Below are positions 1 through 64,000 of a stretch of DNA of 64,000 nt, one piece after another. This stretch comes from Congregibacter litoralis KT71 (GTDB lineage Bacteria; Pseudomonadota; Gammaproteobacteria; Pseudomonadales; Halieaceae): contig NZ_CM002299.1 of NCBI RefSeq assembly GCF_000153125.2, positions 1,244,324 through 1,308,323 of the forward strand, given 5' to 3'. Below the pieces are notes generated by a model. That model worked only from the letters and a program-made list of their open reading frames with translations, was not told the DNA's origin and ran no database searches. A program made the translations under genes and the position numbers. Position 1 is the stretch's first letter, and each line of letters starts with the position of its first letter.

Positions 1-73
1 ACCGATTTAGCGCGACGCGGAGCAAGGACTGCCCTCGTGCTGTCGGCTATCGAGGGATCCTGAATGACGGGCA

Positions 74-108
74 CAAAAAAGCCGCCTGAGCTCTCGCTGA
101 GGCGGCTT
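74..108 (-). terminator. Rho-independent terminator of sodB
   Basis: Read on the minus strand, the arms AAGCCGCCT (79-87) and AGGCGGCTT (100-108) form a 9-bp stem around a 12-nt loop. A run of six T follows (75-80 in plus coordinates). It lies 15 bp past the sodB stop, so it very likely ends the sodB transcript. Nothing else is recognisable in bases 1-73. Confidence 0.85.
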
Positions 109-123
109 ATCGTTTCGGTCTTT

Positions 124-702
124 TTACGCCATGTTGCCGCTAACAAAGTCCCAGTTAACCAGGTTCCAAAACGCTTCCAGGTACTTGGGTCGCGCATTGC
201 GGTAATCGATGTAGTAGGCGTGCTCCCAGACATCCACGGTGAGCAGCGGCGTGACGTCTTCGGTCACGGGGCAGCCTGCATTGCTGGTGTTGCTGATGGC
301 GACAGAGCCATCGGTGTTTTGTACCAGCCACGTCCAGCCTGAGCCGAAGTTGCCCGCCGCCGCCGCAGAAAACTCTTCTTTGAACTTGTCGAAAGATCCA
401 AAGGCCGCATTGATTGCCTCTGCCAGCTTGCCCGTAGGTTCGCCACCACCGTTGGGGGAGAGGCAGTTCCAGTAAAAAGTGTGGTTCCAGACCTGAGCTG
501 CATTGTTGAACATGCCGCCCTCAGACTGGCGGATGACGTCTTCCAGGCTCGCGGACTCCATTGCGGTGCCGGCCACCATGCCGTTGAGCTTGTCTACGTA
601 GGTTTTGTGGTGCTTGCCGTAGTGATACTCCAGCGTCTCTGCCGAGATATGGGGTTCCAGGGCGTTCTGCTCGTAGGGAAGAGCGGGTAGTTCAAAAGCC
701 AT
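124..702 (-). CDS. sodB: Superoxide dismutase, iron type
   Basis: Cytoplasmic Fe superoxide dismutase of 192 residues, converting superoxide to O2 and H2O2. The metal ligands His27, His74, Asp157 and His161 are all visible in their usual contexts (HYGKHH, WNHTFYW, DVWEHAYY). Gln70 in the AAQVWNHTFYW motif is the signature of the iron rather than manganese enzymes. Length and N-terminus fit the family. A GGAGAC Shine-Dalgarno lies upstream of the ATG. The gene is monocistronic and ends in a clear terminator at 74-108. The 195-bp gap to the divergent gene at 898 should hold its promoter, but I could not assign one. An oxidative-stress enzyme suits an organism making photosensitising pigments, though sodB is general. 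Confidence 0.97.
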   Translation of the reverse strand: MAFELPALPYEQNALEPHISAETLEYHYGKHHKTYVDKLNGMVAGTAMESASLEDVIRQSEGGMFNNAAQVWNHTFYWNCLSPNGGGEPTGKLAEAINAAFGSFDKFKEEFSAAAAGNFGSGWTWLVQNTDGSVAISNTSNAGCPVTEDVTPLLTVDVWEHAYYIDYRNARPKYLEAFWNLVNWDFVSGNMA

Positions 703-897
703 AAAAAAGTCTCCAAGCTCAATTTCGGGTGTATTTGAGACAGCGCGCAGGGCGGGCGGTGGAAACGAGCGCTTCGTTGCTGCCCGGGTCCGCCACTGCG
801 GTTGAGGGGATTATACGGAAAACGGCGCGAGTCCGATGTGTGTGTTCATCCGCCGGTGTATGATAGGGCGTCAGAAACCTCACTGGGGCAGGATCAC

Positions 898-1521
898 ATG
901 GTTGTAGAATTTATTATTCGTTGGTTTCACGTGCTCGCCGGTCTTGTCTGGATTGGCATGCTGTACTACTTCAATTTCGTACAAACGGAGTACTTCAAGG
1001 AAGCGGAGGCCACGGCCAAAGCGGACGCCATGAAGAAGCTGGCGCCCCGCGCCCTTAAATGGTTCCGCTACGGGGCGTTGGTGACGTTTCTTACGGGGCT
1101 GGGGCTTCTGCACTTCGTGAATGCCTTTGCCAATACCGGCGTCAGTGCACTGATTCTCATGGGGGCGTTGGCCGGCACCTTTATGTTCCTCAACGTATGG
1201 CTGGTGATCTGGCCTAAACAGCAGATTGTTCTTGGTATGAAGGAAGGCGATGGGCCCGCAGCGGCAGCAAAGGCCGGCCTGGCATCCCGCACCAATACGC
1301 TTTTTTCCGGACCTATGCTGTTTGGCATGTTGGGTTCCCAGCATCTCTCGCAGATGATTCCCGTAAGCACCACGGGCTTTGCGGCGGCCTGCGGGCTGAT
1401 TGTGCTCCTGCAGCTTAATGCGCTATTCGGACGTATGGGGCCTATGGCCAGTGTGGTGGGAGTCGTGCATCTCAGTATCGCGCTTACGGGTGTTATCTGG
1501 GCGCTCATGGCCTACCTGTAA
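898..1521 (+). CDS. PuuD-type (urate hydroxylase N-terminal-like) integral membrane protein
   Basis: Predicted inner-membrane protein of 207 residues with several hydrophobic segments. Its start, with the motif HVLAGLVWIG followed by YYFNFVQ, resembles the N-terminal membrane domain of PuuD/urate oxidase-like proteins, in which such histidines are thought to bind heme. The C-terminal cytochrome c domain of true PuuD is absent and no CxxCH is present, so urate oxidation is unproven. An upstream in-frame ATG at 802 exists. I chose ATG 898 because a GGGGCAGGA ribosome site precedes it and the membrane segment then starts at once. A strong terminator follows at 1573. Family call moderate, function unknown. 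Confidence 0.7.
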   Translation: MVVEFIIRWFHVLAGLVWIGMLYYFNFVQTEYFKEAEATAKADAMKKLAPRALKWFRYGALVTFLTGLGLLHFVNAFANTGVSALILMGALAGTFMFLNVWLVIWPKQQIVLGMKEGDGPAAAAKAGLASRTNTLFSGPMLFGMLGSQHLSQMIPVSTTGFAAACGLIVLLQLNALFGRMGPMASVVGVVHLSIALTGVIWALMAYL

Positions 1522-1572
1522 GCCCTGGGAGATCACCGTCCGGCGATTTACGCCGGATGTCACTTTCCGGTG

Positions 1573-1604
1573 ACGGGCGCGATATAATCGCGCCCGTTTT
1601 TATT
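1573..1604 (+). terminator. Rho-independent terminator
   Basis: A perfect 11-bp stem, ACGGGCGCGAT / ATCGCGCCCGT with a 3-nt loop, is followed by a T-rich tract. It ends transcription of the membrane protein gene at 898-1521. The loop region also spells TATAAT (1583-1588), but no -35 element sits at the right distance. A second hairpin, TCCGGCG/CGCCGGA, lies just upstream. Confidence 0.9.
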
Positions 1605-1631
1605 TAAAACCGACATTAGAACCCGAGTCCT

Positions 1632-2393
1632 ATGTCCAAAGACGACGACATTTCACCGATACCCTCGATCAGTGCCAGCCGTGAAGGCGGGCCACCCTCG
1701 GCTGCTGTACCGCGACCTCGAGGTGGCTCCCGGTCGACCCCAAAACCCGAGGGTGGAGGCAAGCCTGGCCTGATTTCAGGGATAGTGCTGGTCATTGCCC
1801 TGCTGGTCGCGCTGGCGGCCTGCACCTGGTCATGGCAGTTGCAGGAGCGTCTGACGCAGACGGGTCACGTCCTGGAGCGCTACGAGAAGCGCATTGGCGA
1901 CCTGGAGGATCGTCTCTCAGATACCGATGAGGGGATGAACCAGAACGCGGCGGTGCAGGCGGCCAAAATTCGTGAGCTGGATAGCGAAGTGCGCAAGCTT
2001 TGGGACAACGTCTGGAAGAGCACCAAGGAGCGTCTCGGCAAGCTTGAGGCCGGTGCAAAACGGTCCGATGGCGCCGTCGCTGCAAATACGCAGTCCGTGA
2101 AAGCGACCCAGGCGGATCTGGGCAAAGCCCTTCAGGACATTTCGCGGTTGCAAAAGGTCTCGGGAGATCTTGAGCGCATGGCTGCCAGTGCGCGCTCAAG
2201 CCAGGCGGAGGTAGAGCGCGTTGCCGACGCCCTGAACGCCATCGACCTGGAGCTCGCGAAACTGGGTAAGCGGGTAGGGGGGAACGAGGAGTGGATCAAG
2301 TCCATCAACGCCTTCCGTCAATCCACCAATGCCAGTATTTCTCAGCTTCAATCCCAGTTGCGCGCTATGCAGACACCGGGTGCCGGCGGTTAG
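1632..2393 (+). CDS. Membrane-anchored coiled-coil protein of unknown function
   Basis: Not recognised. The 253-residue protein has three visible parts: a proline/glycine/serine-rich disordered N-terminus (about 1-47), one transmembrane helix (about 48-68, GLISGIVLVIALLVALAA), and a long charged heptad-like region (about 70-240) predicted to form coiled coils. This fits a type II single-pass protein with a periplasmic coiled coil. Its neighbour 28 bp downstream is fumarase; the gap has no terminator, so co-transcription is plausible. HemX-like or division/envelope scaffold proteins share this architecture, but no specific motif supports either. Confidence 0.75.
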   Translation: MSKDDDISPIPSISASREGGPPSAAVPRPRGGSRSTPKPEGGGKPGLISGIVLVIALLVALAACTWSWQLQERLTQTGHVLERYEKRIGDLEDRLSDTDEGMNQNAAVQAAKIRELDSEVRKLWDNVWKSTKERLGKLEAGAKRSDGAVAANTQSVKATQADLGKALQDISRLQKVSGDLERMAASARSSQAEVERVADALNAIDLELAKLGKRVGGNEEWIKSINAFRQSTNASISQLQSQLRAMQTPGAGG

Positions 2394-2421
2394 GCCCCCG
2401 CTTGAGGACAAGGACAGAGCT

Positions 2422-3945
2422 ATGACCGTAATTCGACAGGATGACTTCATCGACAGTGTTGCCGATGCCCTGCAGTTTATTTCGTACTACCACCCGGTGG
2501 ATTTTGTGCAGGCGGTGCACAAAGCCTGGGAGATGGAGCAAAACCCCGCGGCAAAAGATGCCATGGCGCAAATTCTGATTAACTCCCGCATGTGCGCTCA
2601 GGGGCATCGTCCCATTTGCCAGGATACGGGCATCGTCACGGTATTCCTGGAAGTCGGCATGGGCGTTCGCTGGGACGCAAAGCTGTCGGTTAGCGAGATG
2701 ATCAACGAGGGGGTGCGCCGGGCCTACACGCACTCCGACAATGTGCTGCGAGCGTCAATTCTCAGCGATCCCGCGGGCGCCCGTAAAAACACCGGTGACA
2801 ACACCCCGGCGGTGATTCACATGGAGTTGGTGCCCGGAAACACCGTGGATGTGCGGGTGGCCGCCAAGGGCGGGGGCTCGGAAAACAAGGCGAAGCTTGC
2901 CATGCTGAATCCTTCGGACTCCATCGTGGACTGGGTGGTAAAAACCGTACCGACCATGGGCGCGGGGTGGTGCCCTCCGGGGATGCTGGGTATTGGTATT
3001 GGGGGCACCGCGGAAAAAGCCGCCGTGCTTGCCAAAGAGTCGCTGATGGATCCTATCGATATTTTTGACCTCCGGGAGAGGGGGCCTTCAAATCGCGTGG
3101 AGGAACTGCGTCTGGAGATTATGGATGCGGTGAACCGTCTGGGTATCGGTGCCCAGGGCCTGGGCGGACTTACTACGGTTGTGGATGTGAAAATCAAGGA
3201 TTTTCCCACCCACGCTGCCTCTCTGCCTGTGGCCATGATTCCCAACTGTGCTGCGACCCGTCACGCCCATTTCACCCTCGATGGCAGCGGACCCGCTTTG
3301 CAGACGCCGCCGGATCTGAACGACTGGCCGGACATCAGCTGGGAGGCGGGAGACGACGTCCGCCGCGTCAACCTCGATACGGTCACCCGCGAAGAAGTGG
3401 CGACCTGGCAGCCCGGGGACACGCTCTTGCTCTCGGGCAAAATGCTTACGGGGCGCGATGCCGCCCACAAAAAGATGCAGGAGCTGATCAAGAGCGGTGA
3501 GGGCTTGCCCGAGGGTGTAGACCTTAGAGATCGCTTTATCTACTACGTCGGACCCGTTGATCCCGTGCGGGACGAGGTCGTCGGACCCGCGGGACCCACC
3601 ACATCCACGCGGATGGACAAGTTTACGGACTTCATTCTCGAGGAGACCGGATTGCTGGGGATGATTGGCAAGGCCGAAAGAGGCCCTACGGGCATCGATG
3701 CCATACGCAAGCACGAGGCCGTCTACCTCATGGCCGTTGGGGGCGCGGCGTACCTGGTTTCCCGGGCGATCACCTCATCCCGGGTCGTCGCATTCCCGGA
3801 GCTGGGCATGGAAGCAATCTATGAGTTTGAAGTGAAAGACATGCCCGTCAGTGTCGCGGTGGATACCCGAGGCACATCGGTGCATATGTCCGGGCCCTCG
3901 CATTGGCGTGGCGTCATCGAAGAGCAGGCTCTTGAGCTCATCTGA
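2422..3945 (+). CDS. fumA: Fumarate hydratase class I (iron-sulfur)
   Basis: TCA-cycle enzyme interconverting fumarate and malate in the cytoplasm. The 507-residue protein has the one-polypeptide architecture of class I fumarases, an alpha-type N-terminal half and a beta-type C-terminal half. These use an oxygen-sensitive [4Fe-4S] cluster. Candidate cluster cysteines lie at C58 and C66 (MCAQGHRPICQDTG), with further cysteines downstream. An ATG further upstream (2329) would extend the frame, but it lies inside the previous gene. ATG 2422 is preceded by AAGGACAG and begins the conserved region. The end overlaps the start of exonuclease I, suggesting translational coupling. The fumA/fumB symbol is by family only. 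Confidence 0.95.
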   Translation: MTVIRQDDFIDSVADALQFISYYHPVDFVQAVHKAWEMEQNPAAKDAMAQILINSRMCAQGHRPICQDTGIVTVFLEVGMGVRWDAKLSVSEMINEGVRRAYTHSDNVLRASILSDPAGARKNTGDNTPAVIHMELVPGNTVDVRVAAKGGGSENKAKLAMLNPSDSIVDWVVKTVPTMGAGWCPPGMLGIGIGGTAEKAAVLAKESLMDPIDIFDLRERGPSNRVEELRLEIMDAVNRLGIGAQGLGGLTTVVDVKIKDFPTHAASLPVAMIPNCAATRHAHFTLDGSGPALQTPPDLNDWPDISWEAGDDVRRVNLDTVTREEVATWQPGDTLLLSGKMLTGRDAAHKKMQELIKSGEGLPEGVDLRDRFIYYVGPVDPVRDEVVGPAGPTTSTRMDKFTDFILEETGLLGMIGKAERGPTGIDAIRKHEAVYLMAVGGAAYLVSRAITSSRVVAFPELGMEAIYEFEVKDMPVSVAVDTRGTSVHMSGPSHWRGVIEEQALELI

Positions 3946-5380
3946 GACGTTTTACTGGCACGATTATGAAACCTTTGGCGTAGATCCCGCTTACGATCGC
4001 CCATCGCAGTTCGCGGGTCTGCGTACGGATCTGGATCTGAATCTCATCGGTGAACCCCTGGTGATCTACGCGCAGCCGCCGAGGGACTATGTGCCTCACC
4101 CTGACGCCTGCCTCATCACCGGCATTACGCCGCAAACAGCCCTGGCCGAGGGCGTCGTTGAGGCGCAGTTCATGAGCACCATCCTCGACGAGTTCATGAA
4201 GCCGGGCACCTGTGCCGTGGGCTATAACTCCCTGCGCTTTGATGACACGGTAACGCGCGCCACGCTCTATCGAAACCTTCGTGACCCCTATGCGCGGGAG
4301 TACGGCGATGGTCGATCGCGATGGGATCTTATCGATGTGGTGCGCACCGCTTATGCCTTGCGCCCCGAGGGCCTGAACTGGCCGACAAGAGACGATGGCC
4401 TGCCGAGCTTTCGCCTCGAGGATCTGTGCAAGGCCAATGGGCTTGAGCAGGGGCAGGCCCACGATGCCCTGGTCGATGTAAAGGCGACGATTGCTCTGGC
4501 TCGCGCCATCAAAGATAAACAGCCACGTTTGTTTGACTGGTTGTTCCGGCAGCGCTTCAAGCAGGCGGTAAAGCCACTGCTGGACCCCATGGCGCAACCG
4601 GTGCTGCACGTATCCGGTATGTTTGGCGCACGGCGGGCTAACCTGGGCCTGATCCTTCCTCTGGCGGTGCACTATCAGAACCGCAACGAAGTCATCTGCG
4701 CGGATCTCAGCGTTGATGCGGCGCTGATCATCGATTTGCCCGCGGAGGAGTTGCATCGACGGCTATACACGTCCAACGCCGATTTAGGTGAAGGCGAAGT
4801 GCGACCCGGAATCAAGTCCGTGCATATCAATCGATGCCCCGTGCTGTTACCCGAAAAAATGGCGGACGCCGCGGTCGCAGAGCGGTCGGGGCTTGATCTT
4901 GCTGTCTGTCATGGGAACCTCCAGCGATTGCGGGCCTATGATGAGCGCATGCCCGGGGCGCTCCGGGACAAGCTGCGAGCCGTGTCAGAGTTATCAGGAA
5001 GAGAGCCCGAGACCGATCCGGACCGCATGCTGTACAGCGGCGGGTTCATTCCGAAGGAAGACCGGCGGACCCTGGACCGCGTCCTTGCTCTGACTCCGGA
5101 AGATCTTGCCACCACCACCGTTGCCTTCGAGGATACCCGGCTTGAGGAAATGCTTTTTCGCTACCGCGCCCGCAATTATCCCGAGACGCTGAATGATGAA
5201 GAGCGGGCCCGCTGGGAGGAATACCGCTTTGCCCGTATCAGTGAAGGTGACGGCCGTAGTCTGAATCTCGAGGACCTTAACGGGATTATCGAAGAGCGCC
5301 TGATCGCGGCTCAGATTACCGATCGCGACCGACATGTTCTTGAAGAATTACAACGTTGGGGCGACAGCCTGCTCGCTTGA
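3932..5380 (+). CDS. sbcB: Exodeoxyribonuclease I
   Basis: 3'-5' single-strand DNA exonuclease of recombination and mismatch repair, DEDD (DnaQ-like) fold. Seen in order: exonuclease motif I (FYWHDYETFG), motif II with GYNSLRFDD, motif III (HDALVDV), then the ExoI SH3-like and C-terminal domains (VHINRCPVLLPEKM, LFRYRARNYPETL). An ATG at 3851 lies deep inside fumarase. The conserved N-terminus instead matches TTG at 3932, 14 bases before the fumarase stop ends, with AGCAGG upstream. That gives 482 residues, the family length. The TTG start and the overlap imply coupled, probably low-level translation. Confidence 0.93.
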   Translation: MSSSETFYWHDYETFGVDPAYDRPSQFAGLRTDLDLNLIGEPLVIYAQPPRDYVPHPDACLITGITPQTALAEGVVEAQFMSTILDEFMKPGTCAVGYNSLRFDDTVTRATLYRNLRDPYAREYGDGRSRWDLIDVVRTAYALRPEGLNWPTRDDGLPSFRLEDLCKANGLEQGQAHDALVDVKATIALARAIKDKQPRLFDWLFRQRFKQAVKPLLDPMAQPVLHVSGMFGARRANLGLILPLAVHYQNRNEVICADLSVDAALIIDLPAEELHRRLYTSNADLGEGEVRPGIKSVHINRCPVLLPEKMADAAVAERSGLDLAVCHGNLQRLRAYDERMPGALRDKLRAVSELSGREPETDPDRMLYSGGFIPKEDRRTLDRVLALTPEDLATTTVAFEDTRLEEMLFRYRARNYPETLNDEERARWEEYRFARISEGDGRSLNLEDLNGIIEERLIAAQITDRDRHVLEELQRWGDSLLA

Positions 5381-5404
5381 GCGACCATCGCTATCCCGGA
5401 CCCG

Positions 5405-5410
5405 TATAAT
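5405..5410 (+). promoter_or_regulatory. Probable -10 element for pyrB
   Basis: A consensus TATAAT lies 33 bases before the pyrB ATG in the short gap after sbcB. No good -35 hexamer stands 16-18 bp upstream (the nearest, TTGAGC at 5377, is 22 bp away). The call rests on the -10 and position only. Confidence 0.5.
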
Positions 5411-5442
5411 GGGTGCCATTGATATTATGCAGGCGGAGTCCT

Positions 5443-6459
5443 ATGCAATTCGCGGGTAGCCATATCCTTTCCGTAGGACAGTTCGAGCGGTCGGACGTGG
5501 AGGCTGTTTTTGAGGTGGCCGATGCCATGCAGCCCTATGCCCGACGCCGCAAAGTGACCCGTGTTCTCGAAGGCGCGATCCTCGGTTCGATGTTTTTTGA
5601 ACCCAGCACACGGACGCGGGTGAGCTTTGGCAGCGCTTTTAATCTCCTGGGCGGAGAGGTTCGGGAGACAACGGGGATCGAGAACTCCGCTATTGCCAAG
5701 GGTGAATCCCTGTATGACACGGCGCGGGTACTATCGGGCTACTCCGATGTGGTCGCCATGCGTCACCCCGAGGTCGGGTCCGTAGCGGAATTTGCGGCGG
5801 CCAGTCGCGTGCCGGTGATCAATGGTGGCGACGGCAGTAACGAGCATCCTACGCAGGCTTTACTTGATCTCTATACGATCCGCAGCGAGCTGTCTGCTCA
5901 GGGCCGGGGAATTGATGCTCTGCGTATCGCCATGGTGGGTGACCTGCGTTTTGGCCGTACGGTGCACAGTCTGTGTAAGCTCCTCTGCCTCTTTGACGGC
6001 GTGAGCGTAACCCTGGTATCCCCTGACGAGTTGCGGATGCCCGCTGAAATCGTGGAAGCCCTGCGTGAGGCAGGGCACTCGGTGCTGGAAAGCGATGCCA
6101 TGGAAGAGGGGATAACCCACGTTGATATCGTATACAGCACGCGCCTGCAGGAGGAGCGTTTCGCGTCGCCGGAGGAAGCAAACCTGTACCGGGGCCGTTT
6201 TCGCCTGAACCAGCAGATTTACACCCGGCACTGTGATCCGAATACGGTGATTATGCATCCCCTGCCTCGGGATTCACGGGAGGCTGCCCGGGAACTTGAT
6301 GACGACCTCAACGAAAACCCCAACCTGGCCATTTTCAGGCAAACGGACAACGGTGTGCTGGTGCGTATGGCGCTGTTTGCCATGGTCCTGGACGTGGTGG
6401 GGCAGGTCGACAAACATGCCCGGGATGTGGCCTGGTACACCGGTGGCCGGTTCACGTGA
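5443..6459 (+). CDS. pyrB: Aspartate carbamoyltransferase catalytic subunit
   Basis: Condenses carbamoyl phosphate with aspartate, the committed step of pyrimidine synthesis. The 338-residue protein shows the carbamoyl-phosphate loop FEPSTRTRVSF, the HPTQALLDLYTI segment and the aspartate-binding MHPLPRDSRE motif. No regulatory subunit (pyrI) follows. The length exceeds that of E. coli PyrB and resembles the longer unregulated gammaproteobacterial forms. ATG 5443 has GGCGGAG upstream; an earlier in-frame start at 5413 is less likely. The stop overlaps the GTG of the Nudix gene (GTGA), forming a pyrB-nudF-murJ operon. Confidence 0.96.
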   Translation: MQFAGSHILSVGQFERSDVEAVFEVADAMQPYARRRKVTRVLEGAILGSMFFEPSTRTRVSFGSAFNLLGGEVRETTGIENSAIAKGESLYDTARVLSGYSDVVAMRHPEVGSVAEFAAASRVPVINGGDGSNEHPTQALLDLYTIRSELSAQGRGIDALRIAMVGDLRFGRTVHSLCKLLCLFDGVSVTLVSPDELRMPAEIVEALREAGHSVLESDAMEEGITHVDIVYSTRLQEERFASPEEANLYRGRFRLNQQIYTRHCDPNTVIMHPLPRDSREAARELDDDLNENPNLAIFRQTDNGVLVRMALFAMVLDVVGQVDKHARDVAWYTGGRFT

Positions 6460-7094
6460 GTTTTTCTCTGCGCTTCGGTCGCGCGGATGTGCGAACGCTC
6501 ACAGACCAGCGGGTATTCGACGGCTATTTCGCGGTGCAGAAAATCACCGTTGAGCACCGGAGCTTCAGTGGTGGCTGGTGCGAGCCGGTCACGCGGGAGG
6601 TGTTCGAGCGCGGAGATGCCGTGGGCGTCCTGCCCTATGATCCCGACACGGACTCCCTGATTCTCATAGAGCAGTTTCGCGCGGGCAGTCTGCGCGATGC
6701 GCAGAGCCCATGGATGCTGGAGCTTATTGCCGGCATCGTCGATCCCGGCGAAAGCGATGAGTCCGTCGCCCGTCGAGAGGGCAGGGAAGAAGCCGGTTGT
6801 GAGTTCGGCGATCTGGTGCCCATAGCTTCTTATTATCCCAGCGCCGGTGCCTGCAGCGAGCATGTGCGGCTTTTTTGCGGGCGGGTGCTTGATGCGGCCG
6901 TGGGACAGGTGCGTGGTTTGGCGCTCGAAGGGGAGGATATTCTGGTGCACCGGGTTTCCCGGCGTGACGCCCTGGCATTACTCGCCGAAGATCGGATCAA
7001 TAACGGACACACGCTGGTGGCCCTGCAATGGTTCGCTCTCCATGGCGAGCGCCTTAAGCAGACCTGGAATAGCGACGCCACGCCGACCCCATGA
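6456..7094 (+). CDS. nudF: ADP-ribose pyrophosphatase (Nudix hydrolase)
   Basis: Nudix family enzyme of 212 residues, most like NudF, which hydrolyses ADP-ribose to AMP and ribose 5-phosphate. The Nudix box G-x5-E-x7-REUxEExGU is intact: GIVDPGESDESVARREGREE, followed by AGCEF. The upstream insert and the C-terminal region (SYYPSAGACSEHVRLFCG) also fit the ADP-ribose pyrophosphatase subgroup. It starts with GTG inside the pyrB stop and ends inside the murJ start (ATGA), so all three are tightly coupled. Substrate preference is inferred from subfamily resemblance. Confidence 0.92.
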   Translation: MSFSLRFGRADVRTLTDQRVFDGYFAVQKITVEHRSFSGGWCEPVTREVFERGDAVGVLPYDPDTDSLILIEQFRAGSLRDAQSPWMLELIAGIVDPGESDESVARREGREEAGCEFGDLVPIASYYPSAGACSEHVRLFCGRVLDAAVGQVRGLALEGEDILVHRVSRRDALALLAEDRINNGHTLVALQWFALHGERLKQTWNSDATPTP

Positions 7095-8713
7095 ACCCGG
7101 ACGTGACTGCCAAGAGCCCTCCCGGTTTACTGCGCTCCAGCGCGGTCGTGGGTACCATGACTATGTTGTCGAGGGTGCTGGGACTTGCGAGAGATGTCAT
7201 CCTCGCCGCGGTTATCGGTGCCAGCGCGAACGCCGACGCGTTTTTCATCGCCTTTAAAATCCCCAATTTTCTCCGGCGCTTGTTTGCCGAAGGGGCCTTT
7301 GCCCAGGCTTTTGTACCCGTGCTTGCAGAGTGCCGTGAGAACGGCGGCCAGGCGGCGGTAAGAGCTCTGGTCGACCGGGTGGCAGGGGTCCTTGGCGGCG
7401 TGCTGTTTGTGCTGACGACGCTCACTCTTCTCGCGGCGCCGTTGGTCGCCGGCGTGTTTGCCCCCGGGTACATCGCACAGCCGCAAAAATTTGCCCTCAC
7501 CGCGGACTTGATTCGAATCGCTTTCCCGTACCTCATGCTGATCTCTCTGACGGGGATGTGTGGCGCGATTCTCAATAGCTATGGTCGCTTTGCGGTGCCG
7601 GCTTTTACGCCGGTGCTGTTGAACCTCTCCCTGATAGGGGCCGCGTTGCTGGCGGCGCCTCACTTCTCCGAGCCGGCCTTTGCCCTGGCCTGGGGGGTGT
7701 TGTTTGCGGGGCTCATACAATTGCTGTTCCAGCTGCCTTTTCTCTATCGGCTGGACCTGGTGCCCAGGCCGCGCTGGGAGCCCCGCCACCCGGGGGTCCG
7801 GCAGGTGATGACGCTGATGATTCCGGCGCTTTTCGGGGTGTCCGTCAGTCAGCTGAACCTGCTGTTTGATACGGTGCTGGCTTCCTTTTTACCCACAGGC
7901 AGTGTCTCCTGGCTTTACTACTCAGACCGCCTCACGGAGCTGCCCCTCGGTGTTTTTGCGATTGCGGTGGCGACGGTCATTATGCCCACGCTCTCAGCGC
8001 AAAAATCTGCCGCGAGGGAAGACGACTACGCCCGAACCCTGGACTGGGCGGTGCGCTCGGTGCTGCTGGTGGGTGTTCCTGCGTCCCTGGCGCTTCTTAT
8101 ACTGGCGGAGCCTATTCTCATCAGCCTGTTCCACTACGGAGCCCTGAGTGAGCGCGATATAGCTATGTCGGCGTTAAGTCTCCGCGCCTATAGTCTGGGA
8201 CTGTGCGCCTTTATGCTGATCAAAGTACTGGCGCCCGGGTTCTATGCCCGTCAGGACATGGTGACGCCCGTGCGCATCGGCATTCGCGCCATGGTCGCCA
8301 ACATGGTGATGAATCTCGTCTTTGTCGTGCCCCTGATGTTTTATTGTGGTATCGGTCATGTGGGTCTTGCCCTCGCCACCAGTCTCAGCGCGTTTCTCAA
8401 TGCCGGTCTTCTGTGGCGGGGCCTGCGACGTGAGGGTGTTTATCGCTTTGATCCGCAGTGGCGTCGATACCTCTTCCGGCTCTTTTTTGCCTGTGTAGGC
8501 ATGGTTCTGGTCCTGATTTACGTGACGCCCCATGAGACATTGTGGCTGGACTGGACCTGGATGCAGCGAGGGCTGCGTATCCTGGGGGTCTGCGGCGTGG
8601 GCGCCCTGTCGTATCTGTTGCTTCTCTGGCTGGCAGGCATGCGTCCGGCGGACGTAAGGGCGCCCTCGTTTTCGACCCTTAAATCAGACGGGGATCGCGG
8701 CGGCTCTGCATAG
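7091..8713 (+). CDS. murJ: Lipid II flippase MurJ
   Basis: Integral inner-membrane protein of the MOP superfamily that moves lipid II across the membrane for peptidoglycan synthesis. It has 540 residues with around 14 hydrophobic segments. The N-terminal MurJ signature is plain: SRVLGLARDVILAAVIGAS, then NADAFFIAFKIPNFLRRLF with GAFAQAFVPVL. The start overlaps nudF by four bases. It is the last gene of its operon; a TATACT element at 8734-8739 after it probably begins the ribF transcript. Confidence 0.96.
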   Translation: MNPDVTAKSPPGLLRSSAVVGTMTMLSRVLGLARDVILAAVIGASANADAFFIAFKIPNFLRRLFAEGAFAQAFVPVLAECRENGGQAAVRALVDRVAGVLGGVLFVLTTLTLLAAPLVAGVFAPGYIAQPQKFALTADLIRIAFPYLMLISLTGMCGAILNSYGRFAVPAFTPVLLNLSLIGAALLAAPHFSEPAFALAWGVLFAGLIQLLFQLPFLYRLDLVPRPRWEPRHPGVRQVMTLMIPALFGVSVSQLNLLFDTVLASFLPTGSVSWLYYSDRLTELPLGVFAIAVATVIMPTLSAQKSAAREDDYARTLDWAVRSVLLVGVPASLALLILAEPILISLFHYGALSERDIAMSALSLRAYSLGLCAFMLIKVLAPGFYARQDMVTPVRIGIRAMVANMVMNLVFVVPLMFYCGIGHVGLALATSLSAFLNAGLLWRGLRREGVYRFDPQWRRYLFRLFFACVGMVLVLIYVTPHETLWLDWTWMQRGLRILGVCGVGALSYLLLLWLAGMRPADVRAPSFSTLKSDGDRGGSA

Positions 8714-8771
8714 GCTGTCCGGCCGTTCTTCGATATACTGCGCTGTCTTTTTTTTAAGCCTTAGTGACGCC

Positions 8772-9725
8772 ATGGAGCTCCTTCGCGGCCGTAGCAGCCT
8801 GCGCGCAAAAATTCGCCCAAGCGTAGCGACCATCGGCGCCTTCGATGGCGTGCATCTGGGTCATCAGACTGTGATTTCCCAGCTGGCAGAGCAGGGCCGA
8901 AAATTTGATCTTCCCACTACGGTGGTAACCTTTGAACCCCTGCCCCGCGAGTATCTGGCGGCGGACTCAGCGCCCGCGCGTCTCCAGAGTTTTCGAGAGC
9001 GCTTTGAGTCCCTGGCGGCCCTGGGCGTAGACCGATTGCTGTGCCTTCGCTTTAACGAGACCCTGCGCCAGATGTCTGCTGAGGAGTTTGCCGAGAACAT
9101 TTTTGTGGAGGGTTTGGGCGTTCGTGCCCTGGTGCTGGGAGATGATTTTCGCTTCGGCCATGACCGGGAGGGTGGTTTTTCTCTCATGGAGTCCATTGGC
9201 AAGCGGGAGGGCTTTGACACCCTGGCCACGGAAACCATCGAGGTGGAGGGCGAGCGGGTGAGTAGCACCCGCCTGCGCACAGCTCTGGCCGCCGGTGATT
9301 TTGCCACCGCCCGGGCCTGCCTGGGGCGGGACTACGAGATTTCCGGGAGGGTCGTTTACGGACGCCAACTGGGGCGGCAGATTGGCTCCCCGACGGCCAA
9401 TATTGCCCTGCGGCGGAGAAGCGTTCCCCTAAGCGGCGTCTTTGCAGTGACCGTCTCGGGCGGGGGTCTGGATGATGCGCCAGCCATTGCCAGTGTCGGC
9501 GTCAGGCCCACCGTGGAGGAGGGGCTGAAACCCAATCTGGAGGTGCATATTCTCGATGGCGACCACACACTCTATGGTCAGCGCATCAGCGTGCGTTTCC
9601 TGCATAAGTTTCGAGAAGAAGAACGCTACGAGTCCGTGGAAATACTCAAGGCAAAAATACATGAAGACATTGAAGGAGCTCGTGCCTGGTTTGCATTGGG
9701 CACTGAGGAACGAAGAATCTCATGA
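8772..9725 (+). CDS. ribF: Bifunctional riboflavin kinase / FMN adenylyltransferase
   Basis: Makes FMN and FAD from riboflavin. The 317-residue protein has the N-terminal adenylyltransferase domain ([11 protein letters not shown] with its nucleotide-binding HxGH-like signature, and [10 protein letters not shown] near residue 120). The C-terminal flavokinase domain follows ([15 protein letters not shown], then [14 protein letters not shown] sequence around 240). The stop overlaps the ileS ATG (ATGA). The order ribF-ileS-lspA-fkpB-ispH is a conserved gammaproteobacterial cluster, which strengthens every call in it. Confidence 0.96.
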
Positions 9726-12526
9726 GTGACTACAAGGACACCCTGAACCTGCCGACCACGGGATTTCCCATGAAGGCGAACCTTGCCCAGCGGGAACCTG
9801 CGCGAATCAAACAGTGGCAGGATATGGGGCTCTATCACCGCATCCGCGAGGCGCGGGTAGGGCGGCCGAAATTTATTCTCCACGACGGGCCGCCCTATGC
9901 GAATGGCGATCTCCACGTGGGCCATGCGGTGAACAAGGTCCTGAAGGACATCATCGTCAAATACAAAACCCTGGATGGCTTTGATTCGCCCTACGTGCCG
10001 GGGTGGGACTGTCACGGACTGCCCATTGAGCTCAATGTCGAGAAAAAGGTAGGCAAGCCCGGCGTCAAGCTCAGCGCGGCAGAATTTCGCGAAAAATGCC
10101 GCGCCTACGCCCGGCGTCAAATCGATAACCAGCGCGAAGACTTTGTGCGCATGGGGATCATCGGCGATTGGGAGAATCCCTATCTCACCATGGACTTCGA
10201 TTTTGAAGCCGACATTGTGAGGACCCTGGGTCGCCTGGTGGAGCGCGGCCACGTACACAAGGGTTTCAAACCCGTGCACTGGTGTTTGGATTGCGGCTCA
10301 GCCCTTGCTGAAGCCGAAGTGGAGTATGCCGACAAGCAGTCTTCCGCCATCGATGTTGCTTTTGCCGCGGTGGATGCATCGGCAATCAACCACGCCTGCG
10401 GACTGGAAGACGGCGTGGCGGTAGTCGCCCCGATCTGGACCACCACCCCCTGGACCTTACCGGCAAACCGTGCGGTTAGCGTGCACCCGGATCTCGACTA
10501 CGTGCTCATTGCCGCTGAGGATCAGCGCTTGCTCGTGGCAGAGGCTCTGGCGGAAAGCTGCGCTGCCCGCTATGGCCTGGGAGAGCCGGAGATTCTTGGA
10601 CGCTGCAAGGGGCGCGCTATCGAGCGGCAATTGCTCCAGCATCCCTTCCTTGATCGCCAGGTACCCGTGATCCTTGGGGAGCACGTCACCGTTGATGCGG
10701 GCACGGGCCTTGTGCACACCGCGCCCGCCCATGGTCAGGATGACTACATCGTCGGCATGCGTTACGACCTGTCCGTCGACAACCCCGTGGGCCCCAACGG
10801 TGTATTTCGCGAGGACACGGCGCTCTTTGGCGGACAGCATGTTTTCAAAGCCAATGGCAATATCGTGGCGGCCCTCGAGGAGCGGGGTGTACTCCTGCAT
10901 CATGAGGACTACCAACATTCCTATCCCCATTGCTGGCGTCACAAAACCCCGCTGATTTTCCGTGCAACCCCCCAGTGGTTTGTACGCATGCACGAAAACG
11001 GGCTTCTCGACGCCGCCCAGAACGCTGTGGACGGCGTGCAATGGATTCCCGATTGGGGCCGCGCCCGCATCGAATCCATGCTCAGCGAGCGACCGGATTG
11101 GTGTATTTCCCGACAGCGCACCTGGGGTGTGCCCATCACGCTGTTTGTGCACAAGGAGACGGCGGAGCTTCATCCGGATACACCGGCGCTTATCGAACAG
11201 GTAGCGACGCGTATCCAGGAGTCCGGTATTGAGGCATGGTTCAGCCTAGAAGCCCGGGAACTCCTGGGCGATGACGCTGAGCACTACGATAAAGTGACGG
11301 ACACCCTGGATGTCTGGTTTGATTCCGGGGTGACCCATGCCTGCGTGTTGCGGCGCCGGGGAGAGCTTACGTCTCCTGCGGATCTCTATCTTGAGGGTTC
11401 GGATCAGCACCGCGGTTGGTTCCAGTCGTCCCTTCTGACGGGAATCGGCGCCTACGGTGAAGCGCCGTTCAAGGCCGTGCTGACCCACGGTTTCACTGTG
11501 GACGGCGACGGACGGAAAATGTCCAAGTCCATCGGCAACATCATTCCCGCTCGCAAAGCCATGAATGATCAGGGCGCCGATATTCTGCGCCTCTGGCTCG
11601 CCTCGACGGACTATCGGAACGAGGTGGCCGTCTCCGATGAGATCATCAAGCGCACGGGAGACAGCTATCGTCGCATTCGCAACACGGCGAGATTCATGCT
11701 CGCCAATCTCTCCGGTTTTGATCCCGCAGAGGATGCGCTTGCGGATGAGGACTTGCTGCCCCTGGATCGTTGGGCGGTGGACTCCGCGGCGCGGCTCCAG
11801 GAGGATTTGAAGCAGGCCTACGATGCCTATCAGTTCCATCAGGTCTGTCACCGCCTTCACAACTACTGTTCCGGAGAGATGGGCGGCTTTTATCTGGACA
11901 TCATCAAGGATCGGCAATACACCACCCGGGCGGACAGCCATGCCCGGCGCTCTGCGCAAACGGCGCTCTACCGTATTGCTGATGCCATGGCGCGGTGGAT
12001 GGCTCCTATCCTGTCCTTTACCGCCGAAGAGCTCTGGGAGAACCTCCCGGGTGAGCGCGAGGATTCCGTGCTCCTCGCCGGCTGGGGTGCGCCGCTCCTG
12101 CGACTGTCACGCAATGACACGCTGGATGCAGATTACTGGGATGCTCTGATCGCCGTGCGCACCGCGGTGAACAAACAGTTGGAAGCCCTTCGCGCCGCGG
12201 GCGAGCTGCGGGGCTCTCTGGATGCGGCAGTCACCCTGTATTGCGATGGACTGCTGGCTGAGCGTCTTGGGGGACTGGGCAAGGAACTGCGTTTCGTGCT
12301 CATCACCTCGTCGGCGGACGTCGCGTCCCTGGCGTCAGCGCCCCCCGAGGCTGCGGAGACGGAGCTTGCGGGTCTGCGGCTGCTGGTCACCGCGTCCAGC
12401 GCGGAGAAGTGCGAGCGCTGCTGGCATCGCTGTGCGGATATCGGTGAACACGAGGCACATCCCACGCTCTGCGGACGCTGTGTCAGTAATGTTGATGGCC
12501 CCGGCGAGGTGCGGGAGTTTGCCTGA
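9722..12526 (+). CDS. ileS: Isoleucyl-tRNA synthetase
   Basis: Class I aminoacyl-tRNA synthetase of 934 residues, charging tRNA-Ile. Visible are the HIGH-type motif ([16 protein letters not shown], about residue 60), the editing domain with [13 protein letters not shown], and the KMSKS loop ([11 protein letters not shown], about 600). The C-terminal zinc-binding segment carries paired cysteines (CERCWHRC and LCGRC, about 900-920). Length matches bacterial-type IleS. It is co-transcribed with ribF upstream and overlaps the lspA start downstream. Confidence 0.97.
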
Positions 12527-13031
12527 GACCCTGGGAGGCGCGGCCCGGTGGTACGGTCTGGCATTGATGATCGTAATCCTCGATCAGGCCAGCAAATGGC
12601 TGGCCTCTTCCGAGCTGAGCTACGCGACGCCCGTAAAGCTACTGAGCTGGTTTAATCTGACCCTCCATCACAATCAGGGGGCCGCCTTTAGCTTTCTGGC
12701 GGGAGCCGGTGGCTGGCAGCGATGGTTCTTTGCCACATTGGCTCTGGCAGTCAGCGCTATGATTGTCTACTGGCTGAAGGAGCTGAAGCCCCGGCAGTGG
12801 CAGCTGTCCCTGGCGCTGGCGCTGGTACTCGGCGGTGCCCTGGGGAATCTTGTGGATCGCATCCACCTTGGATACGTTGTTGATTTTATCAGTGTCCATT
12901 ATCGTGACTGGTATTTTCCGACCTTTAACGTTGCCGATGCCGCTATTTCTGTGGGTGCTTTTCTCATCATTCTTGATAGCCTCGTGAACTCTGCGACGGA
13001 CGAGGTCTCCAAGGAGGAGCAGGGTAGTTAA
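12519..13031 (+). CDS. lspA: Lipoprotein signal peptidase (signal peptidase II)
   Basis: Inner-membrane aspartyl protease that removes signal peptides from prolipoproteins. The catalytic aspartates lie in [10 protein letters not shown] and [11 protein letters not shown], with the family motif [10 protein letters not shown] ahead of them and four membrane helices. The frame is open far into ileS. I place the start at TTG 12519 (170 residues), because GCGAGG stands 9 bases upstream and the length fits. ATG 12495 (178 residues) is a fair alternative. It overlaps the ileS stop and abuts fkpB without a gap. Confidence 0.93.
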
Positions 13032-13502
13032 ATGACAGACGCGGTGAATGATGCGATGGATGGCAATGTGGGCGAAGGCACCCGGGTATTTTTGAATTTT
13101 TCTCTGGCGCTGGAAGACGGTGCAGAGGTGGATTCCAATTTCGGAGGCGAGGCCGTGAGCTTCGCGATCGGCGATGGCAGTCTCCTGCCGGGCTTTGAGC
13201 GCCGTATCATTGGTATGCAGTCCGGTGAGCGAAAGCTGTTTCAGGTGCCGCCGGAGGAGGCCTTCGGTCAGCCCAACGAGAACAATGTCCAGCGTGTTCC
13301 CCGAGATGGCTTCGATGAGGATCTTGAGCTCGAACTGGGGCTGGTGTGTTCCTTCGCGGATGCGTCCGGCGGTGAGCTTCCGGGCATGATCGTGGGTTTT
13401 GACGATACGGAGGTCACCGTCGACTTTAATCACCCCCTGGCGGGTCACACCATTTTATTCGACGTTCAGATTCACCGCCTCGAAGCGGTAGACTTGCACT
13501 GA
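13032..13502 (+). CDS. fkpB: FKBP-type peptidyl-prolyl isomerase (SlpA/FkpB-like)
   Basis: Peptidyl-prolyl cis-trans isomerase and chaperone of the SlyD/FkpB class, 156 residues. The FKBP half-sites ([28 protein letters not shown]) surround an IF (insert-in-flap) chaperone domain, and the second FKBP segment ([16 protein letters not shown]) closes it. No signal peptide is present, so it is cytoplasmic. It starts immediately after the lspA stop, and its stop overlaps the ispH ATG (TGATG). Its place between lspA and ispH is the standard fkpB position. Confidence 0.93.
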
Positions 13503-14449
13503 TGGATATTCAGCTGGCAAATCCCCGGGGCTTCTGCGCCGGCGTCGACCGGGCGATCGATATCGTCAATCGCGCCCTGGAGGTCTTTGGTGCTCCTATC
13601 TATGTGCGTCACGAGGTGGTCCATAACCGCTTTGTCGTTGACGACCTGCGCTCCCGGGGTGCCGTGTTCGTGGATGAGTTGGAGGAGGTCCCCGACGACT
13701 GCATTGTCATATTCAGTGCCCACGGCGTGTCTCAGGCGGTGCGCAAGCAGGCCGATAGCCGGGGGCTCAAGGTGTTTGACGCGACCTGCCCGCTGGTCAC
13801 CAAGGTGCACATTGAGGTTGCCCGCTACAGCGCTGAAGGGCGGGAGTGTGTGCTCATCGGGCATGAGGGGCACCCGGAAGTCGAAGGCACCATGGGCCAA
13901 TATGATCACAGCAAGGGTGGTGATATTTACCTCGTGGAGGACGAAGCGCAGGCTGCGAGCCTAACGGTCCGCAATCCGGAAAAGCTTTCTTACGTCACCC
14001 AGACCACCCTGTCCATGGACGATACGGCGCGGGTGATCGAAGCCCTCCGAGCCCGGTTTCCAGCGATTACGGGCCCACGCAAGGATGATATTTGCTATGC
14101 CACACAGAACCGGCAGGATGCAGTAAAGCAGCTTGCGGCGGACTGCGATTTAATGATCGTCGTGGGATCTCCGAACAGCTCTAATTCCAATCGGCTCCGG
14201 GAGCTTGCGGAGCGCATGGGTGCTGAGGCTTTTCTGTTGGATCGCGCGGACGAAATTAATCCTGAGTGGCTGTCAGGGAAGCAGAATATCGGCGTTACCG
14301 CCGGTGCCTCGGCGCCGGAGATTTTGGTGCAGGAGGTTATTGATCGACTGCAGGCCTTAGGTGCGGAGTCAGTGCATGAGGTCGATGGCCGGCCTGAGAA
14401 TGTCACTTTCAGTATGCCCAGGGAGCTGCGCCTCCGGCCCGTCGATTAG
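13502..14449 (+). CDS. ispH: 4-hydroxy-3-methylbut-2-enyl diphosphate reductase
   Basis: Last enzyme of the MEP pathway, a [4Fe-4S] reductase giving IPP and DMAPP. The 315-residue protein shows the three cluster cysteines in [22 protein letters not shown] and [11 protein letters not shown], plus the substrate-binding histidines (HEVVHN, GHEGHPE) and [11 protein letters not shown]. Its products feed crtE farther along the window (carotenoids) and the bacteriochlorophyll tail. It is the last gene of the ribF operon and converges on the pseudopilin gene with a 27-bp gap that holds no terminator I can see. Confidence 0.96.
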
Positions 14450-14476
14450 AACAGGGATAGTACTCTCTGATTAGTA

Positions 14477-15052
14477 TTAATTGCAGACTAGGGGATTGCC
14501 GCTTCGATCCTCGCGGATGCCATCTCCGTTGCGATCGGTCGTCAGATAGCTACGGCCAGTATGGCTTACTACAAGCGCGTGAGCATCGCGTGCGTCGCCA
14601 TCTGCAGGACAAAAGTTGAATGTTCCGTTTTGCCAGGTAAATCCGGACGGCTCGAACATGATGTAGCTGCGGGCCAATGAGGCTTTCCATTTTGTTTTCC
14701 CGAGGCGCATCGGCAATTTGCTGATGCGTAATAAATCTTCGGAGTGATCGTAAGCTCTGTCCCTGTTGCTGTCGATAAAGACGTTCGCACTCACGGCATC
14801 GGCCCAGTCACGAATACACCGCCCGCCTTCGTCGATCGCGCACAGTGTTACCTGAGATCCCTTGGTTACCGCGGTAAATCGGCTGTAATTCACCAGAGTA
14901 GTGATGTGCTGTGCGACGCGTTGGCTTTCGACGATTTGCTTGAGACGCTTAAATGATGGTGCGCCCGCGGCGACCAGTATTACCAGAATGACTACAGTTA
15001 CCATAAGCTCCACGAGCGTAACACCGCGCTCGGTTTTTCTCTTGTGTCCCAC
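14477..15052 (-). CDS. GspH/FimT-family pseudopilin
   Basis: Minor pseudopilin of 191 residues. A short basic leader precedes the class III prepilin site G|VTLVELMVTVVILVILVAAG, with Glu5 of the mature protein present. The rest is a GspH-like beta domain with three cysteines and a C-terminal acidic DRNGDGIRED stretch that resembles a calcium loop. It starts with GTG at 15052. It lies 77 bp downstream of pilR on the same strand, so it may be read with pilSR. A second FimT-like gene sits at 28775-29281; the two differ strongly. Its role in pilus assembly is inferred from family. Confidence 0.87.
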   Translation of the reverse strand: MGHKRKTERGVTLVELMVTVVILVILVAAGAPSFKRLKQIVESQRVAQHITTLVNYSRFTAVTKGSQVTLCAIDEGGRCIRDWADAVSANVFIDSNRDRAYDHSEDLLRISKLPMRLGKTKWKASLARSYIMFEPSGFTWQNGTFNFCPADGDARDAHALVVSHTGRSYLTTDRNGDGIREDRSGNPLVCN

Positions 15053-15129
15053 GCTCGATGTTCCAATCCATGAATGATTGAAGTCATGCTAGGTCGCGAT
15101 GGAACTAATTCCGACATCAGTAGCGATGG

Positions 15130-16503
15130 TTACTCGTCCAAATTAAGCTTTTTCATCCGGTATCGGAGGCTGCGAAAACTCACCCCAAGCGCTTTTGCCG
15201 TCTCCGTTCTGTTCCAGCGGTGAGCCTCCAGCGCTTCGCTGAGGATTCCCCGCTCGATGTCCGCCAGGTAGGCATCGAGATCACCGGCAACTTCCTGGAG
15301 GCGACTACTCTCACTTTTCGTTTCGGTCTGGGTGACAGGCGTTTCGATACTGCCGATCTGAAGATCATCTCCATCGATCACACCGCCATCGCACAAGGCA
15401 AAAGCGCGCTCCAGCATGTTTTCCAGTTCGCGCACATTGCCGGGAAAATGATAGTTATTCATCGTTACGATGGCAGAGCTACTGATGCTTGGGATTTCGC
15501 TTGCATGGGCCTCGGCGATGCGACCCAAAAGGGCGTGTGCAAGGGTGGCGATGTCGTCTTTTCGCTCCCGCAGGCTGGGAACCTCCAATTCAATGACATT
15601 GACCCGAAAGAACAGGTCCTCCCGGAAGCGCCCTGCGGCCACCTCTTTTGCGAGGCTCTTGTGCGTTGCGGACAGCAGCCTGACGTCCGTAGCCACCTCC
15701 TCATTTGCTCCCACGGGGCGCACGCGCTTTTCCTGGATGGCCCGCAACAGTTTCACCTGCATGGAAAGAGGGAGATCCGCTACTTCATCAAGAAACAGCG
15801 TGCCCCCCTCGGCGGCCTGAAAAAGCCCCAGCTTGTCGCGACTGGCGCCAGTGAAGCTGCCCTTGAGGTGACCGAAGAGCTCGCTTTCAATGAGTTCCGC
15901 GGGAATCGCTCCGCAGTTCACAGCGACAAAGGGACCCGCGGCTCGCGGGCCCTTGCCGTGGATATTCCGCGCGACGACTTCCTTGCCGCTACCGGATTCT
16001 CCTCGTATGTGCACCGGTGCCTGACTGCGGGCGAGCTTGACAATCTGCTGGCGCAAACGATCCATCGCCGGCGTGTCGCCAATGAGCTCGTCGCTCTGCG
16101 CAGTATTTGTCGCCGTGTCGATGGAATCGAGTTCCAGCGCAGCGCTGATGAGGGATCGCAGTTTCTCCAGGGCAACGGGTTTACTGATGAAATCAAAAGC
16201 GCCGGCTTTGAGTGCCCGAATCGCACTGTCGACGTTGCCATGGGCCGTGATCATGGCCACGGGTAAAGACGGTTGCGTGGCCTGAATATGTTCTACCAGC
16301 TCTATGCCGTTGCCGTCGGGCAGGCGCATGTCAGTGAGACATAACTGCAGGCTGTCCCCATCATCGAGGAGGACGTAGGCCTCACCTAACGTGGCAGCAC
16401 TGACGGTATCCAGGCCCATGCGTCCAAGCGTTATCTCCAGGAGTTCGCGTATATCCGGCTCATCATCAACGATGAGAACCCTGGCACCTTCATGACTGCT
16501 CAC
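15130..16503 (-). CDS. pilR: Sigma-54-dependent response regulator PilR
   Basis: NtrC-type transcription activator of 457 residues. Order: receiver domain (1-120, VDDEPDIREL and LTDMRLPDGNG with the phosphoacceptor Asp), AAA+ sigma-54 domain (Walker A GESGSGKE, the GAFTGA loop as GSFTGAS, Walker B LFLDEVADL), and a Fis-type helix-turn-helix at the end (NRTETAKALGVSFRSLRYRM). The pairing with the PilS-like kinase six bases upstream and with pseudopilin genes argues for PilR, which activates major pilin transcription. I found no convincing TGGCAC-N5-TTGC site before the pilin genes in this window. Confidence 0.93.
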   Translation of the reverse strand: MSSHEGARVLIVDDEPDIRELLEITLGRMGLDTVSAATLGEAYVLLDDGDSLQLCLTDMRLPDGNGIELVEHIQATQPSLPVAMITAHGNVDSAIRALKAGAFDFISKPVALEKLRSLISAALELDSIDTATNTAQSDELIGDTPAMDRLRQQIVKLARSQAPVHIRGESGSGKEVVARNIHGKGPRAAGPFVAVNCGAIPAELIESELFGHLKGSFTGASRDKLGLFQAAEGGTLFLDEVADLPLSMQVKLLRAIQEKRVRPVGANEEVATDVRLLSATHKSLAKEVAAGRFREDLFFRVNVIELEVPSLRERKDDIATLAHALLGRIAEAHASEIPSISSSAIVTMNNYHFPGNVRELENMLERAFALCDGGVIDGDDLQIGSIETPVTQTETKSESSRLQEVAGDLDAYLADIERGILSEALEAHRWNRTETAKALGVSFRSLRYRMKKLNLDE

Positions 16504-16509
16504 ACGCCT

Positions 16510-18129
16510 TTACTCCTGATGCTCAATGGTGATTTGAAAACGGCTTCGCCCCTCGCTGGTGGGGAAGTAGGCGATCCTTGCCTGATTCAGCTCGCATAGC
16601 TCTCTACAAAGGTAAAGACCCAGGCCGCTGCCGCCCTGGCTGCGAGTGAAGAAAGGTTCGAAGAGCCGCGGCACATCGGCGTCGTTGACTCCCTGCCCAT
16701 CATCGTACACGTCGATGACGCATTCCCGTTTCTTGCGATCGACGCGGACCCTCAGTTCGGCGGCGGGACGCTGAGTCGCCAGTTCGCTGTGTCGCATGGC
16801 GTTGTCCACCAGGTTGTCCAGGACGCGCTCAAGATGTTCTGGGTCGACCAGAACACAGGCATGGGGATCCACATATTCAATATTCAAGGCTCCGGGGTTG
16901 TCCCGGGCGCCGCGATAGCGTTCGTAATAGCCTTCCAGCCAGTCCGCCAGTCGCAGTGTCTCCAGCTTCGGGGGCTCGCGACGGGATATCTGCATGACAC
17001 TTTCTACAATGTCATTTACCCGCTGACTGTTGGTGAGCACCATGTCGACCATGCGGCGGTCGTCATCCGCCAGGGTCGGTGATTCATTCAAAAGCTGGGA
17101 CGCATGGCTGATGGCTCCCAGAGGGTTACGGATCTCATGGGCAATACTGCCCGCGAGACGTCCGAGGGACGAGAGTTTGAGTGATTGTGCGTAGGCCGCC
17201 ACGGGTCGATAGTCTTCAAGAAATACCAGGATCTGATTTTCCTCTCCCCCCTCGAGACTGTGAAATCGTGCGACCAGCTCCGCGCCATCCCCCCGCGCCT
17301 CAAAGGGAGATCCGATCTGTTCGCCACTGCGACGGAATTTCTCAATGCGCTCTGAGAGCGCATCGCTGTAGTCAGCCAGGGCGCGTCCCTGTTCCAGCGC
17401 AATAGGCCTGCTGGGATCCAGGAGTCTCCCCGCCGCGGCGTTGAGCACGCGGGCGCGGTTCTGGGAGTCCACCAGAAGAATCCCCGTCTGCATATTCTGT
17501 ACGATTTGTTCATTGAGCCGCTGAAGCCGATAGATATCGCTCGCGCGCTCACTGGCCAGCGCCTCCACGCGGCCAAGGCGTAGCGCAACAAGCTGTACAA
17601 TGCCCGAGACGATAAAGAACAGCAGGCCGAGGAGCCCGGCAGGGAATAGCGCCTTTATTCCCGCGTTGGTGGTGGACATGAGCCGCAGGGTGTCCCCAAG
17701 CACGGCGAGCACCGTGAGCGCAGCCACCAGCGTTGCGACCGTGCGATTGCTGATAAGTACGGCGCTGGAAGCGACGGTAATTGCCAGCAACAGCGGCAGA
17801 CCGCTGCTCATGCCGCCGGAGGCATCACTGAGCAGCGTGATGCACGCAATATCCACTGAGAACAGTAGCACGAGGCGGGCGTTGGAGCTCTGCCAGCGGG
17901 CGGCCACCACTCCCAGGAGTGCGATGTTGCTGAAGAGAAAGATGCTGCTCACCGCGGTATACAGAGCGGGATTCTGCGCGCCCACCAGTTGTCGCGTAGC
18001 TGGCAGGGTGATCAGCACCAGAAACACAACTGACAGCACCGTGCGATAGATCAGGTAAATGCGAAACAGCAGCTGATTCTGCTCAGTCCCCACGGGACCG
18101 GGAGGCACTAAAATGTCAGGGTTGCTCAC
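16510..18129 (-). CDS. pilS: Sensor histidine kinase PilS
   Basis: Membrane histidine kinase of 539 residues with about six N-terminal transmembrane segments (about 20-190), then a PAS-like region. The dimerisation domain has the H-box SIAHEIRNPLGAISHA, and the GHKL ATPase domain shows its N, G1 and G2 boxes (LDNLVDNAMRH, DDGQGV, GSGLGLYL). A six-helix membrane sensor next to an NtrC-type regulator is the PilS layout. The GTG start at 18129 is the first start of the frame. It is probably transcribed with pilR and the downstream pseudopilin. Confidence 0.92.
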   Translation of the reverse strand: MSNPDILVPPGPVGTEQNQLLFRIYLIYRTVLSVVFLVLITLPATRQLVGAQNPALYTAVSSIFLFSNIALLGVVAARWQSSNARLVLLFSVDIACITLLSDASGGMSSGLPLLLAITVASSAVLISNRTVATLVAALTVLAVLGDTLRLMSTTNAGIKALFPAGLLGLLFFIVSGIVQLVALRLGRVEALASERASDIYRLQRLNEQIVQNMQTGILLVDSQNRARVLNAAAGRLLDPSRPIALEQGRALADYSDALSERIEKFRRSGEQIGSPFEARGDGAELVARFHSLEGGEENQILVFLEDYRPVAAYAQSLKLSSLGRLAGSIAHEIRNPLGAISHASQLLNESPTLADDDRRMVDMVLTNSQRVNDIVESVMQISRREPPKLETLRLADWLEGYYERYRGARDNPGALNIEYVDPHACVLVDPEHLERVLDNLVDNAMRHSELATQRPAAELRVRVDRKKRECVIDVYDDGQGVNDADVPRLFEPFFTRSQGGSGLGLYLCRELCELNQARIAYFPTSEGRSRFQITIEHQE

Positions 18130-18261
18130 GGTCAGTTACTCAAAGTTCCATAGATTGGCAGCGAGGGCTCATTCTAGCAGCGCATGGCATGCTGTCGTGC
18201 CGTCTGGTCAGTCCGCTCCCGATCGCTGACAATAGCGCCCCCGGAAAATTGGAAGGTTTAT

Positions 18262-19884
18262 ATGCACATTTTGATGGCCCAGATAAACACCCAGGTGGGT
18301 GATTTCACGGGCAATGCCGATCAGGTGATTGAGGTCGCGACCCAGGCTTGTGAGGAACAGGATTCGCCCGTGGTCGTGTTCCCCGAGCTAACCCTGTCGG
18401 GCTACCCACCGGAAGACCTGCTCCTCAGGCCGGCCCTCTGTAAGCGGGTAAACGACGCCATCATACGCCTCCACAGGGAGCTGCCCCCCCAGGCATGGGT
18501 GATCGTGGGGTACCCCATCCGCCGGGAAGGCTTGCTTTACAACTGCGCCGGCGTTTTCCACGACGGGGAGCTCAAGGCTGAATATCGTAAAAATGAGTTG
18601 CCCAATTACCAGGTGTTTGACGAGAAGCGCTATTTTACCGCGGGCAGCGAGCCCTGCGTTCTTGAGATTCAGGGAACCCGCGTGGGCCTCAGTATCTGCG
18701 AGGACATCTGGGTGTCCGGGCCCAGTGCTGCAGCGGCCACCGCGGGCGCGGAGCTTCTCATCAACCTGAATGCATCACCCTTTCACCGGGGCAAGCAGCA
18801 GGAAAGGCTAGATCTGCTGGCCCGGCGCTGTCGGGATAACAATCTGGCAGCGGTATATGTGAATCAGGTAGGGGGTCAGGACGAACTGGTTTTTGATGGC
18901 GGCTCCTTCGCCATGAATAGCGATGGCAAGCTTGTGGCCCAGAGTCCGCGTTTTGAGACAGCATCCAACTGGTGCGAGTGGACAGACAGCGGGTCGGCAT
19001 CGGGCTTCAGGGAAGGCGTGCTGAGCGAAGCACTCGACGACATGGCGGCGGTCTGGCAGGCGCTCGTTCTGGGTATGCGCGACTACGTCAATAAAAACGG
19101 CTTCCCCAGCGTGGTGCTGGGCTTGTCCGGCGGTGTGGATTCCGCACTGACCCTTGCGGTGGCGGTGGATGCGCTCGGGGCCTCTCGGGTCGAAGCGGTC
19201 ATGATGCCTTTTCGTTATACCTCGGACATCAGCATTGCCGACGCCGCGGAGCAGAGTGCGACCCTGGGCGTGCGCCATAGCGTGATATCCATTGAGCCTA
19301 TTTACGAGAGCTTTCTGGCAGCCTTAAAGGATGAATTTGCGGGGCTGGACGCTGACACCACCGAGGAAAACCTCCAGGCCCGGTGCCGGGGAGTGCTGCT
19401 CATGTCCATTTCCAATAAAAAGCGCTCGCTGGTGCTCACCACGGGTAACAAAAGTGAGCTGGCCGTCGGTTACTCCACGCTCTATGGGGATATGGCAGGA
19501 GGATTTGATGTTCTCAAGGATGTGCCCAAAACACTGGTTTACGCGCTCTGTCGCTATCGAAACAGCCTGAGTCCCTGCATTCCTGAACGGGTGATCGAAC
19601 GGCCGCCCTCGGCCGAGCTCGCGCCTGATCAGAAAGACGAGGATAGTCTTCCGCCCTACGACGTACTGGACAGGATCCTGGAGCTGTATGTGGAGCAGGA
19701 TTTCAGCGCCGAGGCCATTATTGCCGAGGGTATACCCAGGGAAGACGTGGAGCGCGCCGTGAGGCTGGTGGATCTCAATGAGTACAAGCGACGTCAGGCA
19801 CCCATCGGCGTGCGTATTACCCAGCGCGGATTTGGGCGTGATCGTCGCTATCCCATCACCTCCGCCTGGCGTATGGGTGAGTGA
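18262..19884 (+). CDS. nadE: Glutamine-dependent NAD+ synthetase
   Basis: Amidates NaAD to NAD+. This is the two-domain glutamine-using form of 540 residues. The N-terminal nitrilase-type amidase has Glu in VVFPELTLSGYP, Lys in EYRKNELPN and the nucleophile Cys in LSICEDIWVS. The C-terminal synthetase has the PP-loop SGGVDSALT. ATG 18262 has GGAAGG nine bases upstream and begins the conserved MHILMAQINTQVGDF-type N-terminus; the frame continues upstream to 18184 without support. It converges on bamD with a 21-bp gap. Confidence 0.96.
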   Translation: MHILMAQINTQVGDFTGNADQVIEVATQACEEQDSPVVVFPELTLSGYPPEDLLLRPALCKRVNDAIIRLHRELPPQAWVIVGYPIRREGLLYNCAGVFHDGELKAEYRKNELPNYQVFDEKRYFTAGSEPCVLEIQGTRVGLSICEDIWVSGPSAAAATAGAELLINLNASPFHRGKQQERLDLLARRCRDNNLAAVYVNQVGGQDELVFDGGSFAMNSDGKLVAQSPRFETASNWCEWTDSGSASGFREGVLSEALDDMAAVWQALVLGMRDYVNKNGFPSVVLGLSGGVDSALTLAVAVDALGASRVEAVMMPFRYTSDISIADAAEQSATLGVRHSVISIEPIYESFLAALKDEFAGLDADTTEENLQARCRGVLLMSISNKKRSLVLTTGNKSELAVGYSTLYGDMAGGFDVLKDVPKTLVYALCRYRNSLSPCIPERVIERPPSAELAPDQKDEDSLPPYDVLDRILELYVEQDFSAEAIIAEGIPREDVERAVRLVDLNEYKRRQAPIGVRITQRGFGRDRRYPITSAWRMGE

Positions 19885-19905
19885 GGCCTCTCTCCCGTCT
19901 GTTCC

Positions 19906-20817
19906 CTAGCTGATGCCCTTGCGGCTATCAAACTGGGGTGGCTTCGGCGGGTCAAAGAGACCGAAGCTCATCTTGTTGATGAGCGAGCGCTGGAGACCAT
20001 CCTGGGTGTAGACCGTGTCGAATTCACCCTCGTCATTCAGAGCGGGGTGGTCCGGGAAATTTAACGCCAGGGTGTCAATGGCGTTCTTGGCAAGATCGTC
20101 CATCCCGAGCAAGAGGTAACCCTGGGCCATGACGGCGAGGCCGTCACCCACGGCCGGGGTGCGCTGGAAGTTCTCAACAACATAGCGTCCGCGGTTTGCG
20201 GCAGCGAGGTAGGCGCCACGGCGGAAATAATAGTTCGCGACGTGTATCTCGTTGCGCGCAAGGAGGTTCCGCAGGTAAACCATGCGAGACTTCGCATCGG
20301 CAGCATAGGGACTGTCGGGGAAGCGGGTGACGAGCTGCGAGAACTCCGCAAAGGCCTCCTTGGCAAAGCTTGTGTCGCGCAGGGTCTTATCCGTCGGTGT
20401 AAAGCGGGACAGAAAATCCTGGCTGGCGGTCGCGGTTGCCAGGCCCTTCATGTAGTACGCATAGTCGACATTCGGGTGCTGGGGATGGAGACGAATAAAG
20501 CGGTCTGCGGCCTCGATAGCGGCTTCCGGCGAAAAGGCACCGTAATGGGCGTAGATAAGTTCTAACTGTGCCTGTTCCGCATACTTACCAAAGGGATAGC
20601 GGGACTCCAGGGCCTGTAAGGCTCTGATCGAGAGATCAAAGTTCCGCGCGTTCAGATAGCGCTGGGCCTCATCGTAGATCTGTTGTTCCCCGCTGTCGGC
20701 GGAAATGTCCTCTTCGTCGTTGCCCGCGCAACCTCCGATTAATAGAAGGACAGACAGGACGCTGGCGAGGAGTGATCGTCGTCGGGCTCGGGAGTCGAGG
20801 TGGAAGAAAAGGCTCAT
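19906..20817 (-). CDS. bamD: Outer-membrane assembly lipoprotein BamD
   Basis: Lipoprotein component of the BAM complex that inserts beta-barrel proteins into the outer membrane. The 303-residue precursor has a signal peptide ending in the lipobox LIGGC (about residue 34). About five TPR-like repeats follow (for example [13 protein letters not shown] and [20 protein letters not shown]). The usual length is about 245, so this form has extended ends. I start it at ATG 20817; the earlier frame start at 20880 gives an odd leader before the signal peptide. It is divergent from rluD, a conserved neighbourhood. Confidence 0.94.
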
Positions 20818-20938
20818 GCTAAAATCGATGGCGTTAAGAGGGGCGCTATTTAAGCACAGCCAGGGGAGTCCATAAACCATAAAACAGCCTATCGAAGCGC
20901 GTCAGATTACAAGGAGTGCCACCGCCGGGGAGGACCTG

Positions 20939-21877
20939 GTGGGGGCGCGTCTGGATCAGGCAGCGGCGCAATTGTTTCCCGAATTTTCCCGGGCACGGCT
21001 CCAGAGCTGGATTCGCAGCGGTGAGCTTCGTCTGGATGGCACAAAGGGACGTCCGCGCGATGCCATCCGCGGTGGGGAGGTGCTCAGCCTTAACGCCGAG
21101 CTGGAAAGTGAAGTGTCCTGGACGGCTGAGGCATTGCCCCTGGAGATCGTCTACGAGGACGAAGAGCTTCTGGTCATCGACAAACCGGCGGGTCTGGTGG
21201 TGCACCCCGGGGCCGGGAATCACAACGGCACGCTGGTCAATGCCCTGTTGAATCACCGTCCGGATCTCGAGGCGATTCCCCGAGGGGGCATTGTTCATCG
21301 CCTCGATAAGGAGACCAGTGGCCTCCTGGTGGTGGCCGCTACGCTAAACGCTCATCGCAGCCTCGTCGCCCAATTGCAAAAAAAGGATGTACAGCGGGAG
21401 TACTTTGCCATCGTCCGCGGGGTGCCAAGTGGAGGAGGGCGCGTGGAGGCTGCGATCGGCCGACATCCCCGACAGCGGACAAAAATGGCGGTCGTCGCCG
21501 CCGGTGGTAAGCCCGCCGTGACCCACTACCGTATCGCCCGACGCTTTGCACAGTACACAGCCCTGGACGTGCAGCTAGAGACGGGGCGCACACACCAGAT
21601 ACGGGTTCATATGGCCCACCGCGGCTATCCTCTGTTGGGAGATCCTGTCTATGGTGGACGTTTGCAGTTACCCCGCGGTGCCAGCGAGCGCCTGGCGGCC
21701 GCCCTGCGCGGGTTTCGGCGTCAGGCGCTTCATGCGCAACGATTGAGCTTTGTGCACCCGGGCTCCGGTGACCATTGTAGTTTTGAATCGCCCCTCAGCG
21801 ATGATCTGGAGGCGTTGCTTCAGGTGCTGGCGGAGGAGAACTCCGTACAGGGCGGCCAGGCTTCCGGTCTGTCATGA
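20939..21877 (+). CDS. rluD: 23S rRNA pseudouridine synthase RluD
   Basis: Converts U1911, U1915 and U1917 of 23S rRNA helix 69 to pseudouridine (E. coli numbering). Seen: N-terminal S4-like RNA-binding domain (RLDQAAAQLFPEFSRARLQSW), then the catalytic motif GIVHRLDKETSGLL with its Asp, and the RTHQIRVHMAHRGYPLLGDP segment. 312 residues from GTG 20939, which has GGGGAGG at 20928. The frame stays open for some 20 codons upstream but with no ATG, GTG or TTG, so GTG is the likely start. The stop overlaps the pgeF ATG (ATGA). Confidence 0.93.
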   Translation: MGARLDQAAAQLFPEFSRARLQSWIRSGELRLDGTKGRPRDAIRGGEVLSLNAELESEVSWTAEALPLEIVYEDEELLVIDKPAGLVVHPGAGNHNGTLVNALLNHRPDLEAIPRGGIVHRLDKETSGLLVVAATLNAHRSLVAQLQKKDVQREYFAIVRGVPSGGGRVEAAIGRHPRQRTKMAVVAAGGKPAVTHYRIARRFAQYTALDVQLETGRTHQIRVHMAHRGYPLLGDPVYGGRLQLPRGASERLAAALRGFRRQALHAQRLSFVHPGSGDHCSFESPLSDDLEALLQVLAEENSVQGGQASGLS

Positions 21878-22638
21878 GTCTTGTGGAAGTCAGTCCCAGG
21901 GGCTGGCCGGGCAATGTTCGTCTCTTCTACACCACACGTATCGGTGGACACAGCAAGCCACCTTTTGACGAGAGCAATGTGGGGTTTCATGTTGGGGATG
22001 ACGCCGGGGCGGTGCGGGCAAATCGCGCGGATCTTCGGGCGGGGCTACCGGCGGGAACACAGATCGCCTGGTTAGAGCAGGTACACGGCACCGAAATCGT
22101 GCCGGCCGTCGACAGCCTCCAGGCGCCGTGTCGGGCTGATGCCTCCTGGACCGGCGAAGATCGCGTTGCCTGTGCGGTCATGGTGGCCGATTGTCTCCCG
22201 GTGCTCCTGACTGATCGCTCTGGCAGCGTCATTGCGGCGGTGCATGCGGGGTGGCGGGGGCTTGCCGCAGGTGTGCTGGAATCAGCGGTGTCGGCCCTCG
22301 ATGTCGTTCCCCGGGAACTGTGTGCCTGGCTGGGTCCCGCCATTGGCCGCAATGCCTTTGAAGTGGGCGCAGAGGTGCGATCAGCCTTTCTTCAAGGGAA
22401 TGAGCTTCAAGGGGACGAGGGCGGCAGCGTTGCCGCCTGTTTCCGAGCATCCCCGATCCGCCCGGGCCACTATCTTGCTGACCTGAATGGCCTGGCGATG
22501 CTGCGCTTGCGGGGCATCGGTCTCAACACCATCGAGAGTCTCGATCTCTGCACTTTTGGCGATCCCCATCGGTTTTTTTCCTATCGAAGAGATGGCACGA
22601 CGGGCCGAATGGCCTGTCTGATTGTGCGCGATAACTGA
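21874..22638 (+). CDS. pgeF: Purine nucleoside phosphorylase / laccase-domain protein YfiH (PgeF)
   Basis: 254 residues of the multicopper-laccase-domain (DUF152) family. Members have been described as peptidoglycan editing factor and as purine nucleoside phosphorylases. The family zinc-site residues are visible in LEQVHGTEI, VMVADCLPVLLTD and AAVHAGWRGLAAG. The rluD-yfiH-clpB order is well conserved in gammaproteobacteria. It is co-translated with rluD. A 116-bp gap with a heat-shock-type promoter separates it from clpB. Confidence 0.93.
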   Translation: MSLVEVSPRGWPGNVRLFYTTRIGGHSKPPFDESNVGFHVGDDAGAVRANRADLRAGLPAGTQIAWLEQVHGTEIVPAVDSLQAPCRADASWTGEDRVACAVMVADCLPVLLTDRSGSVIAAVHAGWRGLAAGVLESAVSALDVVPRELCAWLGPAIGRNAFEVGAEVRSAFLQGNELQGDEGGSVAACFRASPIRPGHYLADLNGLAMLRLRGIGLNTIESLDLCTFGDPHRFFSYRRDGTTGRMACLIVRDN

Positions 22639-22647
22639 CCTCCGGCC

Positions 22648-22675
22648 CTTGAAACCGGCCGTTAAACCCCAATAT
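22648..22675 (+). promoter_or_regulatory. Sigma32 (heat-shock) type promoter of clpB
   Basis: CTTGAAA (22648-22654), a 12-bp spacer, then CCCCAATAT (22667-22675). This matches the RpoH pattern CTTGAAA-N12-15-CCCCATnT closely. It lies 80 bp before the clpB start, and clpB is a classic RpoH target. Confidence 0.85.
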
Positions 22676-22754
22676 CTATAAGGGTATAAGTGGTCACGGT
22701 GAACGCTGCGGCGGCCGACGGTGATCCTTGAATCGCTGTGGAGGTAAAACAGTT

Positions 22755-25349
22755 ATGAGAATGGATAAATTGACAAATTCCCTGCAAAACGCCCTGGCGG
22801 ACGCCCAGTCCCTGGCCGTGGGACGGGATCACAACCAGATTGATTCGGCGCACCTGCTTCAGGCATTGATCAACCAACAGGATGGCTCAGCAAGACCTTT
22901 GCTCCAGCGCGCCGGTGCCAATATCGATGTGCTGCAGCAGGCACTTCGATCACTCATCGACGGGATGCCGGTGGTGCAAAACTCGACGGGCGAGGTGCAC
23001 GTTTCACCGGACCTGAGCAAGGTGCTGAACCTCAGCGACAAAAAGGCCCAGCAGGGCGGTGACAGCTTTATTTCCAGCGAACTGGCACTCCAGGCCCTCC
23101 TCGAAGCCGGGGGAGCCGTTGCAAAGGTACTCACCAACAGTGGTGTCACCAAAGAGGGTCTAGATGCTGCCGTGGAGGCGGTCCGGGGCGGAGCATCCGT
23201 GGACAGTGCCGATGCTGAAGAGACGCGTCAGGCGCTGGAAAAGTACACCATTGATCTTACGGAGCGCGCCCGGGACGGCAAGCTGGACCCGGTGATTGGT
23301 CGGGATGACGAGATCCGACGCACGGTTCAGGTGCTCCAGCGTCGCACCAAGAATAACCCGGTGCTCATCGGTGAGCCGGGCGTGGGTAAAACTGCCATCG
23401 TCGAAGGGCTGGCCCAGCGTGTGATCAACGGAGAGGTCCCCGAGGGCCTCAGGGACAAGCGGATTCTGTCCCTGGATCTGGGTGCATTGCTGGCGGGGAC
23501 CAAGTTCCGCGGCGAGTTTGAGGAGCGTTTGAAAGCGTTGCTCAACGAGTTGTCCAAGGAAGAGGGGCGCGTGATCCTCTTCATTGATGAGATTCATACC
23601 ATGGTGGGTGCGGGTAAGGCCGAGGGCTCTATGGATGCGGGCAATATGCTCAAGCCTGCGCTGGCCCGTGGAGAACTTCACTGCGTGGGCGCCACAACGC
23701 TCAATGAATACCGCCAGTATGTCGAAAAAGACGCGGCTCTGGAGCGGCGTTTCCAGAAGGTGCTGGTGGACGAGCCCAGCGAGGAAGATACCATCGCCAT
23801 TCTCCGGGGCTTGAAAGAGCGCTACGAGGTGCACCACGGCGTGGATATCACCGACTCGGCCATTATCGCCGCAGCCCAGCTTTCTCAGCGCTACATCACG
23901 GATCGGCAGCTGCCCGATAAGGCCATCGACCTTATTGATGAGGCGGCGAGTCGCATCCGTATGGAAATAGATTCCAAGCCTGAGGCCCTGGATCGCCTGG
24001 AAAGACGGCTGATACAGCTGAAAATTGAGCGCGAAGCCGTTCGTAAAGATGAAGATGAGTCAGCGACGAAGCAACTCGCGCTTCTGGATGAACAGATCAC
24101 GGCGATCGAGAAAGAGTTTGCGGATCTTGAGGAAATCTGGAAAGCAGAGAAGGCCTCCCTGCAGGGTGCAGCCTCGGTAAAAAGTGATATCGAGCAATTG
24201 AAGCTGGATCTGGAGACCGCGCGGCGGGCGGGGGATCTTACCCGGATGTCGGAATTGCAGTACGGCAAGTTACCAGAGCTGGAAAAACAGCTCGCCCAGG
24301 CTCAGGCGGCAGAGAATGTTGAGCGAACGCTCCTGCGCAACAAGGTGACCGATGAGGAGGTGGCGGAAGTGGTTTCCCGCTGGACGGGTATTCCCATCTC
24401 TAAAATGCTCGAGGGCGATCGCGACAAACTCCTGCGTATGGAGGACGCCCTCCATGACCGCGTGGTCGGCCAGGATGAGGCCGTGGTGGCTGTTGCCAAT
24501 GCGGTGAGACGCTCGCGGGCGGGTCTCTCGGATCCCCATCGTCCCAACGGTTCCTTCTTGTTTCTGGGGCCCACGGGTGTGGGTAAGACCGAGCTCTGCA
24601 AGGCGCTGGCGGATTTCCTCTTTGACAGCGAGCAGGCCATGGTGCGCATTGATATGTCTGAGTTTATGGAGAAGCACTCCGTGGCCAGGCTTATCGGCGC
24701 GCCGCCGGGCTATGTAGGCTACGAAGAGGGTGGGTATCTGACCGAGGCGGTGCGTCGTCGGCCCTATTCCCTGTTGCTTCTGGACGAGATCGAAAAGGCT
24801 CATCCCGATGTCTTTAACATCCTCCTTCAGGTGCTTGATGACGGACGGTTAACCGATGGTCAGGGCAGAACGGTTGATTTTCGTAACACCGTTATTGTGA
24901 TGACATCGAATCTGGGCTCGGATCTGATTCAGGAGCTCGCCGGGGATCAAAACTACGACGCAATGAAGGCGGCAGTGATGGGGGTTGTGTCCCAGCACTT
25001 TCGTCCGGAGTTTATTAACCGCGTGGACGAAACCGTGGTGTTCCATCCCTTGCTGCAGGAGCAGATTCGGGGGATTGCCACGATTCAGCTGGCGGGCCTG
25101 CGGGCGCGTTTAGGCGAGCGGGAGATGGCTCTGGATATCACCGATGCCTTTATGGATCAGCTGGTCGAAGGCGGTTTTGATCCGGTCTACGGTGCGCGGC
25201 CCCTCAAGCGGGCTATCCAGCAGCAGCTGGAAAACCCCCTGGCCCAGAAGCTCCTGGCCGGTGAGTTTGCTCCGGGACAGCGGATTACCGCGGACTGGGG
25301 TGAGTCCGGGCCGGAATTTGCTTTGAAGCTGTCGGACGGCGCGGCGTAA
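22755..25349 (+). CDS. clpB: ATP-dependent disaggregase ClpB
   Basis: Hsp100 chaperone that pulls proteins out of aggregates with DnaK. 864 residues: N-domain (about 1-145), AAA-1 with Walker A GEPGVGKT, the coiled-coil middle domain (about 410-525), and AAA-2 with GPTGVGKT and [23 protein letters not shown] 22755 gives the family N-terminus MRMDKLT and has GGAGGT nine bases upstream. The frame start at 22728 and the ATG at 22761 are less likely. No ClpP-binding loop is apparent, as expected for ClpB. The sigma32-like promoter predicts heat induction. Confidence 0.97.
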
Positions 25350-25435
25350 ACACTGCTCACAAGCCTTCTTCACCCTCTCCAACGCTAAACGTGTAGAGCG
25401 CAGTAGAGCGTGATGGAAAGAAAGAGTGTAGGAGG

Positions 25436-25468
25436 TAAAAAGCCTGGCATATAGCTGGGCTTCTTTTT
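25436..25468. terminator. Shared terminator of clpB and the convergent DUF4124 gene
   Basis: Arms AAGCCTGGC and GCTGGGCTT form a 9-pair stem (two wobbles) around ATATA. TTTTT follows on the plus strand and AAAA precedes it, so it can work in both directions. It lies between the clpB stop (25349) and the end of the minus-strand gene (25484). Confidence 0.75.
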
Positions 25469-25483
25469 GTTCAACTACGCAAA

Positions 25484-25981
25484 TTACTCGCAATGGACGC
25501 GAGCGATGTCTTCGGCCTTCTGCCGCTGTACCAGTTTCTCTTCCTCGCTCAAATACCGCAGTTCACCGGTATTTTCGTCGCGAATCCGAATGCGAGCACC
25601 CGAATCAAGGGTTTCAAGATTAATGCGAGCCCGGGCGCAGCTCTCTGGGTTTTTCTCAATTCCCTCCGAAGCTTTTGTGGCATCAACTTGCTCGAAGCTG
25701 TTTCCCGGTCTTGGAACGACTTCAGCAGGAACCGCTCCTTGTCCCTGCCGAACTTGTCGCGTAAACGAAGATCCCTGGGAAACCACTTCGTACGCAATGT
25801 CTTCCGAAGGGGGCCTATCACTTACAACCATGTTGCCCCGTGCATCTTTCCAGCGGTAGTAGCTGTCAGCGGCGTGGATATTCGGGGTAACAATCAGCAC
25901 AAGAATACTGAGGCAAAAAAGCGAACGAGCTGCACGGGCGAGCAGCGCGGGGAAATTTGGCTTTCGGTGAGCGTATTCCAC
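25484..25981 (-). CDS. Exported DUF4124-like protein, left copy
   Basis: 165 residues with a signal peptide (hydrophobic stretch about 19-36, cleavage near IHAAD). A short N-terminal DUF4124-like segment follows (YYRWKDARGNMVVSDRPPS). The end (RIRDENTGELRYLSEEEKLVQRQKAEDIARVHC) is clearly related to that of the gene at 33532-34020. Function unknown; such proteins are common in bacteria with type IV pili and are probably periplasmic. Start GTG 25981 with GAGGTG upstream. It stands at the left edge of the minor-pilin cluster. Confidence 0.85.
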   Translation of the reverse strand: MEYAHRKPNFPALLARAARSLFCLSILVLIVTPNIHAADSYYRWKDARGNMVVSDRPPSEDIAYEVVSQGSSFTRQVRQGQGAVPAEVVPRPGNSFEQVDATKASEGIEKNPESCARARINLETLDSGARIRIRDENTGELRYLSEEEKLVQRQKAEDIARVHCE

Positions 25982-26148
25982 AAAACACCTCAGTAAATGA
26001 CTATGGGAAGATACCGAACGGAGTAAGCGTGCGCAAATGAAACGCCAAGAACATAGACGTCCGCGTTGAAAAGGGACTTATTAAGCACTTGATTATCGTG
26101 GGTAAAAGACCGGCACTGCCACGCGGTATTGTGAGGTTAAGCAGCAGA

Positions 26149-26622
26149 TTACCAGCATAGATCTAAAGCGCCAGAACCTGTAGCTCCTCTCAACCCGGTT
26201 TGATCAATGGTTAGGTTACCGCATGCGGCATCCAGAGTTGCCTGATCGCCCTGAGGGGTCGCCCGAAGAGTGAAAGCATTTGCAGTGGGGTCGGCCGTAA
26301 AATCAAAAGCGTACCGCGCGGCCATACCGTCTTCGGTGGTGCAACTGCTGGGTGGTAGTAGGCCTGGAGTCGCCGCGGGGCCCTCGTAACTCAGTGCTGC
26401 GGTAAAGCGCCGCTCCATGCCCTGAGCCATTTCCGTCAGGCAACCCTGGGCCTTGCTGCGCCAGGTCTTCATCACTGAGTTTTGGTAGCTAGGCAGTGCG
26501 ACAGCCGCAAGAATTGCCACAATAACGACTACAATCATGAGCTCAATGAGCGTAAAGCCACTGGAATGCCGAGGTGCTTTGGTTCGGAAGGCCGGTGAGG
26601 GCCTTTGGATACTCTTGGGCAT
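26149..26622 (-). CDS. pilE: Type IV pilin PilE
   Basis: Minor pilin of 157 residues. A leader of about 22 residues ends at the prepilin peptidase site G|FTLIELMIVVVIVAILAAVA with Glu5. A C-terminal globular domain carries three cysteines, two of which (C129-type CGNL and the terminal DLCW) could form the D-loop disulfide. It is the last gene of the fimU-pilV-pilW-pilX-pilE set. In Pseudomonas pilY1 separates pilX and pilE; here pilX and pilE are adjacent with 28 bp between. The 167-bp gap after it holds no gene I recognise. Confidence 0.88.
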   Translation of the reverse strand: MPKSIQRPSPAFRTKAPRHSSGFTLIELMIVVVIVAILAAVALPSYQNSVMKTWRSKAQGCLTEMAQGMERRFTAALSYEGPAATPGLLPPSSCTTEDGMAARYAFDFTADPTANAFTLRATPQGDQATLDAACGNLTIDQTGLRGATGSGALDLCW

Positions 26623-26650
26623 GATTACCTCTTAAATGCGGGCCTATGAA

Positions 26651-27175
26651 TCACAGGGGTTCAAACGTCGATCGGAGTATCACTACAGTGGCGTTGGTCG
26701 CACCTAGAGAACGCGAGATAACCGGGAAGACCTCCCGAAACTCCGGAGGCGTCTCGCCGGGATTGACTCTCAGCAGCTCCGGTGGGCCGACATAAAAAGC
26801 GGGGTCCGCTGCCAAGCTGACAATCGAGCCAGAGGCATAGAGGCCTGAAAGAGTGTTGGTCGGTGCCGGTGCCACGCCGTTCCAATCAGCTGCCTGTACC
26901 CCAGAGATGTTGGCGTTTACCGCGGCGGCGGCAGCGTTGGCCTGGAGCCAGGCCTCCCCTTCGCGCAGGGCTGACTCAGCGCCCTGAAAGGCAATGTCGC
27001 GGTCCCTGAGGTTGCCGGCCATACGTTCCTGCATCGCGGTATCGTCCATACCCGAGATGGCTAAAATGCTCATGACGACCATGAGTATGATAACTACGGG
27101 TAATACGATACCGCGTTGACGGCGCAGACATTGAGTCGATGCCCTCCGGCTCTGGATGCAGCGATGACCGGTCAT
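26651..27175 (-). CDS. pilX: Type IV pilus minor pilin PilX
   Basis: 174 residues. After a basic leader of about 21 residues comes RGIVLPVVIILMVVMSILAISG, the PilX-type N-terminal helix in which the usual Glu5 is not present in the GFTLIE context. The segment QERMAGNLRDRDIAFQGAESALREGEAWL is characteristic of PilX N-terminal domains. Its ATG overlaps the pilW stop (ATGA). With PilV, PilW, FimU and PilE it should form the priming tip complex of type IV pili that carries PilY1. Confidence 0.87.
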   Translation of the reverse strand: MTGHRCIQSRRASTQCLRRQRGIVLPVVIILMVVMSILAISGMDDTAMQERMAGNLRDRDIAFQGAESALREGEAWLQANAAAAAVNANISGVQAADWNGVAPAPTNTLSGLYASGSIVSLAADPAFYVGPPELLRVNPGETPPEFREVFPVISRSLGATNATVVILRSTFEPL

Positions 27176-28320
27176 AGTAAGCGGTTCCTGATGCTGATCG
27201 TGGACGTAAACACCTGATGCAGACGCAGGTCGGCAGCATCCGCCGTAAACGTGGTGCCTGCGTAGTTGAGTGTGACAGGCTGCTCGGCGAGATTATTTTC
27301 CTCACCGCTGCTGATCCGCAGGTGTACGCGCACCGCAAGTACGTTTTCCCACGCTGGCCCCGGGGTGGCGATCACGAGCATGCCTGCGGCCGTCACATAT
27401 TGGTTGATGCGTGTATCCCCAGTGGTGTCAACACCATACTCAACTTGCAAGTCTTCGATGTCCTCTGCGATCTCCAATCCATTGCGAAACAATGCAGGAC
27501 GCCCCGTCACAGCACTATCGGCGACGTAATAAGCCACACGCTCGATCGGCACAACCTCGGCGCCGACGCTAAAGCTACGGCCCAGGTTTACAGTGTGATT
27601 GCCGGGGCCTGTATTGGGTCCCGGCGTTACCAGCCCAATAGCGTGGGTCAGCGAGTCCTGTCCCGCCGCCGTCGCGATGCCTGTTATCTGTGTGATAGCT
27701 GCGGAGGTGCAGTCTGAGACCATCACTACGTTTCCTACAGCTAGATCGTTACCGGTATTTACGATGATCGGATCAGTCCCCAGGAAGAGCGCTGGAACAC
27801 CCAACCCAAATCCTCGCGGCGTGACTGCTACCAGGATATCGCTGTCATCGCGTGGGTTGGTCAGTAGGGGGTTAGCCGTCGCCGCGGGTATTCCAGCGAC
27901 GCCAGCCGTCCAGCTACTACCGGTGCCGCTGCCTGTGGCTTCATAGCCCATCAACGGGTCGGCAAAATCGAAAGCAAAGCTTAAGGCGTCAACTGCACCC
28001 ACGGGGGCAGGGTTCAGCGTATTTCTAATAAGATTGTTGCTCAATGAACCGGTGAGTCGTGGGACCTCCGCGCGCAGTCGACTACGGCAACCAGTGTAGC
28101 CCGCCTGACGTATGTCTCGGCGGAGGAGCTCAAGGGCAAAGCGACCACTTTCCTGCATGCGTGAAAGTGAGTCGGTAGTGCGGAAGGACTCCAGACCGCC
28201 GAGGAGCGCAGACAGTACACCACCGACCACGAACAGTCCCAGCACCAGACTGACGAGCAGCTCAGTGAGCGTGAAGCCTTGCTGCCAGCGTGTACCATTA
28301 CCCAGCGTCATGGCTGCCAT
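27172..28320 (-). CDS. pilW: Type IV pilus minor pilin PilW
   Basis: 382 residues. Prepilin motif G|FTLTELLVSLVLGLFVVGGV near residue 16, then the PilW region SRMQESGRFALELLRRDIRQAGYTGC, and a long beta-rich C-terminal domain. Length fits PilW. It overlaps both neighbours (13 bases with pilV, 4 with pilX), so the set is one transcript. Part of the minor-pilin complex in the inner membrane and at the pilus tip. Confidence 0.88.
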   Translation of the reverse strand: MAAMTLGNGTRWQQGFTLTELLVSLVLGLFVVGGVLSALLGGLESFRTTDSLSRMQESGRFALELLRRDIRQAGYTGCRSRLRAEVPRLTGSLSNNLIRNTLNPAPVGAVDALSFAFDFADPLMGYEATGSGTGSSWTAGVAGIPAATANPLLTNPRDDSDILVAVTPRGFGLGVPALFLGTDPIIVNTGNDLAVGNVVMVSDCTSAAITQITGIATAAGQDSLTHAIGLVTPGPNTGPGNHTVNLGRSFSVGAEVVPIERVAYYVADSAVTGRPALFRNGLEIAEDIEDLQVEYGVDTTGDTRINQYVTAAGMLVIATPGPAWENVLAVRVHLRISSGEENNLAEQPVTLNYAGTTFTADAADLRLHQVFTSTISIRNRLL

Positions 28321-28778
28321 AACTGCTGAGTTGATGAAAACACTTCAACGGCCTCTTCGCCGCGACTGTCGTCCCACCTGACCGACACTGTAATCGTATC
28401 TCCGGCTGTCGCCACGGCCCCCTGTCCATTGGGCAGTCTCTCTCCTATCCGAGTAAGCCACTCAGCCAATTCGTCCGCCGGGAGTGTTCCACCCACGGGA
28501 ATTGCGTCAGCAAAGTCACGATTGTAGTCGCCATCGATTGCGCCTTGCAGGTCAGCGCGCATGCGGTCGGTGAGATCGTAAACAAACAGAGAGGCCTGAC
28601 TGCGCAGCAAGGCACTCTGATTAAACCGGACCATGTTGGTTTGCAGGCGGGCAATTGCCAGAACTCCCAGCGCCACGATAACGATAGCTATCAGTACCTC
28701 TATCATGCCGACGCCACGCTGGTGGTTTCTGCATAAAATTAAAACCGGCCGGCTAGATTGAGACTGCAATTTGTTCAT
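28308..28778 (-). CDS. pilV: Type IV pilus minor pilin PilV
   Basis: 156 residues from ATG 28778; the frame is open farther upstream but inside fimU. The prepilin site is G|VGMIEVLIAIVIVALGVLAI, followed by LQTNMVRFNQSALLRSQA and LTDRMRAD, the usual PilV block. The ATG overlaps the fimU stop (ATATGA). Assignment rests on the GMIEV motif and on position between FimU and PilW. Confidence 0.86.
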   Translation of the reverse strand: MNKLQSQSSRPVLILCRNHQRGVGMIEVLIAIVIVALGVLAIARLQTNMVRFNQSALLRSQASLFVYDLTDRMRADLQGAIDGDYNRDFADAIPVGGTLPADELAEWLTRIGERLPNGQGAVATAGDTITVSVRWDDSRGEEAVEVFSSTQQLWQP

Positions 28779-29281
28779 ATGCAAGGTGCCCGAGCCACGC
28801 TGACCCTGCCGGCGGCTGCCGTTTCGATTTGACGCGCCCGGTCGCCCAGACAGCCATCGATCTGGGCAAAGATATCTGTTGCGCCTGCGACGGGCTGCCC
28901 CAGGGGGCCAAACGCAACGGCCGTGTTGGCTGCGGGGGTCTGGGTGATAGTGGCGTCCTGAGGAGGTGCTGGATAAGCACGTAACACTTCGGAGGAGGCG
29001 CTTACAATGACAATCCAGCCTTGTGTCCAATTGCCCGTGCACGTCGCACCATCACTGCTCGGACATACTTCGACTTGTTCGGCGCGGGTCACTGCCTCGG
29101 AGCGGGCAAGGTTTAACGCGCTCGCAAAATCATTGGCCAATGCTGCTGTATTCGAATTGAGCCGCAGCAGATTGAAGGATGGCACTCCTACGCCTAACAA
29201 AATGGCGAGCACGACTAGCGTGATCATCAATTCGATTAAGGTGAAACCTTTCTGGTCGTGGTGAGGAAAGAAGATCGACAT
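28775..29281 (-). CDS. fimU: GspH/FimT-family minor pilin FimU/FimT
   Basis: 168 residues. Leader of about 11 residues, then G|FTLIELMITLVVLAILLGVGVPSF with Glu5, then the GspH domain start (ALANDFASALNLARSEAVTRAEQVEVC) and several cysteines including the C-terminal one. First gene of the minor-pilin operon. It sits back to back with the plus-strand gene at 29532; the 250-bp gap between them must hold divergent promoters, but I could not identify a sigma-54 site there. Confidence 0.87.
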   Translation of the reverse strand: MSIFFPHHDQKGFTLIELMITLVVLAILLGVGVPSFNLLRLNSNTAALANDFASALNLARSEAVTRAEQVEVCPSSDGATCTGNWTQGWIVIVSASSEVLRAYPAPPQDATITQTPAANTAVAFGPLGQPVAGATDIFAQIDGCLGDRARQIETAAAGRVSVARAPCI

Positions 29282-29531
29282 ACCACCTAATTCGGGGCGT
29301 TAAATTGGGCCCCATCCTCGGAATTATTAGGTATAAAAGCATGTGTTCGCATAATGAGTCAACACGCTGTCGAGTCATCCAAGTTTGTCCTTCCTACGTC
29401 ATATGGTTTGTGTCCTCGCAGAGAAGTTTTATTGGACTTGGCAAGGTACTGTTAGCTCTGGGGGCTAACTTGCATTCTAGGGGTTTTGGGTGTAAACCAA
29501 GACAATACAGACTGACACGCTGGTATAAGTT

Positions 29532-29915
29532 ATGCGCGCCATCTCCCTAAGGGATCAATTTAACGCAAAGTTTAGACGTTTGTGCTTGCTGTGGTTGCTG
29601 TCAGGGGTCTTGTTTTCTTCGGTAACTATCGCTTCGCCGACTTTGGGGCGGGTCACATCTGTCGACAGGAATACGAACACCATCTCCATATCCGGTGTAG
29701 CGTTAAGAGTTACGGCAGAATCGCGGCTGGTGGGCGAGACTGCTGCGGATGGCACGGAAGCCATTATCACCTGGGGAGCCGTGAACGTGGGTGACTTTGT
29801 GCTTTTCGAGGGTGATGGAACGGTGCTCCAGTATTTGAGGCGCGTGGCGCCCGATACTATCGATGCACCGCCTGCCAGCCCTCTGCAGGGTTCGGGTGCT
29901 TCGGCGCAGCCTTAG
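29532..29915 (+). CDS. Small exported protein of unknown function upstream of pilY1
   Basis: 127 residues. A basic start and hydrophobic core (about 17-34) ending SVTIASPT give a likely signal peptide, so it should be periplasmic or outer-membrane associated. The mature part is beta-strand-like (GRVTSVDRNTNTISISGVALRVTAESRL) and resembles the OB-like repeats of DUF5666-type proteins, only weakly. It lies 47 bp before pilY1 on the same strand and is likely co-transcribed with it, which suggests a pilus-related role. Ribosome site weak. Confidence 0.68.
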   Translation: MRAISLRDQFNAKFRRLCLLWLLSGVLFSSVTIASPTLGRVTSVDRNTNTISISGVALRVTAESRLVGETAADGTEAIITWGAVNVGDFVLFEGDGTVLQYLRRVAPDTIDAPPASPLQGSGASAQP

Positions 29916-29962
29916 ATTAATGACCACTACGGAAAAAACCTCCAATGGAGTGTGTGAGGCCT

Positions 29963-32900
29963 ATGGGCAAAACTAATCGAATCCGTTGCGTGTGTGTACT
30001 CCTTGTCACGCTGCTGGGTGCAGGGTTGAGTGCCCGCGCGGATGTGAATATTGCCTCTGTCCCCCTATTTCTCAATGCGTCGGTTGACCCTAATTTGGTC
30101 TTTACTTTCGACGACTCTGGATCTATGCAATGGGAATACATGCCCGATGGTCCGGAGTTCCGGTTTACCATATTTATGTTCCCCCGTCCGGGTGGGCTTT
30201 ATGGCGGAGCGAACTATGGCAATCAGCTGCCCTCTTTTCGCGATGACAGTCTGCATAACTATTTTGGTCGATCGGCAAACAACAACAGAGTATTTTACAA
30301 CCCAGACCTGACTTACCAGCCTTGGGCAAACGCTGACGGTAGTCTGATGGCGGACGCGAACCCTGCGGCAGCCCTTTACCATCCAGCGAGACCCGGACTG
30401 GGGTCTCTCAATCTTACTGCCCAGCAAACGCAGGTGGCGACCTGGTTTCGTGGCAACGCTTTCGATTCAGCATTTTGCGACCCGTGCGGGGGCAATCATA
30501 CATATTGGCCAGTGACTTATTACAATTACGATGGTGTCGGGGACGTAACTGTCCGTGCCAGTTATACGCGGGTGCAAATCACGACTGCCACCGCCGCAAC
30601 GGCAAACTTTACCAGCCCGGGAGGTGTGACACGCACCCGCGATGAGGAACTACAAAACTTTGCCAACTGGTTTCAATATCACCGCTCGCGCGCGCTGACG
30701 TCCTTTGCCGGTATCGGCCAGGCTTTTACCCGATTGCCGTCCAATGCTAGGGTCGCCTATGGCACCATTAACCAAGCGTCGACCTCTGTTGATGGCGTAG
30801 CGACCCGTACTTTAGTTAACGGTGTGCGGCCTTTTTCGGACGCGGTCCGTACTGATTTTTATGATGACCTGTATAGTCAGGTAATCAATAATTTCGGTAC
30901 GCCTCTACGTCGTGCCGCTAATGATGTGGGTAACTATTTCGAGCGCTCTGATGTGCGGGGTCCCTGGAATGATCAACCGGGTGAGATTGCTGGCAGCGAT
31001 GACGCCGGCGCCTGCCGTCAGAGCTTTCATATCATGATGACCGATGGGTTTTGGAATGGCCCGAATCCGACTATTGGAAACTCGGATGATACGGCTGGAC
31101 CGGTGATAACCAGTCCCTCGGCTACAAGCTATCAATATACTCCGGTGGGGCCCTTTGAGGACGGTTTCTCCAACACGCTCGGCGATGTGGGCATGCATTA
31201 TTGGAAGCGCGATTTACGCACAGATCTATCCAACGAGGTGCCGATCAATGCAGCGGATCCGGCCTTCTGGCAGCATCTGGTGACCTACGGCATCGGGCTC
31301 GGAGTTACGGGAAATGTCGATCCCACTACAGCATTTGCTTCCATTCCAACAGCGACCGCTATTCCTTGGGCGGATCCTGCTGCCACCAATCCCGCCAAGA
31401 TCGACGACTTGCTGCACTTTGGATTGAACTCCCGCGGTGGCTTTTTCAGTGCTTCGGATCCTGATACTTTTGCCAACGCGCTGGGCGATGTTCTCGAGAG
31501 CATTATTGAGCGCGTTGAAACTTCCGCAACTTCGGCAGCTACCAGTGCAGCCGTTCTGCAGGCAGATACCCTGCTTTACTCTGCCAGTTTTCGCAGCGAT
31601 GACTGGTCCGGCACCGTAAGGGCGCTGCCGGTAGATCAATCTAATGGAAGCGTACCTTCATTGTCCGTTGGGGATTGTCCGCCCGAGGTAGAGTGGGACG
31701 CGGAATGCGTACTTGCAGCGACGCCGAGTGCTTCCCGCACCCTTCTGACACACACCGGAAGTGCGGGTGCTCTCCTTGACCATGGGAACCTCAATGCTAC
31801 GCAGCAAGACGCTTTGGCGCATGCGGCCGACGGTACCAACGATGGTCGTGGTGAAGACCGCGTAAACTGGCTACGAGGCGACGAAATCACGGGACTGCGG
31901 TCGCGAAGTGACAGCGGCTCACTGCGATTGATGGGCGATATTATTGGTGGTACTCCGCAGTTTGTTAGCAACCGGAGTTCAGGCTTTCAGCTCCTGAGAA
32001 CAGATTTTTCGCCCGGCACTTACCCTACTTACGTGGCATCAAAAGCTAGTCGTCCAGAGTTGCTGCTGGTCCCAAGTAACGGTGGCATGCTTCACGGCTT
32101 TGACGCGTCAGACGGTACTGAGTTATTCGGCTATGTTCCGGGAGAACTGTTGGAACCGGTGCCTGGCGAAGATTATGCTCCGCTCTCCGAGCTTAGTAAT
32201 GCGCCCTATGAGCACCGGTACACGGTTGATGGCACACCCACAGTGGCTGACGTTTTGATCGGAAGCAACTGGAAGACTGTCGTAGTCGGTACCATGGGCG
32301 TCGGAGGTCGGTCTGTCTTTGCTCTGGACGTCACAGATCCGGAATCGATGGACGCAGGTACCGTGCTCTGGGAGTTTTCAGATCCGGATTTAGGGTACGG
32401 CGTAAGCAATGTTCAAATTGTGCCGCTGGAAAACAACGTATTTGGTGCCGTGTTTGGTAACGGTTACAACAGCAATAATGACCGTGGTTTTCTGTTTGTG
32501 GTGAACATTGCAGACGGCTCTTTGATTGCCAAGATCGATACAGGAGCGGGCACTAGCACTACGCCTAACGGTCTGGCACCCGTTTTGGTCAGTGACTGGC
32601 CAGATGGAGACTTCATTGGACATTACGCTTATGCCGGGGACCTCCTGGGCAATTTATGGCGTTTCGATTTGTCCAGCCCGACAGTCAGTGACTGGAGCTC
32701 GAATACCATAAGTCTGTTTTCCGCAGTGGACCCTGATGGGGACCCGCAACCGATCACTGTGCAACCGAGAGTCACGACAAATCCAAAACAGCCGGGGGAA
32801 TTGATGGTGCTGTTTGGTACAGGGAGCTTTTTTCGCATTGAAGACAAGGATGACGCTGATCCGCAGGTGCAGACCTTTTACGGGATACGCGATGCGGGTG

Positions 32901-33472
32901 CGAGTGTGACAGCCTCGATTGGTGATCGTGACGACCTGCTCCAACAAGAAATTACCTATGAGGCGCAGGTTGTCGCACTGGGCGCCACAAGGACAGTGCG
33001 AGAAGTGAGTGACAATAGTTATAGCGCTCCTAGCGAGAGCGGCTGGTATCTGGACCTGACTGTAGGCGGTGTGGCGCTCGGAGAACGAGTGATCAGTCGC
33101 GCTTCCTTCCCGTCTTCATCTACACGGGAGCGTGTACGTTTTACCTCCCTGCGAGCAGACGGAGACCCATGTTCTGGCGGCCGGGAAGGCTTTATCTTTG
33201 ATCTGGACCTTACAGATGGTAGCCAGGCCAGCGACTCGGTATTCGATATTAATAGCGATGGCTTTTTTAATACTGGCGATCTTGTCGCCGATAAATTGAT
33301 CAGCGCCATCGGTGGTGGCTTTGGCGAAGAGCTTACCATCATCCGCAATCAGGAAGGGTCTGGAGATTTCTTCTACGATGGTGGGGGCAACAGGATTGGA
33401 GACATGGGAACTCCGGAAGGCCGCGCATCGGGTGATCCGGTAGGGCGACAATCCTGGCAACAGCTTCGCTGA
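29963..33472 (+). CDS. pilY1: Type IV pilus tip adhesin / assembly factor PilY1
   Basis: Large exported protein (1169 residues from ATG 29963; ATG 29945 would add six). Signal peptide about 1-27. The N-terminal part has a von Willebrand A-like MIDAS start (FDDSGSM near residue 50). The C-terminal half is a PilY1 beta-propeller: LVPSNGGMLHGFDASDGTELFGYVP-type repeats, WKTVVVGTMGVGGRSVFALDVTDP and YAGDLLGNLWRFDLS. The propeller carries calcium-binding acidic stretches. Family members sit on the pilus tip, control retraction and bind surfaces. Normally pilY1 lies inside the minor-pilin operon; here it is on the opposite strand. Its base composition is visibly less GC-rich than flanking housekeeping genes. 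Confidence 0.92.
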   Translation: MGKTNRIRCVCVLLVTLLGAGLSARADVNIASVPLFLNASVDPNLVFTFDDSGSMQWEYMPDGPEFRFTIFMFPRPGGLYGGANYGNQLPSFRDDSLHNYFGRSANNNRVFYNPDLTYQPWANADGSLMADANPAAALYHPARPGLGSLNLTAQQTQVATWFRGNAFDSAFCDPCGGNHTYWPVTYYNYDGVGDVTVRASYTRVQITTATAATANFTSPGGVTRTRDEELQNFANWFQYHRSRALTSFAGIGQAFTRLPSNARVAYGTINQASTSVDGVATRTLVNGVRPFSDAVRTDFYDDLYSQVINNFGTPLRRAANDVGNYFERSDVRGPWNDQPGEIAGSDDAGACRQSFHIMMTDGFWNGPNPTIGNSDDTAGPVITSPSATSYQYTPVGPFEDGFSNTLGDVGMHYWKRDLRTDLSNEVPINAADPAFWQHLVTYGIGLGVTGNVDPTTAFASIPTATAIPWADPAATNPAKIDDLLHFGLNSRGGFFSASDPDTFANALGDVLESIIERVETSATSAATSAAVLQADTLLYSASFRSDDWSGTVRALPVDQSNGSVPSLSVGDCPPEVEWDAECVLAATPSASRTLLTHTGSAGALLDHGNLNATQQDALAHAADGTNDGRGEDRVNWLRGDEITGLRSRSDSGSLRLMGDIIGGTPQFVSNRSSGFQLLRTDFSPGTYPTYVASKASRPELLLVPSNGGMLHGFDASDGTELFGYVPGELLEPVPGEDYAPLSELSNAPYEHRYTVDGTPTVADVLIGSNWKTVVVGTMGVGGRSVFALDVTDPESMDAGTVLWEFSDPDLGYGVSNVQIVPLENNVFGAVFGNGYNSNNDRGFLFVVNIADGSLIAKIDTGAGTSTTPNGLAPVLVSDWPDGDFIGHYAYAGDLLGNLWRFDLSSPTVSDWSSNTISLFSAVDPDGDPQPITVQPRVTTNPKQPGELMVLFGTGSFFRIEDKDDADPQVQTFYGIRDAGASVTASIGDRDDLLQQEITYEAQVVALGATRTVREVSDNSYSAPSESGWYLDLTVGGVALGERVISRASFPSSSTRERVRFTSLRADGDPCSGGREGFIFDLDLTDGSQASDSVFDINSDGFFNTGDLVADKLISAIGGGFGEELTIIRNQEGSGDFFYDGGGNRIGDMGTPEGRASGDPVGRQSWQQLR

Positions 33473-33531
33473 TAAGCATCGCTGCTCGGCGGGTCGCGTC
33501 GGGCTTCAGTGAGTAAATGTGGCGAGCCGGC

Positions 33532-34020
33532 CTAGCTGTCGCAATGGCGTTCAACCGTAAGTTCGGCGCGACGATAAAGATCAGTCTTTTCTTTTTCAGA
33601 CAGGTATTTTAGCTCGCCCTGCTCGTCATACACCCGTACTCGAGGTCTATTATCCAACTCCTCAAGGGCGCGTAACGCTTGTGCGCAGGCTTGGGGGTCA
33701 CGGTCTACGTCTCGCTCACTTTCGGGAGCTCTGACTTCGTTTGGTTTGCTCCTGCCAGGGTTGGCAGGCGAGTTCAGGTTACTGGGTTTATCGCTTGAAG
33801 TGCTTCTCGGTGTGGGTGCGGCACGCAGAGATTCCTTACCGGTTATCACCTTTTTGTATTTGAGTTCCGGTGTGGTCGGAGGTCGATCACTCATGACGAT
33901 GTTGCCGTGCTCGTCTTTCCACTGGTAATAGGTATTATCAGCAAGGCTCGGGGCTTGCGCCACCAACACTGCCAGCATAAACACCGCTCGAGCAGGTTTT
34001 TGTTTTAAATGAAAATTCAC
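33532..34020 (-). CDS. Exported DUF4124-like protein, right copy
   Basis: 162 residues with a signal peptide (about 1-27, ending PSLADN) followed by the DUF4124-like start YYQWKDEHGNIVMSDRPPTTP. The middle is proline/serine-rich and low in complexity. The end (RVRVYDEQGELKYLSEKEKTDLYRRAELTVERHC) parallels the gene at 25484-25981 residue by residue. The two bracket the pilin island and look like an old duplication. Convergent with pilY1. Function unknown. Confidence 0.84.
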   Translation of the reverse strand: MNFHLKQKPARAVFMLAVLVAQAPSLADNTYYQWKDEHGNIVMSDRPPTTPELKYKKVITGKESLRAAPTPRSTSSDKPSNLNSPANPGRSKPNEVRAPESERDVDRDPQACAQALRALEELDNRPRVRVYDEQGELKYLSEKEKTDLYRRAELTVERHCDS

Positions 34021-34531
34021 AGCTCAAATCCAGCGAAAAGTCGACCCAGCTGAACATAACTCAGCGTCCAAATCAGTGCAATCTGGATTTAATAGAATAC
34101 CTGAGAACTCTGGGTGCGCGCTTTTGCGTCTTTTACTGTGGCCCTTAGCCCAGGCTCTATTGTGTAGGTCGAGGCGCGTGTACAGGTTGACATCGGAGGG
34201 ATCCCTGACCACACTTGCGTCGTCGTAATTACGGTAATGGCAACGCGGAGTACCCTCCGCCTCTGGCCCCTGTTTCGGTGCGATTATCCGAGATAGCTGT
34301 TCTTGCGTCCCGTCGGCGGTACCTTGCGACCTATTGCGCAAAGTACGGCAGTCCACACTGCGTTACCGCGCAGGGCGACAGCGACACGGGGTTCCTTCGT
34401 GCTTGTTCTCCCTCTGTTTTTTGCGGTTGACCGGATGTGTCGGCGGTACAGGTGTGCCCGCTCATTACCGGGTGCGAAAAACTGTTTGTCGTGTGCGAGG
34501 GTAAGCGTGGGCGCGAGCGGGAGTCACAATT
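34021..34531. other. 511-bp gap upstream of ilvI, no gene seen
   Basis: Between the right DUF4124 gene and ilvI. The open frames in it (for example 34215-34430) have no ribosome site, no family-like sequence and arginine/serine-rich compositions typical of chance frames. A TTGACA (34187) and a TTGACC (34427) occur, but neither has a good -10. I see no branched-chain-residue leader peptide, tRNA or terminator. It probably contains the ilvIH promoter and remnants at the edge of the pilin island. Confidence 0.5.
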
Positions 34532-36319
34532 GTGAACGCAGAGTTAGAGGTATCCACCAGGCCTGAAGAGAGTGTCGAAATGCTCTCCGGTGGAGAGATG
34601 ATCGCAAGGGCCCTGGAAGACGAGGGCGTAGAGTTTATTTTCGGGTATCCCGGTGGTGCGGTACTGCACATCTACGACGCCCTGTTTAAGGCGGCGAGCG
34701 TGCCTCATGTGCTGGTCCGTCATGAACAGGCTGCCACCCACGCCGCCGACGGCTATGCGAGGGCCACGGGCAAGCCGGGCGTGGTGCTGGTGACCTCAGG
34801 CCCCGGGGCTACAAATGCGGTAACCGGGATCGCCACGGCCTACATGGACTCCATCCCCATGGTGGTGCTTTCGGGGCAGGTGCAGAGCCATCTCATCGGC
34901 GAGGACGCTTTTCAGGAAACCGATATGCTCGGCATCTCCCGGCCTATCGTAAAGCACAGTTTTCAGGTGCGTCACGCCAGTCAGCTCCCGGGTGTCATCA
35001 AGAAGGCGTTTCACATAGCCGGTAGCGGTCGGCCCGGTCCGGTCGTGATCGATATTCCCAAAGACATTACCCGCCCCGATGAGCGCTTTCCCTACGAGTA
35101 TCCCGAAAGCGTCAAGCTGCGCTCCTATTCTCCCGCGGTGCGCGGGCACAGCGGTCAAATACGCAAAGCAGCAAAGCTCCTGCTGTCAGCCAAGCGTCCC
35201 GTTATCTACTCCGGGGGCGGTGTGATCCTCGGCGAGGGCAGCGAGCTCCTCACGGAGCTTGCGCAGCATCTGAATTTTCCCGTAACCAATACACTGATGG
35301 GCCTGGGTGCCTATCCGGGTTCTGATCGCCAGTTCCTGGGCATGTTGGGTATGCACGGGCTCTACGAAGCCAACATGGCAATGCATCATGCAGACGTGAT
35401 TCTGGCGGTAGGCGCGCGCTTTGATGATCGGGTGACCAACACCGTCAGCAAGTTCTGCCCCGGGGCGAAAATCATTCATATTGATGTGGATCCCGCGGCC
35501 ATCTCCAAGACGGTGACGGCTGACATTCCTATCGTGGGCCCCGTGCGTGCGGTGCTCACAGATCTGCTGGAGGCGATCCGCAGCGCTCAAGGCAACGAGG
35601 ATGCGGAGCCGGAGCCCGTGTCTCTGGATGCCTGGTGGTCACAGATCGAAGAGTGGCGGGCCAGTCACGGTCTGTGGACCGGCAGGCGCTTTGGAGAGAG
35701 CGAGTACATTAAACCCCAGGAGGTTATTCAGAGCCTGTATCGCATTACCAACGGCGATGCCTTTGTAACCTCCGATGTGGGGCAGCACCAGATGTTTGCG
35801 GCGCAGTACTACCGCTTTAACAAACCCCGCCGCTGGATCAATTCCGGGGGGCTGGGAACCATGGGCTTTGGTCTTCCCTCGGCCATGGGTGTCAAGCTGG
35901 CTTTTCCCGAGGAGGACGTAGCCTGTGTCACCGGCGAGGGGAGTATCCAGATGAATATTCAGGAGCTGTCTACCTGTCTTCAGTACAACACGCCCGTGAA
36001 GATCATCAATCTTCGCAACAATTATCTCGGCATGGTCAAGCAATGGCAGGATATGCAGTACGAGGGGCGCTACGCCATGAGTACCTATGAGGATTCGCTC
36101 CCCGATTTTATGAAGCTCACGGAGTCCTATGGCCATGTGGGTATCACCGTGCGGGATAAAGCCGAGCTCGACGAAAAAATGGCGGAGGCCTTTGCCCTCA
36201 AAGATCGTCTCGTTTTCCTGGATGTGTATGTGGATCCTATGGAACATGTCTACCCGATGCATGTGGCGCCTAATGGCTCCATGAAGGACATGTGGCTTAG
36301 CAAGAACGAGAGGAGCTGA
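34532..36319 (+). CDS. ilvI: Acetolactate synthase large subunit
   Basis: Thiamine-diphosphate enzyme making acetolactate or acetohydroxybutyrate for valine, leucine and isoleucine. The 595-residue protein shows the [15 protein letters not shown] start, the catalytic Glu region [17 protein letters not shown], and the TPP/Mg motif from GEGS to [11 protein letters not shown] 34532 has GGGAG eight bases upstream. ATG 34580 would give the shorter E. coli-like start and is possible. It is paired with ilvH one base after its stop. Confidence 0.95.
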
Positions 36320-36320
36320 C

Positions 36321-36812
36321 ATGCGGCGCATTATTTCTATATTGATGGAGAACGAACCCGGGGCACTGTCGCGGGTGGTGGGACTGTTTTCGCAGCGGGG
36401 CTACAACATTGAGACGCTTAACGTGGCAGCGACGGAAGATGCGACCCTGTCGCGCTTAACCCTGACGACCTTCGGCGATGACCGTCACATCGAGCAGATC
36501 ACCAAACACCTCAATCGTCTTGTGGATGTGGTGAAGCTGGTAGATCTTACCGAGGGCGCCCACGTAGAGCGGGATTTGATGCTCATCAAGGTGCGGGCGG
36601 ACGCCACGCAGCGCGAGGAGATCAAGCGGACCACGGATATATTCCGGGGGCAGATTGTGGATGTAGGTCCGCGGGTTTATACGATCCAGCTGGCGGGCAC
36701 CACGGACAAGCTCGATTCCTTCGTCTCTGCAATTCCGGAAGCAGATATTCTGGAGGTGGTGCGTTCGGGGGTTGCGGGTATTTCTCGAGGGGAAAAAGTA
36801 CTGCGGCCCTAG
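36321..36812 (+). CDS. ilvH: Acetolactate synthase small (regulatory) subunit
   Basis: 163 residues with two ACT domains. The first begins RRIISILMENEPGALSRVVGLFSQRGYNIETL, the motif that binds valine for feedback inhibition. It activates and regulates the IlvI catalytic subunit. It starts one base after the ilvI stop with AGAGGAG upstream. The stop codon lies inside the terminator hairpin at 36801-36820. Confidence 0.96.
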   Translation: MRRIISILMENEPGALSRVVGLFSQRGYNIETLNVAATEDATLSRLTLTTFGDDRHIEQITKHLNRLVDVVKLVDLTEGAHVERDLMLIKVRADATQREEIKRTTDIFRGQIVDVGPRVYTIQLAGTTDKLDSFVSAIPEADILEVVRSGVAGISRGEKVLRP

Positions 36813-36827
36813 GGCCGCAGCTTTAAT
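36801..36827. terminator. Bidirectional terminator between ilvH and ilvC
   Basis: CTGCGGCCC-TA-GGGCCGCAG is a perfect 9-bp dyad (the central pairs must open for a loop). CTTTAAT follows on the plus strand. AAAAAG precedes it (36793-36798), which gives a T tract for the minus-strand ilvC transcript. It ends both convergent genes. Confidence 0.75.
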
Positions 36828-36845
36828 ACGGTTGATCTACCCTGG

Positions 36846-38318
36846 CTAAAGAATGCTCTTCATCGCGGTCATGTGGCCGCGAAGCATCGTCCCTACGGTC
36901 TCTACAGGATGGGAGCGGATCGCTTCGTTGACTCGAATGAGTTCCTGATTGTCCACGGTGTTATCGTCACCCAGACCGCCGCCGATAACATCCGTCTCAA
37001 TGTCCTTCATAAAGTCGGCCAGGAGTGGTCGGCAAGCATGGTCAAACAGATAGCAGCCGTATTCTGCCGTATCCGAGATAACCACGTTCATTTCGTAAAG
37101 CTTTTTGCGGGCGATGGTATTGGCGATCAGCGGCGTTTCGTGGAGAGACTCGTAGTAGGCGGACTCGTCGATGATGCCCGCGGACACCATGGTTTCGAAA
37201 GCGAGTTCAACGCCGGCCTTCACCATGGCGACCATGAGGATGCCGTGGTCGTAGAACTCCTGTTCGCCAATCTCCTGACTTGTGTTTTCGGATTTTTCAA
37301 AGGCGGTTTCGGCAGTGGCGGCGCGCCATTTGAGAAGGTTGGCATCGTCGTTCGCCCAATCTTCCATCATGGTGCGTGAGAACTCGCCCGTCATGATGTC
37401 GTCCTGATGCTTTTCGTACAGAGGGCGCATGATCTTCCTGAGTTCCTCGGCAAGATAGAAGGCGCGCAGCTTCGCGGGGTTGCTCAAACGGTCCATCATG
37501 TTGGTGATGCCGCCGTGCTTGAGGCCCTCGGTGACTGTCTCCCAGCCGTACTGGATAAGCTTGGAGGCATAGCTGGCATCGATGCCTTTTTCGACCATCT
37601 TGTCGAAACACAGTATGGAACCGGTCTGGAGCATGCCGCAGAGTATGGTCTGCTCTCCCATGAGGTCTGATTTCACTTCTGCTATGAATGAGCTTTGCAA
37701 AACGCCCGCGCGGTGTCCACCGGTGCCTACGGCATAGGCTTTGGCGATTTCCATGCCGTCACCGTTGGGATCATTTTCCGTGTGAACCGCAATCAATGTG
37801 GGGACACCGAAACCACGCTTGTACTCTTCGCGGACTTCGGTGCCCGGGCACTTGGGAGCCACCATGATTACCGTCAGGTCGTCGCGGATCTGCATACCTT
37901 CCTCTACGATGTTGAAACCGTGAGAGTAAGACAGACAAGCTCCATGCTTCATGAGGGGCATCACCGCAGAGACGACGGCGCTGTGTTGCTTGTCTGGAGT
38001 TAGGTTGAGCACGACGTCCGCGGTGGGAATGAGATCTTCGTAAGTACCAACGGTGAAGCCATTGTCCGTGGCGTTCTTCCAGGAAGCGCGCTGCTCGGTG
38101 ATAGCTGACTCACGCAACGCGTAGCTGACATCCAGTCCGCTGTCGCGGAGATTCAGTCCCTGATTGAGTCCCTGAGCACCGCAGCCCACGATAACCAATT
38201 TCTTGCCTTTGAGTTTGTCGACGCCGTCGGCGAACTCGCTGGCATCCATAAAGCGGCATTTACCCAGTTGCTCCAGTTGGAGGCGCAGGGGAAGGGTGTT
38301 GAAGTAGTTCTGTCCCAT
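36846..38318 (-). CDS. ilvC: Ketol-acid reductoisomerase, class II
   Basis: Second common enzyme of branched-chain amino-acid synthesis: isomerises and reduces acetolactate with NADPH. The 490-residue length marks the long class II (E. coli type) with a duplicated C-terminal knotted domain. The Rossmann motif is [20 protein letters not shown] (about 44-63), followed by the [12 protein letters not shown] and [15 protein letters not shown] segments. AAGGA lies eight bases before the ATG. It is divergent from its probable regulator ilvY. Confidence 0.96.
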
Positions 38319-38368
38319 GGGGAGGTTCCTTGCTTTGAGAAAGCGCGCAAGTTTAAGGGAATAAGTAA

Positions 38369-38413
38369 TTTGCGTAAAACGCTATATACTGAAAACTGTT
38401 TTGCGTGAAACGC
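38369..38413. promoter_or_regulatory. Tandem IlvY operators in the ilvC-ilvY intergenic region
   Basis: Two near-identical 14-mers, TTTGCGTAAAACGC (38369-38382) and TTTGCGTGAAACGC (38400-38413), 31 bp apart, close to three helix turns. Each contains the dyad GCGT-N3-ACGC. A TATATA (38383-38388) between them can serve as the -10 of ilvC on the minus strand. E. coli IlvY likewise binds two operators between ilvC and ilvY. The sites are seen; the binding is inferred. Confidence 0.8.
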
Positions 38414-38418
38414 CAATT

Positions 38419-39345
38419 ATGGATCTCAAATCCCTGCAGATTTTCCTGTCGGTGAACAGTAGTCTCAGCTTCACCCGAACGGCGTCAGAGCAGCACCTGA
38501 GTATCTCTGCGGTCAGTCGTTGCATTCATCGTTTGGAGGAGGAGCTGGGTGAGCGTCTGTTTGACCGAGACCGTCGCGGCATGACGGCAACCAGTGCCGC
38601 CCGCAGGCTGCAGACCGTTGCGGAGCGCATGCTCTCGGACTGGCGTTCCCTGCAACAATCTCTTGGAGACGACGAGCGTTTGCAGGGAGAGTTGCGGATT
38701 TTCTGCTCTGTAACGGCAACGCACCGGCTCCTGTCGCCATTACTGGCAGCTTATCGTGAGGCGTTTCCCCGGGTGCAGATTCTGTTGCAAACCGGTGACC
38801 AGGCGGACGGTTTCGAGCGGGTGCGACGGGGAAGCTCCGATGTCGCCGTGATTGCCCGACCGGAAAGCCAAGGTGAGAGCTATGCTTTTGCACCCCTGGC
38901 AAATACACCCATGTGCCTGTGTCTGCCTCTCGTGGACTGTGCCTTGAGCGACGCCCTGCAGGGGCGAAGCGAAAAAGAGCTGTGGACTGTTCTTGGAGAT
39001 CTACCCTGGGTGTTACCTGCGCGAGGGGTGAGTAAAGATCTCATTGATCAATGGTTGCGGGGCCGTTTTTCTCGACAACCCGTGGTGTATGCCCGGGTGG
39101 CGGGGCACGAGGCCATTGTCGCTATGGTATCTCTGGGATTGGGCGTCGCGGTGCTTCCTCGACTGGTCGTGGAGGCAAGCGGTCTCGAGAACAGTTTGCG
39201 GGTCATCGATCTGGGAAACGAGTTGCCGGAGTTCGAGATCAGCCTGTGTGCCCGGCAGCCGCGTCTGACGGATCCCGTGATACAGGGGCTCTGGAAAGTG
39301 GCTGAGGGACTGGAACACTCTTCTGATAGAATCAAGGGACAATAA
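38419..39345 (+). CDS. ilvY: LysR-type regulator IlvY
   Basis: 308 residues. N-terminal winged helix (MDLKSLQIFLSVNSSLSFTRTA to LEEELGERLFDR) and a periplasmic-binding-like effector domain (about 90-300). In E. coli IlvY activates ilvC when acetolactate or acetohydroxybutyrate accumulates. ATG 38419 matches the IlvY N-terminus; an earlier TTG at 38401 lies in the operator. Divergent placement 100 bp from ilvC and the two shared operators support the name. A TTG/GTG-rich gap of 12 bp leads into pssA. Confidence 0.9.
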   Translation: MDLKSLQIFLSVNSSLSFTRTASEQHLSISAVSRCIHRLEEELGERLFDRDRRGMTATSAARRLQTVAERMLSDWRSLQQSLGDDERLQGELRIFCSVTATHRLLSPLLAAYREAFPRVQILLQTGDQADGFERVRRGSSDVAVIARPESQGESYAFAPLANTPMCLCLPLVDCALSDALQGRSEKELWTVLGDLPWVLPARGVSKDLIDQWLRGRFSRQPVVYARVAGHEAIVAMVSLGLGVAVLPRLVVEASGLENSLRVIDLGNELPEFEISLCARQPRLTDPVIQGLWKVAEGLEHSSDRIKGQ

Positions 39346-39357
39346 CGGGAAAATCCA

Positions 39358-40299
39358 GTGGCTGATCAAGACCCAAAGAATGAGACTGCCGACGTCCCGG
39401 CCTCGAAGGAGGACCGTCACGATGAGGCTGCACCCCTGGCCCCCGTCAATGACGGTAATGACGGCAATGAAGGTAAAGAGACCACCGGTCCCGCGAGCCT
39501 GTTGCCGGACAGTCTCGGTGAGGCCGCAAGTTCCATAGAGAACCTTATCGAGGATCACGAAGAGGAAGTCTCCGAGAACGGACGCACGGTCAAGCGCCGG
39601 GGCGTATACCTTCTGCCAAATCTCTTTACCACCGGCGCGCTGTTCTGTGGCTTCTATGCGGTGGTCGCGGCCATGCGGGGCGATTACGAAACTGCGCCCA
39701 TCGCCATTCTGTTCGCTCTGGTGTTCGACGGGCTCGACGGTCGTGTCGCCCGCATGACAAATACCAGTAGTAAGTTTGGTGCGGAGTACGACAGTCTGGC
39801 GGATATGGTGTCCTTTGGTGTTGCGCCCGCCCTGGTGATGTTTAGCTGGGCGCTGGGTGACTTGGGTAAAGCGGGTTGGAGCGCAGCCTTTGTCTATGTG
39901 GCCTGCGCCGCCTTGCGGTTAGCGCGCTTCAATACTCAGGTAGGCGTGGGTGATCCTAACTTCTTTATGGGACTGGCTAGTCCCGCGGCGGCCTGCATCA
40001 TGGCCTGCACGGTCTGGGTTTGCCAGGATCAGGGTTGGGTAGGGGCCGCGCTGCCCCTCGAGCTGGCGGTCCTGGTGGCAGCTTTAACCGGGACCGTAGC
40101 TATATTGATGGTGGTTAATGTTCCCTACCACAGCTTTAAGGGCTTCGACCTCCATGGACGGGTGCCCTTCGTAGCTATCCTGGCGGTAGTCCTTGTGTTT
40201 GGGTTGGTGACGGTGGATCCACCGAAAATCCTGCTCCTTGCATCCCTCGCCTATGCGTTGTCGGGGCCTGTAGAGCAGCTTCGCCGCTGGCAAAAATAG
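39358..40299 (+). CDS. pssA: CDP-diacylglycerol-serine O-phosphatidyltransferase
   Basis: Makes phosphatidylserine, the precursor of phosphatidylethanolamine. The 313-residue protein has the CDP-alcohol phosphotransferase motif DGxDGxxAR...G...D...D (FDGLDGRVARMTN to YDSLAD, about 120-150) and several membrane helices. It is the integral-membrane PssA type, not the E. coli phospholipase D-like type. An acidic, asparagine-rich N-terminal extension of about 75 residues precedes the first helix. GTG start 39358. It follows ilvY by 12 bp and precedes the rRNA operon. Confidence 0.93.
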   Translation: MADQDPKNETADVPASKEDRHDEAAPLAPVNDGNDGNEGKETTGPASLLPDSLGEAASSIENLIEDHEEEVSENGRTVKRRGVYLLPNLFTTGALFCGFYAVVAAMRGDYETAPIAILFALVFDGLDGRVARMTNTSSKFGAEYDSLADMVSFGVAPALVMFSWALGDLGKAGWSAAFVYVACAALRLARFNTQVGVGDPNFFMGLASPAAACIMACTVWVCQDQGWVGAALPLELAVLVAALTGTVAILMVVNVPYHSFKGFDLHGRVPFVAILAVVLVFGLVTVDPPKILLLASLAYALSGPVEQLRRWQK

Positions 40300-40349
40300 C
40301 GGGTTTTCAGCCCCTCCCGGCGCCGACAAAACTTTTTTAATAAAAAGGC

Positions 40350-40377
40350 TTGTGCGACTTCCTCGCATGCGTATAAT
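40350..40377 (+). promoter_or_regulatory. rRNA operon promoter
   Basis: TTGTGC (40350-40355), a 16-bp spacer and TATAAT (40372-40377), followed by a GC-rich discriminator (GCGCGCC). An AT-rich stretch (40327-40347) upstream fits an UP element. These are the features of stringently controlled rrn P1 promoters. It lies about 290 bp before the 16S gene. Confidence 0.85.
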
Positions 40378-40435
40378 GCGCGCCTCCGCCAGCCTGAGGG
40401 TTGTCGGAAAACACCAGATCCCAGCGATTTGGTGG

Positions 40436-40473
40436 GTGTTTAACAAACAGATGAAGACAGAAGTGTGGGCACT
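40436..40473 (+). promoter_or_regulatory. rRNA leader antitermination elements
   Basis: GTGTTTAACAA (40436-40446) resembles boxA, and GTGTGGGCACT (40463-40473) matches the conserved leader block found after boxA in E. coli rrn operons. Together they mark a Nus-factor antitermination site. The rest of 40378-40663 is untranslated leader; the short open frame in it (40465-40665) is not a gene. Confidence 0.7.
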
Positions 40474-40663
40474 TGTTGGGATAGTTGTTTAACGACTATT
40501 CAGACACAACAAGTGACTCATCAATTCAAAGTCATTGGATCTTTTCGAAGATTTAGTGGCGCAGTAATTTTTGATTTCGAATTGTGTCTGAGCCGAGATT
40601 TGTTGGTGAGCGCGGGTAACTGTGAAAACCAACCCTCATATCGAGAGATTGAGGTTAAAGATT

Positions 40664-42197
<1,534 letters not shown>

Positions 42198-42269
42198 AAC
42201 GATAAGCACTACCTGACGAGTGCTCACACTTTTGTCTTCATCTAATCGGTTAATGCCATAAGTAACAGC

Positions 42270-42346
<77 letters not shown>

Positions 42347-42372
42347 CTTAGCTCGGGCGTGTCGCAGGACGA

Positions 42373-42448
42373 GGGGCTATAGCTCAGATGGGAGAGCGCC
42401 TGATTTGCATTCAGGAGGTCCGCGGTTCGATCCCGCGTAGCTCCACCA
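42373..42448 (+). tRNA. alaT: tRNA-Ala (TGC anticodon)
   Basis: 76-nt cloverleaf. Acceptor arms GGGGCTA/TAGCTCC, anticodon loop TTTGCAT with TGC, T-arm GTTCGATCC, and encoded CCA. It follows tRNA-Ile by 26 bp in the rRNA spacer. Confidence 0.98.
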
Positions 42449-42473
42449 TTCTTAGCGCGTCCTGGGATTAAGA

Positions 42474-42513
42474 AGATAGATAGATAGATAGACAGATAGA
42501 TAGATAGATAGAA
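42474..42513 (+). repeat. AGAT tetranucleotide microsatellite in the 16S-23S spacer
   Basis: About ten AGAT units with one AGAC interruption in the middle, 40 bp long, starting 25 bp after tRNA-Ala. Such a run is rare in bacterial rRNA spacers and likely to vary in length by slippage. It is transcribed in the pre-rRNA. Confidence 0.95.
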
Positions 42514-42607
42514 AAACATGGCATTAACGAAATCAGAGGCAGTTACAGCGTGCTGTGCCTGCCTCTGGTTTTTATAACCGGTTCTGGTTTGTCCAAGCGA
42601 CACCAGA

Positions 42608-42620
42608 TGTTCTTTAACAA
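42608..42620 (+). promoter_or_regulatory. boxA antitermination element before 23S
   Basis: TGTTCTTTAACAA, a near-perfect boxA, stands in the spacer 378 bp before 23S. A spacer boxA is usual in enterobacterial-type rrn operons. The remaining spacer (42621-42997) contains no gene I can see. Confidence 0.85.
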
Positions 42621-42997
42621 GGTAGATCAAGCTGAGTCTTTGAGCTGAGCTGAAGCACAGGAAAGACGCTTAGGCGTTTGAGTGTGAGTCAGACAGTTCT
42701 TAGATAAATTGTTCAGTGGTAACGGGTATTCAATTCCCCGTTATCACGACGAGTTGTAAAATATGTTGCAAAACATACTGTGACTTAAGCGTCACAACAT
42801 CCGGCGGATCGGAGTCGGACAGATGAGTTAACCGCTTGTTTGTCTTAAACGATCTTTACTAAACCCGGCCACGTAAGCAGTTGCTTAAGGGCGTGGACGG
42901 GAGTCTTCGCCCCCCAGGGATGGGGGGTGCATCGAGTAGCGTCTGGAACGCTACCGATGGACTAAATCGAAGTCATCGCAGATGATTTGGATTATAT

Positions 42998-45903
<2,906 letters not shown>

Positions 45904-46002
45904 ATAATCCAAGTTATTTGCTGCAAGCGAGCGATCGCGAGCAACAGAAAGAAGACTGCGGATGTTGTGATTGAGTCAGAGTGTGTAGCAACACGCTTAG
46001 GT

Positions 46003-46032
46003 AAGACAAAGCAAGACAAAGCAAGACAAAGA
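46003..46032 (+). repeat. Three tandem copies of AAGACAAAGC in the 23S-5S spacer
   Basis: Units at 46003, 46013 and 46023 (the last ends GA instead of GC). The 23S-5S spacer (45904-46135) is otherwise unremarkable and carries no tRNA. Confidence 0.95.
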
Positions 46033-46135
46033 AAATCCGGAATGAACACCCGGACCTCAGCTTGAACTACCGACCTAATTTGATTGAGTAAGGCACAGCC
46101 AACCGCTGGTAAGACCCCAAACAATCATGCCAGTT

Positions 46136-46254
46136 TGCCTGGCGACCATAGAGCATTGGAACCACCTGACCCCATCCCGAACTCAGCAGTGAAACGATGC
46201 ATCGCCGATGGTAGTGTGGGGCTTCCCCATGTGAGAGTAGGTCATCGCCAGGCG
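46136..46254 (+). rRNA. rrf: 5S ribosomal RNA
   Basis: About 119 nt. The ends pair (TGCCTGGCGA with TCGCCAGGCG). The internal loop block CCATCCCGAACTCAG and the GATGGTAGTGTGGGG to GAGAGTAGG arm are diagnostic. Last gene of the rRNA operon; a terminator begins 10 bp later. Confidence 0.98.
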
Positions 46255-46264
46255 CCAAAAAGGA

Positions 46265-46302
46265 AAAACCCCTGTAGCTTTGCTGCGGGGGTTTTTGCTT
46301 TT
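46265..46302 (+). terminator. Terminator of the rRNA operon
   Basis: AAACCCCTGTAGC and GCTGCGGGGGTTT form a long stem over a TTT loop, followed by TTGCTTTTT. Confidence 0.9.
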
Positions 46303-46404
46303 TAGGAAGCGGTGATTCTCTTTTACAAAAAACCGCTAAGAAAAACGAAACAACCGTGAACACCCAAGAGTGAGTATCACGACAGATCGTAGCGAGACAG
46401 CTTG

Positions 46405-47277
46405 CTACTGGTCGATAAAGGGTGACCCGGTTCCACGGTCGCGAAACCACTTGGTAATAATGAACTTCGATCCAGCCTCCACGGGAAGTCCCGCGTGCAC
46501 AGTGCTGGGGTTGGGTTCGCCACTGGGGAGGAGATTGTTCCAGCATATCGCCATCCCTGCCTCGGGCATGACAGTTCTGTCGATTTTGCTGAAATGCGTC
46601 CCGCCCCCTTGTTCCGGTTTGTTGAGATAAATCATGAAGGTCCAGGTTCGCTGACCGTCGGCGAGGGCAAACTGGTCATATTCTGGCGTACCGGGCACAA
46701 AGTAATCCGGATGCGCTTTGTACTGCTGCCCTGGCTCATACCATTGGCCCTGAGTCACTTCTCCCCAGCGGTGATTGAGCCCCAGAGTATTTGCAATGCT
46801 CTTATTGATGTCCGCTACGAAAGGGTGCTCATGTACTCTGAGACTGCAGGTACGACTGGATCTGAAGTCAGACTGCTGCTCATACCCATCAACCTTCGAT
46901 GGATGGGCGTTTGCTCTAATAGCCTCAACCAGGGTGTTGCATTGCTGAGTACTAAGAAAGTTTTCAATAGCAAACAGCTGCAGCTCGTCGTCACATAGGG
47001 TGGTTACCCGCCCGTTAGGGGTACTGCGGATAAGCTTCGGAGCTGCCAGCGCTGCGTAGTCAACGTTCGCCTGTCGATGCCTTTTCACGCCCTTGCTTGC
47101 AGTTCGTGCGCTGACTTCCTGCTGATAGCTTTTTCTCGAGGCCGCTTTTTTTAAAGCATACTTGATGTCTTTCGCCGCAAAACCTTGAGCCTCGAGAGCC
47201 ACTCGGGTCTCAGCAACCGTTGCGCCGTCCTTCAGATTGGAGCGGGTCCAGTGTACCCACTCGTCACTGATCGCCAT
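46405..47277 (-). CDS. 2-oxoglutarate/Fe(II)-dependent oxygenase (prolyl 4-hydroxylase-like)
   Basis: 290 residues, cytoplasmic. The C-terminal half (about 105-282) is a prolyl-4-hydroxylase-type double-stranded beta helix. Iron ligands His189, Asp191 (YKAHPDYF) and His261 (STVHAGLP), and the 2-oxoglutarate-binding Lys271 (SKFIITKWF), are all there. The GGGTHFS and MAICWNNLL segments are also typical. The N-terminal 80 residues are basic and helical and not recognised. Substrate unknown; bacterial members hydroxylate proline in proteins such as EF-Tu or act on small molecules. Stand-alone gene, on the strand opposite the rRNA operon; GAGG precedes the ATG. Confidence 0.88.
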   Translation of the reverse strand: MAISDEWVHWTRSNLKDGATVAETRVALEAQGFAAKDIKYALKKAASRKSYQQEVSARTASKGVKRHRQANVDYAALAAPKLIRSTPNGRVTTLCDDELQLFAIENFLSTQQCNTLVEAIRANAHPSKVDGYEQQSDFRSSRTCSLRVHEHPFVADINKSIANTLGLNHRWGEVTQGQWYEPGQQYKAHPDYFVPGTPEYDQFALADGQRTWTFMIYLNKPEQGGGTHFSKIDRTVMPEAGMAICWNNLLPSGEPNPSTVHAGLPVEAGSKFIITKWFRDRGTGSPFIDQ

Positions 47278-47474
47278 AAAAAGCCTCTATCAAAGCAGCC
47301 GACCTTTTGCCGACTTTCTGCAAAGGAGTCTATGCAGCGCTCATCTGGGGGTCAACAAGATCGCCCCGGAGCGCCGCCGCCACAGCCGTACATAAACAGA
47401 GAAGCTTGCTTGATCTGCCATTGTTATCCGAAGGAGTCCGGAGTCGTTTGTGTGCACAGTGCAACAGGGTCGAC

Positions 47475-47702
47475 CTATTCCCTAAGCGAGTACAGCTCCT
47501 CCCGGGATGTGCATACCAGGCTTTCGGACATGACATTGATCGACCCTTGACCTCTGAGCATGATGGTTTTCTGGATGCTTCGGGTCTCATATTGCAGGCA
47601 CGGGGGTTTGAGGCCTGCGCAGCCTGATATCAAAGCAGCTGACAATAATAGAGCTAGCTTTATGAGGTTTCGAGGAAGCTTTAATGATCGTGCGCGCGAC
47701 AT
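47475..47702 (-). CDS. Small putative lipoprotein
   Basis: 75 residues from ATG 47702, which has GGAG seven bases upstream; an upstream start at 47738 lacks one. A basic N-terminus (SRARSLKLPRN) and hydrophobic core lead to the lipobox ISGC (Cys about 28), so the mature lipoprotein would have only about 48 residues, with three cysteines in all. No family recognised. The 197 bp between it and the oxygenase gene hold nothing I can name. Confidence 0.6.
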   Translation of the reverse strand: MSRARSLKLPRNLIKLALLLSAALISGCAGLKPPCLQYETRSIQKTIMLRGQGSINVMSESLVCTSREELYSLRE

Positions 47703-48118
47703 AGTGTTGCTCCAATAAGCAATGAAGACCGGCGTCACAGAGCCGATCGGGATACCTTGGTGTGCTTATTGGTGTAAGGCGGCGTCAAGCGCACTCATCC
47801 TCGGTGAGTGCGCCTCGCTAAGTACCTAGCAAATTGTGCTCCAAGTCCAGGGGCTCTTTGAAAAACACCTATTTTTCAGGGGCATGCAAGCCGCACCCGG
47901 TCGGTATTTGCAGTTTCGGACGGTGTTTCGATCAAGCGGCTTAGCTGTTTTTGCGCTATGAGCTGGCGCGCCATGAAAAGCGTGCAACCCGATAGTGCAG
48001 GAAGCTGCTTTGCCTCAGCCAAACGGCGCAAACCTTGCGACTAATGGATACCGGCGCATCATCTGGTGGTATTCTGGGACTCTGGGAATGTGCTTTTGCA
48101 AACAAAAGAAGGCGAGCT
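47703..48118. other. Gap of 416 bp with inverted repeats, no gene seen
   Basis: Two structures stand out. A 10-bp inverted repeat, CCAATAAGCA (47712-47721) and TGCTTATTGG (47763-47772), encloses 41 bp. A perfect 9-bp hairpin, GCGCACTCA (47789-47797) and TGAGTGCGC (47805-47813), has no T tract. The first lies directly upstream of the lipoprotein gene and could bind a regulator. A frame open from 48035 into the GST gene is not used, to judge by the ribosome site at the internal start. Confidence 0.5.
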
Positions 48119-48733
48119 ATGAGTCTGGTTTTTTACACCAACCCCATGTCCCGAGGGCGCATCGTCCGCTGGATGCTTGAGGAAGTTGGAGAGCCCTACG
48201 ACACCATCGTTCTGGACTATGGTGACGCTATGAAATCTCCGAGTTACCTTGCCATCAACCCCATGGGTAAGGTGCCCACACTTGTGCACGGAGATGCTGT
48301 CGTCACGGAGACGGGGGCAATATGTGCCTATCTGGCTGATGCATTTCCCGTCGCAGACCTAGCGCCCAGGGACTCGGAAAGAGCGGCGTATCATCGATGG
48401 ATGTACTTCGCCGCGGGCCCTGTGGAGGCCGCCACCAGCAACCGTTCCCTCGGTGTGGAGCCCGATGAACAGCAATCCGGAATGCTCGGTTATGGCTCCT
48501 TCGATCTGACCTATCAAACCCTTCTGTTCGCCCTGGCTGATAATCCCTTCATCTGCGGGGAGCGGTTTACCGCCGCTGACGTGTATTTCGGTTCGGAAGT
48601 GATGTTTGGCTTGCAGTTCAAAAGCCTTCAGGAGCACCCGCTATTGTGTGCTTATCGCGATCGTTTGACGGAGCGTAGCGCTTACCAAAGAGCCTCGGTG
48701 CTGGACGATGCAGCGCTCGCTGGTGATTCGTAA
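48119..48733 (+). CDS. Glutathione S-transferase
   Basis: 204 residues. N-terminal thioredoxin-like domain (1-78) with the cis-Pro region GKVPTLV and the glutathione-binding ETGAICAYL, then a helical C-terminal domain (about 85-200) with NPFICGERFTAADVYFGSEV. This is the generic cytosolic GST layout and resembles the Beta/Theta-like bacterial groups with Ser/Asn near the active site (FYTNPMSRGR). Conjugation or peroxidase substrate cannot be told. ATG 48119 has AAGGCGAG upstream; the frame extends to 48035 without support. No linked genes. Confidence 0.9.
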   Translation: MSLVFYTNPMSRGRIVRWMLEEVGEPYDTIVLDYGDAMKSPSYLAINPMGKVPTLVHGDAVVTETGAICAYLADAFPVADLAPRDSERAAYHRWMYFAAGPVEAATSNRSLGVEPDEQQSGMLGYGSFDLTYQTLLFALADNPFICGERFTAADVYFGSEVMFGLQFKSLQEHPLLCAYRDRLTERSAYQRASVLDDAALAGDS

Positions 48734-48836
48734 GTGGCGCGACCAGCGTGTCACGGTAATAGCTCTTTTAACGCAGTCTTAGACAAAAGCAGCTCACCAT
48801 TGAGCGGTAGGGTTCCAAACTAAAAGGATAGGTGAA

Positions 48837-49979
48837 ATGGAGTTTGATGCACTGTGGGTGGTTTTGATCGTTTTGGTCGCCCTTACCCTGTGGCTGTTTC
48901 TGGGAAAGTCCAAAACCAAAAAGCGTCCGCAGCCACCAAAAAAGCCGTCCTCTGTCAGTCAGCCCAGCGCCAAAGGCGCGGAATCAGCTGAACTGCCCGC
49001 GTTTGAGTCGGCGGCCGTGGATAGGTCTGAAGTCGCGCAGCGGCCTCTGCCCGCCGAGCTTGAGGGCTTTCATCTTGTTATGCGGGACGAGCTGACGCCT
49101 GAGGTGTCGGCGAATATCGATGCCATTTGCACCCGTATGCCCGAGCCTCATCCCGTACAGCGAAAGCTGGCCAGTGGCCTGGATACGCCGGATGCTTTAA
49201 TGGAGGCCGTTGCCTCGGATGCGGGCCTTACGGCCAGCATACTTCGTACCGTCAACTCTGCGGCATTTTCCCTGGCGTCTCCCATTACCAGCGTTCAGCA
49301 TGCCATCACCTATCTTGGGGTCAGTGTTGTGAAGGGACTGGTGGCGCAGGCGGCCGTGGCAGAGCAGCTTGATGAGGGTAGTCCTGAGCAGCAGGCAGCT
49401 TTGGGACGGATTTGGAAGTCCGCATGCACGGCAAGTGCCATGGCGCAGATGCTTGGACAGGAGCTTGGTGTGGAACGTCCCTCGGTACTCGCCACGAAGG
49501 CGCTTTTCTTCAACCTCGGCGATGTGGCCCTCGTTACCAGCGTTGAGGGACTGCCGGCGGTCTACAGCGACGGTGTTAGCATCGTGGACCGCGTAAGCGC
49601 TCAACAAAAGGCCTGCTCGGCGAACACCGCCATCGTAGGAGCGGGGTTGGCGCGGCACTGGCATCTCCCCGATGATATCGCCAATGCCATTGAGTCCGGC
49701 TTTATTCCCCTTGTCACCCCGGCCTCAGAACACCCCATGAGCGGTGCCGAGCGTCAGGAAAACGTACTGCTGTATTTGGCGGGACGCATAGGCGACCGGG
49801 TGACCTATCGTGGTCTCGCTGATATCGCAGAACTTCCCATCGCGGATTCCGAGGAACCGGGACTCTTCTATCTCGAGGAGCAACTCAAGGCGTCCGGGCT
49901 GGGGCGCGTGCCGGCCCTCCTGGAGGAGCCGGCTTTCCGACGCAAAGCGAATCGCGTCCTGGCAACGCTGAACGCCTAG
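48837..49979 (+). CDS. Membrane-anchored HDOD-domain protein
   Basis: 380 residues. One N-terminal membrane helix (about 5-23), a lysine/proline-rich linker (about 26-70), then an HDOD domain (about 85-290). HDOD motifs seen: LKLASGLDTPDALMEAVASD-like start, LTASILRTVNSAAFSLASPI, ITSVQHAITYLGVSVVKGLV. HDOD proteins are signalling relatives of HD-GYP enzymes without their catalytic residues. No second-messenger domain is attached, so role unknown. AAGGATAGG precedes the ATG. Stand-alone gene convergent with sfsA (7-bp gap). Confidence 0.87.
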   Translation: MEFDALWVVLIVLVALTLWLFLGKSKTKKRPQPPKKPSSVSQPSAKGAESAELPAFESAAVDRSEVAQRPLPAELEGFHLVMRDELTPEVSANIDAICTRMPEPHPVQRKLASGLDTPDALMEAVASDAGLTASILRTVNSAAFSLASPITSVQHAITYLGVSVVKGLVAQAAVAEQLDEGSPEQQAALGRIWKSACTASAMAQMLGQELGVERPSVLATKALFFNLGDVALVTSVEGLPAVYSDGVSIVDRVSAQQKACSANTAIVGAGLARHWHLPDDIANAIESGFIPLVTPASEHPMSGAERQENVLLYLAGRIGDRVTYRGLADIAELPIADSEEPGLFYLEEQLKASGLGRVPALLEEPAFRRKANRVLATLNA

Positions 49980-49986
49980 CCACTCT

Positions 49987-50775
49987 TCATCGCGGTTTGC
50001 CGCGGCGCTGCCATCCCGACGTGCTGGCGAGGGCGTCACGATAGCCTCTGACGGATTCTTCGTTGTAGGGCCTGAAGTCCACAGGCAGGGTCCCGAGATA
50101 GGTGAAGCCGCGAGTGCTTACGTCGAAATGTAGACCGGTAAAGCGCACTCCCCGGGCATAGGCCTGCCGTGCCGCCTCTGCGAAAGCGGGGTCGTGGACA
50201 CTGCTGGGGCGAACAACGACGCCGTCGAGCCTCTGGATGACAAATAACACCGTCGCTTTGTCGCCGACTTCTACCTTCTGAATGAGTTCCTCGAGGTGAC
50301 CCGTGGCCCGCTTACTCACGGAGTCAGGGAAATAGGCGCCGCCATCGGGGTATACCAGATGGCAGTTCTTTACCTCGACCCAATGGCGGCTGTTCGCGCC
50401 CTCCAGCAACAGGTCAATGCGCGAACGTGCCCCATAGGCAACTTCCCGGGACAGTTTCCGGTAGCGCTTCAGTCCGTTTACCTGCTTTGCCTGCACCACG
50501 GTCTCTGCCAGTCGATTCGGTAGCTGGGTATTGGTGCCGATCATCACTCCGTTGATTTCCAGGAGTTCCAGGGTGTAGCGCAGCTTACGAGGACTATCAT
50601 CAGGCACCTGCGATACCCAGGCCCGACTCCCTGGCACTATGAGTCCCTCCATGCGACCGGTGTTAACGCAGTGGGCATCGACTTCCCTATCACCAAGGGC
50701 GATGCGAGCGATAAAGCGATCGTAGCGTGCGAGAAAGGTGCCTTGGATCAGTGGCTTTGCATGCGGTATGAACAT
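49987..50775 (-). CDS. sfsA: SfsA family protein (DNA/RNA nuclease-like)
   Basis: 262 residues, the sugar fermentation stimulation protein family. An N-terminal OB fold (LIQGTFLARYDRFIARI, CVNTGRMEGL) is followed by a nuclease-like domain (SRIDLLLEG, VEVKNCHLV, FPDSVSKRATGHLEEL). The DLL...VEVKN pair matches the PD-(D/E)XK-like active site. The biological role is poorly established. I chose ATG 50775; upstream GTG and TTG codons in frame are alternatives, and no start has a good ribosome site. Confidence 0.9.
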   Translation of the reverse strand: MFIPHAKPLIQGTFLARYDRFIARIALGDREVDAHCVNTGRMEGLIVPGSRAWVSQVPDDSPRKLRYTLELLEINGVMIGTNTQLPNRLAETVVQAKQVNGLKRYRKLSREVAYGARSRIDLLLEGANSRHWVEVKNCHLVYPDGGAYFPDSVSKRATGHLEELIQKVEVGDKATVLFVIQRLDGVVVRPSSVHDPAFAEAARQAYARGVRFTGLHFDVSTRGFTYLGTLPVDFRPYNEESVRGYRDALASTSGWQRRGKPR

Positions 50776-50901
50776 GGTGATGAGGGTAACACTCACTGAA
50801 ATAGACGCGGGGCTCAAGCCAGGTTTTTTCGCGCCTGGTAACTGTCAATTACTGATTCGAACGCTAGAATTACCTCGTTCTTTTTCAGGAGGTACAGGCA
50901 C

Positions 50902-51282
50902 ATGAAAACAGCACAGGATCTGGTGGCCGCAGCCAAGGCGGGCATTACCGAGGTGGCCCTGGAGGGCGCGGAGGAAGCGGTGTTAGCCGCGGACGTGCTT
51001 ATAGATGTTCGTGAGGGCAATGAGTATCAGGACGGCCACATCGGCGGTGCTATCAATATTCCCCGGGGTTTGTTGGAGTTTATGCTGTCGACGGATGAGA
51101 GCCTCCAGGACCGTTCCCGCCGTTATCTGCTCTACTGCAAAACCAGTGGCCGTGCCGCCCTGTCGGCTAAAACCATGGAAGAGATGGGATATCTTCATGT
51201 GAAGTCTATCGATGGTGGATTCGATGCGTGGAAGGAATCCGGTAAACCGGTTGCCCATCCCAGTTCACCTGATTTCGGCTAG
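50902..51282 (+). CDS. Rhodanese-domain protein
   Basis: 126 residues, single rhodanese domain (about 15-120). DVREGNEYQDGHIGGAINIPRG is the family N-terminal block, and the active-site Cys is in LLYCKTSGRAA (about residue 84). Sulfurtransferase activity is likely; the partner is unknown. A strong AGGAGGT precedes the ATG. It is convergent with bchJ, with only two bases between the stops, at the left border of the photosynthesis cluster. Confidence 0.9.
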   Translation: MKTAQDLVAAAKAGITEVALEGAEEAVLAADVLIDVREGNEYQDGHIGGAINIPRGLLEFMLSTDESLQDRSRRYLLYCKTSGRAALSAKTMEEMGYLHVKSIDGGFDAWKESGKPVAHPSSPDFG

Positions 51283-51284
51283 CT

Positions 51285-51890
51285 TCAGCGGAGTTCGAAA
51301 ACGCAGCTGTCGCTGCCAGTGGCACAACACTGCGTTTCCACGCAGCGAAGGTTGGGATCTACGATGGACGTAAACAGTCTTTGAAATACCGCACTGTGCC
51401 AGTGGCACAAGGGTTCTGAGGATGTTTCTCCCCGGACGACGGGATTGTCGTGCAGGGTAAATACCAGGGGGTGTCGCGAGCGGACACGGAAGCGACCGGA
51501 ACCGGCAAAGGTCCAGGCGTGTTTTTCAATGATATTGGCCAGCAGCGGGGCGGAGAGCCAGGGCGGCAGGGTGCGCATCACGCGCAGCGCGGCCGTGGGA
51601 ATTCGATGCCTGATGATGTAGTCCGCTGTGCGCTCCCCAGCGCGGTTTGTCAGTTTAGGGGCCAGTCCGGGGTGATTCGATCGGAGCGCCTGATGGAGGG
51701 CCGCCGCGGGTGACTCCGCCATCATGCCCTCATCCGACGGAAGCTCCGACATTCCCGACAGGAGCATGAGTCGCTTACGCTCGTCCTCTCCCAGCATATC
51801 GTCAAGCAGCGGCACCAATTGCAACACGCTGTTGGGTCCGATGCGGGCAAGCCCGTCATTCGGGGGCGGTATTGCCACCGGTGCATTCAC
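51285..51890 (-). CDS. bchJ: BchJ-like V4R-domain protein
   Basis: 201 residues with a C-terminal V4R (4-vinyl reductase) domain: LFTSIVDPNLRC, then C187/C188 and C196, the cysteine set of BchJ-type proteins. The gene was first linked to 8-vinyl reduction of protochlorophyllide. Later work gives that reaction mainly to BciA/BciB, and BchJ may be a carrier or chaperone of intermediates. GTG start overlapping the bchE stop (TAGTG), so it is coupled to bchE and probably under the same operator. Confidence 0.85.
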   Translation of the reverse strand: MNAPVAIPPPNDGLARIGPNSVLQLVPLLDDMLGEDERKRLMLLSGMSELPSDEGMMAESPAAALHQALRSNHPGLAPKLTNRAGERTADYIIRHRIPTAALRVMRTLPPWLSAPLLANIIEKHAWTFAGSGRFRVRSRHPLVFTLHDNPVVRGETSSEPLCHWHSAVFQRLFTSIVDPNLRCVETQCCATGSDSCVFELR

Positions 51891-53581
51891 TAGGCCATTT
51901 CCTCGATTTTCTCGCTTCCTTGGGTGACGCTTTGATCAACATAGCCTTCAGCGAAAGAGTCGTTCATTTGCTGGTCTCCGCCTCCACAGGCTTTGACTGT
52001 TACGACCTGTTCCTCGCAGTCTTCCAGTGCTGCCTGTTTGCGGGCACGAGCCTGCGCAGCGCGATCCTGACTGGATTCCCAGTCTTCCAGTTGTGCCGGC
52101 GCGATCTTACGCGTCGTATCAAAGTGGAAGTCGACCTTGTCTTTGGTTTGCGGGCCCCAGTAGCCGGCCTTGCCCAGATCGTAGAAGCTCCTTTGAAAGC
52201 CTGCCTTCATAAAGGCCTTGAGGCAGCCCAGGAGATAGCGACGACGGAACCCCGTGCCGCGCCAGGGATAATGAAACAACGCCTTCTTGCTGTAAAAGCG
52301 ACGATAGTTGCGCATGACGCCATCCAGAAGCTCCCCGCGACTCATAGCGGCGGGCTTCATGATCGGGGTCACAAAGTTGTACTTCGAAAAGTCGAAGATT
52401 TCGACCTTATCGCCCAGGTCCTGGAATAGCGGCGTGAAGGGCCAGGGGGTATACATCGCCCAGTTCGCCAGATCGGGCTGCCACTCCCAGGCCATTTGAT
52501 AGGTCTCTTCCAGGGTCTCGGGTGTTTCGTTGTCCAGGCCGACGATAAACTGCGCCTCAATGAGAATATCCGCTTCCCGCAGAAGCTGAATCGCCCGCTT
52601 GTTGTCTTCGACCTTCGTTTCTTTATTGAACTGATCGAGTTTCATCTGTGCCGCCGCCTCGGTGCCCAGGCTGACATGAACCAGACCTGCACGGCGGTAG
52701 AGCGGCAAGAGCGCTTCATCCCTGAGAATGTCCGTAACGCGGGTATTGATGCCCCACTTTATGCGGTCCGGCAGCCCCCTTCGGATGAGTTCTTCGCAGA
52801 ATTCGATAAACTTCTTGCGATTGATCGTGGGTTCCTCATCCGCAAGAATGAAAAATCCGACGTCGTGTTCATTGACGAGTTTTTCAATTTCGTCGACCAC
52901 CTTGATGGGGTCACGCACACGATAATCCCGCCAGAATTTCCATTGGGAGCAAAAGGAGCAGGTAAAGGGGCAGCCCCGTGCCATATTCGGTATCGCTACG
53001 CGTGTTCCCAAAGGAATGTAGGTGTAGTGGCTCCACTCCAGCATGTTCCAGTCGGGCTCAATGGAATCCAGATCTTTGATTGTGGGTGCGGCGGGCGTTG
53101 CGACGATTTCGCTGCCGCGTCGAAAAGCTACGCCCTTGATAGATTCGCGCTGGGCTTCAAAGTCCCCGCAGGCGGCCGCGCGGACCACATCACAAAGAAT
53201 CTCTTCACCCTCACCGCGTACGATGAGGTCTATCCATGGCGCCTCGCTCAGCACCTGCTTGTACATAAACGTCGCATGAATGCCCCCGAGTACTCTGAGA
53301 GCCTGGGGTGCATGCTCTTTCGCAAGCTCCAGAATGCGTTCCGCCGCGTAAATAGAAGGCGTAATTGAGGTCACTCCGACGAGATCGGGCTGCAGCTCTG
53401 AAATGCGCGCGGCGATGGTTCCATCGTCCAGATCGTGGGTCATGGCATCGATGAAATGGATGTCGGTAAAGCCCGCCTTGCGCAAAGGGCCGGACAGGTA
53501 AGCCACCCAGGCGGGCGGCCAGCTGCCGGCGATCTCGGCGCCGCCGGACTGATAATTGGGATGCACAAACAGTATTCGCAT
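51890..53581 (-). CDS. bchE: Anaerobic Mg-protoporphyrin IX monomethyl ester cyclase
   Basis: Radical SAM enzyme forming the fifth (isocyclic) ring of bacteriochlorophyll with water as oxygen source. 563 residues from ATG 53581, whose N-terminus ([20 protein letters not shown]) is that of BchE. Order: cobalamin-binding domain (1-150), radical SAM core with [10 protein letters not shown] (about residue 205), and a BchE C-terminal domain ending in a glutamine-rich tail. A TTG six codons upstream is less likely. Oxygen-sensitive enzyme in a presumably aerobic host: an oxygen-dependent cyclase (acsF) may exist elsewhere. The upstream region holds paired CrtJ/PpsR-like sites. Confidence 0.95.
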
Positions 53582-53602
53582 GCCGCTCGACTCTGGCAAA
53601 AG

Positions 53603-53645
53603 TGTCCAATAAATGTAACACCTAAAGTGTTAACTAAATTTGACA
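53603..53645. promoter_or_regulatory. Paired TGT-N12-ACA (CrtJ/PpsR-like) operators, bchE / hydrolase
   Basis: Site 1 TGTCCAATAAATGTAACA (53603-53620) and site 2 TGTTAACTAAATTTGACA (53628-53645), separated by 7 bp. The junction forms the dyad TAACAC-N5-GTGTTA. CrtJ/PpsR is known to bind pairs of such sites in purple bacteria. Site 2 overlaps the -35 of the plus-strand promoter (TTGACA 53640, TATACG 53662), so binding would repress. Confidence 0.8.
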
Positions 53646-53667
53646 TATGTCAAGGCTTGCTTATACG
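53640..53667 (+). promoter_or_regulatory. Promoter with palindromic -35 region (hydrolase-bchID)
   Basis: TTGACA (53640-53645), 16-bp spacer, TATACG (53662-53667). The -35 lies in the perfect palindrome TTGACATATGTCAA (53640-53653), so the minus strand also gains a TTGACA. TTGAC-N4-GTCAA resembles Crp/Fnr-family boxes. Confidence 0.65.
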
Positions 53668-53698
53668 CGTAAGCTCGTGCAATTCACAGGAGTTTGCT

Positions 53699-54571
53699 AT
53701 GGAAGGCCAGTCATTGCCCGCCGCTTTTGATGCGGAGGAAGTACCTTGGGCGTTGCCAAGTTCGCCATCGGTGCTTTGCTACCATCGGCCGGGCAGTGGT
53801 CCTCCGCTCCTGCTTCTACACAGTATGAACGCAGCGGCGAGTGCGTTTGAGGTGAAGCCGTTTTTTGAGGATATGGCGCTCTCCATGCCACTGTACGCGC
53901 CGGATCTGCCGGGTTTTGGTCGCTCGGAACGCAGCGATCGGGTCTACAGCCCGGAATTTTATGCCCGCGTGATCATCGACATGGTAGAAACCATGGATCT
54001 GGGTCCCGTGGATGTGCTGGCGCTGTCCACGACATCGGAGTTCGCTGCGCGGGCGGCCCTTGAGGCGCCGGAGCTCTTTCGCAGCCTGACCCTGGTTTCA
54101 CCGACGGGTTTTATGCGCCGACGCGAGTCACGCTCGCGAGCGCCCGAGCGCGTCCATCGGGTGTTACGTCTTCCCCTTCTGGGTGCAGGTCTCTTTCGGG
54201 TTCTCAGAACAAAGCCGAGCATTCGATTTTTTTTGGACAAGGCGTTTGCCGGCGGCGCGCCAGAGGACATGGTTGATTACGCCTGGGCCTGTGCGGCGCA
54301 GCCTGGAGCCTCTTATGCGCCGTTTTACTTCTTGTCGACACAGTTTTTTGCGCCCGACGCCGTGGGGGATCTCTATGAGCCCCTGCGATTACCGGTTCAG
54401 GTCCTCTACGACAAAGATCCCAATATCAGCTTTGATTATCTGGATGACGTGGCGCGGGACCATGACAACTGGCAGCTGACCCGGATTCCCGACACGCTGG
54501 GTTTGCCGCAGTTTGAGGCGCCGGCGCAAACCCAGGCGGCATTGGAGAGTTTTCTAGGTCAGCTCTCCTGA
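53699..54571 (+). CDS. Alpha/beta-hydrolase fold protein with a degenerate active site
   Basis: 290 residues of alpha/beta-hydrolase fold, not the same as bchO farther on. Oxyanion-side sequence LLLLHSMNAAASAF and LYAPDLPGFGRSERS are conserved. The nucleophile elbow is ALSTT (Ser110) rather than GxSxG. The acid may be Asp238 or Asp240. The expected His of the GH-LPQ-EAP motif is Gly268 (TLGLPQFEAP). It is therefore probably not a hydrolase in the usual sense; a binding or chaperone role at the Mg-chelatase step is possible. ACAGGAG precedes the ATG. It lies between bchE and bchI and is likely co-transcribed with bchI. Confidence 0.8.
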   Translation: MEGQSLPAAFDAEEVPWALPSSPSVLCYHRPGSGPPLLLLHSMNAAASAFEVKPFFEDMALSMPLYAPDLPGFGRSERSDRVYSPEFYARVIIDMVETMDLGPVDVLALSTTSEFAARAALEAPELFRSLTLVSPTGFMRRRESRSRAPERVHRVLRLPLLGAGLFRVLRTKPSIRFFLDKAFAGGAPEDMVDYAWACAAQPGASYAPFYFLSTQFFAPDAVGDLYEPLRLPVQVLYDKDPNISFDYLDDVARDHDNWQLTRIPDTLGLPQFEAPAQTQAALESFLGQLS

Positions 54572-54636
54572 GGGTTTTTCCCGTCGGGCAACGGCAGCTC
54601 TCATCGGCTAATGACACCCATTTTGTAAATTGATCG

Positions 54637-54654
54637 TGTAAGCTTGGATTTACA
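54637..54654 (+). promoter_or_regulatory. Single TGT-N12-ACA site before bchI
   Basis: TGTAAGCTTGGATTTACA, 48 bp before the bchI ATG. Two degenerate matches lie upstream (TCT-N12-ACA at 54599 and TGT-N12-TAA at 54624, 7 bp apart). Weaker than the paired sites elsewhere; one perfect match is expected by chance about once in 4 kb. Confidence 0.5.
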
Positions 54655-54702
54655 CAGGCATCTTTTCGGATGTCTTCCAAGAATTAGCTGGAAGTTAGAA
54701 CT

Positions 54703-55722
54703 ATGGCGAAAGCCTTCCCGTTTACGGCCATTGTTGGTCAGGACGAAATGAAAACCGCCCTGCTTGTGGCGGCGGTGGACCCCTCCATCGGGGGCGTCCT
54801 TGTGTTTGGGGATAGAGGTACGGGCAAGTCCACGGCGATCCGGGCATTGGCCGCTTTGATGCCAAAAATCCCCATGGTTGAGGGTTGTCCCTTTAACTGC
54901 GATCCCGATAAAAAGCCCGCGGGGCTCTGTGCGCGCTGCGAATCCGGCACAGAGAAACTGAAATCCCGGGCGTCACCGATTCCCGTGGTGGATCTTCCCC
55001 TGGGCGCTACGGAAGATCGGGTGATCGGTGCCCTGGATCTTGAGCGGGCGCTGCATGATGGCGAGAAAGCCTTCGAAGCGGGGCTGCTGGCCCGGGCGCA
55101 CCGCGGATTTCTCTATATCGATGAAGTCAATCTCCTTGAGGATCATATCGTCGACTCGCTCCTGGATGTTGCTGCCAGTGGTGAAAACGTCGTCGAACGG
55201 GAAGGGCTCAGCGTGCGTCATCCCGCACGCTTTGTGCTTGTGGGCAGTGGAAACCCGGAGGAGGGGGAACTGCGGCCCCAGCTCCTGGATCGTTTCGGCA
55301 TGTCCGTGGAGGTAAAAACACCCCAGGACGTGGCGGCGCGGGTAGAAATTGTCCGGCAACGCGATGCCTTTGAGCGGGATCCCGAGGGCTTTACCAAGCA
55401 TCAGCAGCGCAAAGAGGGGCGCGTTCGCCGGCAGTTACAAAAGGCCCGGGAATCGCTGGACTCGATTGAGGTTGCGGACGAGGTGCTGGAGGCGGCAGCA
55501 ACCTTGTGCATGTCCCTTGGTACCGACGGTCTTCGCGGTGAGCTCACGCTGGTAAGAACGGCGCGGGCTCAGGCGGCGCTGGCGGGTCGTGATGTGGCTA
55601 CCCTTGACGATATGAAAGCGCTGGCACCCTCAGTGCTACGGCACCGGCTGCGACGGGATCCCCTTGATGAATCGGGGTCTACGGCGCGCATCGACAAGGC
55701 CCTGTCGGCGCTCTTCGATTGA
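54703..55722 (+). CDS. bchI: Magnesium chelatase ATPase subunit I
   Basis: AAA+ subunit of Mg-protoporphyrin chelatase, the first committed step of bacteriochlorophyll synthesis. 339 residues. Walker A GDRGTGKST (about 36-44), the BchI-specific cysteine insert (GCPFNCDPDKKPAGLCARC), Walker B FLYIDEVNLLEDH and sensor 1 VLVGSGNPEEGELRPQ are seen. It forms rings with BchD that drive insertion of Mg by BchH, which is not in this window. The stop overlaps the bchD TTG start. Confidence 0.96.
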   Translation: MAKAFPFTAIVGQDEMKTALLVAAVDPSIGGVLVFGDRGTGKSTAIRALAALMPKIPMVEGCPFNCDPDKKPAGLCARCESGTEKLKSRASPIPVVDLPLGATEDRVIGALDLERALHDGEKAFEAGLLARAHRGFLYIDEVNLLEDHIVDSLLDVAASGENVVEREGLSVRHPARFVLVGSGNPEEGELRPQLLDRFGMSVEVKTPQDVAARVEIVRQRDAFERDPEGFTKHQQRKEGRVRRQLQKARESLDSIEVADEVLEAAATLCMSLGTDGLRGELTLVRTARAQAALAGRDVATLDDMKALAPSVLRHRLRRDPLDESGSTARIDKALSALFD

Positions 55723-57566
55723 CCATCGCAGCAAGCGATGAACAGCTTGCGCGCTGGAATGATGCGGCGTGGGCTGCAGCCTGCCTGGCGGTGGGAGGTC
55801 ATAGCCTGGGGGGGGTCCGACTGAAAGGGCGCCCCGGTCCCGTACGGGACTTCTGGTTGGAACAGTGCCAGGCACTGCTGCCCGACGCCACGCCGTGGCG
55901 AAAGATACCCCTGCACTGCAGTGAGTCCCGTCTTCTGGGTGGTCTCGATTTGGCGGCGACGCTGCGTAAAGGCTCTCCCGTTGCCGGGCGCGGTCTTTTG
56001 GTGGAAAGCAGTGATGGCGTCGTCCTCCTCAGTATGGCGGAGCGGGCGCCGACCTCCGTGGTGGCGCCCCTGGCGGCGCTTCTGGATGAGCCGGTGCTAC
56101 GTCTGGAGCGTGAGGGTATTGCGGCCCAGCACGATTGTCGTCTCGCAGTTATAGCCCTCGATGAAGGTGTCGATGACGAGGCCCTGGCAGCCAACTTGAT
56201 CGAGCGTCTGGCATTGCAGATCGATCTTACGCCTTTGCCCGTCGGAGCCATCGATGAGTTTCCCTGGTCAAGGGAGGATATTCAGGGTGCCCGGGAAGCC
56301 CTTGCGGAGGTGGAGCTGGGGGATCAGGCGCTGCAGAGTATTTGTCAGGCGACCCTGGCCTTGGGTATCGATTCTCCGAGGGCGGCATTGCTGGCGGCGA
56401 GAACAGCGCGGGTGCTCACGGCTCTGGCGAGGGAGGAGAGCGTATCCGATGAGCAGCTAGAGCAGGTCGTGCGACTGGTGTTGCTACCTCTGGCAACGCG
56501 GCTCCCTGGGGGCGATGAGCAGGATGCCGAGGATGATGTCGAAGAAAGTCCGGACGACAGCGCCGACGATTCGCAGCCCCCGGACAATGAAACGCCCGAT
56601 GCACCTGACAGTCCGCCACCGTCCGATGCGCAGAGGGAGTCTGAGGACGACAAGGCGCCGGATGCCGAGCAACCTAATACTGATCCGGACCCTCTGACCG
56701 ATGATCGTCTCCTGGAGGCAGCGCAGGCAATGCTGCCGCCCGATTTGCTTGCGAAGTTACTCAGTGGGTCCATGGGCGCACGACGCAATGCGGCAAGCGG
56801 GAAGTCCGGAGCCCGGCAGCGCGCGAAGATGCGCGGACGTCCCATGGGCAGTCTCCCCGGTGATCCCCGCAGCGGAGCGCGACTGGATGTCATGGCGACC
56901 CTGCGCACCGCCGCGCCCTGGCAGCGCTTGCGGGGTCCGGCGACGGGCGGCGCTCGCTTGCGGGTGCAAGCCGAAGATTTTCGTATTGTGCGCTTTCGTC
57001 AGCGATCGCAGAGTGTCACGGTATTTGTCGTTGATGCATCGGGGTCTTCGGCGCTCTACCGTCTTGCTGAGGCGAAGGGTGCCGTCGAGCTCCTCCTCGC
57101 TGACTGCTACGTGCGGCGTGACGAAGTAGCGCTTATTGCGTTTCGAGGCGACAGCGCAGAGTTGCTGTTGCCGCCCACGCGGTCGCTGGTGCGCGCAAAG
57201 CGCAGTCTCTCGGCCTTGCCGGGCGGCGGTGGAACGCCCCTGGCGGCGGGCATTGATGCCACCGCTGAGCTGTTGGAAATGCTCGATCGCCGCGGGGCAA
57301 CGCCCGCCTATGTGATGCTGACGGACGGTCGGGGCAACGTCTGTCGCGACGGCAGCACGGGGCGGGAGCCCGCCCTTGCCGATGCTCTGTTGGCGGCGCA
57401 GAACCTGCGATTGAGTAGTGCGGCGGCAGGTATGGTGATTGATACCTCGCCACGGCCGCACCGCTCCGCGGCGGAGCTGGCGGAAAATCTGGGCGCGCTG
57501 TATCTTCCCCTGCCCAATGCCGATGCCCGGCAGTTGCAGTCCGTTGTTCGCCAGGTCGTGAGTTAG
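55719..57566 (+). CDS. bchD: Magnesium chelatase subunit D
   Basis: 615 residues. N-terminal AAA+-like module (about 1-250) without an intact Walker A, then an acidic proline-rich linker (about 260-330), then a C-terminal integrin-I/VWA domain with the MIDAS motif DASGS (VFVVDASGSSALYRL). This is the BchD architecture. TTG start inside the bchI stop; the nearest ATG is out of frame. The AAA module seems short compared with some homologs. Coupled to bchI and followed by bchO 4 bp on. Confidence 0.95.
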   Translation: MTIAASDEQLARWNDAAWAAACLAVGGHSLGGVRLKGRPGPVRDFWLEQCQALLPDATPWRKIPLHCSESRLLGGLDLAATLRKGSPVAGRGLLVESSDGVVLLSMAERAPTSVVAPLAALLDEPVLRLEREGIAAQHDCRLAVIALDEGVDDEALAANLIERLALQIDLTPLPVGAIDEFPWSREDIQGAREALAEVELGDQALQSICQATLALGIDSPRAALLAARTARVLTALAREESVSDEQLEQVVRLVLLPLATRLPGGDEQDAEDDVEESPDDSADDSQPPDNETPDAPDSPPPSDAQRESEDDKAPDAEQPNTDPDPLTDDRLLEAAQAMLPPDLLAKLLSGSMGARRNAASGKSGARQRAKMRGRPMGSLPGDPRSGARLDVMATLRTAAPWQRLRGPATGGARLRVQAEDFRIVRFRQRSQSVTVFVVDASGSSALYRLAEAKGAVELLLADCYVRRDEVALIAFRGDSAELLLPPTRSLVRAKRSLSALPGGGGTPLAAGIDATAELLEMLDRRGATPAYVMLTDGRGNVCRDGSTGREPALADALLAAQNLRLSSAAAGMVIDTSPRPHRSAAELAENLGALYLPLPNADARQLQSVVRQVVS

Positions 57567-57570
57567 GCTC

Positions 57571-58431
57571 ATGACCGACTATGAGCTTCCTGAAAATTGG
57601 CCCGATTCGGATAGCAGCGAGTTTATTGAGTCTTCGGGGTTGCGCTGGCACGTGCAGATTCGTGGCAGCGGCCCCGATTTACTCTTGCTCCATGGCACGG
57701 GGGCGTCCTCCCATTCCTGGGTGCCTATGGCGCGTCTCCTGGAGTCGGACTTCCGTGTCATCGCCCCGGATCTCCCCGGGCAGGGCTTTACGGAGCTGGC
57801 GCCCGCAGCGCAGTGTTCCCTGACGGGCATGTCCCGTGCCATCGCTCATCTTCTTCAGACCCTGGATGCAAAGCCCGTGGTGATCGCGGGCCATTCTGCC
57901 GGCGCTGCCATCGCCGCATGCCTGTGCTTGCGAGGTTCCTTGAATCCCCGGTCCGTGGTCAGTATTAACGGTGCCATGTTGCCCTTCGGTCGTGCGGCTG
58001 CGCCGGTGTTCAGTAAGGCGGCGCAGCTGCTTGCAGCCTCTCCTGTGTTCACTCAGCTGGTGGCGCTTCACGCCGTGCCGCGAAAACCCGTGGAGCGGAT
58101 GTTGCGTCAGACCGGTTCCCGCACGCCGCCCGAGATGGTGCGCTGCTATCGGGATCTGCTGGGTAAACCCCGCCATGTCGCGGCCACACTACGCATGATG
58201 GCGAACTGGAATCTGGAGCAGTTGGAGGCCAATCTGGATCGGCTGAATCCCGCCTTATCGCTTCTGGTCTGTGACAGGGATTCGGTGGTGCTGCCGGCTC
58301 AGGGTGAGGAGTTGGCGCGTCGTCTCCCCGGCTCAGAGCTTCATCGCATTGCCGATTTGGGGCATCTGGGTCACGAAGAGAGTCCCGAGTGGTTCGCTGA
58401 ACAGGTTCGTAGGGCGGCTGCCCGGAGCTGA
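57571..58431 (+). CDS. bchO: Magnesium-chelatase accessory alpha/beta hydrolase BchO
   Basis: 286 residues, alpha/beta-hydrolase fold with complete catalytic triad: Ser109 in GHSAG, an Asp in LLVCDRDSVV, and His265 in DLGHLGHEESP. Oxyanion loop LLLLHGTGASSHSW. The bchI-bchD-bchO order is standard in purple bacteria; the substrate of BchO is not known, though it is often named a Mg-chelatase accessory protein. The second hydrolase-like gene at 53699 lacks the His, which makes the pair interesting. About 50 bp separate its stop from the operators before crtI. Confidence 0.9.
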   Translation: MTDYELPENWPDSDSSEFIESSGLRWHVQIRGSGPDLLLLHGTGASSHSWVPMARLLESDFRVIAPDLPGQGFTELAPAAQCSLTGMSRAIAHLLQTLDAKPVVIAGHSAGAAIAACLCLRGSLNPRSVVSINGAMLPFGRAAAPVFSKAAQLLAASPVFTQLVALHAVPRKPVERMLRQTGSRTPPEMVRCYRDLLGKPRHVAATLRMMANWNLEQLEANLDRLNPALSLLVCDRDSVVLPAQGEELARRLPGSELHRIADLGHLGHEESPEWFAEQVRRAAARS

Positions 58432-58484
58432 GGTTCAAGAAAGCCTTTGGTGGATCTGTGCAAGGCCTGTACTTGCTGCTATGC

Positions 58485-58527
58485 TGTAAAGCAAGTTTGA
58501 CACTAAAAGTGTAATTTATAGTGAACA
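58485..58527 (+). promoter_or_regulatory. Paired TGT-N12-ACA (CrtJ/PpsR-like) operators at crtI
   Basis: Site A TGTAAAGCAAGTTTGACA (58485-58502) and site B TGTAATTTATAGTGAACA (58510-58527), 7 bp apart, the same spacing as before bchE. Site A ends in a TTGACA that could be a -35, with TATAGT (58517-58522) only 14 bp on. Site B covers the GTG start at 58521. Confidence 0.78.
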
Positions 58528-60047
58528 GTATCGTGACCCCGGGTTCTGAGCTGCAATCGGGTGCTGCTCCCCACGCCATCGTCATTGGCAGTGGTTTTGG
58601 CGGACTTGCTGCCGCAATTCGTCTTTCCGTGCGCGGTTACCGCGTTACCGTGCTCGAAAAGCTTGATGCTCCCGGTGGGCGGGCCTACGTTTTCCGGCAG
58701 GACGGATTTACCTTTGACGCGGGTCCCACGATTATCACGGCGCCGTTTTTGCTTGAGGAGTTGTGGACGCTCTGTGGCAGAAGCTTCAGTGACGATGTCG
58801 AGCTTCGCGCCATGAAGCCCTTTTTCCGCCTCCGTTTTGATGATGGCGATACCTTCGATTACACCGGTGATCCCGAGCAGATGCGGGCGGAGATACGCCG
58901 CATAGCGCCCGAGGATCTGGATGGCTACGAGCAATTCTTAAAGGTTAGTGCCACGGCTTATCGCCTTGGCTATGAGCAGATGGGCGACATGCCCTTCACC
59001 AAGATCACCGATATGCTCAAGGTGATTCCCGAGATGCTGAAAATGCAGGGTCTACGGAGTCTCCATTCCCTGGTGCGCGCTCATGTAAAGAACCCCAAGC
59101 TGCAAACCGTGCTGAGTTTCCATCCCTTGCTCATCGGCGGGAATCCCTATTCGGTCACCGCCGTCTATGCATTGATTTCCTACCTGGAGCAGCAGCATGG
59201 CGTCCATTCAGCCATGGGCGGGACCGGAGCGCTGGTCGATGCCATGGTGTCTCTGATGCAATCCCAGGGTGCGGTGTTGCGCTGTAATGCCGAGGTGGAA
59301 GAAATCCTCGTGGAAGGGGGGGAGGCGAAGGGTGTTCGCCTGGCGTCGGGAGAAGTGCTTTCCGCCAATGTGGTGGTGTCCAATGCCGATGCGGCATGGA
59401 CCTACCGCCATCTTGTGAAGCCCGAGCACCGCAGGCACTGGACCGATCGCAAAATTGAGCGCTCGAGTTTTTCTTCAGGGCTGTTCGTCTGGTACTTCGG
59501 TACGGACAAGCGCTATGAGGACGTTCCTCAGCATTCGGTGCTCCTTGGTCCGCGGTACAAGGGGCTTTTGGATGATATCTTCAAGCACCACCACCTCGCC
59601 GATGATTTCAGTCTTTACCTCCATCGTCCTACGGAGCTGGATCCAAGCCTTGCCCCCGAGGGCTGTGACACCTTTTACGTTCTGGCGCCTGTGCCTCACC
59701 TGGAGAGCGGTACGGACTGGGAGGCGCAGGCGGAGCCTTTCCGTCTTGCTATCCAGAAGCGGCTTGAGGAAACGGTGCTTCCCGGATTCTCTGAGCATGT
59801 GAAAACCTCCCGGGTGATGACGCCTCTGGATTTTCAAAGCCGGCTTCTTGCCTTTCGCGGATGTGCTTTCAGCTTCGAGCCAAAGCTCATGCAAAGCGCC
59901 TGGTTCCGCCCCCACAATGTCAGTGAGGACGTGAAAGGTCTCTTCCTGGTGGGCGCAGGTACGCATCCCGGCGCAGGCATCCCCGGCGTGATAACGTCAG
60001 CCAAGGTGCTGGATCAGGTGGTTCCCCATGCGCACAGCTATGCCTGA
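58521..60047 (+). CDS. crtI: Phytoene desaturase
   Basis: Carotenoid desaturase of 508 residues. N-terminal FAD-binding Rossmann motif VIGSGFGGLAAAIRL (about 20-34) and ERK-like LEKLDAPGGRA follow at once. The C-terminal signature VGAGTHPGAGIPGVI is typical of CrtI-type enzymes. It converts phytoene to neurosporene or lycopene; the number of steps cannot be told. The start is uncertain: GTG 58521 or GTG 58533, neither with a ribosome site, and 58521 lies in the operator. The end overlaps crtB by 20 bases. Confidence 0.93.
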   Translation: MNSIVTPGSELQSGAAPHAIVIGSGFGGLAAAIRLSVRGYRVTVLEKLDAPGGRAYVFRQDGFTFDAGPTIITAPFLLEELWTLCGRSFSDDVELRAMKPFFRLRFDDGDTFDYTGDPEQMRAEIRRIAPEDLDGYEQFLKVSATAYRLGYEQMGDMPFTKITDMLKVIPEMLKMQGLRSLHSLVRAHVKNPKLQTVLSFHPLLIGGNPYSVTAVYALISYLEQQHGVHSAMGGTGALVDAMVSLMQSQGAVLRCNAEVEEILVEGGEAKGVRLASGEVLSANVVVSNADAAWTYRHLVKPEHRRHWTDRKIERSSFSSGLFVWYFGTDKRYEDVPQHSVLLGPRYKGLLDDIFKHHHLADDFSLYLHRPTELDPSLAPEGCDTFYVLAPVPHLESGTDWEAQAEPFRLAIQKRLEETVLPGFSEHVKTSRVMTPLDFQSRLLAFRGCAFSFEPKLMQSAWFRPHNVSEDVKGLFLVGAGTHPGAGIPGVITSAKVLDQVVPHAHSYA

Positions 60048-61155
60048 GGCTGCTGCTGAGGTGCAGGGCATTTTGCTGCGTTCACGGGTAGCGATACCGC
60101 CGGATGCGCGCTCCGATACCGCGCATTGCCGGGGCATGATCCGCACGGGATCCAAGTCATTTTTTCTGGCTTCCCATTTACTGCCCTCGGGCTTGCGGGG
60201 TGCGGTCTTTGCTCTCTATGCATTCTGTCGGGAAGCTGATGATGCCATTGATGATGGGGATGACCCCATGGCGGAGCTGGCGATATTCCGGGAGCGCCTG
60301 AGCGCGGTTTATGGCGAGGGTGTCCCGGATAACACGGTTGATCGTGCGCTTGCCCGGGTAGTGCATGACTATGCGCTGCCCCGGGAGCTCCTTGAGGCGC
60401 TGCTTCAGGGCTTTGCCTGGGATGTGCAGTCCCGGGCTTACAAGGATTTGGGTAGTGTTTACGGCTACGGTGTGCGCGTGGCGGGCTCCGTGGGCGTCAT
60501 GATGGCCTTGCTTATGGGTGTCAGGGATCCGGGTATGCTGGCCCGCGCGGCGGATCTCGGTGTTGCTATGCAACTGACCAATATCGCCCGGGATGTCGGT
60601 GAAGATGCCCGGGCGGGGCGGGTGTACCTGCCCAAGCGCTGGCTTCGGGAGGTGGGTCTGACTCCCCAGGCGCTCATAGAAAATCCAAGGTTCTCGCCGG
60701 AGCTGGCTTCGGTGGTGGCTCGCCTCCTGAGCGCCGCGGAGTGTTTGTATGCCAGGGCGGACAGCGGTATTGCCGGGCTTCCCGCCCGCTGCAGGCCGGG
60801 TATCTATGCTGCGAGAAAACTCTATGCGGGCATTGGTCACGAGCTCCTGCGCCGCGGTGGGGACAGCGTGTCTCAACGCACGGTATTGTCCTCCCATCGC
60901 AAGTTCCTGTTGGCCGCCGCGTCTCTTTTGCCGCCGAGAGTCAATCTCGCGCACCTTCACGCGGATCCGCTCCCTCAGGTGCGCTATCTCATTCGCGCGG
61001 TGGACGAACTGCCGACACCGGAGGTCGCTGAGGGGCCTCGGGATGGCTTCGCCGGTGATGTGGATTGGGTTCTCAATGTGTTTGCCGAGTTGGAAAAGCG
61101 TGATCGCGAAGTCCACAGCTCGGGGTCCAGCCTCAGGTCCGGCGCGGCATCCTGA
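60028..61155 (+). CDS. crtB: Phytoene synthase
   Basis: Joins two geranylgeranyl diphosphates to phytoene. 375 residues. Squalene/phytoene synthase motifs: RTGSKSFFLASHLLP, YAFCREADDAIDD (first Asp-rich), and LTNIARDVGEDARAGRVYLP (second Asp-rich). ATG 60028 has AGGTGG upstream and lies in the end of crtI; ATG 60040 is the alternative. The C-terminal region is longer than in short homologs. Its last 23 bases overlap the end of the convergent crtC. Confidence 0.94.
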   Translation: MRTAMPEAAAEVQGILLRSRVAIPPDARSDTAHCRGMIRTGSKSFFLASHLLPSGLRGAVFALYAFCREADDAIDDGDDPMAELAIFRERLSAVYGEGVPDNTVDRALARVVHDYALPRELLEALLQGFAWDVQSRAYKDLGSVYGYGVRVAGSVGVMMALLMGVRDPGMLARAADLGVAMQLTNIARDVGEDARAGRVYLPKRWLREVGLTPQALIENPRFSPELASVVARLLSAAECLYARADSGIAGLPARCRPGIYAARKLYAGIGHELLRRGGDSVSQRTVLSSHRKFLLAAASLLPPRVNLAHLHADPLPQVRYLIRAVDELPTPEVAEGPRDGFAGDVDWVLNVFAELEKRDREVHSSGSSLRSGAAS

Positions 61156-62155
61156 AGGGCAGCAGAGTCTGTACCCAGCGCTGCTCAAATCGCTCCATGG
61201 ACAGGCTTTCATGGATGCCCGTCCCCGTTTCGCCGCCAAATTCTGTCTTAATGAGTGAGCGCGCATAAAACGGCGTGTCTTCCAGAGTCTGTAATCGCGT
61301 TGGCCTCGCTTCTGCGCCGGGCATGCGTCGATGGACGCGCCATATGCCCGTGCGCGGTAGCGCCGCCGCGTCCCGGGTCTCCTCGCTGGCGATAGAACCG
61401 TCCTTCTTAAAACGCAACGCCAGCCGATGCGGCTTTCGGGCGCCGTGTCGAGCTTCGTAGCGCACAGCACAGTCACCATTGCTCAGTCTCGCACGGGTCC
61501 AGTCCCAGCCCGAGAATCCATCCGCCAAAGGTTCTGTTCCCCGGTTGCTGTCGAGGTAGCCGTCCCCGGACCAGGCGGTGCCCAGGGAGGGGAGATCGAC
61601 ATCAACCCGGGCAATGGGAGCGATGGGGTTCCAGTGGTGCCGGGCGTCCTCATCCAGCTGCAGGCTGTGTGCGGTGAGCGTGGAGGGGGTGATTCGGATC
61701 GTTCCCTGCATGCGCTGTGCAAACGGTGTGCACCGCTCGTTTACCCGGGCCAGAAAGCTCTCTCCGTCCCAATCGATTCGGCTCGGGCCCAGGGCGTAAC
61801 TGTCGGCACGGCGTTTGAGGCGGGCGGAGCCTCGCTCGGTCATGCTCCAGCGTTTTTTGCCGCCGGGTCCATAGAGAATAGTATTGAAGGCGCAGTGGTT
61901 TTCCGCTGCGGTCACGGCCTTGCGGCGCGCGCGGGCATAGTAGGGAGAGAACACGCTCCCTACAAAAATAATCATGGTGATGGCCTGTCTGCCGTCATCG
62001 CTGATGGCGTCGACATACCACCAGAGATAGCCGTTGTCGGCCACAGCTTCGGCAAAATTGATCCCGGGCTCGCGGGTGCTGTAGCCAGACGGTAAGGCCT
62101 CGCTTTGCGAGACGGTGGGCTCTGTGTCTGAACTCCGGGGCGGTAAACCTTCCAT
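61133..62155 (-). CDS. crtC: Carotenoid 1,2-hydratase
   Basis: Hydroxyneurosporene synthase family, 340 residues, adding water across the terminal double bond of neurosporene or lycopene. Seen: NGYLWWYVDAISDDGRQAITMIIFVGSVFSPYY, GPSRIDWDGESF, and GFSGWDWTRARL with TGIWRVHRRMP. Points to the spheroidene/spirilloxanthin pathway. Divergent from crtE across a 103-bp region with paired operators. Convergent overlap with crtB. Confidence 0.92.
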   Translation of the reverse strand: MEGLPPRSSDTEPTVSQSEALPSGYSTREPGINFAEAVADNGYLWWYVDAISDDGRQAITMIIFVGSVFSPYYARARRKAVTAAENHCAFNTILYGPGGKKRWSMTERGSARLKRRADSYALGPSRIDWDGESFLARVNERCTPFAQRMQGTIRITPSTLTAHSLQLDEDARHHWNPIAPIARVDVDLPSLGTAWSGDGYLDSNRGTEPLADGFSGWDWTRARLSNGDCAVRYEARHGARKPHRLALRFKKDGSIASEETRDAAALPRTGIWRVHRRMPGAEARPTRLQTLEDTPFYARSLIKTEFGGETGTGIHESLSMERFEQRWVQTLLPFRMPRRT

Positions 62156-62199
62156 TGCGGCGGGTGTTCCTTCTTGTTTTGCTACTTGTATTCTTGATT

Positions 62200-62243
62200 C
62201 GTCTAATCTACCTTACACCATTAAGTGTAAACTAATATTAACA
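62200..62243. promoter_or_regulatory. Paired CrtJ/PpsR-like operators between crtC and crtE
   Basis: Site A is CGT-N12-ACA (62200-62217, one mismatch); site B is TGTAAACTAATATTAACA (62226-62243). The spacing is 8 bp and the junction again forms a dyad (TTACAC-N6-GTGTAA). Both lie within the crtE promoter. Confidence 0.75.
62213..62241 (+). promoter_or_regulatory. crtE promoter
   Basis: TTACAC (62213-62218), 17-bp spacer, TATTAA (62236-62241). Site B covers the -10 and site A ends in the -35, so repressor binding would block it. Start codon 18 bp downstream of the -10. Confidence 0.6.
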
Positions 62244-62258
62244 GTGTGGGGTTCCCTA

Positions 62259-63131
62259 ATGCCGATAGGTGACAGTGATTTCGAGCAAGTTTTGCGGTCG
62301 GCGGTTGAAGAGGCGGCCGATGCGCGCTGTCCCAAGTTGTTGGCGGCTGCTCTCCATCATTCGGTGTTTCCCGGCGGTGCCCGGGTGCGGCCCAAGCTCT
62401 GCCTGGCCGTGGCGCTTGCCAATCATTGCGATGCGCCGGCCCTCGCTGCCGCCGCGGCGGCGTCCGTCGAGCTGCTCCACTGCGCATCCCTGGTTCACGA
62501 TGATATGCCCTGTTTTGATAATGCTGATGAGCGACGAGGCCGGCAGTCAGTGCACACCGCCTACGGTGAGCCCATAGCGCTATTGGCCGGGGATGCCCTG
62601 ATTGTGTCGGCCTTCGCGCTCCTTGCAAGACCGCAATTGCCGGCGAAAAACCGCCTGTCGCAATTGATGCGGGTCGTCGCCGAGGGCGTTGGCGCGCCCT
62701 GCGGTATTGCGGCGGGTCAGGCCTGGGAGTCGGAGCCCGTTGTCGATGTGTCTCTTTATCACCGGGCAAAAACCGGTGCTCTGTTTATTGCGGCAACGGC
62801 CGCGGGTGCCGCGGCTGCGGGCGTAGATGTTGCGCCCTGGAAACTGCTGGGCGCGAAGATCGGTGAGGCCTATCAGGTCGCAGACGATATTCAGGATGCC
62901 ACCTCGACACCCGAGCAACTCGGCAAACCCTGCGGCGTTGATGTGGCCCTCAATCGTCCCAGCGCCGTCTCAGAGCTGGGTCTTGAGGGTGCGACACACC
63001 GCTTGCGCGAGCTTGTGGAAGAGGGTGTGGCAGCGGTTCCTCCCTGCGCGGGTCGCGCAGAGCTCCAGGAAGTGGTTCGTCAGCAGGCGCAGCGCTTCTT
63101 GCCAAAAGTCTGTGCGCCGGTCGCTGCCTGA
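62259..63131 (+). CDS. crtE: Geranylgeranyl diphosphate synthase
   Basis: Polyprenyl synthase of 290 residues supplying GGPP for carotenoids and the bacteriochlorophyll tail. First Asp-rich motif HDDMPCFDNADERRG (about 85-99), second motif VADDIQDATS (about 207-216), and FPGGARVRPKL near the start. ATG 62259 is preceded by GGGG; an in-frame start at 62115 lies in crtC's promoter side and is rejected. Its IPP/DMAPP supply includes IspH encoded at 13502. crtF follows 56 bp later. Confidence 0.93.
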   Translation: MPIGDSDFEQVLRSAVEEAADARCPKLLAAALHHSVFPGGARVRPKLCLAVALANHCDAPALAAAAAASVELLHCASLVHDDMPCFDNADERRGRQSVHTAYGEPIALLAGDALIVSAFALLARPQLPAKNRLSQLMRVVAEGVGAPCGIAAGQAWESEPVVDVSLYHRAKTGALFIAATAAGAAAAGVDVAPWKLLGAKIGEAYQVADDIQDATSTPEQLGKPCGVDVALNRPSAVSELGLEGATHRLRELVEEGVAAVPPCAGRAELQEVVRQQAQRFLPKVCAPVAA

Positions 63132-63187
63132 TTGATAGCGTTCGACCCGCGCTTCTCACAGTGTGACCTTATGACAGGCGTGACCGC

Positions 63188-64000
63188 ATGCTCCTGAAAA
63201 ACTGGCTGCTCACGCGGCGGGATCGCCTGCTGGGTAGTCCTGTCTTCCATCAGTCCGTGCTTCGCTTTCCCCTGTTTCGCTGGATTGCCCGTCGGCGAGC
63301 CCGGGAGCTCTTTGATATTACCGCGGGCTTTGTTTACTCCCAGGTGCTGGCCGCCTGCGTAGAGCTGGATCTGTTTGAGCGTCTCGCGGAAGGTCCGCGC
63401 ACCTCAGCACAGCTTGCCGCTGCCTGCGATCTACCCGTGGATGGCCTGGAGCGCCTTCTGCGGGCTGCGGCGGAGCTGCGACTTCTGCAGCGCTGGGGTG
63501 CCGACAGTTGGCGCCTCGGTGACCTGGGCGCAGCCAGTCGCGGCAGCCCCGGTATAGCCGCCATGGTCCGTCATCACCACCTGCTTTATTCAGATCTCGC
63601 CGAGCCTTTGTCGCTTTTGCGGGATCGCTCTCAAAGCGCTTTGAGTCAGTACTGGGCCTACGCATCACGGCCTGGTCTTAGTGAGGCTGAGAATGCGCAG
63701 CGCTACAGCGAGCTGATGGCGCAGTCACAGTCTTTTGTTGCCGACGATGTCCTGGCGCACTGCTCCCTGGAGGGGCGGCGGGAGCTTCTTGATGTGGGAG
63801 GTGGCAGCGGTGTGTTTGCTGCCGAGGCCCTGCGGCGGTTTGCAGGTCTTCGGGCCCGGGTGTTTGACCTCCCGGATGTTGCTGTCCTGGCGGATGAGCG
63901 CTTTGCTCAGGAGGGCCTGGAGGAGCGGGGGAGTGCCCTCGGAGGCGACATGTTCCTTGATGCCCTCCCTCGCGGCGCCGATGTCATCAGCCTCATTCGG
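63188..64000 (+). CDS. crtF: Demethylspheroidene O-methyltransferase, cut by window end
   Basis: 271 codons to the edge with no stop. The N-terminal winged-helix/dimerisation part (ELFDITAGFVYSQVLAACVELDLFERL) and the SAM motif LLDVGGGSGVFAAEAL (about 199-214) are those of CrtF-type SAM-dependent methyltransferases. It methylates the hydroxyl groups introduced by CrtC. ATG 63188 is the likely start; GTG upstream belongs to another frame. The absence of a stop is why it has no closed frame in the window. Confidence 0.9.
   Translation, partial: MLLKNWLLTRRDRLLGSPVFHQSVLRFPLFRWIARRRARELFDITAGFVYSQVLAACVELDLFERLAEGPRTSAQLAAACDLPVDGLERLLRAAAELRLLQRWGADSWRLGDLGAASRGSPGIAAMVRHHHLLYSDLAEPLSLLRDRSQSALSQYWAYASRPGLSEAENAQRYSELMAQSQSFVADDVLAHCSLEGRRELLDVGGGSGVFAAEALRRFAGLRARVFDLPDVAVLADERFAQEGLEERGSALGGDMFLDALPRGADVISLIR

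Follow-up and report, generated by a model that had tools for sequence, protein, structure and literature searches.

The window, the 64,000-nt stretch of Congregibacter litoralis KT71 DNA that was analysed, contains a run of bacteriochlorophyll and carotenoid genes (Table 1). Three of the gaps in this run each contain two TGT-N12-ACA palindromes in tandem. An earlier sequence-only reading described these sites with spacers of 7, 7 and 8 bp and with CGT for TGT at 62200, and this description is correct letter by letter. Two exact pairs and one single-mismatch pair in the window therefore have the form of a PpsR operator, namely two TGT-N12-ACA palindromes 7–9 bp apart. The junctions of the window pairs are ACAC-N5-GTGT-like. 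The gap at 62200 is divergent (crtC/crtE); the gap at 58485 is not, since bchO and crtI are co-directional.

Table 1. Genes, predicted operators and putative promoter elements in the window
Feature	Position	Strand	Remarks
bchJ	51285..51890	-	TIGR02019 over cut-off
bchE	51890..53599	-	TIGR02026 over cut-off; start probably ATG at 53581, by inspection
Putative PpsR-type operator pair, bchE/hydrolase-bchIDO	53603-53620, N7, 53628-53645	.	two exact TGT-N12-ACA
Alpha/beta hydrolase gene, heads hydrolase-bchIDO run	53699..54571	+	no family over cut-off
Lone TGT-N12-ACA, hydrolase/bchI gap	54637..54654	+	weak, single site
bchI	54703..55722	+	TIGR02030 over cut-off
bchD	55719..57566	+	NF009943 over cut-off
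bchO	57571..58431	+	TIGR03056 over cut-off
Putative extended -10 of crtI, TGCTATGCT (TGnTAnnnT)	58477..58485	+	abuts operator; inferred promoter
Putative PpsR-type operator pair before crtI	58485-58502, N7, 58510-58527	+	exact; right site holds crtI start codon
crtI start codon GTG inside right operator site	58521..58523	+	ATG/GTG-AAC in 8/12 Halieaceae gaps
crtI	58521..60047	+	TIGR02734 over cut-off
crtB	60028..61155	+	best family NF045921, under its cut-off
crtC	61133..62155	-	sole family NF045922, under its cut-off
Putative PpsR-type operator pair, crtC/crtE	62200-62217 (CGT), N8, 62226-62243	.	one mismatch
crtE	62259..63131	+	polyprenyl synthase families under cut-off; named by position and similarity
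crtF	63188..64000	+	runs past window end; name from sequence-only reading and position

Single-site counts are uninformative. Lone TGT-N12-ACA sites number 571 in the genome versus 564 for the reversed pattern, and the window holds 16 versus 9.0 expected, a count reached in 3 of 100 shuffles. Exact pairs with spacers of 4–14 bp occur three times in the 4,351,117-bp (4.35 Mb) genome versus once for the reversed control. All three belong to the photosynthesis cluster and have a 7- or 8-bp spacer: two are the window pairs at 53603 and 58485, and the third, at C1:1308647, precedes bchC a short way past the end of the window. If sites fell independently of one another, about 0.15 exact N7/N8 pairs would be expected. 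Paired sites could have proved equally frequent away from phototrophy genes; the genome scan instead confines the exact pairs to the phototrophy cluster.

With one mismatch allowed, the genome contains 4 N7 pairs (control, 3) and 12 N8 pairs (control, 1). The cluster gains the window pair at 62200 and pairs at 1332975 (bchF/ppsR) and 1334643 (ppsR/bchG). Outside the cluster there are ten one-mismatch N7/N8 pairs, nine of them within mechanical ORFs of 109–999 aa, the shortest of which, at 109 aa, is weak evidence of coding; the tenth, at 574106, is upstream of pucBAC. The pattern thus extends past the window to bchC, bchF/ppsR, ppsR/bchG and, with a two-mismatch pair of spacer 7 at 1339720 and 1339745, acsF/BLUF.

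The pairs are conserved in relatives. Conservation was counted for spacers of 7 or 8 bp over loci outside the KT71 genome, with one count per distinct upstream sequence. Halieaceae loci were grouped by record title and family relationship; the group includes L134, L136, L141, L144 and L147, and also L098, which is titled only Gammaproteobacteria. At no more than one mismatch, a pair is present in 13/13 Halieaceae gaps for bchC, 13/13 for crtE, 8/12 for crtI, 5/8 for bchF, 2/7 for acsF and 2/8 for bchG, and the reversed control gives 0 for each of these six gaps. Alignment of the gaps, which the sequence-only reading had proposed as a check, thus bears out the sites. At two mismatches the reversed control in Halieaceae is nonzero (crtE 3/13, crtI 2/12, bchC 1/13). 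Among other phototrophs, pairs with at most one mismatch occur at bchC (14/27), crtE (15/26), crtI (3/17, so that most crtI gaps outside Halieaceae have no pair) and bchG (2/7), with none at bchF (0/6) or acsF (0/27). The operon-internal genes crtB and bchX have no pair, either in the Halieaceae comparison (0/14 each) or in a wider count (0/82 and 0/39, respectively). When up to two mismatches are allowed, 12/12 Halieaceae gaps before crtI have a spacer of 7 bp. In the same-genus genome G012, the pair corresponding to 53603 also has a spacer of 7 bp; at 62200, the C of CGT and the gap are kept there, with a spacer of 7 bp versus 8 bp in KT71.

PpsR is a well-known photosynthesis repressor, and a ppsR/crtJ gene, anticipated near the cluster, was found within it. 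Specifically, a full-length PpsR is encoded at C1:1333207-1334535 (TIGR02040, 441.4 bits against a cut-off of 275.4, covering profile positions 1–442 of 442), about 27 kb downstream of the 62200 pair and flanked by two one-mismatch pairs. It has the domains expected of the family, with PAS at 147–191 and 267–379 and a C-terminal HTH_8 at 416–453, and it matches solved R. sphaeroides-type PpsR chains in sequence (e.g. 4hh2, E 3.3e-25). Only two cysteines, residues 358 and 420, are present in the reading frame of 462 aa, 62 residues apart; Spring et al. 2009 (PMC2654016) give 349 and 412. A BLUF gene adjoins acsF in the cluster, and a second BLUF gene lies elsewhere in the genome.

The pairs also co-occur with ppsR among 140 genomes of the family, 59 with and 81 without a ppsR over the cut-off. 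An exact N7/N8 pair is present in 52/59 genomes with ppsR, being absent from the other 7, versus 15/81 genomes without it. Summed over genomes, exact N7/N8 pairs number 95 versus 3 reversed controls with ppsR, and 22 versus 13 without. At least five of the 15 pair-bearing genomes that lack ppsR are drafts of genus g21 (G077, G082, G087, G062 and G101), and the first three of these contain a ppsR fragment; in the remainder, pairs are about as many as controls. Both ppsR and pairs are absent from the same-genus genomes G013 and G014. These counts and the genome scan fit an operator restricted to photosynthesis genes and to ppsR genomes.

The position of putative promoter elements relative to the pair differs from gene to gene. 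These elements are inferred, as consensus matches at conserved positions rather than mapped starts. The counts for the bchC geometry and the crtI start codon come from an earlier tally, in which the bchC and crtI group sizes were identical to those of the final count. At bchC, a candidate -35 TTGACA ends site 1 and a TAnnnT -10 follows 16–17 bp on, inside site 2, with a spacer that is always 8 bp. This register is found in 13/13 Halieaceae and 22/27 other gaps; the five misses are L077, L083, L107, L110 and L115, of which four are Polynucleobacter, and the 9 non-fitting bchC rows represent additional, overlapping pairs, a fitting one being present in each of these loci as well. At bchG, TTGACA-N17-TATATT is present in KT71, G037 and G038 (3/4 rows). 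At bchF, TTGACA ends site 2 and TAnnnT lies 17 bp on (5/5 genomes examined). At acsF, the likely promoter is TTGAGN-N17-TATNCT, whose -10 reaches into site 1 (3/3 examined). At crtI, an extended -10 TGnTAnnnT abuts site 1, and an ATG/GTG-AAC start codon falls within site 2, each in 8/12 Halieaceae gaps and in KT71; the register misses are L112, L058, L078 and L098. The crtI sequences of L061 and G038 are identical. The sequence-only reading had taken the sites to overlap promoter hexamers, and for crtI a -35 role of the left-site TTGACA has no matching TAnnnT at N16–18 inside the pair (0/14 crtI rows). At crtE, an embedded -35/-10 is seen in 10/32 rows, with no single register. A uniform model with the promoter embedded in the pair was rejected (10/32 rows fit at crtE, 2/6 at bchF/ppsR and 0/14 at crtI).

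These registers bear on the possibility that conserved promoters yield the motif as a by-product, the -35 TTGACA supplying the ACA half without involvement of a repressor. The TTGACA of bchC site 1 is at the -35 position, so part of the conservation there is common to promoter function. Other promoters have -35 boxes too, yet exact pairs are missing elsewhere in the genome; the likely -10 of crtI and of acsF precedes the pair or coincides with its left edge, so that the pair is not needed as promoter; and the presence of pairs tracks ppsR. A promoter by-product is thus very unlikely. A different dyad-binding regulator might instead read the inner dyad ACA-N7/8-TGT, for which the ACAC-like junctions of the window pairs speak. 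In relatives, however, the inner sequence is free to vary (GATTCAG, GCAGTTGC, TTTGGGA) while the TGT and ACA ends are kept, and a spacer of 7 or 8 bp alters the inner dyad while the outer palindromes remain N12, making such a regulator highly improbable. Recurrence by chance of a six-base motif within AT-rich gaps would suit the lone-site and one-mismatch N7 counts, which barely exceed their controls, but its probability is negligible given three exact pairs, all in the cluster, against the expected fraction of one, and it is refuted by conservation in relatives with controls of 0: the pairs are not chance.

The paired TGT-N12-ACA sites are thus very probably operators of PpsR/CrtJ, whose gene shares the cluster, and we regard them as predicted binding sites. 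The basis for this assignment is their sequence, position and spacer, their genome-wide specificity, co-occurrence with ppsR and conservation. Several of the KT71 pairs have one or two mismatches, which was counted against it. A PpsR oligomer would occupy the two adjacent palindromes and repress transcription, and the proposed trigger in this clade would be cellular redox state together with blue light. The regulon would comprise bchE/hydrolase-bchIDO, crtI(B), crtC/crtE(F), bchC, bchF/ppsR, bchG, probably acsF/BLUF, and pucBAC. To the genes that the sequence-only reading listed, crtC is to be added, as the 62200 gap is that between crtC and crtE. The proposal in that reading of PpsR/CrtJ-type regulation in this gammaproteobacterium, a prediction from sequence, is supported by ppsR in the cluster, cluster-only exact pairs and conserved gaps. 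The "same repressor logic" that the reading invoked stands as a PpsR-type circuit and not as a uniform logic, as the operators are placed differently at different promoters. At the sequence level, a classical purple-bacterial repressor circuit is thus present in abundant marine gammaproteobacteria of the OM60/NOR5 clade.

Two further candidate targets are acsF/BLUF and pucBAC. When up to two mismatches are allowed, a pair is found in the acsF/BLUF gap of 6/7 Halieaceae and 0/27 others. The pucBAC genes (LH2; Pfam confirms PUCC and both LHC peptides) are 0.72 Mb off, and their upstream one-mismatch pair has a spacer of 8 bp. In G036–G039 (genus g12), an N8 pair with two mismatches each is found at the same place, and in KT71 and these four genomes the pair is followed by TTGACA-N17-TAnnnT. 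The puc comparison covers four relatives of one genus; the G012, G137 and G138 loci stop short upstream of pucB. According to excerpts of Spring et al. (PMC2654016), KT71 has pucA and pucB and shows no LH2 in culture, so repression by PpsR is a natural idea, and the silent LH2 genes of the clade may be PpsR targets.

Tentatively, and with less than even confidence, we suggest that one PpsR operator cannot simply stand in for another. Each promoter would have its own conserved register, tied to the spacer, so that geometry fixes the spacer and hence the redox response per gene. The spacer-8 class would have the -35 within the pair, with -35 in site 1 and -10 in site 2 at bchC and bchG, and the -35 at the end of site 2 at bchF and puc. 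In the spacer-7 class, the -10 would precede or enter the pair, as at acsF and at crtI, where the operator would cover the transcription start and the start codon. In Rubrivivax gelatinosus, spacer length is reported to alter redox-dependent binding, seen with 9 bp but not 8 bp (PMC4452267, in excerpt), which would give this idea a mechanism. Conserved registers would concretely explain the spacer differences among promoters, and one repressor could then set different thresholds for pigment and carotenoid genes.

Rhodobacter CrtJ/PpsR is a PAS-PAS-HTH_8 protein that acts at TGT-N12-ACA palindromes and overlaps the promoter at bchC. The domain order and the palindromes are the same here, as is the overlap with the inferred bchC promoter; the KT71 protein differs in having only the two cysteines described above.

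In Rubrivivax gelatinosus, paired TGT-N12-ACA-like sites at the crtI and puc promoters have been footprinted with PpsR, and the pucB sites overlap the -35 and -10, as reported for Rhodobacter capsulatus bchC (PMC4452267, excerpts). Predicted paired sites occur at crtI and puc in KT71 as well. The spacers are 8 (crtI) and 9 (pucB) in Rubrivivax, and 7 (crtI) and 8 (puc) in KT71.

For Congregibacter litoralis itself, the core finding was already published in 2009. In the parts of the paper considered, Spring et al. (PMC2654016) list 15 putative PpsR sites, 12 of which form tandems with a spacing of 7 or 8 nt, and the proposal is repeated in a later paper (PMC3666943, likewise in part). The puc pair, the overlap with the crtI start codon and register classes do not come up in the same parts. 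The acsF/BLUF pair, which is weaker, the pucBAC pair and the conserved promoter-specific placement of operators would be additions to the published prediction; sites were matched by description, and the 15 may already include the acsF/BLUF pair. Otherwise the two accounts of KT71 agree, as far as those parts go: PpsR is encoded in the photosynthesis cluster, two BLUF genes are present with one near ppsR, pucA/pucB lie elsewhere, and the six published tandem pairs are equalled in number here by six cluster pairs with at most one mismatch and spacers of 7 or 8 bp.

The putative PpsR operator between the divergent crtC and crtE, a tandem pair of TGT-N12-ACA sites, varies in spacer length within the genus, with 8 bp in the window and 7 bp in same-genus G012. 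The first site begins with CGT in both genomes. In the crtF/bchC gap of G059, three such sites stand in tandem.

Outside the main cluster of G011, a mismatch-free pair lies upstream of an additional PUCC-like gene, which is possibly another distant PpsR target. In KT71, the pair before pucBAC (LH2) is adjoined by a 242-aa ORF, in which SDTPLSSxLxLPL-like segments recur and for which a Pfam search returned no match.

Same-genus drafts G013 and G014, each ~90% complete, contain neither a ppsR above the curated TIGR02040 threshold nor mismatch-free pairs; phototrophy has therefore likely been lost in both.

Coordinates of pairs and adjoining features
Feature	Position	Spacer (bp)
crtC/crtE pair, KT71	window 62200-62243	8
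crtC/crtE pair, G012	L131:332	7
crtF/bchC triple site, G059	L142:18433-18501	7 and 8
Pair before PUCC-like gene, G011 contig 19	L136:10322-10365	8
242-aa ORF, KT71	L129:8440-9168 = C1:574440-575168 (contig coordinates), minus strand	
One-mismatch pair, KT71	window 42755-42796	6

The right site of the spacer-6 pair, TGTGACTTAAGCGTCACA, is an almost perfect palindrome and resembles a PpsR site less closely than a CRP/FNR-type site.
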